64,000 nt of DNA from Pagrus major (lineage: Eukaryota > Chordata > Actinopteri > Spariformes > Sparidae), in NCBI RefSeq assembly GCF_040436345.1, contig NC_133215.1, positions 36,425,806-36,489,805 of the forward strand, in the 5' to 3' direction. Below the pieces are notes generated by a model, which was not told the DNA's origin, did not search any database, and saw nothing but the letters and a program-made list of their open reading frames with translations. This document shows, in pieces, positions 1-64,000 of this stretch. Numbering within the stretch: the stretch's first letter is position 1; the number at the start of each line of letters is the position of its first letter. The translations under genes were made by a program, and so were the position numbers.

Positions 1-616
1 GGGGTGAAGGATGCAGTAGCAGCACCTCGAATGACGAGAAAATAGGCGCCTAGGTGCAGAGGATCAAGAAGCAGCTGACCAGCACTGCCACCATCCTCAT
101 CACAGCTCTGTAATTAGTTTACAAGTTTCAGTAGTCTGAATATAGTATGCTATATTTAATCAGTTTTACTAAGATATTTATTTCACTGTATATGCCTGGA
201 TATGCACTGCCTCTGAAAAGACTCTGACTATGCCTCTGTGCTGTTTGGGGGTGTCTGGATGCTGATGAGGCATTTCCCTCCCAGTCCCCTCTTTGCTGCA
301 GCAGAGTTCTCTTTCTCATGTTTTTTTTTTTTGTATGGTTAAACAAGTGGTGTTGCACAAGTTGTGCACACAATGGGACAACAGAACAGTGGAGAAGCAA
401 AGAAAAGGCTTACATGTGTTTAAGACAACAGAACGTTGTTAGACGGCTCTACTCGTTGGTTAAATACAAATATGCAGGTACAACGTAGAAGAGAGAAAAA
501 TAATTAATAAAAAAATAATAAATAAATGAATAATTGGTGGGGTCACAAACAAAAGAAAATTCACCAAGTGGTAACAAGTTGCTGCTACAGTTAATAAAGT
601 GTGTGTGACAGAGAGG
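1..616. other. No recognisable gene; left edge
   Basis: AT-rich sequence with only short chance reading frames and a T-run near 320-332. It flanks the 3' side of the minus-strand LTR at 617-1197. I recognise no coding or RNA feature. Confidence 0.5.
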
Positions 617-1197
617 TGTTACGCCCCATCCAGGGGTGACTGGGACGCAACATGAGTAAGCCCCATTCTCCCCAAGACCCAAGCAGCCACCAGGATGCAA
701 ACTTAAAGAAGTAGAAAAAGGATTTATTGATACAACATAAACTGAAGGTTACCTACGGACTTCAGGGTGGACCCAGGCCAACATAATAAACAAAAAGGAA
801 TCTAACTCAGGAGAACAACTGACCTGCCGGGAAACAACAAGAACTCAAGAACAAAGGCTGACCTCCCTAACTGGCCAAACACAGGAGAAAACAGATAAAC
901 CAAACTGGCAGTCCACCCCTACAAAGAAAGAGTACAAAATGGTCTGGTGTGTCTGGTTGGATGCTGAGGAGTGTGTGGACATCTGCCTCTCTGCCCCATC
1001 TCCGACGCCATCTTGGGTCTTATATAGCTGTGGCCCATTTCTGGCAACCAATCAGCTTCCAGCCTGGAAGGTGCAGCACCAATCAGCTCAGAGGAGGAGG
1101 AGTCCGGTCAGCAGGCTGCACTCACATGTGACAAGAGCAAAAAGAACACACACACACCTGCACACATTACAACAATACTACGACAACAGTGGTAACA
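617..1197 (-). repeat. LTR of a Ty3/gypsy-type retrotransposon (3' LTR)
   Basis: Read on the minus strand the segment begins TGTTAC and ends GTAACA, the inverted TG...CA ends expected of an LTR, and is 581 bp long. A TATA box (GCTATATAAG) lies at 1028-1019 and an AATAAA signal at 728-723, in the right order for U3-R-U5. It directly follows the reverse transcriptase fragment at 1198-1811 in the same orientation, so it is probably the 3' LTR of that element, with the rest of RT and RNase H deleted. I saw no target duplication because the other end of the element is missing. Confidence 0.75.
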
Positions 1198-1811
1198 CCC
1201 CTCTTCTTCCTCAACCCAAATGGCATCACCGAGTACTGGAGGAAACTGTCGGGGGTGACGAAGGCGGAGATCTCGGATGCGCGCGGTGTAAGAGGGACCT
1301 GCCAGTAACCTTTTAACAGGTCCAGCTTGGTGACAAACCTGGTAGATCCCACTCTGTCAATGCAATCCTCCATCCTGGGTAACGGAAAAGAGTAGGGTTT
1401 AGTGATGGAGTTAACTTTCTGGTAATCGATACAGAAACGGGCCGTGTTGTCGGGTTTCGGGACTAATACACAGGGGGAGCTCCAGGGACTAGTGCTGGGA
1501 ACGGCTAAACCATGTTCGACCAGGTAACTCACTTCCTGCTGCATCAGAGACCGTTTTGTTGGATTTATCCTGTATGCGTGCTGCTTAATAGGCCGGTGTC
1601 CCTCCACGTCGATGTCATGACTTAACACAGAAGTTTGACGGGGATGATCAGAAAAGAGTGACAGGTTATTTTCAATCAACTGACTGACATCTGCCCGAGC
1701 GGCAGCGGACAAATGGGACAAAAAAGACTCCAGGTCATTTAAAACCTCAGAGTTTGGCAAACGAGCGACTGGCATCGAACAACTTTTTTCCACTAACTCG
1801 TCATCAGCCAG
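1198..1811 (-). pseudogene. Ty3/gypsy reverse transcriptase, truncated
   Basis: Minus-strand open stretch whose translation has the fingers/palm start of a Ty3/gypsy RT: a short spacer, then FCIDYQKVN, KLDLLKGYWQVPL and MPFGL. The reading stops just after MPFGL, before the YxDD catalytic box, where the LTR begins. RT box YxDD, thumb and RNase H are therefore missing. It is in the same frame as the integrase C-terminus upstream, separated only by one TGA at 1814-1812. The integrase-before-RT order is characteristic of Gmr1-like elements described from fish and other deuterostomes; that assignment is inference from domain order. Confidence 0.85.
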
Positions 1812-2935
1812 TCAGTACAACAGTGGAGGAGCAGCAGCGGCAGCAGCAGCAGGATGCACAGAGATCACCGGTGCAGCAGGTGATGGACGCGGAGAGCTCT
1901 CCCTGGAAATGTAACTTTTTAACATGTTGACATGACACACACGCAACTTTTTTTTCCGATCGGGGGTTTGTACCACATAATCGGTGTTACTGAGTTTTCG
2001 CTCCACCTCATAGGGACCAGAAAACCGAGCATGCATGCTGGATCCAGGCAACGGAAGCAGCACCAAAACTTTTTCACCCGGCTGGAAAACACGGAGCACT
2101 GACTTTTTATCATAACGTTGCTTCATTTTGCCTTGGACTTGGGCCAGATTTTCATGAGCCAGCTGGCAGGCTTGGTGGAGACACTCACGAAAAGAACTGA
2201 CATAGTCAAGAACGTTATGCTCGGGATTAGGTTTTTCCGACAGCCACTTTTCTTTAAGGAGCCGGAGAGGACCTCGCACAGTATGACCAAACACTAAATC
2301 ACAAAGACTGAAACCCAAGGATACTTGAGGAGTTTCTCACACAGCGAACAGCAGGAGAGGAAGAGTTTCATCCCACTCTCTGTTGGACTCTAAACAAGCC
2401 TTCTTCAACATAGACTTTAATGTCTGATGGAACCTCTCAAGTGCGCCTTGGCTCTCTGGGTGGTAAAGACTTGATCTTACATGTTTAATTTTTAGCTCGG
2501 TCATAACCTGGAAAAACCTCTGACATAAAGTTTGAGCCTTGGTCAGTCTGAATTATTTTTGGTAAACCGAATGTTGAAAAGAATTTAGTGAGAGCTTTGA
2601 TGATGGGTTTAGCTTTCAGGGTGCGTAATGGGATGGCCTCAGGGTAGCGAGTAGCAGCACACATGATAGTTAACAGATACTGTTGACCCGATTTAGTTTT
2701 TGGCAACGGTCCCACACAATCTAACAACACATGTTCAAATGGCTCCCCAAGCACTAAGGATTTGAGGCCGAAATTCTCCTGGCACAACCACTTGGCTCAC
2801 CGTATTTACCGCAGATGAGTCGGGGCTCCAGCGTCTCATTAACACACCATCTTCAAAGAAAAAACAACAGGGTGAAGCTCATCACTAGTAACAGCGGAGG
2901 ATAGACAATGGGCCAGAGATGGATCATTTTTCTGA
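1812..2935 (-). pseudogene. Ty3/gypsy integrase remnant (core and C-terminal domain)
   Basis: Integrase catalytic core at 2787-2485 (LDCVGPLPKTKSG and QTDQGSNF, giving the first two acidic residues) continues after a 1-bp frameshift near 2495 into HPESQGALERFHQ, which carries the catalytic Glu. The C-terminal domain at 2318-1812 shows PGEKVLVLLP and FSGPYEVERKLS. One TGA near 2335 replaces an expected Arg codon, and the region near 2760-2800 has lost the HHCC zinc finger. Weak similarity extends to about 2935. It continues in frame into the RT at 1811. It is inactive through a frameshift, two stops and a deletion. Confidence 0.82.
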
Positions 2936-3508
2936 GCCGTCACCTATGGAAGAATTATCCTATCTTTATTCAAGAGCGTAGATTTTCAATTTGAGAGCAT
3001 GATTTCATTCCTTTTCAGTGACACAGCTCCTTCTCGTGCTCAGATTTATTCTCCTCATGCTCACATTTTGTGCTCGCACTGAGATGTCTGCTGCTTTCTT
3101 TCAAAATGTGTGCTTGAACTCAAAAATCACATGCTTGTGCTCACACTTCTTCTTCTTGCACACAAAAATTTTGCTCGCATTCAAATATGTCCTGTGCTCA
3201 CTCAGATCTAAAGTCTACGTGCTCAAATCTAATGTGCACACACTCAGAACAAGCACCTCCTCTCAGGTTGAGGTATCTGCTCAGACTCAAGGCTGTCCCT
3301 CCCTGCGCTTAAAATATTGTGTTTCACCAACCAATAGGGAGACAGCTAGAGTGTGGACCAATCAAATGACGGATGCCGCCTTGGGTGCGTTCCTTCGCCT
3401 TTTTTTGAGTGCCCCGTAGGGGCGGGTATATGGTCTGTTTGTAAAACTGCTTCTCTCAAAATACACCAATTTACCATATTAGTCAGCTATTTGAATCATC
3501 ACCTATAT
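2936..3508. other. Unassigned; degenerate TGCTCA-rich stretch with promoter-like end
   Basis: From about 3020 to 3290 short motifs such as GTGCTCA, TGCTCGCA and TGCTTG recur every 20-40 bp. This is followed by CCAAT-type motifs (3332, 3358), a GC box (GGGGCGGG, about 3419) and TATATGG. It could be the 5' part of a non-autonomous element or an old promoter. I see no gene in it. Confidence 0.3.
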
Positions 3509-3990
3509 GATCAGCACCCTCTCCATCACACAGTAGACAGACAGCGGAGTACCTTCTCTCACAGGCTGCTTCAGCTCCACTGTCGAAGGGACAGATACAG
3601 GAAATCTTTCCTGCCACATGCCATCACACTGTATAATAACAGCTAAAACTCTGGTCATAACATACAGTCTCTACACACTTTATATGTTTTTACACTGTTC
3701 TGCACCTCATCTGTTCACTGCACCTTATATTTTATTTTGCACTACAATTAATACTGCTTGTGTATACATCAACACTGCTCATTTATACATTTTTATACAT
3801 TTTTTTTTGTATATATACATTTTTTTATTTTTTTTTTATATTACATTTTATATTGCTATGTTAATATGTCTAGGTTGTTCTTTTTATTTCACTGTGTTGT
3901 CATTCGTCTCTGTGTGTAATGCTGCTGCTACACCTTAATTTCCCAGCTTGGGATCAATAAAGTATATCTATTCTATTCTATTCTATTCTA
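3509..3990 (+). repeat. LINE 3' end (L2-type), 5'-truncated
   Basis: The last about 45 codons of a LINE ORF2, ending RKSFLPHAITLYNNS at 3646, match in style the ending RRSFLPAAVRLYNQHCSQ of the L2-type LINE at 11897-13274. A T-rich 3' UTR follows, then GGGATCAATAAAGTAT and a tail of ATTCT repeats at 3968-3990, as is usual for L2-type elements in fish. The rest of the element is missing. Confidence 0.8.
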
Positions 3991-4121
3991 AGACGGCAGC
4001 ATATTTATGTATAATTAACCTTAAGTAATCCTAGAAAGAGTTATCGTAGTTTAGATTTTTCAAAAATTTAATATTAGCGGATATATGTTATATAGTATAA
4101 ATACTCACAACAGCACAGGAA

Positions 4122-4200
4122 TGATATGATAGTCAAGTGGTTAAGTTCACTACCAGCTATTGCATTAAACTATGGGACACCAGTTCGCATCCCGCCCGCC
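4122..4200 (+). repeat. tRNA-derived SINE head (possible)
   Basis: A box-A-like stretch (AGTCAAGTGGTTAAG, about 4130) and a box-B-like stretch (AGTTCGCATCCC, about 4182) lie about 40 bp apart, as in a tRNA or tRNA-derived SINE. The arms do not pair well enough for a functional tRNA, and the segment runs straight into a fold-back element. Confidence 0.45.
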
Positions 4201-4205
4201 ACACT

Positions 4206-4371
4206 AGCCCTTTTCACACTGCTGTTTGCATGCGGGGATCCTGCGCCAATTCTCTGCATCCGCCTCCGTGTGAAAGTTTCAGATGCAGCGAGGGGTGAAA
4301 TTTCGCTGCGCCTCTGATACGGAGGTAGTATTAGAGGCATAGTATTGGCGAACCGAACCAGTGTGAATGGA
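4206..4371. repeat. Fold-back MITE with hairpin core
   Basis: The ends are imperfect inverted repeats (TTCACACTG at 4212 against CAGTGTGAA at 4359). Inside, GCGCCAAT pairs with ATTGGCG, CCTCCGT with ACGGAGG, and CAGATGCAGCGA with TCGCTGCGCCTCTG. The whole 166 bp can therefore fold into one long imperfect hairpin, typical of a small non-autonomous DNA element. The superfamily is not identified. Confidence 0.55.
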
Positions 4372-4910
4372 TAAGCCAGCGGCGCGGAGCAAGGGTGTGT
4401 CGATCTGATGGTGTTCACTGTCTGATAACTAAACAGGTCCTTCACACAACAAAATATAGAGAAATGTCCCACAAAGCAACGTTACATGACCAAACAACAG
4501 TAACTTAGTAACTGGTCGTGTGTTTGGCGACTTAAATGAGGTAAAAAATACCGCAGTTATACGTGGAAAAGCCTCTGTCCTCCTGTCTGTCCGACGACTC
4601 TTCGTCACATTTCTGCCCAAAAAACAGCATCTGTCCCCGGCAGAAAACTTCAACTCACCAACTGTTTGTCGCGGTGTAAAAAATCACTGCGACGGTCAGC
4701 CCTCCCGACCGAGACTTCAGAGAACTTTCCCCCCAGAAAACAGCCTCCCTCCCCGCGAGTGAAAGAGTCAGACAGTCTCCTGTTTACTGATGGTGATTAT
4801 GTAACGTTTAACTCCTTATGTTGCTATTGTATGTATTCGCCCAACTGTAGCTAACGTTAGCTAGCTAGATAGCTAAAATAGCAGACTATATGCATATATC
4901 TGTGAATATA
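4372..4910. other. Unassigned, moderately CpG-rich
   Basis: It contains several CpGs and the motif GCTAACGTTAGCTAGCTA near 4850, which is common in fish repeats. Short open stretches occur on both strands but none resembles a known protein. Confidence 0.35.
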
Positions 4911-5444
4911 CACCGATCAGGCATAACATAATGACCACCTGCCTGTGAAGGTTCCCCTTGTGCAGCCAAAACAGCTCTGACCTGTCAAGACATGGACTTA
5001 TCTGAGGGTGTCCTGTGGTGTCTGGCACCCGGGCGTTTTATAGTGGATCCTCTGGGTCCTGTATGTTGGGAGGTGGGGTCTCCATGGATCAGACCTGCTC
5101 CAGCACGTCTTACAGATGCTCGATCAGATTGGGATCTGGGGAATTTGGAGGCCCGGTCAACACCTTGGGCCCTTTACTGTGTTCCTCAAGCTGTTCCTGA
5201 GCAGTGTTTGCGGTGTGTTAGGGCACATTGTCCTGCTGGGGGGCCACTGCCATCGGGTGCTGTTGTTGTGATGAGGGGGTGTACTTGGTCCACATCAACA
5301 GTGTTTGGATGGGTGGTGCGTGTCAAGTGGCATTTACATGAATGCCAGCACCCAAAGTTTCCTAGCAGAACATTGCATTATGATGAGATGATCAATGTTA
5401 TTCACGTCACCTGTCAGTGGTTTTAATGTTGTGGCTCATCGGTG
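4911..5444 (-). mobile_element. Tc1-like non-autonomous element, copy 1
   Basis: A 534-bp element flanked by TA on both sides (4909-4910 and 5445-5446), with inverted ends CACCGATCAGGCATAACATA and the complement of GTTGTGGCTCATCGGTG. On the minus strand it keeps a decayed C-terminal Tc1 transposase segment with NSPDPNLIEHL followed by TAA where Trp is expected, then DVLEQV. The N-terminal DNA-binding domain and the first part of the catalytic core are absent. The same structure, including the TAA, recurs at 54822-55362, so both copies stem from a defective source mobilised in trans. Confidence 0.85.
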
Positions 5445-5446
5445 TA

Positions 5447-5764
5447 GTTTGTATTGTATTTGTAAGCAGATGTTGTTAGATGGTATTTATATGACGTTCA
5501 TTCATATATCCTTTGAACTATACGTTTTACAAATGTGCTGATGTATCCTATTTCTGTTTGCTATAGTTATGAGAGGGACGCATCAACTTCTAGCCTTCAA
5601 AGAGTCAGTTCACAACAGAACCATGTCCTGATGTTTCCACTATTTCTGCATGGGAAACAGAATGCACCTGACAATCCCTATAAATTATCGCTTGCCACCA
5701 TCACATAAGCTTCCCATCACCCACCTAACCCCAGACTTCATTTTTTTTTGCATTCTTTTGCTGC
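5447..5764. other. No feature recognised
   Basis: Ordinary AT-rich intergenic sequence between the Tc1 derivative and the ACTGTAAA-type repeat. Confidence 0.4.
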
Positions 5765-6245
5765 ACTGGCAGCAAAGTTTCCAAATTTTCCAAATGGATA
5801 CCGTAAAATTACAGTAAATAACTGGATCACAGAACTACATACAATAACTGTAAAAATACAGAGTAGATTTTACAGTCAAAATTAATTAAAAAACAGTATA
5901 TTATAGTTGATAAATGCCCATTATACTGTAAAATAACATACATATTATGTCAAAAAACATCAGATACCCTTCAGGTTAATCTCTGTAATTTTACATCAAA
6001 ATACATTAATAGGTATATTTAAAGATAATATCTGTAAATTGAGGGTATTAAACAATCATTTTAGTAAACTGAACAAATATTGTTAAAAAATTTCATTTGA
6101 CAGAAAAACAAGGATAGTAAGTCATTACACATTAAAACAGCTAAGGCAATCTCTGTAAATGTAAGGCATTCAGCAGTTACTTTATATAATTGTTCAATAT
6201 AGTGTTTTACTTCCAAAATGTTGTTTTTATATGAAAAAAAAGAAA
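5765..6245. repeat. AT-rich repeat with ACTGTAAAATTACAG motifs
   Basis: Many short palindromic pieces of the type CTGTAAAATTACAGT, AATATCTGTAAATTGAGGG and TACTGTAAAATAAC. The same vocabulary fills the longer array at 20096-21775, so the two are copies of one dispersed family. No protein is encoded. Superfamily unknown; such motifs are common in teleost non-autonomous DNA elements. Confidence 0.5.
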
Positions 6246-6785
6246 TAGGAATATTTCAATATTTTGAACCCTGGGCCCAAATGACTGGTTTCTGCTATTA
6301 GGGATTGTGACTGAAAACATGATAGCTCCCTGCCCCGCCCATCCAGTAACACTGGAAAGCCCCCCCCTATTCTACTGCATTTCTATTCTACTAAGCAACA
6401 ATCTATGATCAATTTTTTCAAAACATGACACTCGCAGTATAATCATACTGTAATCATCAGTATGTTATCTTGAAAAACATTGTTTTAAAAAAAAGCTGTG
6501 CAGACCAAAGAAAAATTGCAAATCTGTGACTTGTTTTATTTTTGAATACCATGGAGTTCAAATAGTTACATGATATGGAATATATATTTCTGGCTGTGGA
6601 TAGATGGATCATAGTTATTAACAGATAAGCATTGCAGATTTTGCTTTTTTCACAGGCCATGTTTACAATAAGTAAACACTACACCAGTTTTATCCTTTAA
6701 AGTGATATTCATAACTTTTATGTTGTACTGTCCATACTGCAAGTCCAAAATATTGAGCAGCTTCTTCAGCAGCTGCTTCTGTGCT
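6246..6785. other. No gene recognised
   Basis: Mixed sequence with a short C-run near 6360-6368 and AT-rich stretches. The 67-codon minus-strand frame near 6457-6660 has no recognisable domain. Confidence 0.4.
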
Positions 6786-7240
6786 CTACAAGTAAGTTAC
6801 ATTGACTAGACCTCCATATACATTAATTGCAGGGCAAAACTGGAAACAGAAACATCTTTTATCTATAAGTAACATCAGCATAAGAACTACCTGCCTACCT
6901 ACAAAAAAAAAGTTACGTGTACTTGAAGTTTTTTTTAGTTTGGCCCATGTTCCACTTGACAACATGGAGAGGGCCGACTTTATGTCCTATACTACAGCCA
7001 GCCACCAGGGGGCGATTGAGATGTTTTGGCTTCACTGGAGGAGCTGTCATGCTGTCCATCATACAGTATTACTAATGTACTATTCATACTAAGTATGTCA
7101 GATTGAGTATGTAGTGTTTCAGCTGCATAGTATGTGGATTATGTATACACGAAACGCCCGCATGTATACTAAATTATCAAGAATTTTTGAGTATGCAGTG
7201 TGAGTTGACTGCACATACTCAACTCAATGCATTGCTAGCC
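6786..7240 (+). repeat. Two dispersed fish repeats (uncertain class)
   Basis: The part around 6995-7060 (AGCCACCAGGGGGCGATTGA and following) has the look of a repeat very common in teleost genomes. The part at 7060-7240 is rich in AGTATG/CATACT motifs in both orientations, as in MITEs built on that motif. I cannot give their families with certainty. Confidence 0.4.
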
Positions 7241-7419
7241 TGATACTCAGACAGAATTGCCATTTCGTTTCCCTGCATTATTCAGTCTGACCGTGCTCTC
7301 ATAGCAGCCGTTAGCATAGCAGCTAAGTGTCAAAGCAATTTCTCAAGATACAAGTTGCTATACACAACTTTTGGAGACAGATGGACCTGGTTTCGTCCAG
7401 AAGCCATCAAAAGGGATGT

Positions 7420-7638
7420 GCAGGGGTAATACAACTCTGATACGAGGTGTCCTCAGACACGATGGGCGATGGGGACAGGCGATGGGGTATATTTCATCTC
7501 TGACATCCCATTTCCTAAACCACATCTAAACAGAGCTAAATGTCTCTGGTGGATTAAGCTGTGTGGTAGACCACAGTCAACTCAAGGTAAAGAAGATAAA
7601 CAAGGATGTCTACATTGGTTATAAGGTAAGTCAACATT
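7420..7638 (+). pseudogene. THAP-like zinc-finger exon, decayed (tentative)
   Basis: One frame reads PFPKPHLNRAKCLWWIKLCG and then RPQS; after a frameshift near 7585 it continues VKKINKDVYIGYK up to a good splice donor (AAG|GTAAGT at about 7627). The pattern of FP, a Trp, a CGRP-like turn and VYI resembles the DNA-binding THAP domain of P-element-type transposases and THAP proteins. The first Cys pair is not visible and stops occur upstream. It may be a relic of a P-type transposon, or a coincidence. Confidence 0.3.
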
Positions 7639-7639
7639 G

Positions 7640-8484
7640 TGTATGTATGGTATGGATTCTTTTTTTCACCGCAGTGAAAAAGCAACGTATCCCCGTGGGA
7701 TGGCGATTAAAATTTGACATAATTACATAGGTTTTTGTAACATATACTAGCATAATCTACTTATTGCCTGTTATGTGCAATAAGAGTAATTTTGAGGCCT
7801 TTTTCTCAATGCAATGAATGTGTATTGGGAGCTGGACCACAATTGTGAAGCACAGGAGCAGCTTATGAAGACGATCAGCAATATTTGGACTTAGGTCATG
7901 GCCATTAAACTTCGTAACTATTTCTTGCAAATGAAACAAATGTAAAAATCATTTTAGAATACATTCAATTCGGGCAATACATACTGTGCGTGAGAAACTT
8001 GTCAGATCATTTCAAACTGTCTGTTCACTTGCTTTTGGATACACAGAGTTTGGTCAGTTCCCAATGTGCACTTCTTCACCGGCCACTTATTAGGTACACC
8101 TGTGCAATCTAATGGAGTCCAGTCCAACAGCTCTGCCATACATTCTACTTTATGAAGCTTTTACATTTTCAGTTTTTGTTGACATTGTCAGAAAGGTGAT
8201 AATTATACTTTATGTTTATTATTGAGGTTGTGGTGCTGGTGTACTGCTCAGCACCTCAGACAGCTCATCGTTCACATCACAGATCCACGTTAAGAGGGCC
8301 GTATGCAGGGTTTAAGAAATACCGAGGTCCAAACCTAAATTTGGTTCCACATGGTGTTTGACAAAACTAGGGATAACCCCGGATAATAAAAAAAAAAAAC
8401 CCTTAAATGTTGATTTCTGGTGAAATTTGTGGAAACATAAATTAAGACTGAATATACTACATACTGTACATTATTATTGTACTA
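7640..8484. other. Mostly unassigned; one dispersed repeat at 8083-8290
   Basis: From 8083 the sequence GGCCACTTATTAGGTACACC and the following about 200 bp look like a dispersed fish repeat often seen in intergenic DNA. The rest is AT-rich with an A-run at 8389-8399. No gene is seen. Confidence 0.4.
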
Positions 8485-9330
8485 CCGTATTTTCCGGACT
8501 ATAAGTTGCACTTTTTTTCATAGTTTGGCTGGTCCTGCGACTTATAGTCTGGTGCGACTTATATATCAAAATATATATAATTTAACATATTTTTAAATGT
8601 TAATTCATACTGACTAACATGAACCAAGGAGTAAACATTACCGTCTACAGCCGCGAGAGGGCGCTCTAGGCTTGTGACAACTATATGCTGCTCCTGTACC
8701 ACTGAAAAAATTAACTGAAACATTAACTTAAAGACAACTTAGAAAGATTGAATACAAACAAAATGCCCCCGAAAAGAAAATCCTATTCTGCAGATTACAA
8801 ACTGCGGGTAGTAAAATATGCAGCCGAAAACTGTAATCGAGCAGCAGAAAGAAAGTTTGCTGAGTCTGACGACAGCCCTGCAGAAGAGGAGACGGCGCTT
8901 CATCTTCCTCCGGAGTTGGCGGAGTTGTTCAGAAGCGACAACGAGGATGAAGAATTCAATGGATTCAGTGATGTGGAATGAGATCGAGAGCTTGGTGAAC
9001 TTGCTTACCGGTAACTTGCTTGTTGGACTCGCTGGCTTGTTATGTTAATTTAGCCTATTCAGCCTCCCAGGTATGTTCTTTATGCTATTGTATAGTTGAA
9101 TAACTGTTAATGTGTTACGTTAACATACCGGACACCTATTAAGCCTGTTGTTCTGTGTGCTATTGTGTAGTTGAATAACTTGCCTTTCCAGATTAAATGT
9201 CTGTTCTTGGTCTTGGATTTTGTGAAATAAATTTCTAAATAAACTTATATATGTTTTTTTCCTCTTCATGACGCATTTTTTGACTGATGCGACTTATACT
9301 CCGGAGCGACTTATAGTCCAGAAAATACGT
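8485..9330 (+). mobile_element. pogo-like (Tc1/mariner superfamily) element, internally deleted
   Basis: The element starts CCGTATTTTCCGGACTATAA and ends in the inverted counterpart TTATAGTCCAGAAAATACGT, flanked by TA at 8483-8484 and 9331-9332. Length is 846 bp. It encodes only the two ends of a transposase joined together (8763-8981). The DDE core is deleted, so it can move only with help from an autonomous relative. Confidence 0.8.
8763..8981 (+). CDS. Mini-protein of pogo-like element: Brinker/CENPB-type N-terminus fused to acidic tail
   Basis: A 72-residue open frame from an ATG at 8763. Residues 1-28 (MPPKRKSYSADYKLRVVKYA and following) match the start of the Brinker-type helix-turn-helix of pogo-like transposases. 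The second half (ELAELFRSDNEDEEFNGFSD) matches the acidic C-terminal tail seen in the same transposases. The several hundred residues of DDE domain between them are missing, and the join, near residue 36, stays in frame. It might bind DNA only weakly because the HTH is cut short. Whether it is expressed is unknown. Confidence 0.55.
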   Translation: MPPKRKSYSADYKLRVVKYAAENCNRAAERKFAESDDSPAEEETALHLPPELAELFRSDNEDEEFNGFSDVE

Positions 9331-9332
9331 TA

Positions 9333-11115
9333 TATAAAACCTGTTGTGAAAAACCTGCACAGGTTATCATATTCGACACACTTCTAACACAACTTTAAGC
9401 AAGTCTACAGGGAGTTTGACCTTATCAAATAGTAACAAACTCTTGAGAAGCAATACGTTTTGAATAATGTAAAGGTGACACCTGCTGAACTCACTTTTCT
9501 CTCACTCATTTACTGAGGGCAGTAGAAATGCTAAAATCTTTCCATAAAATCTTATAAACAATGAATTATCTACAGTCTGAAAATACAGAAGAGGTTACAA
9601 CAGAACATCTTAAATTAAATTATAACGATGTGAACGTCCAAATTTATGAACTATAACGTCCTATAAACAGCGGTGTCAAGCACGCGCTGCACGCTCCAGC
9701 TGTGTCTGCAGCTGATGAAAATAGTTCACTGGTGGATGCTGATTCAGTGTGTTTCAGTATTTACAAACCAAACTGACCCGACTGACAGCAGCAGATGTTG
9801 AAGCATGATGCGCAAAAATGCACAGATGATCAGCTTTTATTGCGCTGTGGCAGAGACACACAGTATGAGCACAGATCTGAAGAATAAAAGATTCAATAAC
9901 TTTGTTGTTTTTCTACTGGATGGAACAGAGGATGATGCTTTGTTTGAATGTGGGACTGACACGGAGTCTGACACGCAATATTTGCGCACAGTGACAGATC
10001 TGATGAAGAGTTTTTGGGTCTCAGTGAGCACACAGATTCTCACTGTATTAAACATGTAAAGTTACTGTGTTCTTTTCAAAAGCTTAATTGAAATTGAGTT
10101 CGGAACGGCGGGGTTTCGCAATGGAGGGGTTGTCCCCAATATTCAGAATAGCGGGGCCTTTAGAAAAAATGGGAAACCCCGCCATTATGAAGAATGGAGA
10201 TCTATTTTTGGAAAGGCGGGGTTTCGAATAGGCGGGGTGTAACCTGATGAATCACAACTTTGTTTAATGCAGGTGTTATTGAAAACAAACACATTAAATA
10301 CTTTATAAATGAGACCAAATAAATGTATTTATGCAGTTGACAAATTGTCTCATTTTTATTTCCTGTCATTAGTAAAACTATATACACATTTTAAATACTT
10401 TATAAATTAGATAAATAAGTGCATTTAGACTGCGTTAACAGGCTCTCTGGGTTTTTTCTTCCCACATGTGAGTCCAGAATTTGGATTGGGCATATGCTAT
10501 ATCTGTGTTTGTTTTTAAACGTGATACTTTGTTTAAACTCGAAATTTTGATCTGGTGACACTTTTGAAAGGATTGCGCACAGTTACCCCTCCCCCCCTCG
10601 ACTCAGTCTTCAAACAAAGTTTCGAGGCGAACTCTGCATGAACCTAGCTGCTGCAGCAAAAATGGACAGACGTGACGACCCTGTTCCCTGCTCAGATACA
10701 CACATTGCGAACATGGTGGGTAACATTAATAAACTTTCTAGCTTAATTTCATGTGGAAATGTATGTTTGGTGACTGTGAGTAGACATTGAAACACTGTTT
10801 CTACCGTGCACACTAGCTTTGTGCTGGTCAGTAGCATCCATCCAAACTAGCAAAAAACAGCGCTGCTGCTCAGGGGTATCTCCATGCAAATTATATTCGA
10901 CACATGTACTGACTAATAAATAACTACGCTTTTTGCTAATAATATATTGTAAGATTTTCTGAGTGGTCTGACTCGGTTTTCATTCCTGGTTCTACCATGC
11001 TACCATGTTAAGCGGTTTGTGAAATAATATATTGTTTCTACAAAATGTGTACATGGAGCTTTTAGCTCTGGTGTGAACAAGTCTCCAAGTTTCAAGTGTG
11101 TTTTATTGCCTACAG
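9333..11115. other. Unassigned region upstream of the C2H2 gene
   Basis: No protein match is recognised. The open frame at about 9805-10057 has no known domain. At 10640-10720 a moderately CpG-rich stretch with an ATG (10667) could be the promoter or a non-coding first exon of the C2H2 gene, because a 3' splice site (TTGCCTACAG) precedes its start codon at 11106-11115. This is inference. Confidence 0.35.
10107..10226. repeat. Short inverted repeats around GGCGGGGTTTCG
   Basis: GGCGGGGTTTCG occurs at 10107-10118 and 10215-10226, with its inverted form GAAACCCCGCC at 10173-10183 between them. The arrangement can form alternative hairpins. It is probably part of a small fold-back element. No protein is encoded. 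Confidence 0.45.
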
Positions 11116-11133
11116 TTGTTGGTGTAACACGAA

Positions 11134-14100
11134 ATGGTGAAGGTCTTTCCATGCCGCTTCTGTAGCCTTTCGTTAACATCAGTAAAATGTTATGTAGACC
11201 ACCAAATACTACATAGACATGAAGCTAATGCCCAATTTCCATGTTGTGTTACTGACTGCAAATGTGTGTTTGTCAAATACAGTGCTTTTAAAACGCATTG
11301 TTATAGACACCATAACAACCCATCTGTGTCAGAATTGGACATTATGCAAGGACCATATACATGTGAGATCATAAGTTGTCAAAAACAGTGCACAGATCTC
11401 AAAGACCTTCTTGCACATCTCAGGTCACATCTTTCCAAAAGTGAGTTGGTAAATTGTCCATTTGCTAAATGTAGCAAAACATTTAAAGTAAGGTCTTCAT
11501 TTACTTCCCATATATCCAGGATCCACAAACATGCAACAGCAGGGCAAGTATCTGCAACATGTTCTGTAGAGTTGGTGAGTACTGAGCCAGCATCTGATGT
11601 GATGGAAAGTGGTACAGCTGAAAATGTCCCTGAATCTGTGGACATGCCAGATGATATTGATTTGAGAGCCTTGTACACACAAAATCTCTGTATGTTTTAC
11701 ATGAAACTGCAGGCAAAACACTTCATTCTTTCATCCACTATACAGATGATTGTTGAAGAGATAAATGACTTACATGATATTTGCAGTCAGCACACAAAAA
11801 AGCAATTCAAAGAGGTACTTAAAGCCAGAACAAACCTCTCTGACTCTGATGTTGATGAAGCTTTAAGTAGTTTGACAGATTTGCATTCTTCATGCATTCT
11901 CCTGGACAGATCACTGTCTCACCTGGAGAAGCCTGGAAGCACTGTGAGGATCATGTTCTTTGATTTCTCCAGTGCTTTCAACACCATACAGCCTGCACTT
12001 TTGGGGGACAAGCTGGAGCTCACGGGGGTGGACCAACACCTCACGACCTGGATCCTCGATTACCTCACCAACCGGCCACAGTATGTGAGGACTCGGGACT
12101 GTGTGTCGGACACAGTCGTCTGCAGTACGGGGGCCCCACAGGGAACAGTCCTGGCCCCTTTCCTGTTCACCCTGTACACTGCTGATTTCTCCCACCAAAC
12201 ACCCCACAGCAATCTACAGAAGTTCTCTGACGACTCTGCTATCGTCGGCCTCATCAGGGACGGGGACGACAGAGCCTACAGAGGACTTATTCAGGACTTT
12301 GTGGACTGGTGCCAGTGGAACCACCTCCAGCTCAACGCCGGGAAGACCAAAGAGCTGGTGGTGGATTTCCGCAGGCGCAAACAACCCTGCACACAGGTGA
12401 ACATCCAGGGAACGGACATTGAGATGGTGACGTTTTACAAGTACCTGGGAGTTCACCTGAACAATAAACTGGACTGGACTGATCACACTGCAGCAACATA
12501 CATGAAAGGTCAGAGCAGACTCCATCTGCTGAGGAAGCTCAGGTCCTTTGGGGTGCAGGGGGCACTCCTGACAACTTTCTATGACTCTGTGGTGGGATCA
12601 GCCATTTTCTATGGAGTAGTCTGCTGGAGCAGCAGCATCTCGGCAGCAGATAGGAAGAGACTTGATAAACTTATCAAGAAGGCCAGCTCCATCCTGGGAT
12701 GCCCTCTTGACCCAGTGCAGGTGGTGGGAGAGAGCAGGATGATGGACAAGCTGTCATCGCTGCTGGTGAAGGAGTCCCACCCCCTGCAGGTCACTATCAC
12801 CGCACTGGTCAGCTCCTTCAGCGACAGGTTGATACACCCCAAGTGTGTGAAGGAGAGGTATCGCAGGTCCTTCCTTCCTGCTGCTGTTAGACTGTACAAC
12901 CAGCACTGCTCCCAGTAGACCTCACATGTGCACTGTGCAATACAAAACTCTACACATATCCACACACTTTCTGGTTTGCACTAATTGGACAATTTTTAAT
13001 ACCCATATTTATTATTTATTGTTTGTAAATAACAATACTAAACTGTTTATACTTACACTGTTCATAAATACTATGTCATATTGTAAATACCAAGTTCATA
13101 TTGTAAATACTATGTATATACGAGTTAATTCTATTTCTTATCTCTTATCTCTTATTATATTGTTTATTTTTTACTTTTTATTATTGTTTAAGTGTGATAC
13201 TGTCCTTTGGCTGTTGTGACTAAGGAATTTCCCCATTTGCGGGACAAATAAAGGAATTCTGATTCTGATTCTGATTCATGCAGTACTCCTCTCTCTACAG
13301 AATATACCAGGAAGCAGGTTTTCCTCAAAAACTTCAACTATGTTCACCCACAACCTATTCATCTAGGGACGGATGACAACAGAAGTGACAGGTATGTACA
13401 GTACATCCCTCTCAAAGAAACACTGAAAGCTATGCTAAAAGATCCTGTCGTTTGGCAAGAATGTGGGAAGACTCAAAATGTCCCTCCTCCTGGGGTGTTG
13501 ATTGATGTGTGTGATGGATCAGTGTTCAAGACAAATGCTCTGTGTATGCAGCCAGGTAAAAATGTAAAGCTTATTTTATACCAGGATGCTTTAGAGGTAG
13601 TCAACCCTCTTGGCTCAGCAAAGAAAAAGCACAAGATAGTGGGGGCGTACTTCACACTTGCCAACTTTGAGCCATTCTATCGGTCAAGTGTTGATCAGCT
13701 GCAGCTCTTACTTTTGTGCACAGAGTGAGATTTCAAATACTTAGGACATGAGAGAGTGTTTTCAAAAATGTTCTCAGAGAGAGAGCTAGAGGATAATGGG
13801 CTTGTCACTTCTTCAGGTCATACTGTACGAGCAACAGTCTTGTGCATTGTTGGTGACAATTTGGGATCCCACTGCATTGGAGGTGATGCTGAAAATTTCA
13901 GTACCTCCTCTCACTGTTGTAGGTAATGCTTGGTACCCAGACAGGACATGGACAAAGTGAGTGTCAAGTTTCCAGTGAGAACTGTTGAGAGTTACAAAGA
14001 GGCAGTGCAGCTACTACAAGACAGTGAGACAACTGTAAATGGAGTAAAGTTTGACTCACTTTTCAATGGTCTTCAGTATTTTCATGTGTGTCAGCCAGGC

Positions 14101-15130
14101 CTTCCACCGTGCACAGGCCATGACATATTTGAAGGAGTAGTTGTCTATGACCTATCCATTTACATTCAGTACTTTGTGAAGGTAAAGAAATGGATGACTT
14201 ACCAGCAGCTCAACCGGCAGATCAAACAGTTCAAGTACCTGGGTTCTGATGCTAGTTCTGTTCCTTCGGAAGTCAGTGAACGTGGCATTAAGGTTGGTGG
14301 GCAGGCAACTGAGAATTGGTGTTTGCTGAGACTTCTTCCCATCATTACTGGGGACAGAATCAAAGACACCCAGGACCAGGTATGGCAGCTGAGTAGCTGT
14401 TGAGTTAGTCTGTGCGCCCAAGATATCTGCTGGCCAAGTCAGTTTCCTTCAGGTCCACATACAAGAATATCTTGAAACAAGGAAGCATCTCTTTCCCTCT
14501 GAAAAACTTAAACCAAAGCATCACTACCTCCTCCACTACCCATCTCTGATCATGAGGCTTGGCCCACTCATTCGCTTGTGGACAATGAGGTTTGAGAGCA
14601 AGCATTCGTACTTTAAACAATGTGTGAGGAGGACACACAACTTTAAAAATGGTTGTAAATCTCTTGCAAACAACCACCAGCTACTGCAGTCCTACATGAA
14701 CTCCAGCTCCTTCTTTCCTCCAGCATTGCAAGTGAAGGATTCCTCCCCTTACCATGCTGAGTTGTACAGCAGTAAGGTACGCAATGCTGCTGAGGAGAGC
14801 TTGGTCACACCTGACTTTATATCCATAGAAGTGCGCTTTCAGGGAACTCTCTATAGAAAGGGCTCCTTTCTGTGCCTTAAGAATGATGAATCTGTGGAAT
14901 TTGGACAACTTGAGCTTATACGGATGAAAGAAAACAAAAATGTGTATTTTCTTGCGACACCACACTCATCATCTTACATGCCAGAGTATGGGCTTCATAA
15001 AGTTGGCGAATCAGCAAGGGATATGCTTTGCATCAATGCTGATCAGTGTCTTGATTTTTATCCACTGGCTGCATACAGTCTGCTTGCAATGAAAGTAATA
15101 TCCCTGAAGCATAGTGTTTTGGATCTGTAA
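11134..15130 (+). pseudogene. C2H2 zinc-finger / transposase-like gene, interrupted by a LINE
   Basis: From the ATG at 11134 the frame encodes several C2H2-type fingers in the first 140 residues (FPCRFCSLSL, CCVTDCKCVF, CPFAKCSKTF with paired His), then a helical region. At 11896 an L2-type LINE intervenes. The same frame resumes at 13283 and shows GDNLGSHCIGGDAENF, CQPGLPPCTGHDIFEGVVV and LIRLWTMRFESKHSYFKQ. These fit a large multi-copy fish and invertebrate family that I know only as uncharacterised, transposase-like proteins. Defects: TGA at 13726, TAA at 13924 and an indel near 14395-14400. From there the frame is open to the stop at 15128-15130. The SAM gene starts 43 bp later on the same strand. 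Function is unknown; a mobile-element origin is inference. Confidence 0.75.
11897..13274 (+). mobile_element. L2-type LINE, 5'-truncated, inserted in C2H2 gene
   Basis: Insertion with an 8-bp target duplication (TTCATGCA at 11889-11896 and 13275-13282). The LINE part encodes the second half of ORF2: RT motifs FFDFSSAFNTI, GAPQGTVLAPFLFTLYT and FSDDSAIVG (the usual F/YADD box), then the C-terminus ending RYRRSFLPAAVRLYNQHC at the stop 12916-12918. A 3' UTR follows, then ACAAATAAAGGAATTC and a tail of TGATTCT repeats. Its endonuclease half is absent. The frame is open throughout and joined in frame to the host zinc-finger exon, so a 594-codon chimeric frame exists, but this is a by-product of insertion. 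Confidence 0.9.
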
Positions 15131-15173
15131 ATATGTTTTCATGTCACTCGTCATTTATTCCCCCCTTTCAGAC

Positions 15174-16814
15174 ATGGATAGCACGCCAGCTACACTGCAA
15201 CCCATTATGGATGTCCTCAAAGATGTTGGGGTGGAAACGCTTGACGATATGCAGCTTATCCAGATAAATGACCTTGCAGGCGTGCTCAGACCCATTCAAG
15301 CAAGGAAGCTTATTGCACATGTTAAAAGTAAGTCAAGGCTCAATCTGTAATATGAGTATATTGCCACCAGTGCCATTGTTGGTCTACTATTCATTATTAT
15401 GTATGTCTCTGTGCTTTTTAGGTGTCTTCTCAGCTCAGACTGATGCAGCTTCAAGCATGGAGGAGGATTTCACAAGCACACCCCAAACTCAAGAAACACC
15501 CCGGGTCCCTACAAGCCCAAGCATCCCCTCTACTTCTCGAAGCTCATTTGGAAGCCCAGGCACACCTCAAACTCCAGAAACACCCTTTTGAGCCTCATTT
15601 GGAAGCTGCATCTCCTCTCCATCTGGTAGTGAATGCTCTAGTCCCACTAGACAACTGGGCAGTGACTGGCACTACAATTTTCAAGTCCCTTGGAACATGC
15701 TGCCAGCTGTTGTAAGGAAGAAATTACACAATCAAGAGCGGCCCACAACCATAGAAAGGAGGGAAGTGATTCGCATTATTACAGCTGAAATTCTTGCCAC
15801 TTGCAAGACACCAGCGAAGAAGCACTTAAGTGAAGTTGCACGGAAGATGGTCCTAGAATATCCAAAGTCTTTCAAAGACATCATAGAAGGTGAAGTCGTT
15901 GGAAGCGGCTATGATTCTCTAACAAAACAACTTCAGTGCAGAGTTGATAACTACAAGAGAAATGAGACACTGGGTAAGAAGAGGATCATCCCAGATGACA
16001 TCAGCACCATAAGTATCAGTACCAGAAAATAAGAACCAACGGAAAGACTCCTATGGCTGTATTCAGTGGGAATCTGGACCTGTGAATGTGGAAGCACAGA
16101 TGAAGAAGAAAAAAGACATGCAAAAAATGTTCCTGGAAAATGAGAGGAATGAAAAACAAATAGAACAGTTAATCTCAGACACCTTCATATCTCAGAGAAA
16201 TGACATAATGTCTGGTAAGGACACCTGGGCCCTTACTGAAGAATGGCCTCTCCTCTTCTCACTCGTTGACATGAAGGCACACTTCAAACTCTTGACTGGT
16301 GTCCACATCAGTGAGGGATTTGAGGCCTCAAAATTGGCCAGAGTCCTGGAATATTTTCAATCTCTTCCATCTCTTCCATTGGAGAAAACAAGCGTAGCTG
16401 CAAAACAGAGAGCAGAGATCCAAGCTGGAGGTGGACCCTGTGGGGCGGTATTGATGCTACTTTCACACTTCAAAGAGGATTGTGCAAGAATGTTCCACAT
16501 GGTCGACAGAACATGCATCGCTGTGGAGGTTGAGACAGAACACCTGCCACCCACACCATGCATTGTTGTATGTGGTAAGTGCGAGGCAATAGAATGTGTG
16601 TGCCCTACATGCAAATAGAGGCATTTAAATGGGTGGATTTACTGATGCCTTTTTTTTCACAGGAGAGAGTCCATTGTCTGCAACAGCTTTCATGGTGGCA
16701 GCAGACCAGGAGGTGATGATGGATAACTTGAAGAGCTTCACCGACGCACTGGTTGGCATGTTCATGTGTTTCTACATCTTCAATATGCACTACCCAGTGG
16801 AACTCGGGCCAAAG
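15174..16814 (+). pseudogene. SAM-domain gene (SAMD3-like family), decayed and 3'-truncated
   Basis: Exon 1 (15174-15327) encodes a SAM-like domain (VLKDVGVETLDDMQLIQIND and LAGVLRPIQARKLIAHVK). Exon 2 (15422-16574) has a Ser/Thr/Pro-rich linker, then NFQVPWNMLPAVVRKKL, EVARKMVLEYPKSF and VGSGYDSLTKQL, then a coiled stretch and HLPPTPCIVVCG. Exon 3 (16663-16814) encodes a hydrophobic segment with FYIFNMHYPVELGPK and ends at a GT donor. All splice sites are GT-AG. Defects: TGA at 15589 and a frameshift near 16000-16030. The final exon is not seen; a LINE follows. The family is known in fish as sterile-alpha-motif-containing protein 3-like, with no established role. The short spacing to the C2H2 gene suggests one multi-gene unit. 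Confidence 0.72.
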
Positions 16815-17016
16815 GTAAGTGTACATGAATAATCATACACACATACACATGTATTCACAATATAACTCCTCTGTAGGTTAAGGGATATTTAGGATCTTTT
16901 GAAGAGGGGTTGTATGAGCTACTTAATACATAGTCAGTAGGTAGCTGTTTGCGTGACCCCAGTGTGGAGAAACATGCACCTGCGCTAGCATTAATGCTCA
17001 GCAATGTAATGCTGCA
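16815..17016 (+). other. Intron remnant after SAM exon 3
   Basis: Non-coding; it follows the splice donor at 16815 and ends where LINE sequence begins. The expected last exon of the SAM gene is not present downstream within the window. Confidence 0.4.
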
Positions 17017-18440
17017 AACAGGGATGTAGTCTGTCTCCTACTCTATTCAACGTTTATATAAATGAATTGGCTAAAAACCTGGAACACTCTACGTCCCCTG
17101 GTATCACTGTAGAAAACACTCAAATCAAGTGTTTGTTATATGCTGATGATCTAGTTTTGCTGTCCCCTGCCAAAGAAGGCCTGCAACAACACCTGGATCT
17201 CCTGCACAGTTTCTGTCACACCTGGGCTCTGACTGTCAACCTGAACAAAACTAAAATACTGATTTTTCAGAAGAGGTCTGGGAATCACAGCCTTAAACAT
17301 CAATTCTATCTAGACAAAGTCAAATTAGAGCATGCAAAAAATTACACATATTTAGGTTTCAATATTAGTTCATCAGGTAATTTTCAAACGGCGGTGAATG
17401 AGCTAAGAGACAAAGCGAGAAGGGCATTTTATGCAATTAAAAGAAACATCAAAACAGATATTCCAATTAAAACATGGTTAAAAATCTTTAAATCGGTAAT
17501 AGAACCCATCGCTCTATATGGCAGTGAAATATGGGGCCCGCTCAGTAGACATTTAAAATTTACTGACTGGGACAATCACCCAATCGCGAAATTCCATGTA
17601 GAATTTTGTAGAAACATATTACACCTGCAGAGACACATCCCAAATAACGCCTGCCGAGCAGAACTGGGTCAGTATCCCCTACAAATTATAATCGAAAAAA
17701 GAACCATCAAATTCTACAACCACCTCAAATCAAGTGACCCCCAGAGTTTCCACTACAAAGCACTAAAATCCCAAGAGATAAACTTGGAGAAAAGCCCCCT
17801 CAGTCAGCTCGCCATGACTCTCAGCTCCCTGACCTCAACACCAGACCCTCAGGACAGACCCCAAACCATCCGGCCCAACCAAATCATAAGCAGACAGAAA
17901 GAGAAATACACCACCTACTGGAAAGACACCACAAAGAACCAAAGCAAAATGGATTGTTATTCAGCCTTAAACAGGCCAACACAGACAGACCTGGACTCCC
18001 AGGGAGGACAGACTCTGCTCGCTCTGCTCACAGGGAGAAGTAGAGACTGAGCAACATTTTCTACTCCGCTGTGACAAATATAAACAAATTAGACAAATGT
18101 TCTTCCCCAGATTTAAAAACCACTATGAAGAATTTGAGACACTTCCAGATGTAGACAAATTAAAATATGTTTTAGGTGAGAAACCGAAGTGCTGCAGACT
18201 AGCAGCTGAGTATGTGTCCTCCTGCCACAGACTGAGGGAGGACCACGGAAACACCACATAGGAGCAAACCACCACTCCAAAACTCTGTTTCTGTAAATAT
18301 GTTGTGATCAAAATGATTTTCTTTTGGATGTTTTTTTTTTTTAAATTAATTTAATTAATATTATTTTATTGTTATATGCTTTGGCAATATAAGCACTGCC
18401 TTGTCATGCCAATAAAGCTATTTAAATTGAAAAAATTGAG
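17017..18440 (+). mobile_element. Non-LTR retrotransposon, 5'-truncated (I/Nimb- or CR1-like, clade uncertain)
   Basis: The reverse transcriptase begins inside the conserved QGCSLSPTLFNVYINEL block, followed by LLYADDLVLLSP (the catalytic YADD) and a long C-terminal part ending at about 18050. Near 17975 the frame shifts with loss of roughly 30 codons, then continues in another frame with a Cys/His pattern (LCSLCSQGEVETEQHFLLRC) to a stop near 18261. A 3' UTR with GCCAATAAAGC at about 18408 and a short A-rich tail grades into the GACA repeat. It lies where the last SAM exon would be expected. Confidence 0.82.
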
Positions 18441-18700
18441 AGACAGACAGACAGACAGGAAGAGAGAGACAGACAGACAGACAGACAGAGGAAGAGAGAC
18501 AGACAGACAGAGGAAGAGAGAGGAAGAGAGAGAGACAGACAGACACAGAGGAAGAGAGACAGACAGACAGACAGAGGAAGAGAGACAGACAGACAGACAG
18601 ACAGAGGAAGAGAGACAGAGAGAGAGAGAGAGACAGAGGAATAGAGAGAGACAGAAAGACAGACAGAGGAAGAGAGAGAGAGAGACAGACAGACAGACAC
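18438..18700. repeat. GACA/GAGA microsatellite
   Basis: Long run of (GACA)n mixed with GGAAGAGA units, apparently grown from the tail of the preceding LINE. The open frames across it on both strands are low-complexity artefacts. Confidence 0.9.
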
Positions 18701-19984
18701 CTCTAAAACTTCCTCCAGGACCCCCTAAAACTTTCTCCAGGACCTCTTCTGCCTCCTACAATAGTGGAAACATTTAAGAGGTTGAATGAAACATTGTTAT
18801 AAGCAAGTATTTATTTATTACATTAATTACTTTACATAGAAAATACAGTCAACATGTTTATTACCCCACAAAGAAATGTGTTTTGCGGCAGAGATTTGAA
18901 TGTAAACAAAGAACTAGCAAGCTATTTATCTATTAGCTAACCCCATTTAATAGTTCTCATGTCCATTACAGTTGACATTCATAAAAAGGCTATTATTTTT
19001 TCCTAACAAAAAGTTTAACTGCACTCTGACACCAATTTATAATTCCTGACATGTTCATAAAAAAGAAAATATGATTACCGTAGGTTAAAAAAACCCCTAT
19101 ATCTTAACAATATTTGACTTATCTTTTCTCTTTTCCCGGCATGGGCATTTTGCTATATTCTCCATTTTGTCTCAGCATGAAAAGAAAGTTCCCATCATCC
19201 CACCCAAACACATGAGATATCATTGGAAAGGCCAGGTCCTCTATAGAGCACATCAGGAATTAGTAGGGTAGCTCAAATGAGTCAAAAGATAAGACCAAAA
19301 ACAATTTTTCAGTACAGTGGACACAAATGAAAACGTCATCTAGAGATTCGGAGTCTCACCTTCTTTTTCCACAAGTGCACTGTTCTCAGCGGAAATAGAC
19401 ATAGTTCTACAGTTTTAGCATCTTTAAATATGTAGAATATGTCAGACATGAAAAAATAACACCTGCTGTATCTGTTTCTTCTTCCTCTGTTTATTCAATA
19501 TATCAGTCTCTACAGTATGGTCCATACCAGTGAAGTGAGCAGGATGTGATAATATAGAAATACGTTATACACCACTATCATTTATTCCAACTCTAGCAGA
19601 TATCTACAGTACCATCAAAATATCACAAATATGATGAAGAATGAAGTTCGTTGATTTTCTGTCCACCAAAGTTTCTGAAGGTGTTGATGCTCATAGAACA
19701 GGGGTTTTCAAATTGTAGGCCTCCCCTTGGACAAACCCTGACTTTTTTTGTGAAAATTTGACTTTGTTTCAAAATAAATTAATTAATTAAATGTGTTATA
19801 AATATGGAGCTTGTCTGATTTTTCCTGTTCTGCTGTTGCAGATGTTGCATCTTTTGGAGAGACATAAGTTAGAGCAGCTTCTCTCTGTTAGCATTACATT
19901 AGATATCGCAGGCAGTCCAGATAGTTTTAGCCGCAGGCTTGATAGCAGGCCTGCTAAGTTGGCATCACTGATGTCAGATAGATA
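18701..19984. other. No gene recognised
   Basis: Mixed AT-rich sequence. I see no coding domain, no TIR pair and no RNA gene. An AATTAATT run lies near 19770-19785. Confidence 0.45.
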
Positions 19985-20095
19985 GAATGAATGAATGAAT
20001 GATATCTTTATTATGGTATCCTGCATATTAATATGCCCAGCCCCCATGGGCTTACAAGACACCATAAGTCCAGATTTATAAACCAAAAAGGAAAC
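19985..20095 (-). repeat. Retroposon 3' end in reverse (ATTC-tailed)
   Basis: (GAAT)n at 19985-20002 followed by GATATCTTTATTATGG. On the minus strand this is ...CCATAATAAAGATATC(ATTC)n, the polyadenylation-like signal and tail of a LINE or SINE. Only the last 100 bp or so is recognisable. Confidence 0.5.
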
Positions 20096-21775
20096 TGATA
20101 TATCTAATCAAATCTGATTTTCACCAGTAATGGTAGTGAAAACAACACCCATGATCCCACTGTACTTCACAGAAAAACCTTAGAAAATAATAGAGTACTT
20201 TCTGTAAAATATTTGTTTTTTTTTACAGTAGTTTTCAGTGAATTACTTTTATGTATGATGCATGTATGTTTTATTTATACCATTAATTACTCTTTTATAA
20301 AAACACTTTAAACACATGATTAATTACCCGCAATTTTAAGGAAAACACTTTGAATGACTGGTGATTTCTGTAATTTTGTATGTCTTCGTTATCATGGACA
20401 GCAATCTGTAAATTAATACCTCACATTTAATGTAAAAATACATTCAAATCTTTACAAATATAATAAATTGCCATTGAAAACATAATATTAACATAATCTT
20501 AAATCATGGTAAATTACCTGGAATTTTAATGGCAAAAATTTAAATTACTCCCAATATCTCCAAATCTACAGGCATTTCATCGTTTGTTTGAAAGTCAAAA
20601 CCTGTAAGAATACAGAATACTTTCTGTAAAACTGCATTATTTAAAGTGCACGTTCCATAAAAAAATATTTTAAATTGTCTTTCTACAGTAATGTACAGTT
20701 AAAAAAAACATAAAATCACTTCAACCACGCATGCTAAATAACCTGCAATTTTTGTGGAAATAACTACGGATTTCTGTCATTTTATATACATTTCTTCATT
20801 ACAATTATTAGGAAAGATCTCTAAAATGACATCACATATGACGTAAAATTACATTTGAATATGAAAAAGACATGTTAAGTTGCCTTTAAAAACATAATAA
20901 TAATGTAATCTTATGGTTAATTATTTGTAATTTTAAGGGTAAATGTTTAAATTACTGCTAATATATGTTAATCTACAGTTACTGTCTTATTGAAAATGGT
21001 GATAAACCTGTAAAAAAAAATAAAAAAATTATACAAAATTACAGTGGAATGTGCACTAATACAATACCATATAAATGGTAAAAAATTAAATTACTCCCAA
21101 TATCTGTAAATCTACAGGCATTTTATTGTTTAAAACAGCAACACATCTGTTACAATACCGAATACTTTCTGAAAAATTACATTATTTAAAGTGAACTTTT
21201 TGTAAAATAATATATTTTAAATTGTCACACATGCTTAATGACCTGCAATTTTAGAAAAAACACTACAGATTTCTGTAATTTTACGTACATTTCTTCATTA
21301 TCATTATCAGGAAAGATCTGTAAAATTACATCACATTTTATGTAAAATTGCATTTGAATATGAAAGAAACATGTTAAATTGCCTTTAAAAACATAGTAAT
21401 AATGTAATATTATATTATTGGTAATTACATGTAATTCTAAAGGTAAATATTTAAATTACTGCTAGTATCTGTTAATTTACAGTTATTACATTGTCTTATG
21501 GAAAATGGTGATAAACCTGTAAAAACATAAAGAAAATTGTATGTAAAATTAGAGTTAAAGATGTACAAATACAATAAATTGTCATTAAAAACATAATATT
21601 AATGTAATCTTACATTATGGTAAATTAACTGTAATTTTAAACATAAAACCTAAAATTACTAAAAATATCTGTAACTCTACTGGCATTTCATTGTTTTATT
21701 GGAAAACAGGACAAATCTGTAAAAAATTACAGAACATTTCCTGTAAAAATACATTTTTTTTTACAGTGTAGCAAC
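20096..21775. repeat. Degenerate AT-rich array of ACTGTAAA-type units
   Basis: About 1.7 kb in which similar blocks recur. A block of the form AATTGCCNTTNAAAACATAAT appears near 20468, 20880, 21385 and 21578. A block with GAATACTTTCTGTAAAA appears near 20190, 20608 and 21160. A block with TACATTTCTTCATTA appears near 20785 and 21286. Spacings of about 190 to 510 bp point to an irregular tandem array or nested copies rather than a clean satellite. The array ends with a T-run and ACAGTGTAG. Related to 5765-6245. Confidence 0.65.
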
Positions 21776-22135
21776 AGTCCTGTGTTGTCTTTGAGAGAAT
21801 TGATTGAACATTTGTATGCCCCATAAACACATTCAGATGTAACTTGTGTATGTCCTGTAAACACATTTAGTTCTCCATCCTTATCCAGTTTTCTGTAACT
21901 ATTGTAATTTTTGCAGAGATGATGGAACTCCTTTCTTTTAGGCCAAGTACTCCAAGGTGTACAACAAAAAGTCCAGAAAGTAGAGCTTGTACACACTACT
22001 GTCAAAATGCATAGTAAAAATACTTATAATAACAACTGAATAAGGTAAGACTCTTGTTTATTAAAGTGCATCAGGTAAATTGTAAGAACTGTAATGGGAT
22101 GGTTGTTTATGCTGGAAGTGTAAAGAAAAGGCTTT
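21776..22135. other. No gene recognised
   Basis: Mixed sequence with no recognised domain on either strand. Confidence 0.4.
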
Positions 22136-23340
22136 TATCATTTTCAAGACTTTATTCAAACAGTTTAGAGATAATGTAAAACAAGGAGTAAAAACAGAAC
22201 AACAAATAAATAGGTGTCAGGCAGAGTTCAGCACTTGATGTGATTGCTCCAAACTTAGTCCTTGAATTCTGGCCTGTAAAGCAACAGATGAGCAACATGA
22301 GTAGATATTTTCATGGAACAGAGCTCGACTGTCCTCAGCATACTGTGAACATACACACTTTCAATGGTCAATACTTTAGACACTCCTGGACAAAACTGTA
22401 CAGATGTCCCAGTTTAAATAACATTTTTTTTGAAGTACCAGCCCTTTATCTTTCTTTACATTTTTCTACTTACTGTGTTTATTGTTATGCATCAAAACAC
22501 AAATTGAAATGGTGAAAAACTGCTTGGCAAAAAATGTGATTCTGATTAGGGCACTTGTGTGTCCAAGTTACATGCCTGGTCAATATACTGTACAAACACA
22601 AATAGTTGCAGGTGGTGGTTATCAAGAAAAAATGCCCCAGTAATGTTCTACTTTAGATGCTGACCTGCTCATGTGCAATCCTTGGGATCCCTGTCGCCCT
22701 CCCACGTCCACGTCTTCTGCCTCCACTTCCTCGAACACTGCTGGTTGTCCTCCTGTCGTTCTCTGACGGGATGATGTGCTTCACTCTGGCGTGTCTTCGT
22801 CATCTGAGTCAACTATGCTCTAATCGTGGACGCTCTAACATGCAAAACATCATATCATCATGAGTCCAATACAATATTCACATTCGTCTGTGAATCACTG
22901 AGGGAAACACAAAAATAAAACATGTAGTAGGCCCACCACTAATCTTGATGTTTTAGCTTTGCCATTTCTAATGTTACCATAGCCAGCTGCTGCTAGTTAA
23001 CCAGCAATAAGTTACAACATCAAAATACACTTTTAAAACAATGTCTGAATGCTCACAAAGCTAGCTTGACAGCTATCAGTACTAGCAATGGCTATGTTGG
23101 TTGTTATTGTTCAATATGATAATATTAGGTGTTTACTTACAGGTGAATGAGACATAAGGTAGCTACGTGTTGTTAGATGTTGTGATGAAAACGATGCACT
23201 GGTACTCTTCTTCCCATCGCTCATGAGGACTCGGACTCCGTTGGCAGTATTTGGCAGTTGTCGGACAGTGTGCGTTCATGGTTTGGGGGGAGCGGCTTTG
23301 GAGAGAGACCTGAGTGCAGGGGGCGGGGTTTACTGGCTGG
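22136..23340 (-). pseudogene. Possible small minus-strand gene: GC-rich promoter, first exon, second exon
   Basis: Just upstream (minus strand) of an ATG at 23224 is a GC-box-rich stretch (GCCCCGCCCCC at about 23325). Exon 1 would encode 28 residues (MSDGKKSTSASFSSQHLTTR and following) and ends at CACCT|GTAAGT (23141). A second coding-like block at about 22862-22650 has acidic VDSDDEDTPE in one frame and a long basic frame in another, with stops between possible exons. An AATAAA lies near 22153 on this strand. It looks like the 5' end of a decayed gene, perhaps from a transposon. I do not recognise the family. Confidence 0.3.
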
Positions 23341-23370
23341 ATACTTTCAAAATCTAGCCTGGGCTTGACG

Positions 23371-23871
23371 TTTTTTTGTTTTTTTTTCCTTTCATATTTT
23401 TATTTTATTTTCACAAATGATAGAAAACAAACAATAAACAACAATAAACACGCACTCAACAATAACACGTGACAACAACAAAAGCATCACCGACAAAAAC
23501 AAAACAAGACAAACAAATTAAACAAAGCAGCAAAAAAAACAAAAAAAAAAAACAACAGCCACAATGACACTATGGTGTGGGGGGGCACAGTGCACACGCA
23601 AGTAATTTGGCGTACAGAATGAAGTAACCTTCTGCATACTGCACAGAAAGAAATTAAACAGGAAAAAAGTATCTGTGTGCTTGAACACCAAGGAAGGATC
23701 TTATGCTGACCCAGAGCTCGCTTGTATCCTCATCTAACTCCCTTAGGATGGAGGTGGCTCTTTCCATGCTTAAGAGAAAAAGGAATTCCTCCAGCCATCT
23801 AACTCTGGAGAAGCAGGAGGGTTTCCTCACCTTCCAGTTCATTAAAATCATACGCTTTGTTGAGAGGCACG
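23371..23871 (-). pseudogene. Tx1/L1-like LINE, 3' part (C-terminus of ORF2 and 3' UTR)
   Basis: The minus-strand frame from 23871 to about 23660 (STKRMILMNWKVRKPS, VRWLEEFLFLLSMERATS) continues the LINE ORF2 that breaks off at 36434 on the far side of the 12.55-kb insertion. An A-rich 3' UTR follows, with a poly(A) stretch visible as the T-run near 23370-23388. The join between the two parts is exact apart from the 6-bp duplication CAAGGG. Confidence 0.8.
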
Positions 23872-23877
23872 CAAGGG
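23872..23877. other. Target-site duplication of element B, left copy
   Basis: CAAGGG directly before GGTCCGTGTATC; the matching copy is at 36428-36433 directly after the right end. Both lie inside LINE ORF2. Confidence 0.85.
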
Positions 23878-24067
23878 GGTCCGTGTATCTTTTGGTCATT
23901 GGAATTTCCCTTCATGAATGGGAATTAAAAAACAAAAAACGACTGGTTTATTTGATTTTCGTTTTGAAACACAAAAACAAAAATTGAATTACGCTGAATT
24001 TTTCTTTTATTTTCATTTTCTATTTCATATATCAAAAATAAATTCACTAGTCAGCAGGAACGAAAAA
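23878..24067 (+). repeat. TIR of element B, left, outer part
   Basis: First 190 bp of B's left terminal inverted repeat, from GGTCCGTGTATCTTTTGG to CAGCAGGAACGAAAAA. The last six bases double as the target duplication of element A. Inverted counterpart: 36238-36427. Confidence 0.9.
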
Positions 24068-24123
24068 GGTCCGTGTACCTTCCGTTCATTCTATTTCCAA
24101 TTTTGAAACGAAAATCGAAAAAC
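24068..24123 (+). repeat. TIR of element A, left
   Basis: Starts GGTCCGTGTACCTTCCGTTC. It matches the right TIR over 56 bp with one difference at position 50; weaker similarity continues inward. Confidence 0.9.
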
Positions 24124-24436
24124 GAAAAAAACAGGCATTTTTCTTTTTTCAAAATATGTAGCAGGTTTTAAAAGACCAACCAGGAGCCGTTTTCTATTAA
24201 AATACAGCCATAAAATTGGATTTTGTGTTGTTTTCCTATTATGGATTTTTATATTCCCAGATAAACACGAAGAATCCAATCTATGTTAATCCAAAATGCA
24301 AAAATGTGGGGATTTTTTAACATTAAGCAGTATACCCGGACCCCGGAAGCAGTATTTTAGCCTTTTTCCCACGATTAGCGCGTCTTTAGCAAAACAGTAG
24401 CAGATTCGGTTGGCAGGAGTTTGAAGCCTGGGCGAG

Positions 24437-27021
24437 ATGGTGTCTCTCGAGCCCTATGGAAATTTAATAAGAGAAATGATAGCTCAAAATCTCTCGCACG
24501 CGGACATTTCCACGAATTTATTACAGATAGGTGTGCAGAAAGGATGTTCTGAAATGAGTGTCAGGAGATTTTGTGCACATCACAACATTTCCAGGAGGGG
24601 ACATGTATCGGACACACAATTGGAGGTTACGATCAGCAGGGCAATAAATCAGGTAGGTTATTTTGGTTTTCTTTGACAAGTCACATTTACATTTACTTGA
24701 TTAGGTTTTTGGATAAATTGTACGAGTAGTTTTACATCATCTCCATACTTTTTACTTACTTAGTATACTTGTGAAGAAGAATGTACTCTTACTCCTCTAC
24801 ATTCGGCTACACTGAGCTAGTCGCTTTTCTTTTTTACCCATTCAGTATTCTAGGCAGCATTATCATCATTACACCCCCATCTGTTTTATATTTCATATTT
24901 CATGTTGACTAGGTTACATTTCACGGCTTATGTTGATTCATCAGACAGGGTCAACATATGGCCGAAAGATGATGACCGGGTACCTGTCTGCAATCGGAGT
25001 GGTTGCTGGTGAACGCCGGGTGGGGAAGATTTTGAGAGCAACTCATCGTCCCTATCACGAAATGCGCAAACGTGTAAGTATCTTTTGCGAGCCTTTAATG
25101 TTGTGGTATATGGTATAATGTATTTTACTAGCTGACTTTTACTTGCTTTTTCCCCCAAAGGGCGCACGTAACCTTAACCCCGTCCCCTACAGTGCAGAAT
25201 ACATGGGACACAAAGTCCACATCGACCAGAACGAAAAATTGGTCATGTTCGGAGTAACACACGTTCTCGCAATAGATGGGTACAGCAGTAAGGTCGTTGC
25301 CCACGCAACCATGCCTGTCAAAAATAACCTCACAATCTATGAAGATGTTTACAGGTTAGTACAGTGCTTCTCAACCTTTTTTTTTTTTGCTTTAATACCC
25401 CCTTCCTCTGATTTCTGATTCCAAGTATCCCCTAGGGCAAAAACACATTTTTCAAAACAGTTTTTTGTGACTTTTTCTGTCATTTTTGCAACTTTGTTTT
25501 CTTTTTTGCAATTTTTTGGACCCCCCCACACCTGAAGCCTACAGATGACTCTAGATGTGATTTATTAGCTGGAAAATACAATAGGGACATAGCCTGAAGC
25601 CTCACACAGTTCCACTACAAATTTGAGAAAAATAAATCACATCTAGAGTCATCTGCAGGCTTCTGTTGCACAATTTATTTAGGTATGTCATCTCATGTAA
25701 TTGTGGACACAATGCACTCATAGATTGCAATATTCTTGATCTATCCTATATTGCAGACTTAACATTTGATGAGTCAACATTTGATTGAGTCATGTTTCAC
25801 TATTTTATAGATCAGCAGTTCTTGAATATGGGATGTGGGACCAGGTCAGGGTGGACCATGGCCGAGAATTTTACTTGTCCCTCTACATGCAGGAGATGCT
25901 GTCTAACCACAGACACAACTTGCAAAGGCAACCATATCTCCAAACACAGTCAACAAAGGTGAGGTAACGGGTTCCTTAATGTACAAAATGTGCCTTGTTT
26001 ATGCCTGAAATGAGACTATGCTTTGGAGATGTTACTCAGATGTTACGTACTGAACAGCAAAATAAACTCTAGCAGTGATTGTTATTGGAATATATAGCTA
26101 ACAGAAAATATCACTTAACCTTAACCAGATGCACCCTTGAGTAGGGATGCTTGTAGGTACCCCTACACATCAATGGTCCTCCTCCTTGGACACCCAATCA
26201 GCCCTCTTCATATTGTCTGTTAATTTTTTACATCTAATATAATCCTATTTCCTCTCACCATGTTGATTTTGCAGACTAAATTGAGTGGGGATTTTTTTTT
26301 TTTTTTTTTTTAAATTGAGTGTTGGTTTTACATTATCCACCTAAAAAAAAATCTACCCTTTTCTTTTCTACAGAATCATACGGTAGAGCGAATGTGGGTA
26401 GAGATCAACAACCGGGTAAATTACCCATTGAAGGAGGCCCTCATGCAGCTGCAGGATCAGGAAGTCCTCAACATGGATGACAACATCACCAGATACTGTA
26501 CATCTAACCTTACTGCTGAGCTGTGCAAGATTGGCATAACAAGAGCTGTACTTGCATGGAATGCACATAGAATCCCAGGTGAGTTACATAAAAAGAAAAA
26601 AAAAACATGTAACACATTACAGTCCAGTCCTTTTTTGTGAAGTTTTTCTTTATTTTAAAGTTGACTGTGAATTCAAACAATAGCTGCCATTGTGTGACCT
26701 ATGCTTTGCTTCACAGGCAAAGGAACACCCAATCATTTGGCAGCAGGAGGATGTCCAAAAAAACTAGATGATGATTTGTTGCCACATGCCTCCCAAGCAG
26801 CAGACATGTACCAGCAGGATGTTGGCTCTTCACTTACTAGAGTCTCCTGTTTTGGAACTGACCCCTTCTCAAATGAGGAGGACAAAATATCAGCAGAACA
26901 ACGATTTGCTGAGGGGTACCCTGACATTTCAGTTTTATTAGACTATGTGGTAAACTATAATTTTGCACCTTTTCAGGATGCATTGCTGTATCTGATAAAC
27001 ATTACACAACAATATGCATGA
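24437..27021 (+). CDS. Element A transposase (rve-type DD38E), six exons, intact
   Basis: Exons 24437-24652, 24945-25073, 25161-25354, 25811-25958, 26374-26578 and 26717-27021, all GT-AG, joining to 1197 nt (398 residues) with no stop. Residues 1-60 form a helix-turn-helix ([20 protein letters not shown], then [11 protein letters not shown]). The rve/integrase-like core has Asp137 (HIDQNEK), Asp195 (VRVDHGREF) and Glu234 (NHTVERMW), with 57 and 38 residues between them. The C-terminal part ([19 protein letters not shown]) is specific to the family. It should cut and join element ends in the nucleus. An AATAAA lies 9 bp after the stop. Exons 2-6 have the same lengths as in the B transposase (129, 194, 148, 205, 305 nt), a strong sign of correct splicing and homology. 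Confidence 0.88.
25360..25680. repeat. Fold-back/hAT-like repeat in intron 3 of transposase A
   Basis: It opens with CAGTGCTTCTCAACC (25361), which looks like a hAT-type terminus. It contains a 33-bp inverted repeat (GAAGCCTACAGATGACTCTA near 25536 against TAGAGTCATCTGCAGGCTTC near 25643). It lies wholly inside the intron and should not change the protein. Confidence 0.5.
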
Positions 27022-27029
27022 AAATGTCA

Positions 27030-27035
27030 AATAAA
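27030..27035 (+). terminator. Polyadenylation signal of transposase A
   Basis: AATAAA nine bases past the stop codon of the last exon, in the 301-bp gap between the two convergent genes. Confidence 0.6.
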
Positions 27036-27322
27036 AACAAGTTGGTTCTGGATATACTGTATATTTTGTTACTTTCATTGAATTGCAACTAAAATCAAAC
27101 ACAATCAACAATACCAATGTTAAACATTGAACTATGTTCTCCACCAAGTGAACATATTTTTCTAAAGTGCAACATGAAATACTAAAAATATTCTGTATCC
27201 TCTACAGCTGTTGAACAAGTGCAAAATTCCAACTGACTTTGAACAAGGCAATTAGCCAGATGTACTGTAACAGAGGTAATCAGGCTTAAATCACAGAATG
27301 TGATACAATCACACTTAAGGGG

Positions 27323-29122
27323 TTAATCCATCTTAATTACACCACCCAGTATGGAGAGAACATTGTCAAGACTGGTCAGCCTGTGTGCATTGAAAGAGAA
27401 CTCATCTGCCCTGCATTTGAGGCACTGGTTGGATGTCAGCATCCACTGGTCAACGCAGCTTTTGCAGCCAACAAAGCTTTTGCAGCATACGGCAATCACA
27501 GGTTCTTCCATTAGTCCTGTTTGATGAAGAAAATAAAAAGGACAATACACATGCAAGATTAGAGTTCATTATATTATTTTCTCTTTATCTACATATTACA
27601 TATGTTTAAAAGCTTGGCAAGGGACTGTTTAACTTTAACATGCAAAAGTGAATTAATGTTTGATTCACTTGGACATTCAATTTGATCCTGCTTAAAGGTA
27701 GACTTTAATATAGACCAATCAACAAATTATGTTACAGACCTTTGCACACAATACAACCAAAGGCCTCCTTCATGTGTGTTATCATGGTGTTGGTCAGAAC
27801 CAGCATAGCGCCGCTGGTGCTGCTGGCATGTGCTGACAGGTCCTTCATTACTGTGGTGACTTCACTCAGTCCTTGAGCAGCCAAGACCACTTCTTCTATT
27901 TTATCATGGACCTCCTGAAGACTTGTGGAGTCCACATCTTTAAGACTACAAGGAGGGACAAAAACGACAACACAAACATTATACAATATTCACCAGTTGT
28001 GTTCAGATAACCTTTTTTCTAAGAGAGATGGTATTAAAAACAGAATGAAAGACAAATATTAATAGGCAGTAACTCAAATTTTTTACCTCAGTTTCTTTCC
28101 CTTTGTTCCATGCTGGAACTCATGGAAGATCTGCTCTGGGACAGCAAGAAACTTTTTTGCATTTTGCTTCCAATACTTGGAGCCTAGCAAGTGAGGAAGA
28201 CAAATCATTTAGCAGATATAATGTAAACACATTTGCAGCTAAACAGAATACTTTGTGGGTCAAAAAATTATGAGACAAAGAGAGCACAGTATTGAAGTAG
28301 ATGGGGCAGGTAGTTGATCAAACAAACTATTATTATGTAATTACAAATTTTTTCAATTAGTACCTCTTGTCCCTTCGGAGTCCACGATCTCATTTCCCTG
28401 GGCATCAGTCAGGATGAGCGGGTCATCACTCTGCAGGGCATCATGTATTTTTGCAAGGATACCTGTGGTTGTTGCTTCAAACTCAAACAGTCTGAGTACA
28501 ACCATACGAGTAGGCTTCAGTTTCCCCTGGCTGAGCTCAGCAATGAAAACAGACCTAGAAAGTGGGAGTGGTTTACATCAAGTCGAATCAATTAATTCCA
28601 TCTCAAACACATAGTCTACATTACAAAAACAAATACAATTATGTTGATTTATTCATATGTAGCTTGCTAGTCAATTGTAGGGGCTGTGAACTGATGAAAC
28701 TAGGTTGTACCTTTGGAAGGTGTTACTCATGCTTGCTCGGGGGGGAGCAGGAGCTATGGCCTGAGCAGGTGACCCTAGAGCAGCAGTGGGCTGTGCTGTA
28801 CGGTGGAACTGGAAACGGTTCTGGCCTGACAATGGATGACTCTGCTCGGCAACTGGTAGACCAATATCATCCCCATGAACCTCATAGTGGCCACGAGGTC
28901 TTAGGTCCAAGCAGCTGAAATGTCCAGCCGATCCCGGGAATATCGCCACATTGTCATCATCAGTTATGTACAGGCTAGGAGCATATACCTTTGAAAGAAA
29001 AGCATCAGCTAAATGTTAATTACAGATATGTACAGCCTACCAAACATTTATTTTTATTGCAATGCTATTATTATAATATTCTATTGCTCACCCCCTCAGC
29101 TCGCACTCACACACACCCCAGT

Positions 29123-29161
<39 letters not shown>

Positions 29162-29164
29162 AGT

Positions 29165-29203
<39 letters not shown>

Positions 29204-29204
29204 A

Positions 29205-29289
<85 letters not shown>

Positions 29290-29292
29290 AGT

Positions 29293-29325
<33 letters not shown>

Positions 29326-29392
29326 AGTTCTCTCTCACCCACACACACACACCAGTTCTCACACACCCACACACACACACCAGTTCTCACAA

Positions 29393-29432
<40 letters not shown>

Positions 29433-29662
29433 TTTTAAATAGGCTTATAGCTTTTAAATTTCAATTATCTTACATTGAAGAGCCTTAATGAGTCGGCTAG
29501 CCATGTGCCATGCATAGCATCCTTTGGTCTTAGCATGTTCTCCAAGCAAACGAAAAAAGTGTTACCTACCTGAACTATTCTGGCGATTTTATCTCCCATC
29601 ATGTCGGTCTCCTTAAGCGTGAGCCTTTTGTTTCCTTTAAAAAGGATAAAACTCGACTCCAT
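27323..29662 (-). CDS. Element A accessory protein, RING-like, six exons, intact
   Basis: Minus-strand exons 29662-29570, 28988-28711, 28554-28364, 28183-28087, 27945-27740 and 27516-27323, all GT-AG, join to 1059 nt (352 residues) with no stop. The N-terminal half has [17 protein letters not shown] and [10 protein letters not shown]. The middle has [12 protein letters not shown] and [19 protein letters not shown] helical stretch follows (about 220-280). The C-terminus has eight cysteines, 284, 287, 299, 300, 306, 309, 320 and 323, in a C-x2-C-x11-CC-x5-C-x2-C-x10-C-x2-C pattern, RING-like but without the zinc-binding His. Role unknown: a ubiquitin ligase-like or protein-binding partner of the transposase is a guess. 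The B element encodes a homologue with the same eight cysteines. Confidence 0.82.
29094..29431. repeat. (CT)n(CA)n compound microsatellite in intron 1 of accessory gene A
   Basis: Alternating runs of CT and CA separated by CAGTTCTC units, several times repeated. It lies in the first intron (28989-29569) of the minus-strand accessory gene. Open frames across it are artefacts. Confidence 0.95.
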
Positions 29663-29713
29663 TCTTACCGCACCGGCACCACGCTGAAGTTAATTAAACT
29701 AGGCTACCGCACG

Positions 29714-29727
29714 AAGGTACACGGACC
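29714..29727 (-). promoter_or_regulatory. Internal copy of the A terminal sequence
   Basis: AAGGTACACGGACC here is the exact complement of the outermost 14 bp of A's TIR (GGTCCGTGTACCTT), 296 bp inside the right end and 52 bp upstream of the accessory gene's ATG. A second partial copy (ACGGACC) follows at once. It may be an internal transposase-binding site that lets the transposase regulate the accessory promoter, or a relic of an earlier end. Confidence 0.5.
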
Positions 29728-29967
29728 ACGGACCGCACTGCTTCCTGCAACGCGGATCAATCCGCGCGATAATTTATTTTATTTCCGGGCTACAGGCTAC
29801 AACGCTTAAAAATTGAAAATTGAAAATGGATATACAGAAATTCGAGGCCTTTCGCGAAAACTACATTTTAGGTCAGAAAATGCAATGGTTTTTTTTACAC
29901 CGGGTCATTAAATTGGTTGTCCTATTTTTGTTTAAGAAATGGCAATAGAAAAAATGGCCCTAAATTT

Positions 29968-30023
29968 GTTTTTTGATTTTCGTTTCAAAATTGGAAATAG
30001 AATGAACGGAAGGTACACGGACC
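29968..30023 (-). repeat. TIR of element A, right
   Basis: Inverted counterpart of 24068-24123, ending GGTACACGGACC, followed by the duplication GAAAAA. Confidence 0.9.
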
Positions 30024-30029
30024 GAAAAA

Positions 30030-30067
30030 ACCAACCAAAAACAACCATTTATTCATATTCTCGCACC
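30030..30067 (+). repeat. TIR of element B, left, inner part
   Basis: The last 38 bp of B's left TIR (ACCAACCAAAAACAACCATT... to CTCGCACC), cut off from the outer 190 bp by insertion of A. It matches 36200-36237 in inverted orientation without a difference. Confidence 0.85.
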
Positions 30068-30129
30068 AGAGAATTCTCGGAAGCCAGGCAAGAGCGCATG
30101 GTCCAGGACTGTCTGAGACAAGGAGAGTA

Positions 30130-33100
30130 ATGACGACGGAGACTTCGAAGAGGATGGACCAGTATGTTGTGTTCAGAAAGAGCAAGAGAGTTTGTCTTCG
30201 CGATGAAGACATGACTGCTGATAAACTTAGTCGGATCTTTCAGGTAAAAAAATAAATAAATAAATAAATAAAATCGGGTTACCTATAGATCTGCATGCTA
30301 CTGTAGCCTACTGTGCGCCATTCTAGCTTTAATTTTTTCTTCAAATTTTGAATTAATGTAATTTGGACAGCGTTTGGAGAAGTATCCTCACAGTAACATT
30401 AGATTGAATAATTATGTTTTGAAAACGCTAACGTTAATAACACTAACATTAGCTGTTATTTGACTTGTGTATTTCTTAGGTCTCAAGTCACAGTCTGTAC
30501 TTAACAGACGACACAAATGTGGCTATATTTCCCGGAGAATCATCCGGCGTCTTCAGCTCTATCGACCTTAGTCCAAGGAGTCACTATGAAGTCCACGGCG
30601 AAGACGATGTCGCCTCAGCATCAAACACAACGGGGCAACGCTTTGCCTTCACACGAACACCTACCAGTACAGTTACTAGTGGTTCACAGCGGGTTGCCTC
30701 AGCCCTCCCCAGAGCCACTGTTGCCAAAGCATTTCAGAGGTAACTTTAAATTAGAAATACTTTATTTAATCCCCGAGGGGAAATTTAAAAATGTCACAGA
30801 GCAGCAGCAAGACAATACAGACAACGACACAGATCACAAACACTGAGTAAAAATACATGTAAGACATAAAAACACATAGTGTATTAAAACACAGAATAAA
30901 AGAAATTTAAAGAAAATTAAAGTCACATATTCAATGACTATGAAACCAGAAAAAGATATACAATAGATTTTATTGCACACAAGCTAGTTGAGATCTGATT
31001 ATGGGGTCATATAGCCTATGGTGTGGATGTTCTGAGTTGTTATGAATGGCCTTTAACATCCTCAATGTGGGGGAGATGCACACTGAAGATATCAAAGGCC
31101 ATTCTTAACAACTCAGAACATCCACTCCATAACACCTGTAGCTACTGGTGGATGGCTCCTCTCTCTTCAATGCCAGATAAATAAATACAGAAGATCCTTA
31201 TACCAACAGCCATCAAGCTTTTAAATGCTTTTAATACTTCTTCTAATATATGAGCTGCCTGACAAATTGTTCTCAACAATTATTCTCATTCTTATATCCA
31301 CTCCATTAGCCATTATTTGTCTCATTTGTAGACTCTAGTTCTTGTTGATATTCAAAGTGGTGGAAAGTAACTAAATAATTGTATTTAAGTACTGAGTATT
31401 TTAATTGGCTTCTATACTTCTACCACTACATTTCAAAGGAAATATTGAACTTGTTACTATTACTATCAGTTCCTACATAAGACCATTAAGCATTGCTAGG
31501 TGTCATGGTTTGTGTCCGTGCGTCTCCTGTTTGTCTTGTGTGATGTTATTCCCTGTCTTGTCATGTCTGGCGTGTTCCTTTTGTGGGAGTTTCATGTTTT
31601 ATTTTGAAGTCGTGTGTCTTCCCTCTGTGTTGAAGTTTCCCCGCCTCTTGTGATTATTTAATGTGTCTCACCTGTTTTGATTACCCCTCGTTTTCTCCTG
31701 TGTGTTTAAACCCTGTGTTTTCCCTTTGTCTTCATTGTATCGTCTGTTGACTTGTCATTTGTCTCTGCTTGGCCCTCCTGTGCTGTTCCTCCAGTGAGAA
31801 AAAAAATCTGATATTCTTCCAGGTCAGTGTTCCTTGCTGAGGTGGTTAGTGGGAAGCTGAATCCTAGCAGAATGGTGGTGGTGAGGTTTTTAGAGTGCGA
31901 GGCTTCTCTTCAGGGGATTGCCACAAAAGTACAGGATGCCATTGGAAGTGAGGAGCCCTTAATATTGACTGATGCGCAGGGCAACGCCATTGTGGAGTCA
32001 GAGGGAACAACAGGTGGGTAACATAAATTATTGTTGTGTTTCTCTGTATTGAGTCTATGCTTTTTTGATTACAAATGAGTGAACCACTTCAGTTGTAATG
32101 GTTTTTCCTGGTTTCCGCTCCTGCTCCAAGGGTCGCCTTACTGGAAACAAAACGCAAGAAAGATTCTTGCTGTTCCAGAAAAGGACTTCAGAGAGCTGCA
32201 GGGCACCAAAAGAAGGAGAATGAGGTAAGGTCATCTCATTTACACTGAAATGTATGTGTTCCTTTTTTTGTTGTTGTTTTGTTTTTTCTGTTAGACTTAT
32301 CATTACATGACTTTTCAGACAATTTTGCCATTGCTGCTTCTGTATACAACATACATAGGATTATTTGGCATTCCCACATACTAATACTCTGTCTGCCGCT
32401 AAGGAACCAACTCCCCCCTTAAAGAATGAAAGCCTGTCGACCTCATATTTCCATATTCAGGAATGGAATTTTTCACCCCTTACCAATTTTACTGATTTGT
32501 GTCTTTTTCCTAATAAATACATTTCCTAAATTGCAGCCCTGACCTGGCAAAGCTACATTCATAAATCCAATACTTATGATTATTATTTTTTAGGCTCTTT
32601 TCTAAACTTTCAAACCAAAGGTTAAGCTTCCACCCCACCACCACCAATCCTGTTCACCACATCCAGTACATAATCTAGCCTGTGTGTTTTGTTTTATCCC
32701 TGTGTAGCAGCCGAAAAGATGAAGATGTTGGAGGCATTACAGAGGTCACAGAGAAAATTGAAGACCTCGTACTTGCATCTCAGAGTCTCCCGGATGTCAC
32801 TTCAGCAATCAGGGAGCTCACCAGTCTGGCTGCAGCTCAAAGAGTGACCCTGACTCGTTCCCAGCTGCAAACCATTAAGCAGGGGTTCTCCTGTGTTATT
32901 TGCTTGAGTAAGTATCCAATGGATCTATTTTATATGGTGTGTGCCACAATGTAAGATTTACAAATAAACATTCATTTTTTACATTATCTAACCAACGTCA
33001 GCTGTATGCCAGCCACTTCATCTTTTGTAATATATCAGACATTTTTTATAATCATCAAAGTTGTGTAAAAATATAACGCTCATCCAATACACCAAGAATA

Positions 33101-33353
33101 TTTGACTGGGGAAACACTTGCAGAAAATGACTAGTTTTTCTCATTTTGTTTTTTAGAGTTCATCGGGGAGCCGGTGTTCACACAGTGTTGCCAAAGCATC
33201 ATTGGCTGCAAGACTTGCCTGGAACAGTGGCAGGAGACCTCAGACAGTTGCGCAAAATGCAGGGGAAATGCTGAAGGCAACAGCATGTTTGAAGTTAATG
33301 GCCTGTCTGAGGTATTTTCTGTTCTCAGGTCACTTTTTGAAGAAGATGAGTAA
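30130..33353 (+). CDS. Element B accessory protein, RING-like, six exons, intact
   Basis: Exons 30130-30243, 30480-30739, 31823-32013, 32131-32224, 32708-32907 and 33157-33353, all GT-AG, join to 1056 nt (351 residues) with no stop. It is homologous to the A accessory protein throughout: [58 protein letters not shown]. The eight C-terminal cysteines are at 282, 285, 297, 298, 304, 307, 318 and 321 with the same spacing and again no His, so the modified RING-like fold is under constraint. I chose the ATG at 30130; an in-frame ATG eight codons later aligns better with the A start. Intron 2 (1083 bp) has collected LINE and other repeats. Its TIR promoter is now separated from it by element A. 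Confidence 0.82.
30745..31250. repeat. Two LINE fragments head to head in intron 2 of accessory gene B
   Basis: At 30745-30790 a LINE 3' tail lies on the minus strand (the complement reads CCCCTCGGGGATTAAATAAA). From about 31140 a C-terminal ORF2 fragment of the same type lies on the plus strand, with AGATCCTTATACCAACAGCC. Between them is a near-perfect palindrome: TGGATGTTCTGAGTTGTTA at 31024 and its complement ending at 31126. This is the structure expected of an inverted LINE insertion (twin priming), or of a later rearrangement. Confidence 0.5.
31340..31800 (+). repeat. Dispersed fish repeats, one LTR-like
   Basis: The part from 31360 (AAAGTGGTGGAAAGTAACTA) looks like a common teleost repeat. 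The part from 31500 starts TGTCATGGTTTGTGTCCG and has TTTAAACCCTGTG, as in some fish LTRs, but I cannot find its other end. Both lie within intron 2 of accessory gene B. Confidence 0.35.
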
Positions 33354-33475
33354 TTTACTCAGAAACAGGCAGATATTTGAGTTGTTTTAATTATGAAAGA
33401 TTGAGTCAGAGTTCACTGCTACCAGTTGTTCTACTTGTTTACATTCTTTGAGTTCTAATACAGCAAATGGTGTTT

Positions 33476-36166
33476 TTACACATTGCGCCGAGTTGTGTTT
33501 ATAAGAAAGAGAAGTGCTTCTTTGTATGGTGTGAAATCATTGTTGACTGCTTGAGAGAACAATTCAGAAATGTCAGAATATGTGTCTGCAAACTGATTCT
33601 CAGCCAGTACTTTGTCTTGTTCTGTGGAAAATGGATCTACTCCAAAGGTAGATTGTGGTGTCAGTGAGGACCCCAGCTGTTGTCTGTAGAGGTCTGCTGC
33701 TTCAACTGAATGAGGCAACAGCTCCTGTGGGATTTTTTTGGGACACCCACTGCCAGCCAAGTTATTTGGTGTACCTTTACCTGTAAAATAAAGAACATAC
33801 TGTTGACCTTGAGACTTATGTGTGCCTGTTGTAATTATTTTAATGTTTGCAATACTGATTTATTTCACCTGGAATTCGATGAGCATTCCAAGACTCCACC
33901 ACTCTTGTAAGACCAATCTGGCACAGCTGACCAGTCAGGCAGGACACACAGTATCTGACAAGGCTGTCATCCATGTCCAGTTCTTCCTGATCTACCAACT
34001 GCAGAAGGGCTGTCTTCAGGGGGTAGTTGACACGATTATTGACCTCAGGCCAGATTTGTTCAACTGTGTGATTCTGAATGTGAGGCAAAAACTTGTTATT
34101 AATTTATTCCAATGGTTAAATTAAAAATATGTAGACCTTCCAGAAAAGTGTTCTGCTTATCGTAGAAGTTGGAAAGCATAGCAATTCTGAAGAAAATTAA
34201 AAAGATAGCATGATGCTGAAACAAACATAATAGTATCTAAATACCTAACAACACAAAATATTAACAATAAATAGCTTCAATGGGCATGCAGTGTGTGTTG
34301 GTGAAGCAACCATAGAAACTACTGAACTGTACCCTTGTGGATGGAGTTTGTAGGTAAGGTCTTCTCTCCTGATCATAGCGATGAGATGACAGCAGCTCCT
34401 GCATGAAGAGTGTCAAATAGAATTCCTTTCCATGATCCACGCGCACCTGGTCCCACATCCCATTAGCAACTACTGCAGGCCTATTGGATGAAAAACTTGA
34501 TTTTAATTTGTGCAAAGCTTTTCAAATGTAGCCATTCCAAATCAGTTATTCTCTGTAAAATATAATGATTCAGTCATAACAAAGTAAATGTTAAGCAGTC
34601 AGCATTTTGTCACACTTGTGTACATGTAGGATACTATTTCAATGCCAGTTTAAATGAAGAGTCTGTCATTTATATGGGATTAGTATATGCAGCCTTTCCT
34701 TTCAAGTAGGACGTCCAAAATCACATATCATATAGTGTCATATCACAATCTTGATACCATATTGATATATTGGCCAGCAACCACTGTCTTGCATAAATGA
34801 CAGAATACTGCTTTAAGTGTCCACAAATTACAGGCTATTACCTGAAAACATCTTCATAGATGACTAGGTTGTTTTTTATGGGCATTGTGGAATGACCAAC
34901 AACCTTTTTGCTGAAGCCATCAATGGCTACAACATGTGTGACCCCATACATCGCTAACTTTTCATTCTGGTCCATATGAATCTTCTGTCCCATGTAGTCT
35001 GCTTGGTATGGTATGGGGTTGAGATTGCGGGCACCCTAAAAGAAGACACGAAAATAATGTAACAATTCCATAGAAACATTTCCTACAACGCCATCCTCAA
35101 CGACATAGTCCTATACTCTAAATGGGCTGATAACTAGCCCCTCCCACTTCTCACTTTCTTAAAAAAAAGGCTACTGGTCATAAAACAGTAAACACTGTTA
35201 CAAGGAAGAAAAACAACATCGGCGACATAAAAGGACGAGGAGGAAAATAATAGGCTACATTTGTTACCTACAGTAGCAACCATAATATTCTTTTGTAGCA
35301 ACTTAACTCTAAACGCTACACTAACGGAAGACAACATATTTCTATTTTCAAAATAAAAGCATTTGTTATTGTAACCTACTACGGCCACAGAGACGCGCCC
35401 CTTAACCAGCTGATCCCTGGTTTACACCAACGTCTCTGTTTACACAAATACACACATCATAACACCTAGGCTATAATAATCCGCTGATCCATGAATTGAT
35501 TTCTCAAGTTGAAAACAAATGTATGTGGTTGTCATGGAAGTGACCACGGCGCTACCTGAATCATCTTGAATTTGCCAAGTGTAAAACCTACCTGGCGTCT
35601 TGCTTCATGGTAAGGTTGGTGCATAGTTCTGAGCACTGATCCTATATGTTTCTCAGCAGCATGAACCCCTTTAATGGCGAGATACCCCTTCATCATTCTT
35701 CTGCCAAAAGTTGGTCCCGTCTAGAAAAAAACAAACATCCAAAATCATGCCGATATGTTTGGTCATTGGGAGAATACGTAAAATGGGGGCGGCATGGGAT
35801 TTGCAAGTGTTTTACGGAATCTGTTTACTGTTGTGTAGATCAGGCTATAGTGACGATAAAAAATGTCAATGTGGGGACAAGAATTCACTTCTTTTCCCAC
35901 GCACACACATATCAAAGAAGAAAAGATCAGATAGTCTTTCATACCTCGGCTATGGCTTTTGCCACCTCCAACTCCAGATGTTCCTCGGGCAATCCCATCA
36001 AATTTACGCCGTTTTCAGCACAGAATCTTCTCACATTTCGAGCTGAAAATCCTCTCCTGCCCCCGCTTTCTACTGAAATGCGCGCAGAGATTTCGGATGA
36101 TGACAGGCCTTGTTTTGCCATGTCTAAAATCATTTCTGAGTACGGCTCCAAAGACATTTTGCTCAT
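33476..36166 (-). CDS. Element B transposase (rve-type DD38E), six exons, intact
   Basis: Minus-strand exons 36166-35945, 35720-35592, 35035-34842, 34480-34333, 34073-33869 and 33780-33476, all GT-AG, join to 1203 nt (400 residues) with no stop. An N-terminal helix-turn-helix ([31 protein letters not shown]) precedes the rve core: Asp139 (HMDQNEK), Asp197 (VRVDHGKEF), Glu236 (NHTVEQIW). It ends [20 protein letters not shown] and a short basic tail. In the 68 residues of exon 5, 48 are identical to transposase A by my count. The start codon is 34 bp inside the right TIR, which probably holds its promoter. Its stop lies 122 bp from that of the convergent accessory gene. Confidence 0.88.
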
Positions 36167-36199
36167 TCACGCTTTGTTGTAGCCTAAATGACAGCTTCC

Positions 36200-36427
36200 G
36201 GTGCGAGAATATGAATAAATGGTTGTTTTTGGTTGGTTTTTTCGTTCCTGCTGACTAGTGAATTTATTTTTGATATATGAAATAGAAAATGAAAATAAAA
36301 GAAAAATTCAGCGTAATTCAATTTTTGTTTTTGTGTTTCAAAACGAAAATCAAATAAACCAGTCGTTTTTTGTTTTTTAATTCCCATTCATGAAGGGAAA
36401 TTCCAATGACCAAAAGATACACGGACC
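36200..36427 (-). repeat. TIR of element B, right
   Basis: 228 bp, ending GATACACGGACC, followed by the target duplication CAAGGG at 36428-36433. I saw no mismatch to the left TIR once element A is removed, which points to recent transposition or recent gene conversion. Confidence 0.9.
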
Positions 36428-39400
36428 CAAGGGCAACCACTCTTTGGTGTTTATTACTTTGGATATTCTGGACACGGGCCCCGAGCAGGCATGTTTTAGG
36501 GGAAAGCTGAAAGTCAACTTTGAGGATCCCTGACAGGAAATGTGCCACCTCTCTCCATAGGGACTCAATGACTGGGCAGTGCCATAGCATATGGAGGAGC
36601 GATCCCTCTTCTCCACATCCATGCCAACATTGAGCCGATAGGCTCTGGTCCATCTTTTTTAGTCTAACCGGAGTTAGATATGCCCTATGCATTATCTTCA
36701 TTTGTATTACTCTATATCTTACGCATTTGCTTATATTAATTGAGTTCCTCCACAAGCCATCCCATTCAGAAGATGACAAATTAATTCCCAGATCTTGCTG
36801 CCACTGCAATTGGGTCGAGGTATTGCAATTGGGGGAGGAAAGGGATAAAAGCCTATAAAGTTTGGATACCACACCTCTGCTATGGGCGATAGCCTCCAAC
36901 TTCTCGTCCAGCTCCTTGTGGCAACCGATGGCGCTGCCCGGCATTGATAATCTGTTTAAGATGGCTTGTTGTAGGTATATTAAGAAAGAGCTGCTACTCA
37001 GTCCAAAATTTGCCTTGAGTACAGTTAGCGGAATCATTGAACCATCCCTCAGCACTTGGCTAAGCCTATGTATATTCAGACTCTGCCATGCTTTGTCAGA
37101 TAGTGGATTCCCACCTGTTGATAATAAGTGATTGTTCCATAGGGGACACGAGGGGAGGGAAATTCCACTGGTGCCTAAATTACTATGTATCTTTTTCACA
37201 ATGTCGCATGTAAATTTAATGATCGAATTCTCTAATTTAGATGGAAATTTGGGGCAATACCATAGTGAAGATAAAGAAATGAACCTGTTGTTTTCCCTAA
37301 ATAACTCCCTCTCAAGCCAATCCCAGGTACCTCTGGTTGAGATATCATTGTAGCCCCAAGAGAGTGGAAATCTCACATTGTATGACAGATAATACAGAAA
37401 TACATCCGGGACACCTAACCCACCTTGGGATCTCAGTTTGGAGAGCTTTTTACGGTTTATTTTTGGTTTCTTATTTTTCCATAAAAAGCTGGTGAATAAA
37501 GCCTCAATCTCTTTAAACCAGCCCTGTGGAAATTGCAATGGGAGGGAAGCAATGATGTAAGTTAATCTCGGTAGAATATTAGTCTTTATTACCTCTGCTC
37601 TGCCTCATAGTGACAGTGGGAGAGTCGTCCATCTTTTGATGTCTTCACGAATCGTTCTTAGAAGGGGAGGACCATTAAGATCAAAAATTTTAGAAACTGG
37701 CGATCTGATGGTTATTCCTAAATACCTCATTCCTTCTGGTCTCCACACAAAAGGGGTGGTCTTCAGGTCCGCTGAGAAGGTTTTAGAGTTCAAGGGAATT
37801 GCTTCACTCTTGCTCCAATTAATTTGGTATCCTGAAAACAGGCCAAACGATTTAATTAATTCCAAAACTTTCGGTATTGAATGAATTGGGTTTGATAAGG
37901 TCAATAAGATGTCGTCTGCATACATATTTAACTTAAAATCGTGGCCACCTATCCTTATGCCAGTTATATTGGCATGCTCACGAATGGCACATGCTAGTGG
38001 TTCCAGAGCTAGGACAAATATTAAAGGGCTTAAGGGGCAGCCCTGTCTTGTGCCACGGTAGAGATTAAAAGGCTTAGAAATCAGACCATTAACCTTGACT
38101 GCGGCAACAGGGCTGTTATACAGGGCCTTGAACCACTGCACAGCAGATGGTCCAAAACCATATCTTGACAATATCTGGAACAAATAAGGCCATTCTAATC
38201 TATCGAAAGCTTTTTCCGCGTCCAGTGATATCCCTACCGCTGGACACTGGAGAGAGCTAGCTTTTAACATGACTTGAAGCAATCTTCTCATGTTGTTGGC
38301 TGGGAGTCTGCCTGGTATAAATCCTACCTGGTCTATATGAACCAGGGAGGTGATTTTCTCTAGACGGAGAGCCAGAACTTTCGCGAATACTTTGTAGTCA
38401 TTATCCAATAGACTTAAAGGGCGAAAATTTCCCATGTCTAAATGATCTTTTCCTGATTTGGGAAGAAGTGAAATTGTAGCTGTGCGCATTGTCGCTGGCA
38501 TTGACTTATTTTCAATAATATTATTATAAAGTTGAGTCAGGACTGGAGACAGGCTGTTCTGGAACTGTTTATAAAATTCTATGGTGTATCCATCTCCCCC
38601 TGGGGATTTGCCATTGGCAAGCTTTTTAATTGCGGTTAGAATCTCTGCGTCCCGCACTGGTGCCTCCAGATCATCTCTATCCAATGCACTCAATTTAGGG
38701 AGGGGAGTATTCATAAGAAATTCTGCCACCTTGTGCTCCTGAGATTGACATTCAGCCTGATATAATTTGGAGTAGTACTCTTTAAAAGCGGAGCTTATTA
38801 AAGCCTGTTCTGAAATAATATTCCCACTGCTGTCCCTTATTGCTGGAATTGACTGTTTGTTCTCCTGCTGCTTAAGCTGATAGGCGAGCATTTTACCTGC
38901 TTTGTCGCCACTCTCAAAATGTCTTCTACGCAGACGGTATAGAGCAAAGGCAGTCTCCTCATGGAGTATTGACTACAGGTCAGCCCTCGCCATGAGAAGA
39001 TCCTTCTTCATGACAGGATTTGTTGTGTCAACCATGTGTTGAGACTCTAAAGTCTTAATTTTCGCTAATAGGTCGTTTTTCTTTTCATTTCTTAGCCTAC
39101 GTTTGGCAGTTGAATAAGAAATTATCCAGCCTCTGCACGTTACTTTGAAGGCTTCCCAGACAGTTTGCATGGATGAGACTGAATTCATATTTATTCTAAA
39201 GAATTCACTGGTTCTTTGTGTTATCAGGGAAACAAATTTTGCATCCTGCAACAAGGAGTTATTGAATCTCCATTGCTTTGTTCTGTGTTGGGTATCAAAT
39301 ATAGGACTGAAGGTCATTGATAAAGGTGCATGGTCTGAGATAAGTATACTATGAATTGCTGTATCAATGACATTCATGGTATGATTTGAAGAAATGAGGA

Positions 39401-40014
39401 GATAGTCAATTCTGGAGTAAGAGTTGTGCTCGTTTGAATAATATGTATACCTCCGTTCTTGTGGATTTACCAAACGCCACACATCAGTAAGTGCCAGTGA
39501 GCTCCTCATCTCGCTAAAAGCTGCTGATGATGCACTATCTGATGGTAGGGGGCTGCTCGAACGGTCAACACTGGCATCACTGACCAGGTTGAAGTCGCCA
39601 CCTATCAATAAGGGAGTATCTGCAAACTGAGCTAACAGGATATTGAGGGGGGAGAGAAAGAGGTTCTGAGTTAGGTGCATAGATGTTAACCAAGGTGCAT
39701 TTCTCATTCTGAAGTGTACCTGACAGTACCAGATAGCGCCCATCATCATCCGCTCTTATTGCAGACGGTGTGAAAGAAATTCTTTTCGCTATTAGTATAC
39801 TAACACCTCTGGCAGCTCCTGAGCCTGGGGCCGAAAACACTTGGCCCACCCATCTTTGTTTCAGTTTCAGAGACTCCTGCTTTGTAAGGTGCGTTTCTTG
39901 AATCATGGCAATATCACAACTCAGAGATTGGAGATGAGATAGAATCTTATATCTTTTTACTGGGTTCTGAATCCCATTTACATTCCAAGAAATCAACTTT
40001 ATGGTTCTAAACAT
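36428..40014 (-). pseudogene. Tx1/L1-like LINE ORF2, 5' part (endonuclease and RT)
   Basis: Minus strand from 40014: apurinic-type endonuclease ([11 protein letters not shown], a frameshift near 39680, [29 protein letters not shown]), then RT (GISLDAEKAFDRLEWPYLF, GTRQGCPLSPLIFVLALEP, MYADDILLT) and a C-terminal domain with a Cys/His cluster near 36600. Two single-base stops interrupt it: TAG at 38973 (from Gln) and TGA at 37605 (from Trp). Both are C-to-T type changes. Element B is inserted near the C-terminus; the frame resumes at 23871. The motifs and the DN-type endonuclease start fit the L1/Tx1 clade. The LINE was dead or dying before or after B arrived; the order is not certain. Confidence 0.88.
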
Positions 40015-40690
40015 CTTTTAATAAAGTGGGCATATAAAAGGATTTATGGGATACTAAGTAATGGCAGATGTAGTGTCTACATGATGAAAAAAATGGAAAA
40101 TAAAAGGCAATCACCAAACAGATCCTATTATATACTTCATCTTCGTTACACTGTGAGAAAGAGGAAAAGTGGAATGGGGTACATGAAACACATACAATAC
40201 AAAAAAAACACAAAAAGTAAAACACTGCCAATAGGCAAGCAAAAAACGAAAACTGACCTTAAGATGGGGCCTGCACCCATCTCCTATCCGTGAAAGCCAG
40301 GCGTGGGCCTCTTATGGTGAACTAGAGCACCCAGACCACTTGACTTTTCTACATAATTGATTTAAAAAACAATCGAACATATAACAGCAACTGTGCAGTC
40401 TTTCACACTTTATTTTTAACTTAAAGTTTCTCTCCAGTCTTGGGCTGACTACCAAAAAGAGAAGGAAAAAAAATATAAACCCAAAAATAGAAAGAGAAAG
40501 AAAAAAAAACACACACACCTAATCCCCATTGTACTTAAATATATTGACGTCTTCCTTATTCGTCTAAGCGGGCACTTGACGGTTTTTCAAACTTACCAAC
40601 CCCAGCTTTAAGAGACATTTTTCCACCAAGCATCCTAATTACGCCACAAACTTGTCATCACGGGAAAGAGAAGAAAAAGCCCTGAAACTG
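40015..40690 (-). repeat. Tx1-like LINE, 5' region (ORF1 start and leader, decayed)
   Basis: On the minus strand a short frame at about 40617-40558 reads MSLKAGVGKFEKPSSARLDE, which looks like an ORF1 start that soon hits a stop. AT-rich sequence separates it from the endonuclease start at 40014. Most of ORF1 is missing. The 5' end of the LINE is not sharp; a CTTGACG shared with 23364 may or may not be relevant. Confidence 0.4.
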
Positions 40691-41099
40691 CATTTCAGCT
40701 TAATTGCTAGGCATTAGCCAGAGTATTTTTACATATATTGTGAAGGAATTTCTAATAAATACCGCTCTATCAGTCCTTGGATACATTTGTCTCTCACTAA
40801 GCAGCACATCTCAGGTTAGACTGATTTTTCTGTCTCAGTACAGAATACATGTAATGCAAAGATAGCGTATAACAAACGGTTCTACCCAGGTCGCTAAGTA
40901 AACATGGACATCCAGCGATGGGTTAAATAGACTTCTGATCGGAATGCTCTTCAGAATGGTAGTGGTTGGCACACTGCCACTATTATTCTCCTTGATTCAG
41001 CCTGCTTCTCATGACATTGGATTTCTTGGCATCTTCTTCATAACCACAAGGCCACCAGCTCTACAGAATTTCCATCACAAATTTGTTTTTACAAACCAT
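40691..41099. other. No gene recognised
   Basis: Transition between the LINE leader and the hAT remnant. No domain is visible. Confidence 0.35.
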
Positions 41100-41850
41100 T
41101 TAAGAATCATCGCCAGTTTATCCAGTTACTGGCAATAAGTGAGACAGAACACACTGACAAGCTGTACCACTCAGATGTTCGCTGGCTGAGCCTTGGAAAA
41201 GTGTTTCGCTGGGTGTGGGAGTTGAAAAGGAGACAGAGACATTTCTGGTGACTGTCGGAAAAGAGCTGATGAATTTGCGGAGTTGCAGGACCCAGATTGG
41301 GTGTGTGACTTGGCTTTCCAATATAATGGGCCATCTAAACGACCTCAATCTGAAGTTGCAGGGGAAGAATGTGTTCAGGCACGCACTGTATTCACACGTG
41401 CAAGCATTTAAAGCCAAGCGGACCCTGTTTTCCAGACAACTGGCCAACAAATGCGTCGCACACATCCCAACGCTGGCAACCCTGTTTGTGCCAACCTGCC
41501 ACACCCACAGGTGCACCACTACTGTCAGACCTCCACACTGAGTTCAACCGGCATTTCCTGGATGTGCAACTGGAACTGATTGACGTACAGGACAGTGTGC
41601 CCCTGCTCTCAAAGAAATGTTCACTACATCCACACTGGACAACTTCTTCTGTTTACTGAAGAAAACACAGTTTCTATACCAGCCAGGCACGCACAGAGGG
41701 TGCATATTTTATTTGGCTCCATGTATGTGTGCAAACAAACTTTTCTGTGATGAACTTCAACAAGTCAGGTTAAAGATCAGGACTGACTGATAAACACCTG
41801 TCTTCTGTACTGCACATTTCAACATCAGGCATAACACTCAACTTTGATAG
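41100..41850 (+). pseudogene. hAT transposase C-terminus (GTF2IRD2/SCAND3-like type), decayed
   Basis: Fragments in several frames follow the order of a hAT transposase of the type found in GTF2I-repeat 2 and SCAN-domain 3 proteins: YHSDVRWLSLGKVF (41160), DPDWVCDLAF (41290), IMGHLNDLNLKLQGKNVF (41325), VQAFKAKRTLFSRQLAN (41400), LSDLHTEFNRHF (41525) and the dimerisation end near MFGSTYVCEQTF-like sequence (41715-41745). At least four frameshifts and several stops make it inactive. No TIR was found. Confidence 0.75.
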
Positions 41851-42243
41851 TCTTGCAAAGAGAGGTAACGTCTCATCTGTTCCCATTAGGCTAAATTACA
41901 TGGGTAGACATTGCTTTTCATGTTGTCATTCATACATATCTTACATTTATAATTTATTCATTCATTCTCATAGGATAGTTACAGTTACATCTGTAAAACA
42001 GAATATATGTTCATGTGGTCTTAAACATGATGTGTAAGACCACATGTTTGTTCAGGAATAGTCAATATTAGCCTGGTCTTTTCTTCATTCAGTGCTGCAG
42101 GTCTGTTCTGCATTTGGTGTAAAATTTCGAGTCAGTTGTAGTAAAAGTAAAAACAGTCTCACACAGTTAGACAAGTAATAACAGAACAGAAAATGATTTG
42201 AGTAAAATGAATATGGATATTTCATGAATATGAATATGCATTT
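41851..42243. other. No gene recognised
   Basis: AT-rich spacer with a short inverted pair (ATGTGGTCTTAAACATGATG and GTGTAAGACCACAT, 42013-42048). Confidence 0.4.
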
Positions 42244-43030
42244 TGTTACGGGTCCCAGGACTGGTACCGAAGTAACAAAATAGATGTCTGTAAAATACAG
42301 ATAAAGATCAGCAGCAATGAAGACACATGTTAACCGTTCGTCATCCAGATTGCATCTGGGGCTTTATTCTTCAATAACATAATCAAAACATATTTTCCTG
42401 AGTGCTAGCGTCTGTTTCAGTCCATGTTTATCTCAAGTGCATATAAAGTCCATAAAACAATATTATTCAAGTCAAATCCAAATTACTTCACAATATGTAA
42501 ACCTTTTCCACATTTCTAGTGAGCATATTACAGTTTCAAGCGTGTCAGGTAGCATGCAAATATAGTCTCACACATTTTGATGTGAATCAAGGCTACTCTA
42601 TCAATATAGTGCAAATTACAGTAATCCTTAACTATCTTTAAAGCGAACAACGCTTATTCTAAAGTAACTCTGGACCTAGGCACTTACTTTACACATAACT
42701 ATCACTCATGAGAAAATTTAAATCCTTTCAAGTGCAAAGCCAACTAAACATCACATTAAGGTTTCACATTTATATAACTGCATACTGTAAATTATCATTT
42801 TAACCTTTTCCACAAATAAATACAGTTCTGTTACTCTTAACTGTTTGTTGAAGTTAATACATGTGCAGGAGCCCAAATAAACCCTAGCGACCTGCCTGCG
42901 AGACCTTGCACAGGTGATAAAAACCCACTAAACCACGTGCAGCAGCGGGACCTGCCACGAGACAAAGGCAGAAACTTCGGTTTATAAAGTTCGACAGAAG
43001 TATCCGAAACTATCTCAAAATATCTTAACA
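42244..43030 (-). repeat. Solo LTR
   Basis: On the minus strand it starts TGTTAAGATA (43030) and ends CCCGTAACA (42244), 787 bp. A TATA-like TTTATAAAC lies near 42985 and AATAAA near 42370, in order. No gag or pol sequence lies next to it, and the 5' edge abuts a SINE. The target duplication is not clear. The class (gypsy or ERV) cannot be told from the LTR alone. Confidence 0.6.
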
Positions 43031-43245
43031 AAGGCCGCCGTTTAGCTCAGTTGGTAGAGCGGGCATCCCATGTACAGAGGCTTCGTCCTCGCTGCAGCGG
43101 CCCCAGATTCGAGTCCCGGCCTGGGGCTCCTTGCTGTGTGTCACTCCCCCTCTCTCTCATCCTCTCTCATTCCTGTCGTATCTTGAGCTGTTCTATCAAT
43201 AAAGGCCAAAAAAATTATTAAAAATAATAATAAAATCTTCACAAC
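43031..43245 (+). repeat. tRNA-derived SINE
   Basis: A box TTTAGCTCAGTTGGTAGAG (43043) and B box GATTCGAGTCC (43106) with a 40-bp insert between them. A CT-rich body follows (GTGTGTCACTCCCCCTCTC) and the tail reads TCAATAAAGGCCAAAAAAAT. An imperfect duplication flanks it (ATCTTAACAA at 43022 and ATCTTCACAA at 43234). It is a standard percomorph-type tRNA SINE and not a working tRNA gene. Confidence 0.85.
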
Positions 43246-43291
43246 ACTTGCTTATAGAAGTTGACATTTATATTTTTTTAACAATTACTAA

Positions 43292-43366
43292 TCTGTAAAA
43301 TACAGATAAAGATCAGCAGCAATGAAGACACATGTTAACCGTTCATCATCCAGATTGCATCTGGGG
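43292..43366 (-). repeat. LTR fragment duplicated from the neighbouring solo LTR
   Basis: 75 bp matching 42287-42361 with one difference seen (GTTCATC against GTTCGTC), 1005 bp apart in the same orientation. It corresponds to the R/U5 part of the LTR at 42244-43030, so it is probably the stump of the other LTR. Confidence 0.75.
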
Positions 43367-43679
43367 TACGGGCAAAAGTTTCCCCCCGAAACAACCTGGG
43401 GCGCAATAGTTCCTGTGTCACATGTTCCACCTGTATGCTGCTCACATTTTCCACACATGAAAGATAAAATAATTAGACGGTTCCCCATATTATTAGGCAA
43501 AATATTAGACCCAAGAAACTAAAGGAAATTACTTTTCAGCTTATTAAATTAAATAAACACCGAAAGTGGTCACTATATTTTTGGGGTGTACCACAATTTG
43601 TTCATAGTGTATGTGAATATTAATATTTTCTGTATTTATTTGTGTAAGTATGTCCTTTTAATGGTGAATATTACATTTT
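43367..43679. other. No gene recognised
   Basis: AT-rich spacer; a short frame near 43288-43500 on the minus strand has no known domain. Confidence 0.4.
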
Positions 43680-44626
43680 GACCAGTGCCGGCCCTGATCA
43701 ATTTGGTGCCCTAGGCAGGATTTTAGCTGGCGCCCCCTTGCATCGCAGACAATTTCACAATCAATTTTTACACTCACACTCACACAGAAAATACAATATA
43801 AATAAGGCATTGCACAAACATATTAAAGAATATTCTATTTACATACAAAATAAAAACAGTGAACACGAAAACAAGTGACATAAAATGAATTAAAAATACA
43901 ATATATGGGTATTGCACAAACATATTAAACAATATTCAGGAGCGCCTGATGCTGTGTCACTGGCGGTGGTGGTGAAATATTTTAAAAGTGCATGTGAAGA
44001 GAGAAGAGAAGTATATGTGACCACTGGATGTTACATTTTAATAAAAAACAGATGCTTGGTGTGTGCTATACATAAGACTTAATGAAAATACGATGAGATT
44101 CATTCAACTTTATCATCATTGCAATGCAATTCAGTCTAACCAGAGTGCAAAAAGCAGTAAAGTGCAGTGAAATTAATACATATATAGCCTATGAATAATA
44201 TGGGAAAGCTAAGGTATGGAGTATTAACAGTAATACACTTTAACTGCACTTTAACACAAACATAAACTGTGACACAATAAACCAAAGGCTTACAACTGCC
44301 CTATTACTTATAAAGTGGATGGAAAACTAATAGCATTTTAACTGACATACAAGCAGGAAAACACAGCCAACAGGTTAAAATAACACCTGAACAGGCCTGA
44401 CGTTAACTTTCCAAATGTCCCTGATGAATTTAAGGTGGGTGTAACATTAACTTACGTCGACTCAGCTATTTACTGATTAGTGCATTTAAAACTTTGAAAA
44501 TGAGGCACTCATTCACTTCATCACATTGACGTTACTGTACCTCTTTCTTTTTCACGTTTTTCTTCCTCTTCTTTCCTTCTTTTCCTTCCCTGGGCGCCGG
44601 ATGGTTTCAATCTTTTGGACATTGTG
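43680..44626 (-). mobile_element. hAT element remnant (ZMYM/TTF-type family)
   Basis: Left end CAGTGCCGGCCCTGATC (43683), then GGTGCCCTAGGC and GGCGCCCCC, is the terminus style of a common fish hAT family. At 44620-44540 the minus strand encodes MSKRLKPSGAQGRKRRKEEE, the basic start typical of TTF/zf-BED hAT transposases, up to a splice-donor-like GGTACAG. The transposase body and the other terminus are missing, so this is a deleted copy. The stretch between is AT-rich and non-coding. Confidence 0.55.
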
Positions 44627-44821
44627 ATTCTGCTACAGTATCGATAAATGTCTCTCTTGGTCTTGGGGTCACGGTCCGGTCAGATTCAGGCAACTCGCCT
44701 CTCTTTATGCAAATATAAATTGTTGTTTGCTAAATTTGTACATACATTTTTGAAATTTACAAAGTTATATACAACTTTTTACATTAAAATGCAGGCAATG
44801 CCTCAGGCGTTTTTTGTACAA

Positions 44822-45635
44822 CTATTTACAACCATTTACAAAACAACCAGGTGTCACAATAAGATGCCACTCCAAAAAACAGTTCCTGTCCACCACAAGA
44901 CAGAGAGGCACATCACAGGCCTGATAATTCCATGGTGTCACCAAAACAAAAGATGGATCACCCACTTCATCTTCAAAGTCCTCACTCTCTGGCTCAGACT
45001 GGCTCTGTATCTCCCTCAGCTCCTTCCAGCTCAAAGAAGAGCTGCACTGCCTGCTCCACTTTCAGTAGTCGCCTCATTGTTTTGACACACAAAACAAAAA
45101 AACGACTACACTACACACTAAACACTAAACACACTACACTACACACTACACTACACACTAACTATACACTCCAAACACGCTAAATGTCACAAAACTCTCA
45201 AATCTCAAAACTCGCTATCGCTAGATGTTCGATATCGCTGTCTCTCTTTCGCTGCCGTCACTCCGACAACTTTCCCCTGTTCCTCAGCAACCAAATGGCA
45301 TTTTTTGTTTGGTTGATGTGGTGCATTTCTCCAACAATAGGAAAAATATGGGTAGCCATGTTTTTTTGCTTGCAAGCACTTTCGCTTGCGAGCACTTTCC
45401 TGAGAATAGCCCGTTTCTTCCTAACGCGCACCAAACGTGACGACAATATTCAGGAAAAGCATGGCGTGAATTATTTATTATGAGTCTGGTTTTACTTGGC
45501 CTATCAACAAAATTTTAAAACTGGTATATAGTTTAAAGTCCACTTTCAACACAAGTTGGAACGAACTTGCTGCTACATCATCTTAAATCGGTCATGTGAT
45601 TTGGACGCGCCGGCTCGTTCATCGACTCCAGAGGG
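44822..45635 (-). mobile_element. piggyBac-like 5' end with transposase N-terminus, decayed
   Basis: The right border is CCAGAGGG followed by TTAA (45636-45639). On the minus strand this gives TTAACCCTCTGGAGTCGATG, the style of piggyBac ends in fish. An ATG at 45079 opens MRRLLKVEQAVQLFFELEG, and after a frameshift EIQSQSEPESEDFEDEVGD. Such a leading helix plus acidic stretch is usual at piggyBac transposase N-termini. It breaks down by about 44820; the catalytic domain and the other end are missing. Confidence 0.5.
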
Positions 45636-45639
45636 TTAA

Positions 45640-47220
45640 TTTCCAAATTTGTGGCCCTTCACTTACATTTGGCCCTAAAAATGTTGCCCACCCCTGAGGT
45701 AGACACTAGCCAGAGATTCCATAATAGTGTTGCAAAAAAGGCTCACCTCTACCCCACCTTCATATTTTTACTGTGAACCAAGCAGTGCCAGCATAACATC
45801 GCTCCAGTGTGTAATTTCAAACAGCATGCTGGCCTTGTGGAACCAAAAGTGGCATGATGGTACAACATCATAAGGTTGAGATCTGTATTTTTTTTTAGAG
45901 TGTCTGCACCTGTAAAGAGTCTCAGCCAACTGCTAAAATCATACAGATACTGTTATAATGTGTTGTGATTGAGTTCATAACCCACCATGCATCCTGAAAA
46001 GTTACATAGATAATTTTTTTTGATTGGAATGACATCACAATATCACCATCAGTATATAGCTGACCCCATCAGAGAGGAGAGGGACGCTGATTTCCAGGGA
46101 GAATTTCACTGAAGACTTGGTGAGCCTCAGGGCTTCAGTAGTCTTTGTCACAACAAACTTCTTCTTGGGCCACAAATAAAAGGTTAATTTATTTTCCAAT
46201 ACAAGGTTGTATTGTCAGTCCTTAAACATTATCTTAGCAACTGGACTGGGGAAAAACACAAAAGCTGTGTTAGATGTACTGCAAGTTGTCTTTTTTCAGA
46301 TGTGGGGCGTTCTTTACCCAGTGGCATGTTACACAGGGCCACCTGTTATTATGTGATCCTAGTCCTGGTAATTGCTCAGAAAGTGAACCTTGATATATCT
46401 ACTATGAAATATTTCTGTTTATCTCCTGAGGTCCTCTCTCTCTCTCTACTTAAAAGAGGAGTGAAAAGGGAAAAAAGGGAAAGAGATTGTGAAGAGTTAC
46501 ATGTCATTAGAACAAAAAGAGATGCAGGTTCAATGACAACAGTAAGTGACAGATTTACACCAGCATATAAGAGATATCCTTTGAATAAACACACACACAC
46601 ACACATACATAAAGACAGTGACAAACAGTTACTGAGAGAGAAGCTTACAGACACTAGTAGACAGACAAATACTACATATCCATGATGCAAACATCAACAC
46701 ACACAACCGCACACAGAAAGAATTCAGTAGTAAGTTGGCCATGTCCGATGCTGTGTGTGTCTTAGCTGCAGGAGATCCTGACTGATCCTGACACTGATCC
46801 TGCAGTTTTACTGGGACCAGCCTCTACCACTGACACAAAGCAGACAAACAGAGCACATCTGATCCCACATAACAAGAGTAATCCCATCACTCACTCCCTC
46901 ATACACACACATGAACACACACACAGCGAAATGATGGGATTTAACGTGAGTGGAGTTTGACTGCATGAAGGTCTTTGAAAGTGATAACCATACTGATGTC
47001 TTTGGATTGAAGCTTCCCAAAGATATTATTTCATGCTACCATTAAAATACTTTTGACTTCATGAGGTCATGTTACATATTCGACTGAATAAAATTATAAA
47101 TTGTTTCCTTTTTCTCCTTTATTATTGTAAAAATATGTTTATTTTCATTTTTGCCCCAAAATAATTTGCAATGTTATGATGCATACAGTATAAAGACTGT
47201 TGTCATATTGTACAATACAT
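45640..47220. other. No gene recognised
   Basis: Contains TGTTGCCCACCCCTGA near 45682, a phrase of a common fish repeat, and a CT/CA stretch near 46430-46610. The 157-codon plus-strand frame at 46212-46685 has no recognisable domain and biased composition. I would not call it a gene. Confidence 0.4.
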
Positions 47221-47221
47221 A

Positions 47222-47409
47222 ACAGTAATACAAGATTCAAGATTCAAAGATTTATTTGTCACATGCAATTGTACAAGTATAGCAGCAGTGAAATGAAATT
47301 GCAACCACTCCGTTTACTGTGCAAAAATTAGTGCAACCAGAAAATAAAATTTAAATAAGAAAATAAAACTGAAAAAGAGAATAAAATAAAAGACTTAAAT
47401 TTAAATAGA

Positions 47410-47410
<1 letters not shown>
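47222..47410 (-). repeat. LINE 3' end in reverse, left part
   Basis: AAGATTCAAGATTCAAAGAT followed by TTATTTGTCACATGCAATTG and GCAGCAGTGAAATGAAATTG. On the minus strand this is the 3' UTR and tail of a LINE common in teleosts. It ends in AAATTTAAATAGACC and a TA run; sequence that looks like its continuation resumes at 51810. Confidence 0.55.

Positions 47411-47461
<51 letters not shown>
47411..47461. repeat. (TA)n microsatellite, left
   Basis: About 50 bp of pure TA, directly followed by GGGTCAGTGACATATAC. Confidence 0.95.
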
Positions 47462-47464
<3 letters not shown>

Positions 47465-50400
47465 GTCAGTGACATATACACCAGAAAAAAACTTCAAATA
47501 ACAGGCATAAAAATGATTGACTTTTGTTCTACTAACTCTCATCTTTATAGAAACATATGTTATTTTTAGATTTTCAACTGGAATCAGAATTTATGTGACA
47601 ATTTGTTGTATTAGTGCCTAAAATCGTCATGGTGTGACATGAAAATAATTGTATATAAAATGAAAATGGATTATACCTTTCTTAAGTTACTCACTTTATC
47701 AAAGTCCTTTATCATAACTAAACTGTGATCCATTATAGTTTTGTGAAAATTAATAAAATTTGTGTATTATTTTCTAAATCATTGCTCAATGTGAGACCTA
47801 TGTTGTCAGTCTTTCAACGTATTTTCTATTTATTGTGACAAACCTTGCTATAAAATTATAAAAATATTTGTGACTCTTGCTCATACTATTTTCTATGTAT
47901 TCCATGAACATTTTCACATTTTATCATTAATAAAGGTATGTTATTTTCACAATTTGGAATGTCACACCTGTAGGAGATACACTAATAATAAACACTCGTT
48001 AATGGGGCACCACCTCCGTTATTTTGTCTATTTGAATAATCCGGAGGTAATTAATCAAATTCGACTGGACAAGTTTAACTTGTATCAATTTTAATCAATT
48101 TCAGATCAATTTATTCAATCTCATATATATGAAGCAATGAATTCTACACATATCCATCGGTTCTCCACATTAAAAACAAACCTGCACAGACAACGACATA
48201 CGGTTAAATATGTTTATTGACTAAATAATTCAGGTTAAATAAATGAAATGGCAATTTAAATGAATAACAACAGGTAACAGGAAATGTGAAATAACTAAGT
48301 AATGGGTTATTAGTGGAATATAGGCTGATGGTGAGATCACGAGTTAGGTTGAAGCATTTAGATATTACGGTAGTAATTTTTAATACTAACGAGACCCTAA
48401 ACGAATTTCTCTTAAGCTAAAAGATATGAATCAGAGCCATATACACCATCTCATGTATCATGTGTGAATCCAGCTGTTGTGAGTGATGGAGAGCCTACTT
48501 TCTCAGCCAAGTTGCGGGGTCCGCGGCGGCGGATTCCCTCGGGTGATTTGCGACTCTAGCTGGCAGTCCCGGTCCGATGGCCGAGGGTCAGCTCGTCCGG
48601 TATCAGTCGGTTGGGCACCTCTGTCCGTTGTCTTAGGAAGAGGGCAGCTGGTCCCGTACCGATCCGGTGCAGATCTTGGCTCAATGCCCAGCGGGATGAT
48701 ACCGCTAGCGAGCGCTGGGGGCTTGTCAAAGAGTCTGTCTTTCGTTGGAAACCGCTTGCACGGTCTCGGACACAGCAAGTTTGCTGTAGTGTTTTGATGA
48801 TGATTGTGATAAAGATGTTCTTCTTCGTTTCTTCGAGTGGTTCTCAGGCTCTGACTTTGTAAACTAGATTTAACTTCTTGAATAAAATAACTGAGGATGA
48901 TACGTTGATCAGGCGGATCTTCCGTTGTTAGTTAATGCAAGGTAATCTAAATTAAGTTCACTTAACGGTATAAAACAAATTAAAACAGAACTTCGTTCTG
49001 GTACAAACTTAATAAAAGAAGCTAATCAATACTGCGAAAAATATAAAATGAGAAAAATCAACGCGTGAGCACTTCTGATGAGATCGCTGTCTTGGAGCGT
49101 GTTTCAAAGTAAAGTAAAGAGCTTCAAAATAAGTTACAAAAGAAAAACTTAAACAAAAATTAAAACTGAACTAAAAACTAAAAACTGAACTGTAAACTAA
49201 AAAAAACAAAACTTTTAAAAACTGACTCGAGAGACGTGATCTCTCCGTTTTATTATTCGCAAATCGAGGCGTGTCTAGACGGGGCTTACCGGCTTTTGTC
49301 TCCAAGATTTAAACGTTACAAAACAGTGCTTCACCTTCTCACAGATTCTCACCATGGCTCAATAGATGTACTTTGTCTATCATGAAAAGGATTATGACGT
49401 GATTAAACATTAATTATACATATTCAGCTTAATACTTGTTAAAACAAAGACATATCAGAGTCATTTACTGGTTATAACCATGAACATATTAAACAGAATA
49501 TTTCTCGTCCAACTGTATCAGGACTCACCATCAGGAGGTGCTGTGGTTCCACCGAACACAGTACAGATTAAACATTAAAATTTGATCTCAGTCAATCTTA
49601 ATCGTAGAGAAACGGGAGAAAGATCAGTTTTATGAGCTTCTCTTACTGTTTCTTAATGTGTTAGAAATAAGATTGTGAGATACTGACTTAATGGTTAATT
49701 AGAAATGGTCTGAAATCTGGAAGAATACAGAGGCCATTTGAATGGAATGTGACCAGATAGCATCCAGATGTGTCGTAAATTACAGAAGACAGAGTAACAG
49801 CATAGAACAACACGTCAGAAGGTGTCCGATGTCCACTCTGTGAGTGTTTGTGGATCAGAAGTCATAGAGAAAGAGAGTTCAGAAATGGGAGAGAAAGTTC
49901 ATCCACAGGCTTTGGGTTGTAAATTAATTAAAACTGTCCTCATTTGAAGTCTTTATGGTCCAGGAGAACACTATCCTCTCTGCCAGGAGATAAGATGGTC
50001 AGCCTGGAAGACGCCTCCTTCCTGTAAATCTTCTTCATCCAGATGAAAAGGGTTAACAAGAACAACAGGCCTCAATATAATGCAGAGGCGATGGACAGAG
50101 GTTCCTACACACCACATGATATAGTGTCACACCATATGATCATGTCGCCATGTGTCAATGCAAAACATGTATTAACCTACCTATTGGTGAGTACTGATCA
50201 CTCATATGGCAGGAAATATTAATTAGGGTTGAGATGAGATGAGATTCTCTGCATTTCATAACTGTGTTCCTCTTAGTTGCACTGCCTACAGTGTTCTAGT
50301 CCAATGATATTTTAGATATCATGTATTGCCAGGCTTCAAGAAATCTGCCCCAAGGCCTTTTGAATCAACAATGAAGGCACCCTATAAAACCCTCCCTCAG

Positions 50401-51599
50401 ACCTTCCTATTGGTCAGCGAATGGAAACAGACCGTTGTCGTTTACTTTTCTTTTCTTTGCCTCAGCAACTCCTCTCTCCTCACAGGGTGTCATTATTTGC
50501 CTCAAGTTGACAAAAGAAAAGGGAATGTATGGTTTAAGACGAAGACAAAACATTGTTTAGACTTAAACAGCATTCTAAGGTTTCTGTGAAGGGGTCTGCT
50601 GTGTCTGTCTGATAAACTAGAAATCTGTATCACCGAATAAAACTAAACTAAACTAAACACAATCTATTGTGGATAATTACAGCTTTTATGTGATGATGGA
50701 TGCAAACAAATGTTTAAAAGGACAAAACATACATTGGACTTTGTTATTTATTGTTATATCTGCAGGAAATTACAATTTGTATCATATGGTGTGACAATCA
50801 AAATCATATGGCGTGACAGGCAGACATGTCACACCATATGATAAAGTGTCACACCAAATTATGTTTTCTGCACTTAGCACAACCTTGAGTCTTGTAGCTA
50901 CACATTAACATGCTAACAAGATGCTAGCTATAACAAAGCAACATAGATTTACATGTAATTATGACAAAAAAAATAAAATTTCTTCTGCATTTCTATGAAA
51001 AATGTGTCACACCAAAAGACATCTGGAAGTGGGACTTTTGTCAGAGTGCCAACAAAATCTGATTTCTTGAAAACATAAAAATGATAACTCACCTCAGAAA
51101 CCTGTCATGGTCTGGTATTAATAGTACTGAACAACCTTGCTGAAGAAGGACCTCTCATTCCCAAGGATGTCAAAACAGTTGCCCGTTGAAATATCCCAAA
51201 ATAGTGTCACACCATATGATTTTGATTTGTGTGACAAAATCTTTTTGATCAGAACTGACTCAAAACATTATGCTTGGACTTTGAAAAGAGTAGGCTCACA
51301 AATAAACATCTGTATTATTTTTCTGTATTGTTTTGAGAATTTTTGCATTTATTTTTCTTAGCTTTATTCAAGTTCTTACTTTGAGAAACAAGTGTCGGAC
51401 AGTCACACCATATGAGTTTTGTTATGTTTGGTTGAAAATTCTGAAAAAATGAGTGATGAACTGTTTTAATGTTGAGTATGTTCACATGAAGCATAATCTT
51501 CTGCACAATATTGAGAAGGTTTTTGACAAATATATTTTATATTTATACATGTTTGACACTGAAGACAGCAAAACTGCCATGTCACGTCACACACCCATA

Positions 51600-51600
<1 letters not shown>
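47462..51600. mobile_element. Putative 4.1-kb element set in (TA)n, with repeated TCATATGGTGTGAC motif
   Basis: The left border (TA)nTGGGTCAGTGAC and the right border, read inward on the minus strand, (TA)nTGGGTGTGTGACGTGACATG, resemble each other, as TIRs inserted at a TA run would. A 16-bp motif, ATCATATGGTGTGACA, or close variants occurs in both orientations at 50124, 50781, 50803, 50827, 51204 and 51401, with shorter forms near 47633, 47955, 50846, 51005, 51228 and 51583. I see no transposase. The middle (about 48180-50100) is different in base composition, with a CpG-rich part (48520-48780) that, on the minus strand, resembles the leader of a retroelement. Nature uncertain. Confidence 0.4.
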
Positions 51601-51810
<210 letters not shown>

Positions 51811-51814
<4 letters not shown>

Positions 51815-51960
51815 ACATATTATATACATATTATAAACAAGAAATAGATATAAATAAGAGACAAAGACAAAAGTATTTACAGTAAGGGAGCAGTCGCGAC
51901 GGCGTCCAACCACAGCAGCGCCATCTTGATGATCTGACAATACTGTGAATATATATATTA
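51811..51960 (-). repeat. LINE fragment, right part (continuation of 47222-47410)
   Basis: AATAAGAGACAAAGACAAAA, then AGCAGTCGCGACGGCGTCCA and CGCCATCTTGATGATC. It appears to be the next segment of the same reversed LINE/retroposon, so the region between was inserted into one copy. This is judged from general knowledge of the repeat and not by alignment. Confidence 0.4.
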
Positions 51961-52843
51961 TATACATTTTACATTGACACTATACTTGTATCAAAATAGG
52001 CTACAATGCACATTTGTCTCCAATTACGAATAAATTACGCTGAACTCATAAGCAGCTTCCAGAGTGTGGCTTGAAACCTATAGTTGTTACTGTTATGTTG
52101 TTCAAGTTCAAACCAAAATTGTATAGATTTTTATTAGAAATATTGGATTGCTGTAGTCTCCCTCCTCCTCCTCCTCATGCTCTAACTCCTCCTCTCTGAT
52201 CTCCCTGCTGCTCCAATTTCTCACCTGAGGCATCTTTCATACTCTGACAGGCAATTTAAGTGCTTTGCCAACTGAGTCTAAACAGGTAAGAAGTGAGTGA
52301 AACCAACTGGTAAGGTCCAGGTGAACAAAGTGTGCTAAATGATGGGATTTGTGTTTAGAGTTTTGCAAAAATGTGATTTAAAATTTCTATTTGAGTGAAA
52401 ACAGTGAAATTGTGCTTAGAGTTTGACAAGCTGGATTGTTTTTCCCTTTTTTTTAAGGAAACATTTCAGTTTCAAGTTTTCAGAATTGTGCGCCTAGTTT
52501 TGTTTTTCGTGTGTATGCTATGGAGACAAAACTGTTAAAGAATCAGAAGAGATAAAATGAGTCTAAGTTGTAAGAAGAGATACAAAAAGATGATTTTGTT
52601 AACCTGAGATGGAGCAGGAATCTTCACAGTTGACGAGTTCTGACAGCAAAGGTCCCATCACTCTTGGTAATTAGGCATACTATCAAAACAGTTAGAAAGG
52701 CCTGCTGTTATGCCCCTTCTCAGGGAAGACGAGCTCAGCATTAGAGCAGGTACAGTAGTGCCAAGTGTGTGCTCAAGTTGAATTATGTATTGTGAACGAC
52801 ATCTCAAAAAAAGTGCTCTCATCACAGTGAAATTCAGCCAAAG
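51961..52843. other. No gene recognised
   Basis: A CTCCTCCTC-rich stretch at 52160-52200 is followed by a donor-like CAG|GTAAGAAG near 52285. It could be an untranslated exon of a host gene, but nothing else supports this. Confidence 0.3.
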
Positions 52844-53373
52844 TAAAGCTTAGTTTATGCTTCCGCGTCAGGTCGACGGCGTACCTACGCCGTAGCTACG
52901 CCGTCGACGCAGACCCCTACGCCGTAGCCTGACGTGCACCTCCAAAAAATCCTAACTACGCGTCGCGTTGACGCGGACCGCAAGCGCTGTGATTGGTCCG
53001 CTCAGAACGTAATTTCCGGCAGTTGCTTTTTCCGATCGTACAGACCACCTCCGCAAACGTCTTCTCTGTCGCCTGCGCTTTAACATTTACAATATAAGCA
53101 TTTGCTCTTCAATATTGATCCAACTCCAAATACAGCTGCTCCACCTCGGTCGCCATTGTTTACTGTTGTTTACTGTGACCGGAACAAAAAGCAAGGATTC
53201 GGCTATAACCCCTGAAACCACACAGCCACACAGCCACACCCCCCTGGCGGCATGGCGGTGAATTGCAGAGCAACGCGGACCCTCGACGCAGAACTTCGAA
53301 TGCTCAACGACGGCGTCATGTCGACGGCGTAGGTACGGCGTCGACTTGACGCAGAAGCATAAACTAAGCTTTA
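52844..53373. mobile_element. PIF/Harbinger-like MITE with GC-rich ends
   Basis: The ends are TAAAGCTTAGTTTATGCTTC and its complement GAAGCATAAACTAAGCTTTA. The match carries on inward with CGTCAGGTCGACGGCGTACC paired with GGTACGGCGTCGACTTGACG. The 530 bp contain no transposase. The ends and the CGTCGACGGCGTA motif are those of a common fish Harbinger-type MITE. The 3-bp duplication cannot be fixed because the ends are themselves palindromic around TA. Confidence 0.7.
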
Positions 53374-54821
53374 GACTCAAAGGGCAGTCATGTTTAAGTG
53401 GGTAAACACATTCTACAAAAATAAAACAGATTGATACCAGAAATCTTAGAGACAAGGTGCTCATGCTGTCAGCTGCCAATCTGGACTGATCATCGGCCAT
53501 GAGACTTGAATGAAAAGATGGTGGAAGAGCGTGCATGTGCCTTTAATCATAGTGTGGTTTGGACAGAGCTGAACTCTGAGGTTCTGAATTTGGTGTACAT
53601 GCTCCTGCCACACACGTGTCTGAGTGTGTGTGGATGTGCGTGTGGGTGTGCGTGTACGTGTGGGTTTGTAGAGAAGACAGAAGGAAAAAGAACTGTAGCT
53701 CGGAGCACAGCAAGGACGAGGAAACAACACATTTTTCTATCAGTCTGCGGCCTGACAACAAACTCAGACTTGAATCACCTTCCACTTGTCATCGTTCCCT
53801 GATAGAAATGCAGCTTATTGTGTGAGCATACGGTGCCAAAGCTAACACTAAGGTCAAGCTCAAATAAGCTTGTGATGAGCACAAAGAAAGGCAACAGCAA
53901 GCATAATGTTTTACAGTGTAAAACCAGCAGCAAATTTGACTTACTGGACATTGGGTTTTCCTTTTTTTCTAGTATTTCTGAGAGCACCGAGTCTGCATGT
54001 TAGGCTTTGGTTTGTATGCAGGCTTCTCTGTTGTAAGGATCATGTGGTGAGTTCCCAACAAGTGTGAAGTGGAATCTCAATGATTTTGCACTAATTTGGG
54101 GGCACTGTCTCCGAAGAGGGAACATCGAATCAAATCAATAATCTGTAACGTTATCAGTCAAATATCCAAAAGTGTGACTTCTCGATTATATTGAGCTCCA
54201 GTCTCCACTCCAAAGGAATACACAGAACAAAGACTGGGTCTAAATGACAATATTTATTAATTGATAAAGTGCTAATCCAATGTCTTAAATTAAATGATTT
54301 TTAAACGGGAATATTTAACGTATACAAGCAACACAAATGATGATAGTGAATTGAATGATGAATGGGGAATGGTGGAAGAAATAATTTGTTCAATACGGAT
54401 TCTAGTAACTAAAATTGAAGGAAGATGCAACATTTGGAGGTTGAATTACTATCAATAAGATTATTATTGTCATATTATTTTAACATCAACCCACTCATGA
54501 GCAGTTTAAGAAGATGGTTTGTGCCTACTTTGAGCTGTGAAGGCCAGGCATGTGAAATGGCTGGGCAGAGGGTCCAGCAGCCGAGGATCACATCCCTTTC
54601 CCTCAGCGAAGATGAGTGCCACTGTTTAATATCTGCCAGACCCTGGAGCACCCAGCTCTTAAAGGGAATGGGAGACAACACTCAGATGGGGGGAGTCATT
54701 CTGTTTTTGTTCTGCTGTTCTATCTGTACTCTGTGATGTGAAGACTATTTCTTCTATTACTTATTGATAAGCAACCCAGTTCATGGGCATGGTATACTGT
54801 GATTTTTAGGTCCTTGATATA
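53374..54821. other. No gene recognised; (TG)n near 53620-53670
   Basis: A short TG-rich stretch gives overlapping low-complexity frames. Around 54600-54680 the phrase CCAGCTCTTAAAGGGAATGG is one I associate with common fish repeats. No coding domain is supported. Confidence 0.4.
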
Positions 54822-55362
54822 CACCGATCAGGCATAACATTATGACCACCTGTCTAATATCGTGAAGGTTCCCCTTGTGCGGCCAAAAATGCTCTGACCT
54901 GTCAAGACATGGTATTAAGACCTCTGAGGGTGTCCTGTGGTGTCTGGCACCAGGGCGTTTTATAGTGGATCCTCTGGGTCCTGTATGTTGGGGGATGGGG
55001 CCTTCATGGATCAAACCTGCTCCAGCACGTCTTACAGATGCTCGATCAGATTGGGATCTGGGGAATTTGGAGGCCCGGTCAACACCTTGGGCCCTTTATT
55101 GTGTTCCTCGAGCTGTTCCTGAGCAGTGTTTGTGTGTGTCAGGGCACATTGTCCTGCCGGGGAGCCACTGCCATCAGGTAGTGTTGTTGTGATGAGGGGG
55201 TGTACTTGGTCAACAACAGTGTTTGGATGGGTGGTGCGTGTCAAGTGGCATTCACATGAATGCCAGCACCCAAGGTTTCCCAGCAGAACATCGCATTGTG
55301 ATGAGATGATCAATGTTATTCACGTCACCTGTCAGTGGTTTTAATGTTGTGGCTGATCGGCG
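54822..55362 (-). mobile_element. Tc1-like non-autonomous element, copy 2
   Basis: 541 bp, TA on both sides (54820-54821 and 55363-55364), ends CACCGATCAGGCATAACATT and complement of GTTGTGGCTGATCGGCG. Same structure as 4911-5444, with the same TAA inside the NSPDPNLIEHL(stop)DVLEQV remnant on the minus strand. The longest remaining frame is 55313-55032. The two copies differ by scattered substitutions and small indels, so they were independent insertions. Confidence 0.87.
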
Positions 55363-55364
55363 TA

Positions 55365-56137
55365 TGTTTGTTTGTTTAAAAGAAATAGAAAGCATGTGTA
55401 TCTGAATGCCATGTCCAATGAGGATCCAACATTTCGCAATAAAAAATATTTGAAAAAGAGACTCAGCATAATTATTATCACATATTAATTGAGAAAATAC
55501 AACGTACAGTTTGTGCTCGCAAAATATCTTTTCTGTCTTCATCAATACCTAATTCACACTTTTCTCTACTGAGATCAATTTTTTTAAAGCTCTTCACACA
55601 TTCAGCACAACAGTTTAACCTACACAAACTGTTGATCACTCATTAATAATGTCAAAATACATGAACTGTTTTCTCACTGAAACTCACTTGACACAAAATC
55701 TATTTAAACTTATAATTAGACCGCAGTGTGCTTCATTCTGCCACTTCAACATCCAAAAAGAAGTAATTAAAAAAAGAAAAAATAGAAACCTGAGTTAACA
55801 AATGTAAAAAGCTGAATCATGGAATGTGAAAACGGGCAGCTAATTTACTAATCTGTAATTTCACATCATGCACTTAAAAATATGATTCCAAATGTCATTT
55901 CAGGGAGGTTTCTGAGCTTCAACAATCCTTTCATGACAGGAATGGCAGATGGAGTCATATGCAGTAATAAATTTGTAGAGTTGCTTTTGCTGGAAAACTT
56001 TGTCAGAAGTTAAAGTTGAAACACTGGAGGCCAGAGAAAAGTTCCAGTTGTTAGTTGTCAGTGAAATCTCCTTTGCTGTCTGGATGGTTTCAGGATAGCT
56101 GATCTCATCTTACTGGTATATATATGGGACTTTGCTT

Positions 56138-56203
<66 letters not shown>

Positions 56204-57027
56204 GCGCCCATCTCCAGCAGCATTGTATTATTGATAGAGAAGCAGTCGGAGGGCGATGTTTTGCACTGCAGCTGAATAAATCAACACCATGAATAAATCA
56301 CCAAATCAAACCATATTTACAACTGGGGAGAGGCTATCAACCTTATCCTGCATCATTCACTTTCTGTCTCACTCGCTCTTCTTCTTTGTTTCTTTTTAAT
56401 TACCTCTTGTAGCTCCTCACAACACTTTCTTCGTCTTTTTTCTGTCTCCTACCCCTCTGTCTCTTCTCCTCAGATTTGTCCAAGTTCACTCGAGGCACTG
56501 TTATCAACATTCTAAGATTACTGTTCTGTAAAAAAAGAATCTTACATTAAGTTCTTCCAATAGTGTGAAAAATGTGTTGAGTTTTTTCTGAAATTACTAT
56601 CCCAATAAAAACATTTTAAAAAATGTGTGTTTTACATAACCCTGCTGCATCTTTGCAATTATATGTAACAGAAAGCATTGCTTTATTGGTTGTGAATGCT
56701 GAAGACACTAAATAATATTATTAGTGCTGTAGCCACCATATATATGTGTATATATATATATACATATACACATACACATACATATATACATATATCCCTT
56801 GTACTGTTGTGTCGGCTACTCTGTGACTAGATAAACTACATGCCTTGTTAACAGCTTACCAGTTGCACGGATGAGTACCCCGCACCCCCAGTTTTGAACT
56901 TACGCCTGCTCTTGACTAGGAGCAAGATTTACCACAAAAAATGCACTTACGCCACTTTCCACACAGATTCCTGTATAAAAATGCACAGAGGGTTAGAATG
57001 TGCATACTGGTACACATCTTTGTTACA
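55365..57027. other. No gene recognised; (CA)n at 56139-56199, TA/CA mix at 56742-56798
   Basis: AT-rich intergenic DNA with a 60-bp CA microsatellite and a mixed TATATG/CATACA repeat. No domain is recognised. Confidence 0.5.
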
Positions 57028-57059
57028 CTAAGTGCTGTATCATAGGCAACTGGACGTGT

Positions 57060-57390
57060 TTCAGTTTCTTGAAGACATTTCACCTCTCATCCAAGAGGCT
57101 TCTTCAGTTCTAACTTACTAGAGGGGAGTTGCAAGCTTTTAAACTCTGTGTGGGAGTGTCCTTACATAGTCATTAAGGACAGGTGTGAGCTCCGAGTTTC
57201 AGAGTCGTTAGGGCCACTTGTGGGTCGTTGACTTAACCAGCCTTCATGTGGGTTGCTAAGGCTAGGTGAGCCCAGGTGTGAATGGTTGTTAAGCTGTCTG
57301 GGGAGGAACTCAGTACTGCATTGTAGGTGGGTGATCAGTAATGTTGTAGGCCACCTCCTCTGTTCAAGGACAGTTGTTCCAGTTTGACAT
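57060..57390 (-). pseudogene. Penelope-like GIY-YIG endonuclease, C-terminal end
   Basis: The minus-strand frame from about 57380 reads LNRGGGLQHY, a stop, then SPTYNAVLSSSPDSL. This is the end of the endonuclease domain of Penelope-like elements in fish. The rest of the GIY-YIG domain is missing or beyond the inserted Tc1. Confidence 0.65.
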
Positions 57391-57391
57391 A

Positions 57392-58194
57392 CAGTGGCTT
57401 GCGAAAGTATTCACCCCCTTGGCATTCTTTCTATTTTGTTGCCTTACAAACTGGAATTTAAAGGAATTTTGGGGGGTTGTATCATTTGATTTACACAACA
57501 TAACTACCACTTTGAAGATGCTAAATATTTTTTTATTGCGAAACAAACAAGAAATAAGACAACAAAACAGAAAACCTGAGTGTGCATAACTATTCACTAT
57601 TCACAGATACTCCAATCTCAGCAGTAGAGCTGCCCAGCTCGTCAGGGTTATCTTTGGCCTCTTGGTTGTTTCGCTGATTAATGCCCTCCTTGCCCGGTCC
57701 GTGAGTTTTGGTGGGAAGCCCTCTCTTGGCAGGTTTGTTGAAGTGGCATAATCTTTCCATTTTCTAATAATGGATTTAATGGTGCTACATGGGATGTTCA
57801 TAGTTTGGGATATTTTTTTATAACCCAACCCTGATCTGTTTGGAGAGCTCCTTGGTCTTCATGGTGTCACTTGCTTGGTGGTAGCCCTTGCTTAGTAGTG
57901 TTGCACTGGTGTTGACTCTGGGGCCTGTCAGGTGTATATATTCTGAGATCGTGTGACACTTAGATTGCCCACCAGTGGATCTTATTTAACTAATTATGTG
58001 GCTTCTGAAGGTAATGGATGGGGCTTCATAGCAAAGGGGGTGAATACAAACAAGTTTTTTTGTATTTCACTTCAACAATTTGAAGTATTTTGTGTAGGTC
58101 CATTACATAAAATCAAAATCCATTTAAATTCTAACTTGTAAGGCAACAAAATAGAAAGAATGCCAAGGGGGGTGAATACTTTCGCAAGGCACTA
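57392..58194 (-). mobile_element. Tc1-like element, internally deleted
   Basis: 803 bp between TA dinucleotides (57390-57391 and 58195-58196), TIRs CAGTGGCTTGCGAAAGTATT and the complement of AATACTTTCGCAAGGCACTA, about 58 bp with few mismatches. On the minus strand 57828-57601 encodes the paired-like HTH of a Tc1 transposase (GYKKISQTMNIPCSTIKSII, then PPKLTDRARRALI). The DDE domain is deleted. It is inserted in the Penelope-like element. Confidence 0.88.
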
Positions 58195-58241
58195 TAGATG
58201 GATTATTTTACCCCTCTTTCAAACCATCTGTCTTCTAACCC

Positions 58242-58969
58242 TTAGAAGTGAACCGGAATATGATGTTTATTGAAGATCCTCCTGAGTTTCTCAGATGTTC
58301 CCGCGACACGGGGAATGACGATGTTTTCACATTTTCTCGCTTCCTCCTCTGTCTGTCTCTGGATCTTTTTAGAGGTTTTGACAAAGGTCCAGTTTGGGTC
58401 ACCACAGGTTTTAAGTGCTCCCCTGATGTGCTTCTGTTCCTTCTCCTTCCTCTCTGTCTTTGTGGGCACGGTGTCAGCCCGCTTGTTTAGGGTTCTGATG
58501 ACCCCCAGCTTGTGCTCCAGTGGGTGATGAGAGTCGAACAGCAAGTATCGATCTGTGTGTGTAGGTTTTCTGTACAGCTCAATGTTGAGGCTTCTGTCTT
58601 CTTCAGTGTGTACTGCACAGTCCAAGATGGGCAGACTGTCTCCTCTGACATCTTCCCGTGTGAACTTGATGTTATTGTCCACTGCGTTTGTATGTTCTGT
58701 GAAGGCTTCCACTAACCCAGTGGCTAGGAGAAGTTCCTGTGAAGGTAATCAAGGCTCTGCTCTCAACTTCTTCCATGTAGAGGTTTGCCACTATTGGGGA
58801 CACCGGTGAGCCCATGGCACAGCCATGCTTCTGTCTGTAGAAACCTTCACTGTACTGGAAGTAGGTGGTCTTGAGGCAGAGGTCAAGTAAGGCATAAATG
58901 TGGTCCTGGGTTAAGCTGGTTCTGCTGGACAGAGTTCTGTGCTGTAGAAGGCATTTCTTCGCCATCTCA
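58242..58969 (-). pseudogene. Penelope-like reverse transcriptase, C-terminal half
   Basis: The minus-strand frame at 58969-58710 gives LCLKTTYFQYSEGFY and GSPVSPIVANLYMEEVESRA. After a shift it continues at 58712-58242 with DNNIKFTREDVRGDSLPILD, RKPTHTDRYLLFDSHHPLEH, then NWTFVKTSKK and RRIFNKHHIPVHF. These are core RT and linker motifs of fish Penelope-like elements. The catalytic YxDD motif lies at the shift and is not intact. Confidence 0.82.
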
Positions 58970-59870
<901 letters not shown>

Positions 59871-60321
59871 CATCCCTAGCCTCCACCACGCCACACTTGT
59901 AAAAAGTGATGTGACATCATAAGAAACCATTATTTTGTCTGGATCCAGTGTTATTTCTCTCACCGTCTTGGCAAAATCCTGTAAATTTTTGATGTGGTGT
60001 TGAGTGTTACCAACCAAAGGAGCTAGGATACTGGCTAAGTGCATGGATATGTTATAGGTAACTGAGTTGATGCTGCTGATGATGGTTCTGAGTGGTTCTC
60101 AGAACCATCATCAGCAGTCCACAGATACATGGGATGGCTTCCCCGGAGTACAGTCTGTAATATAATGGCCTGTCAGTGGCTTTGTCCTTTTCCAGTTTTT
60201 GCAGATATTTTGTAACCTTCTTTTTGTAGCTACTGGTAGGATCTTGCCTCAGTGTCTCATCGATGTTAGTATCACCAAGCAGATCAGTGACATTGGTGTG
60301 GTAGTTCGCTTTGTTTCGCAC
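59871..60321 (-). pseudogene. Penelope-like element, N-terminal RT segment
   Basis: The minus-strand frame at 60321-60130 has YHTNVTDLLGDTNIDETLRQ, SYKKKVTKYLQKLEKDKATD and RPLYYRLYSGEAIPCI. At 60044-59880 it has SILAPLVGNTQHHIKNLQDF and IMVSYDVTSLFTSV, which holds the first RT aspartate motif. A short tandem inversion (GATGGTTCTGAGTGGTTCTC at 60080 with its complement next to it) and a shift separate the two. Confidence 0.8.
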
Positions 60322-60530
60322 TTCAGTGCATCACACTTCTGTCTGCAAGCATAAGCAGAGTTATGTAGTTTATGCTGTTCAATGCAGCCAGGACTGCACA
60401 GATTTGTACATTGGGTCGAGACTCTGCCCTCCACTTACATCTGAAGGAGAAAAGTCATTCATTTGAGGACAACAATGTAAACGTCTTCAAGAAACTGAAA
60501 CAAGTCCAGTTGACTACAATACGGCACTTA

Positions 60531-60910
60531 GAATTGCCATGACCTGGATGACTGAGAACCTTCATCAACATCTGCGTAACACCATTCATACCATGCACGC
60601 AGTCTTTTCAGTCTGATTAGTGTGATGTTGCAAGTTGGCAAAAAAGGAAAAGAAAAGTGTGAATTTAGGGGAAACTTTATTTAAAGCTGTTTTTTTTCCC
60701 ACTAAATTCTGTTAGGATTACGTCTATAGTTTAAAAAAAACCTTCACTATGATTACACAGTGATGTGCTAGTTGTTAAAATGATACATGATCATTATATA
60801 AAAAACGCCCTGTTGGTACAACTCGCCCCAGACATTTAGTGAAAAATATTTTTTCAACTAAAACATTTCATTTCATAATAAACCAGATTTTTGTAATATT
60901 TTTTTGTAAG
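60531..60910. other. No gene recognised
   Basis: AT-rich spacer; nothing identified. Confidence 0.4.
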
Positions 60911-61172
60911 GTTTGTTTTTCCGTGACCAAAAATACTGTCCACTCCAGTGAAAGTTCTGCACCAAATGGTGTATTCTGTCTATTTAGATGCTGTCTTATT
61001 TTGCATGTTTTATTTATAAGATATGATATAATTTACACTTGAATAGTTTGATAAATGGCAATATTAAATAGTTTTGTGATTTTATGTAAATATATGCCTA
61101 GTAGGCAGAATATACCCTTTGGTGCATAACGTCCACTGGAGTGGACAGATGTATTTTTAGACACAGAATCAG
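60911..61172. repeat. Fold-back element with about 70-bp inverted arms
   Basis: Left arm around CTGTCCACTCCAGTGAAAGT (60939) through CACCAAATGGTGTATTCTG. Right arm is the complement around TTTGGTGCATAACGTCCACT and GGAGTGGACAGATG (61118-61150). The loop is about 110 bp. It is probably a non-autonomous DNA element of unknown family. Confidence 0.6.
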
Positions 61173-61689
61173 CCTGTGATTTAAATTTTTTACTTTGATT
61201 TTCAGTGTGATTTTGAATCAAGCCCTCAGTAGGTTGATGGTTTTGGTTTCCTCTGACCGTTGTTACATAATTTTGTTCTCAACAAATTATACAATGTGCA
61301 ACAGTAAAGATTTTCAACTTGCATAATTCGTTTATCAAGATCTGATGTGATTAAAGTGTTCCCTTATTTTTTTTTTGAGCAGTGTATATAAAAAACTGCT
61401 CAAATATATATATATAAAATATATTAAAAAATCAAAGACGTTATATTACTTCATTCACTGTTTGAATTTTTTAATTTGCAAGGTCCCATGCATTTAATTC
61501 AACATGATTATTTTCAAGAGAATCCATGACATCAACTGGGAGGCCCTAGGTGAGTTGGCATGGAATGACCCATATAGATATACAGCAGTGCAGGTATACC
61601 ATGTCTTCGACATTTGGCCACAAGATAACACCTTAGATTGTGGCTCAATCCCAATGTCCACACTCTGAGCATGGAGAGCATCCTTCCCT
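61173..61689. other. No gene recognised
   Basis: AT-rich, with a TTTTTTTTTGAGCAGTGTATATAAAAAACTGCTC-type small palindrome split around 61366-61406. No coding domain. Confidence 0.4.
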
Positions 61690-62191
61690 TTGACTTCATT
61701 GTGTTCATGTGCGTTAATTAAGGCGGAATTCAAGCAACACTGGGCCCAGGTGTTCCCAATGAGGAACAGCCCAACCACAGCCACCAGCAGCTGCAATAGC
61801 AGACAGACAACAAACAGCCTTCCCAATCGCAGAAAAAGGGAAAAGATGGCCAGCACCCTTAGGATCAGCCACTCTTTTAAACAGAGAGAGAGAAAAAAAA
61901 GGTTCCAGGTCCCTTCACTGAACCTCGCAATCAGGCGCAAATTACCCAACAGATCAAAATGTGGAGAGGAACTGCAAACCCAAAGAAAGAGTGTCCACCT
62001 ATCCCCTGACCAGCTTCACTGCTCAACCTACCTTCTGTGATCAAACTCAATTTTTCACACTCCAAAGTGATTATGGCCTGCTCCGTTCCACACTTCATCT
62101 TTTCTAAAGCCAATTGCTTCTCAACTTCAACTCTGTGCTTTAGCTTGTCATTCTCTATTTGTAACAGGAACTTCTGCTGTTTGAAAGACAA
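61690..62191 (-). pseudogene. LTR-retrotransposon fragment, gag-like N-terminus (tentative)
   Basis: The minus-strand frame at 62191-61931 begins with a charged helix (QQKFLLQIENDKLKHRVEVE) like the coiled start of some fish gypsy/BEL gag proteins. Downstream on the same strand, CATTGGGAACACCTGGGCCC (about 61763) is a phrase seen in fish LTRs and leaders. Evidence is weak and no LTR pair is found. Confidence 0.3.
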
Positions 62192-62484
62192 ACCAGTACT
62201 CTGATGTAACAGAAAAACACACCGTCAACAGCACCTCCCGCTGTAGGCAACCAATTCATCTCAAACAAGTTGGTCTTTTAAAATAGATAAATAACAGTGT
62301 CTTTGAGCCTTTAATCACTAATTTTAACATTTTAGTGATCCGCAGTTTTAAACAACTGTTCTTTTGTATGGCCATCTAAAACCACACATGGAGCCACAGC
62401 TCCATTGTTTACACTTGCGATCAGCTGTTGGCTCTGTGCCAGACGCGACTTCTAACAGACTTCTCTGTTAACAAACTTATTTTG

Positions 62485-62492
62485 TGTGGTTG

Positions 62493-62527
<35 letters not shown>

Positions 62528-62640
62528 GGTTATTTATATAACACATCAAAACGAGCAATCAGTGCTTTACAAGGCAGACAAAAAGAACAAAGGATAGAAT
62601 ACAGTGCCAGATACACACATATTCCCACAACGCATACGCA
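62485..62640 (-). repeat. Retroposon 3' end in reverse with (AAT)n tail
   Basis: (ATA)n at 62492-62525 followed by AAGGTTATTTATATAACACA and AGTGCTTTACAAGGCAGACA. On the minus strand this is the TGTTATATAAATAACCTT-type end of a common fish RTE-like LINE or SINE with a trinucleotide tail. Confidence 0.5.
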
Positions 62641-62714
62641 ATTTCTTCAGCCATAGCTATCCGAACGTGTTCTGCAAACTACAGGTAGCCTACAGATGGA
62701 TCTAACAGGTTGTA

Positions 62715-64000
62715 AATATTTCTGTGGCTTCCTGTATATTCTTTGACGGCGGCTGGAAACTGTCTTTTTGTCACTGCCCCCTGCTGCTGCCGCCTGGTCT
62801 CGTCCACCTTCCAGGTGAGGCGCAGTTCATCTTGAACAAGCCTATTAAGGTACTAGCTGTTAGTATTCAGCCATACTATCTTCCGAGGGAGTTTTCACAT
62901 GTAATCACCACAACGGTTTACATCCCTCCCTCGGCTGATGCTGCTGCAGCTTGTGAGCTCCTCCACACTGTTGTTTCTCAACTTCAGACTCAGCACCCAT
63001 AGTCCCTCCTCCTCATCTCTGGGGACTTTAACCATGCTCCCCTGTCCTCTACTCTCCCTTCCTTCACCCAGTATGTGAAATGTCACACCAGGGACAATAA
63101 AACCTTGGATATCCTGTATGCAAACTTGAAGGAAGCATATACATCCTCCCCCCTCCCCCCGCTTGGTCGCTCAGATCACAACCTGGTCCATCTGCTACCT
63201 GACTACATACCTGTGGTGAATAAATATCCGCCACAGAAAAAGTCAGTGAAGGTTTGGTCGGAGGAGGCCAGGGAAAGGCTGAGAGACTGCTTCGACATCA
63301 CAGACTGGGAAGGACTCTGCAGCCCACATGGGGAGGACATCAACGGCCTGACAGACTGCATCACAGACTACATACATTTCTGTGTGGAGAACACTGTACC
63401 CTCCAGAAAAGTATGGTGTTTTGCCAACAACAAACCCTGGGTGAACTCTGGGATCAAAACCCTCCTGTATGAAAAGAGGAGGGTTTTCAGATCAGGGGAC
63501 AAAGAGGAACTGAGGAGAGTCCAGAAGGAGCTCAGGCAGGAAATTAGGAAGGGATAAACAGCTACAAGAGGAAGCTGGAGCAGCCAGCACCAGGGATGTC
63601 TGGAGAGGACTGAAGAAGATATCTGGTCATGAAAAAGGTTGAGGGAGAGAGCAAGACCTCGGAGACCAGGACTGGGCAAATAATCTAAATGACTTTTTTT
63701 GCCGTTTTGAGTCCAGCCCCTCTCCCCCCTCCACCCACCCTGACCCCCCTTCACACCTCTCCAGAACAACCCCCGCTCTCCCCCCTAACCTGTCTTCTTC
63801 ATCGACACCCCTCTGTCACCTCCAAAAGTTCTCTGATGATACAGCCATTGTTGGATATGTGTCTGAGGGGAACGAACAGGAATATAGGGGGGTCATCAAC
63901 AACTTTGATGACTGGTGTGAATGCAACCACCTGCATATAAACACCAGTAAAACAAAGGAGATGGTGATCAACTTTCAGAGGAAGACACCACAGATCACAC
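62715..64000 (+). mobile_element. L2-type LINE, runs off the right edge
   Basis: Endonuclease end: VTTTVYIPPSADAAAACELL, LLISGDFNHAPLS, DNKTLDILYANL and PLGRSDHNLVHLLP in two frames (shift near 63040). Then the linker with WSEEARERLRDCFDITDWEG and NNKPWVNSGIKTLLYEKRRV to a stop near 63555. After a gap in RT the palm resumes near 63820 with LQKFSDDTAIVGYVSEGNEQ and INTSKTKEMVINFQRK. The RT part with the FxDFSSAFN and GAPQG motifs is deleted. Same clade as the LINE at 11897-13274. Confidence 0.85.

Follow-up and report, generated by a model that had tools for sequence, protein, structure and literature searches.

The question raised by this locus is what kind of mobile element has inserted here twice, and what part is played by the second gene which both insertions carry besides a transposase. 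In the current work, the window denotes the whole stretch of 64,000 nucleotides that was analyzed (C1:36425806-36489805), and searches were performed against the host genome of Pagrus major (785,883,843 bases on 25 contigs). The first-pass annotation had described two related two-gene DNA transposons, one of them nested in the TIR of the other, and this structure was recovered base for base. At the ends proposed for the outer element (23878/36427) the sequence reads GGTCCGTGTATC...GATACACGGACC, flanked on both sides by CAAGGG, and at those proposed for the inner element (24068/30023) it reads GGTCCGTGTACC...GGTACACGGACC, flanked on both sides by GAAAAA (Table 1).

Table 1. Features of the two elements and their relatives in the host genome (window positions, except where a contig is named).
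Feature	Position	Strand	Basis or details
Outer element with the inner one nested inside	23878..36427		ends, duplications, near-identical copies at other loci
Outer target duplication CAAGGG, left	23872..23877	+	sequence read; empty-site match
Outer target duplication CAAGGG, right	36428..36433	+	sequence read; empty-site match
Outer left TIR, first 190 bp	23878..24067	+	resumes at 30030-30067 past the inner element, total 228 bp; sequence, repeat comparison
Outer right TIR, 228 bp	36200..36427	-	sequence, repeat comparison
Outer RING-like gene, 351 aa	30130..33353	+	6 exons: 30130-30243, 30480-30739, 31823-32013, 32131-32224, 32708-32907, 33157-33353; by-eye model
Outer transposase gene, 397 aa, D136 D194 E233	33476..36157	-	6 exons: 36157-35945, 35720-35592, 35035-34842, 34480-34333, 34073-33869, 33780-33476; by-eye model
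Inner element, 5956 bp	24068..30023		ends, repeats, other genomic copies
Inner target duplication GAAAAA, left (final 6 bases of the outer left TIR ahead of the inner element)	24062..24067	+	sequence
Inner target duplication GAAAAA, right	30024..30029	+	sequence
Inner left TIR, 59 bp	24068..24126	+	97% complementary to 29965-30023; repeat comparison
Inner right TIR	29965..30023	-	repeat comparison
Inner transposase gene, 398 aa, D137 D195 E234	24437..27021	+	6 exons: 24437-24652, 24945-25073, 25161-25354, 25811-25958, 26374-26578, 26717-27021; by-eye model
Inner RING-like gene, 352 aa	27323..29662	-	6 exons: 29662-29570, 28988-28711, 28554-28364, 28183-28087, 27945-27740, 27516-27323; by-eye model
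Internal exact copy of the terminal motif (GGTCCGTGTACCTT)	29714..29727	-	motif search of window
Outer-family copy L009	C20		duplication CAAAAC
Outer-family copy L010	C18:9044973 (C18:9044850-9051670)		no duplication, nearly identical
Outer-family copy L011	C7		duplication ACCAAG
Outer-family copy L012	C18:3454546		duplication AATAAG
Older outer relative L013	C2:30092087		ACCGTG, right end altered
Inner-family copy L026	C24		duplication ATATTT
Inner-family copy L027/L028	C13:18097650-18117500		duplication CTTGAA, ends in inverted layout
Inner-family copy L029	C22		left end not found; outside the duplication count

Removal of the inner element together with one GAAAAA, which had been predicted to restore the left TIR of the outer element, yields 228 bp identical to the right TIR as counted on the printed sequence strings, and the two outer arms are 100% complementary over 191 nt up to the inner insertion. 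The outer element itself is 6588 bp in length (12550 minus 5956 minus one 6-bp duplication). The empty site expected for the inner element, in which GAAAAA occurs once, is present in the outer right TIR. The empty site expected for the outer element was represented by 240 nt of joined flanks containing one CAAGGG, which match three LINE copies of the host genome over their full length (C24:987231, C24:1023725 and C8:27299945, at 100, 98 and 98% identity, respectively); these loci are known from the match table alone, so that only for the 100% row is a single CAAGGG certain. The remaining three of the six rows of this search correspond to the two halves at the window locus and to a 90-nt piece on C3. 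Across the joined flanks an open frame of 464 aa runs on along the minus strand, and the frame interrupted by the outer element was taken by eye to be LINE ORF2. Elsewhere in the window, the region 11128-15127 contains frames matching reverse transcriptase (RVT_1, E 2.4e-16) and, weakly, DUF4218 (0.038), being the remains of other mobile elements.

Searches of the host genome with the outer and inner ends returned 21 and seven matches, respectively, and the copies found share the predicted ends in both families. A 6-bp target duplication flanks eight of the nine two-ended copies (the window pair included), a count which takes in L013, where ACCGTG lies 3 bases past the cut point of the recognised right end, as well as the inverted C13 copy, and which leaves out the end matches L014-L018, these being read for their ends. 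The termini are GG..CC at 17 of the 18 ends of these nine copies, the remaining end being altered. Each departure from this pattern, in L010 and in L013, concerns one copy only. The absence of a duplication from L010 is perhaps due to recombination between copies, while L027 and L028 are two parts of one inner-family element, located about 15 kb apart in inverted orientation with CTTGAA in common, a layout likely produced by a later inversion. One recognisable end each was found in L014, L015 and L016, and a doubtful end only in L017. L018 contains, at 8014-8952, about 0.94 kb of sequence bounded by a left and a right end, with the near-duplication CAGAAA/CAGAAT at its borders; a second candidate left end lies at 8754, and the sequence is possibly a non-autonomous derivative.

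Near-identical copies of the outer element are present on several chromosomes, the five young copies being 0.14-0.31% apart in substitutions (ten comparisons, with indels left uncounted), and the outer transposon seems to have moved recently. Both gene models of the window outer copy are free of stops, and all twelve exons are full-length and gap-free in L012. RING exon 2 contains a gap in L009 and L010, and in the former RING exon 5 is also incomplete at its end; in L011, transposase exon 5 and the beginning of RING exon 6 are cut. In the remaining copies, L026 retains all twelve exons with one gap, and exons are missing or cut in L013, L027/L028 and L029. In vertebrates, DNA transposons that have moved recently are uncommon, and it is the closeness of these five copies, combined with stop-free gene models in the window and a RING-like gene that also accompanies older relatives, which makes the outer family notable.

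Both elements had been proposed to carry the same convergent pair of genes, a DD38E transposase and a RING-like protein, and the by-eye spliced models of both elements support this. All introns are GT-AG, and the splice phase is equal between outer and inner element at all 10 internal boundaries, an agreement which is partly built in because the two elements were inspected together when the splice sites were chosen by eye. The transposases are 59% identical and share the catalytic spacing D(57)D(38)E, whereas the RING-like proteins are 48% identical. Within the introns, inverted repeats were noted in the outer RING gene (31017-31131, 53-nt arms, 9 nt between) and in the inner transposase gene (25529-25668, 38-nt arms, 64 nt between), and a long simple-repeat tract (29087-29446) occupies part of intron 1 of the inner RING gene.

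With regard to the nature of the transposase, the outer and inner proteins match Pfam rva_4 (PF24764) with 57.9 and 69 bits (E 1.5e-15 and 5.7e-19), both above the curated cut-off of 26 bits, and HTH_21 with E 0.046 and 0.0017, below its cut-off. The NCBIfam IS3 transposase model is matched weakly (13.1 bits and E 0.042 for the outer protein, the best of the two reaching E 6.1e-05), its cut-off of 160 bits being far from reached by either. No HHCC motif is present, with one and two cysteines, respectively, preceding the first catalytic residue, and a PDB search with the transposase profile returned two weak matches only, to a ribosomal and to a cohesion protein.

The first-pass annotation had pointed to the IS3EU superfamily, and the 6-bp duplications, the absence of HHCC and the IS3-like transposase speak for this placement, as does the position of the first catalytic D (136/137), which falls within the 100-300 residues expected of IS3EU. 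The termini do not: in the available portion of PMC10045372, complete IS3EU families always possess TA..TA termini, with duplications usually of 6 bp, against the GG..CC of the present elements, so that the IS3EU label is unsupported, and membership was dropped. GingerRoot, for which the same portion gives 6-bp duplications and termini that are mostly TA..TA and occasionally TG..CA, was likewise dropped, since its duplications fit and GG..CC does not. Were the TA..TA rule not universal, both elements could be ordinary IS3EU/GingerRoot members, a reading that would be compatible with the mechanism proposed below and that we consider a serious contender at somewhat less than even odds. IS3EU fragments in teleosts appear in a table within the available part of PMC4746887.

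A second family in the same genome bears on this alternative from both sides. An rva_4 family search of the host genome gave at least 154 matches, with none of 14 control genomes matched, and related elements are therefore common in this host. Among them, the family represented by L062 and L063 shares with our transposases the rva_4 core, interrupted frames and, by eye, an N-terminal helix-turn-helix and similar N-terminal layout, which agrees with common membership. It differs in being only 22-25% identical (tblastn), in having DD34E rather than DD38E spacing and in carrying no RING-gene cluster within 8 kb; one of its ends seems to start with TATG, judged where two copies stop matching and resting on that one end in two copies.

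As for the second gene, the label RING-like proved fair. No Pfam RING model is matched above its curated cut-off (best 21.4 bits versus 27.3), and among PDB chains the protein matches RING domains at E 1.2e-5 and weaker, PCGF5 being the top match (65 chains at E <=1, considering the best 60 of 65). Eight cysteines are invariant between the outer and inner proteins (C282, C285, C297, C298, C304, C307, C318 and C321), and the histidine usual as fourth ligand is absent as judged by eye, for which reason ubiquitin ligase activity is uncertain. A predicted fold of RING-gene exon 3 (two sequences) was discarded at a mean pLDDT of 60.5, and a pattern search for relatives in viral contigs matched 48 and 52 stretches, none of which was confirmed as related.

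Whether this gene belongs to the transposon or merely travels with it can be approached through its distribution. The genome holds at least 87 matches to the outer transposase and at least 72 to the outer RING-like protein; clustered at 4 kb per strand, the matches listed form 26 transposase and 23 RING clusters. Among these, a transposase cluster lies no more than 8 kb away from 16 of the 23 RING clusters, with convergent orientation in 15 cases and divergent orientation in one (C10); these are raw counts, and the 15 convergent pairs are not independent, because five belong to the young outer family and four to the inner family. Among the same listed matches, nine of the 26 transposase clusters stand without a RING cluster at this distance. 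Three of the nine belong to the other rva_4 family, L062 and L063 among them, one is a C13 half apparently displaced by inversion, and five are partial, two of these standing 12 kb apart on C18. Seven of the 23 RING clusters listed are unpaired at this distance; one (C17:4058809) is situated about 1 kb from an outer-type end, and the others are single matches (C1:37526661, C8:23737561, C16:26924256, C17:1378007, C21:2712173 and C21:3381608) which could be a host gene family or decayed copies.

These six single-exon matches could mark the host family from which the RING-like gene was captured once, to be carried since as a passenger without a role in transposition. We regard such a capture as improbable, considering that both elements and the older C2, C18 and C19 copies keep the gene in the same convergent place, even though silent sites between outer and inner element are saturated. 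The old C19 pair (L065) carries stops and looks, by eye, to be interrupted by Tc1-like and LINE-like insertions, and no ends were recognised for the C18:3264500 subfamily (L061) within the 7 kb examined. The RING-like partner accompanies the element across old subfamilies.

Substitution patterns likewise argue against a passenger, since the RING gene and the transposase have similar dN/dS values when compared with the C2 copy. Between the outer element and L013, dN is 0.078, dS 0.529 and dN/dS about 0.15 for the transposase (329 codons), and 0.119, 0.635 and about 0.19 for the RING gene (278 codons). Both ratios are pushed up by the decay of L013, which has one in-frame stop in its transposase. 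Comparison with L061, over 117 and 20 codons only, gave dN 0.13 with dS 1.6 and dN 0.042 with dS 0.36, while between the outer and inner elements the two genes have pS of 0.787 and 0.814 (saturated) and pN of 0.249 and 0.336. As read from these alignments, both genes have fewer amino-acid-changing than silent changes between subfamilies. No sign of selection was detected among the young outer copies, in which silent changes do not outnumber amino-acid changes: relative to the window copy, the four others have 2, 1, 0 and 0 silent and 3, 3, 3 and 8 amino-acid changes in the transposase, and 0, 0, 0 and 0 silent and 0, 2, 1 and 1 amino-acid changes in the RING gene. Selection is consequently seen only at longer distance.

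The explanation which we favor, with a probability of roughly 0.83, is that both elements are members of one eukaryotic DNA-transposon lineage with an IS3-like (rva_4) transposase and its own 5'-GGTCCGTGTAYC termini. The D136/D194/E233 core would mobilize DNA bounded by GGTCCGTG ends: the common end motif would be bound by the N-terminal helix-turn-helix and HTH_21-like regions, the catalytic core would cut the ends and join them to target DNA at positions staggered by 6 bases, and repair would turn this stagger into the target duplication. The outer element would have entered the LINE first, followed by the inner element into the TIR of the outer one. With less confidence, we propose that the RING-like protein benefits the element that encodes it; its most likely role would be that of an adaptor or ligase of the ubiquitin pathway, with the transposase, repair factors or silencing chromatin as its target.

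Bacterial IS3 elements move by a copy-out, paste-in route through a circle. The weak match of the transposase to the IS3 model would fit such a route in place of cut and paste, the termini differ from the TG..CA of IS3, and on balance we consider this route unlikely. The end motif GGTCCGTGTAYCTT has six matches in the window at <=2 mismatches, five of them exact, against 0.41 expected. The fifth exact match, absent from the first-pass annotation, is the internal copy listed in Table 1, the third exact occurrence of the inner end motif. It lies about 300 bp inside the inner right end, some 50 bp upstream of the start codon in the RING-gene model, and has a counterpart in L026, L028 and L029; it may offer the transposase an additional binding site or regulate the RING gene, or it may be an older end.

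A bolder reading goes further, proposing a separate vertebrate IS3-like lineage, perhaps a superfamily, that has GGTCCG termini, is still mobile in living fish and, through an obligate RING-like partner, directs the ubiquitin system of its host at the level of transposase turnover, repair choice or silencing; we hold this to be doubtful. A description of a transposase paired with a RING-like gene was not found among the open-licence papers of PubMed Central that were searched.

Compared with known systems, the elements resemble IS3EU and GingerRoot in their 6-bp duplications, their IS3-like DDE transposase without HHCC and their eukaryotic hosts, and they differ in ending GG..CC rather than TA..TA and in possessing a RING-like partner, which the available portion of PMC10045372 does not mention for IS3EU. 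Their mode of action appears to be that of IS3EU, to which the transposase is related through Pfam rva_4 and through a weak match to IS3, and we take them for an IS3EU-like lineage that has termini of its own and conserves a RING-like, putatively accessory gene. An IS3EU element encoding two proteins is the likely origin of the fungal Styx element (PMC10853768, in the part available), and accessory proteins are recorded for Kolobok lineages in the available part of PMC9587614, in the main text of which the term RING is absent. TET-bearing fungal IS3EU elements, according to the accessible part of PMC12730594, similarly have a second gene opposite the transposase, 6-bp duplications and repeats of >30 bp; their partner is an alpha-kinase, which speaks against simple IS3EU membership of the present elements, with a TET/JBP gene between and ends of the form TAYGG..CCRTA. 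If the RING-like partner does work through ubiquitin, it would exemplify, in compact form, how a transposon acts upon a pathway of its host, comparable with the transposon origin of RAG1-RAG2. In the accessible part of PMC4411706, Transib/RAG1-RAG2 is likewise a DDE transposon thought to have once been two-gene, with a RING domain in its lineage; it differs in belonging to another transposase family, in generating 5-bp duplications, in containing the RING inside the RAG1-like protein and in the head-to-head arrangement of the sea urchin genes.
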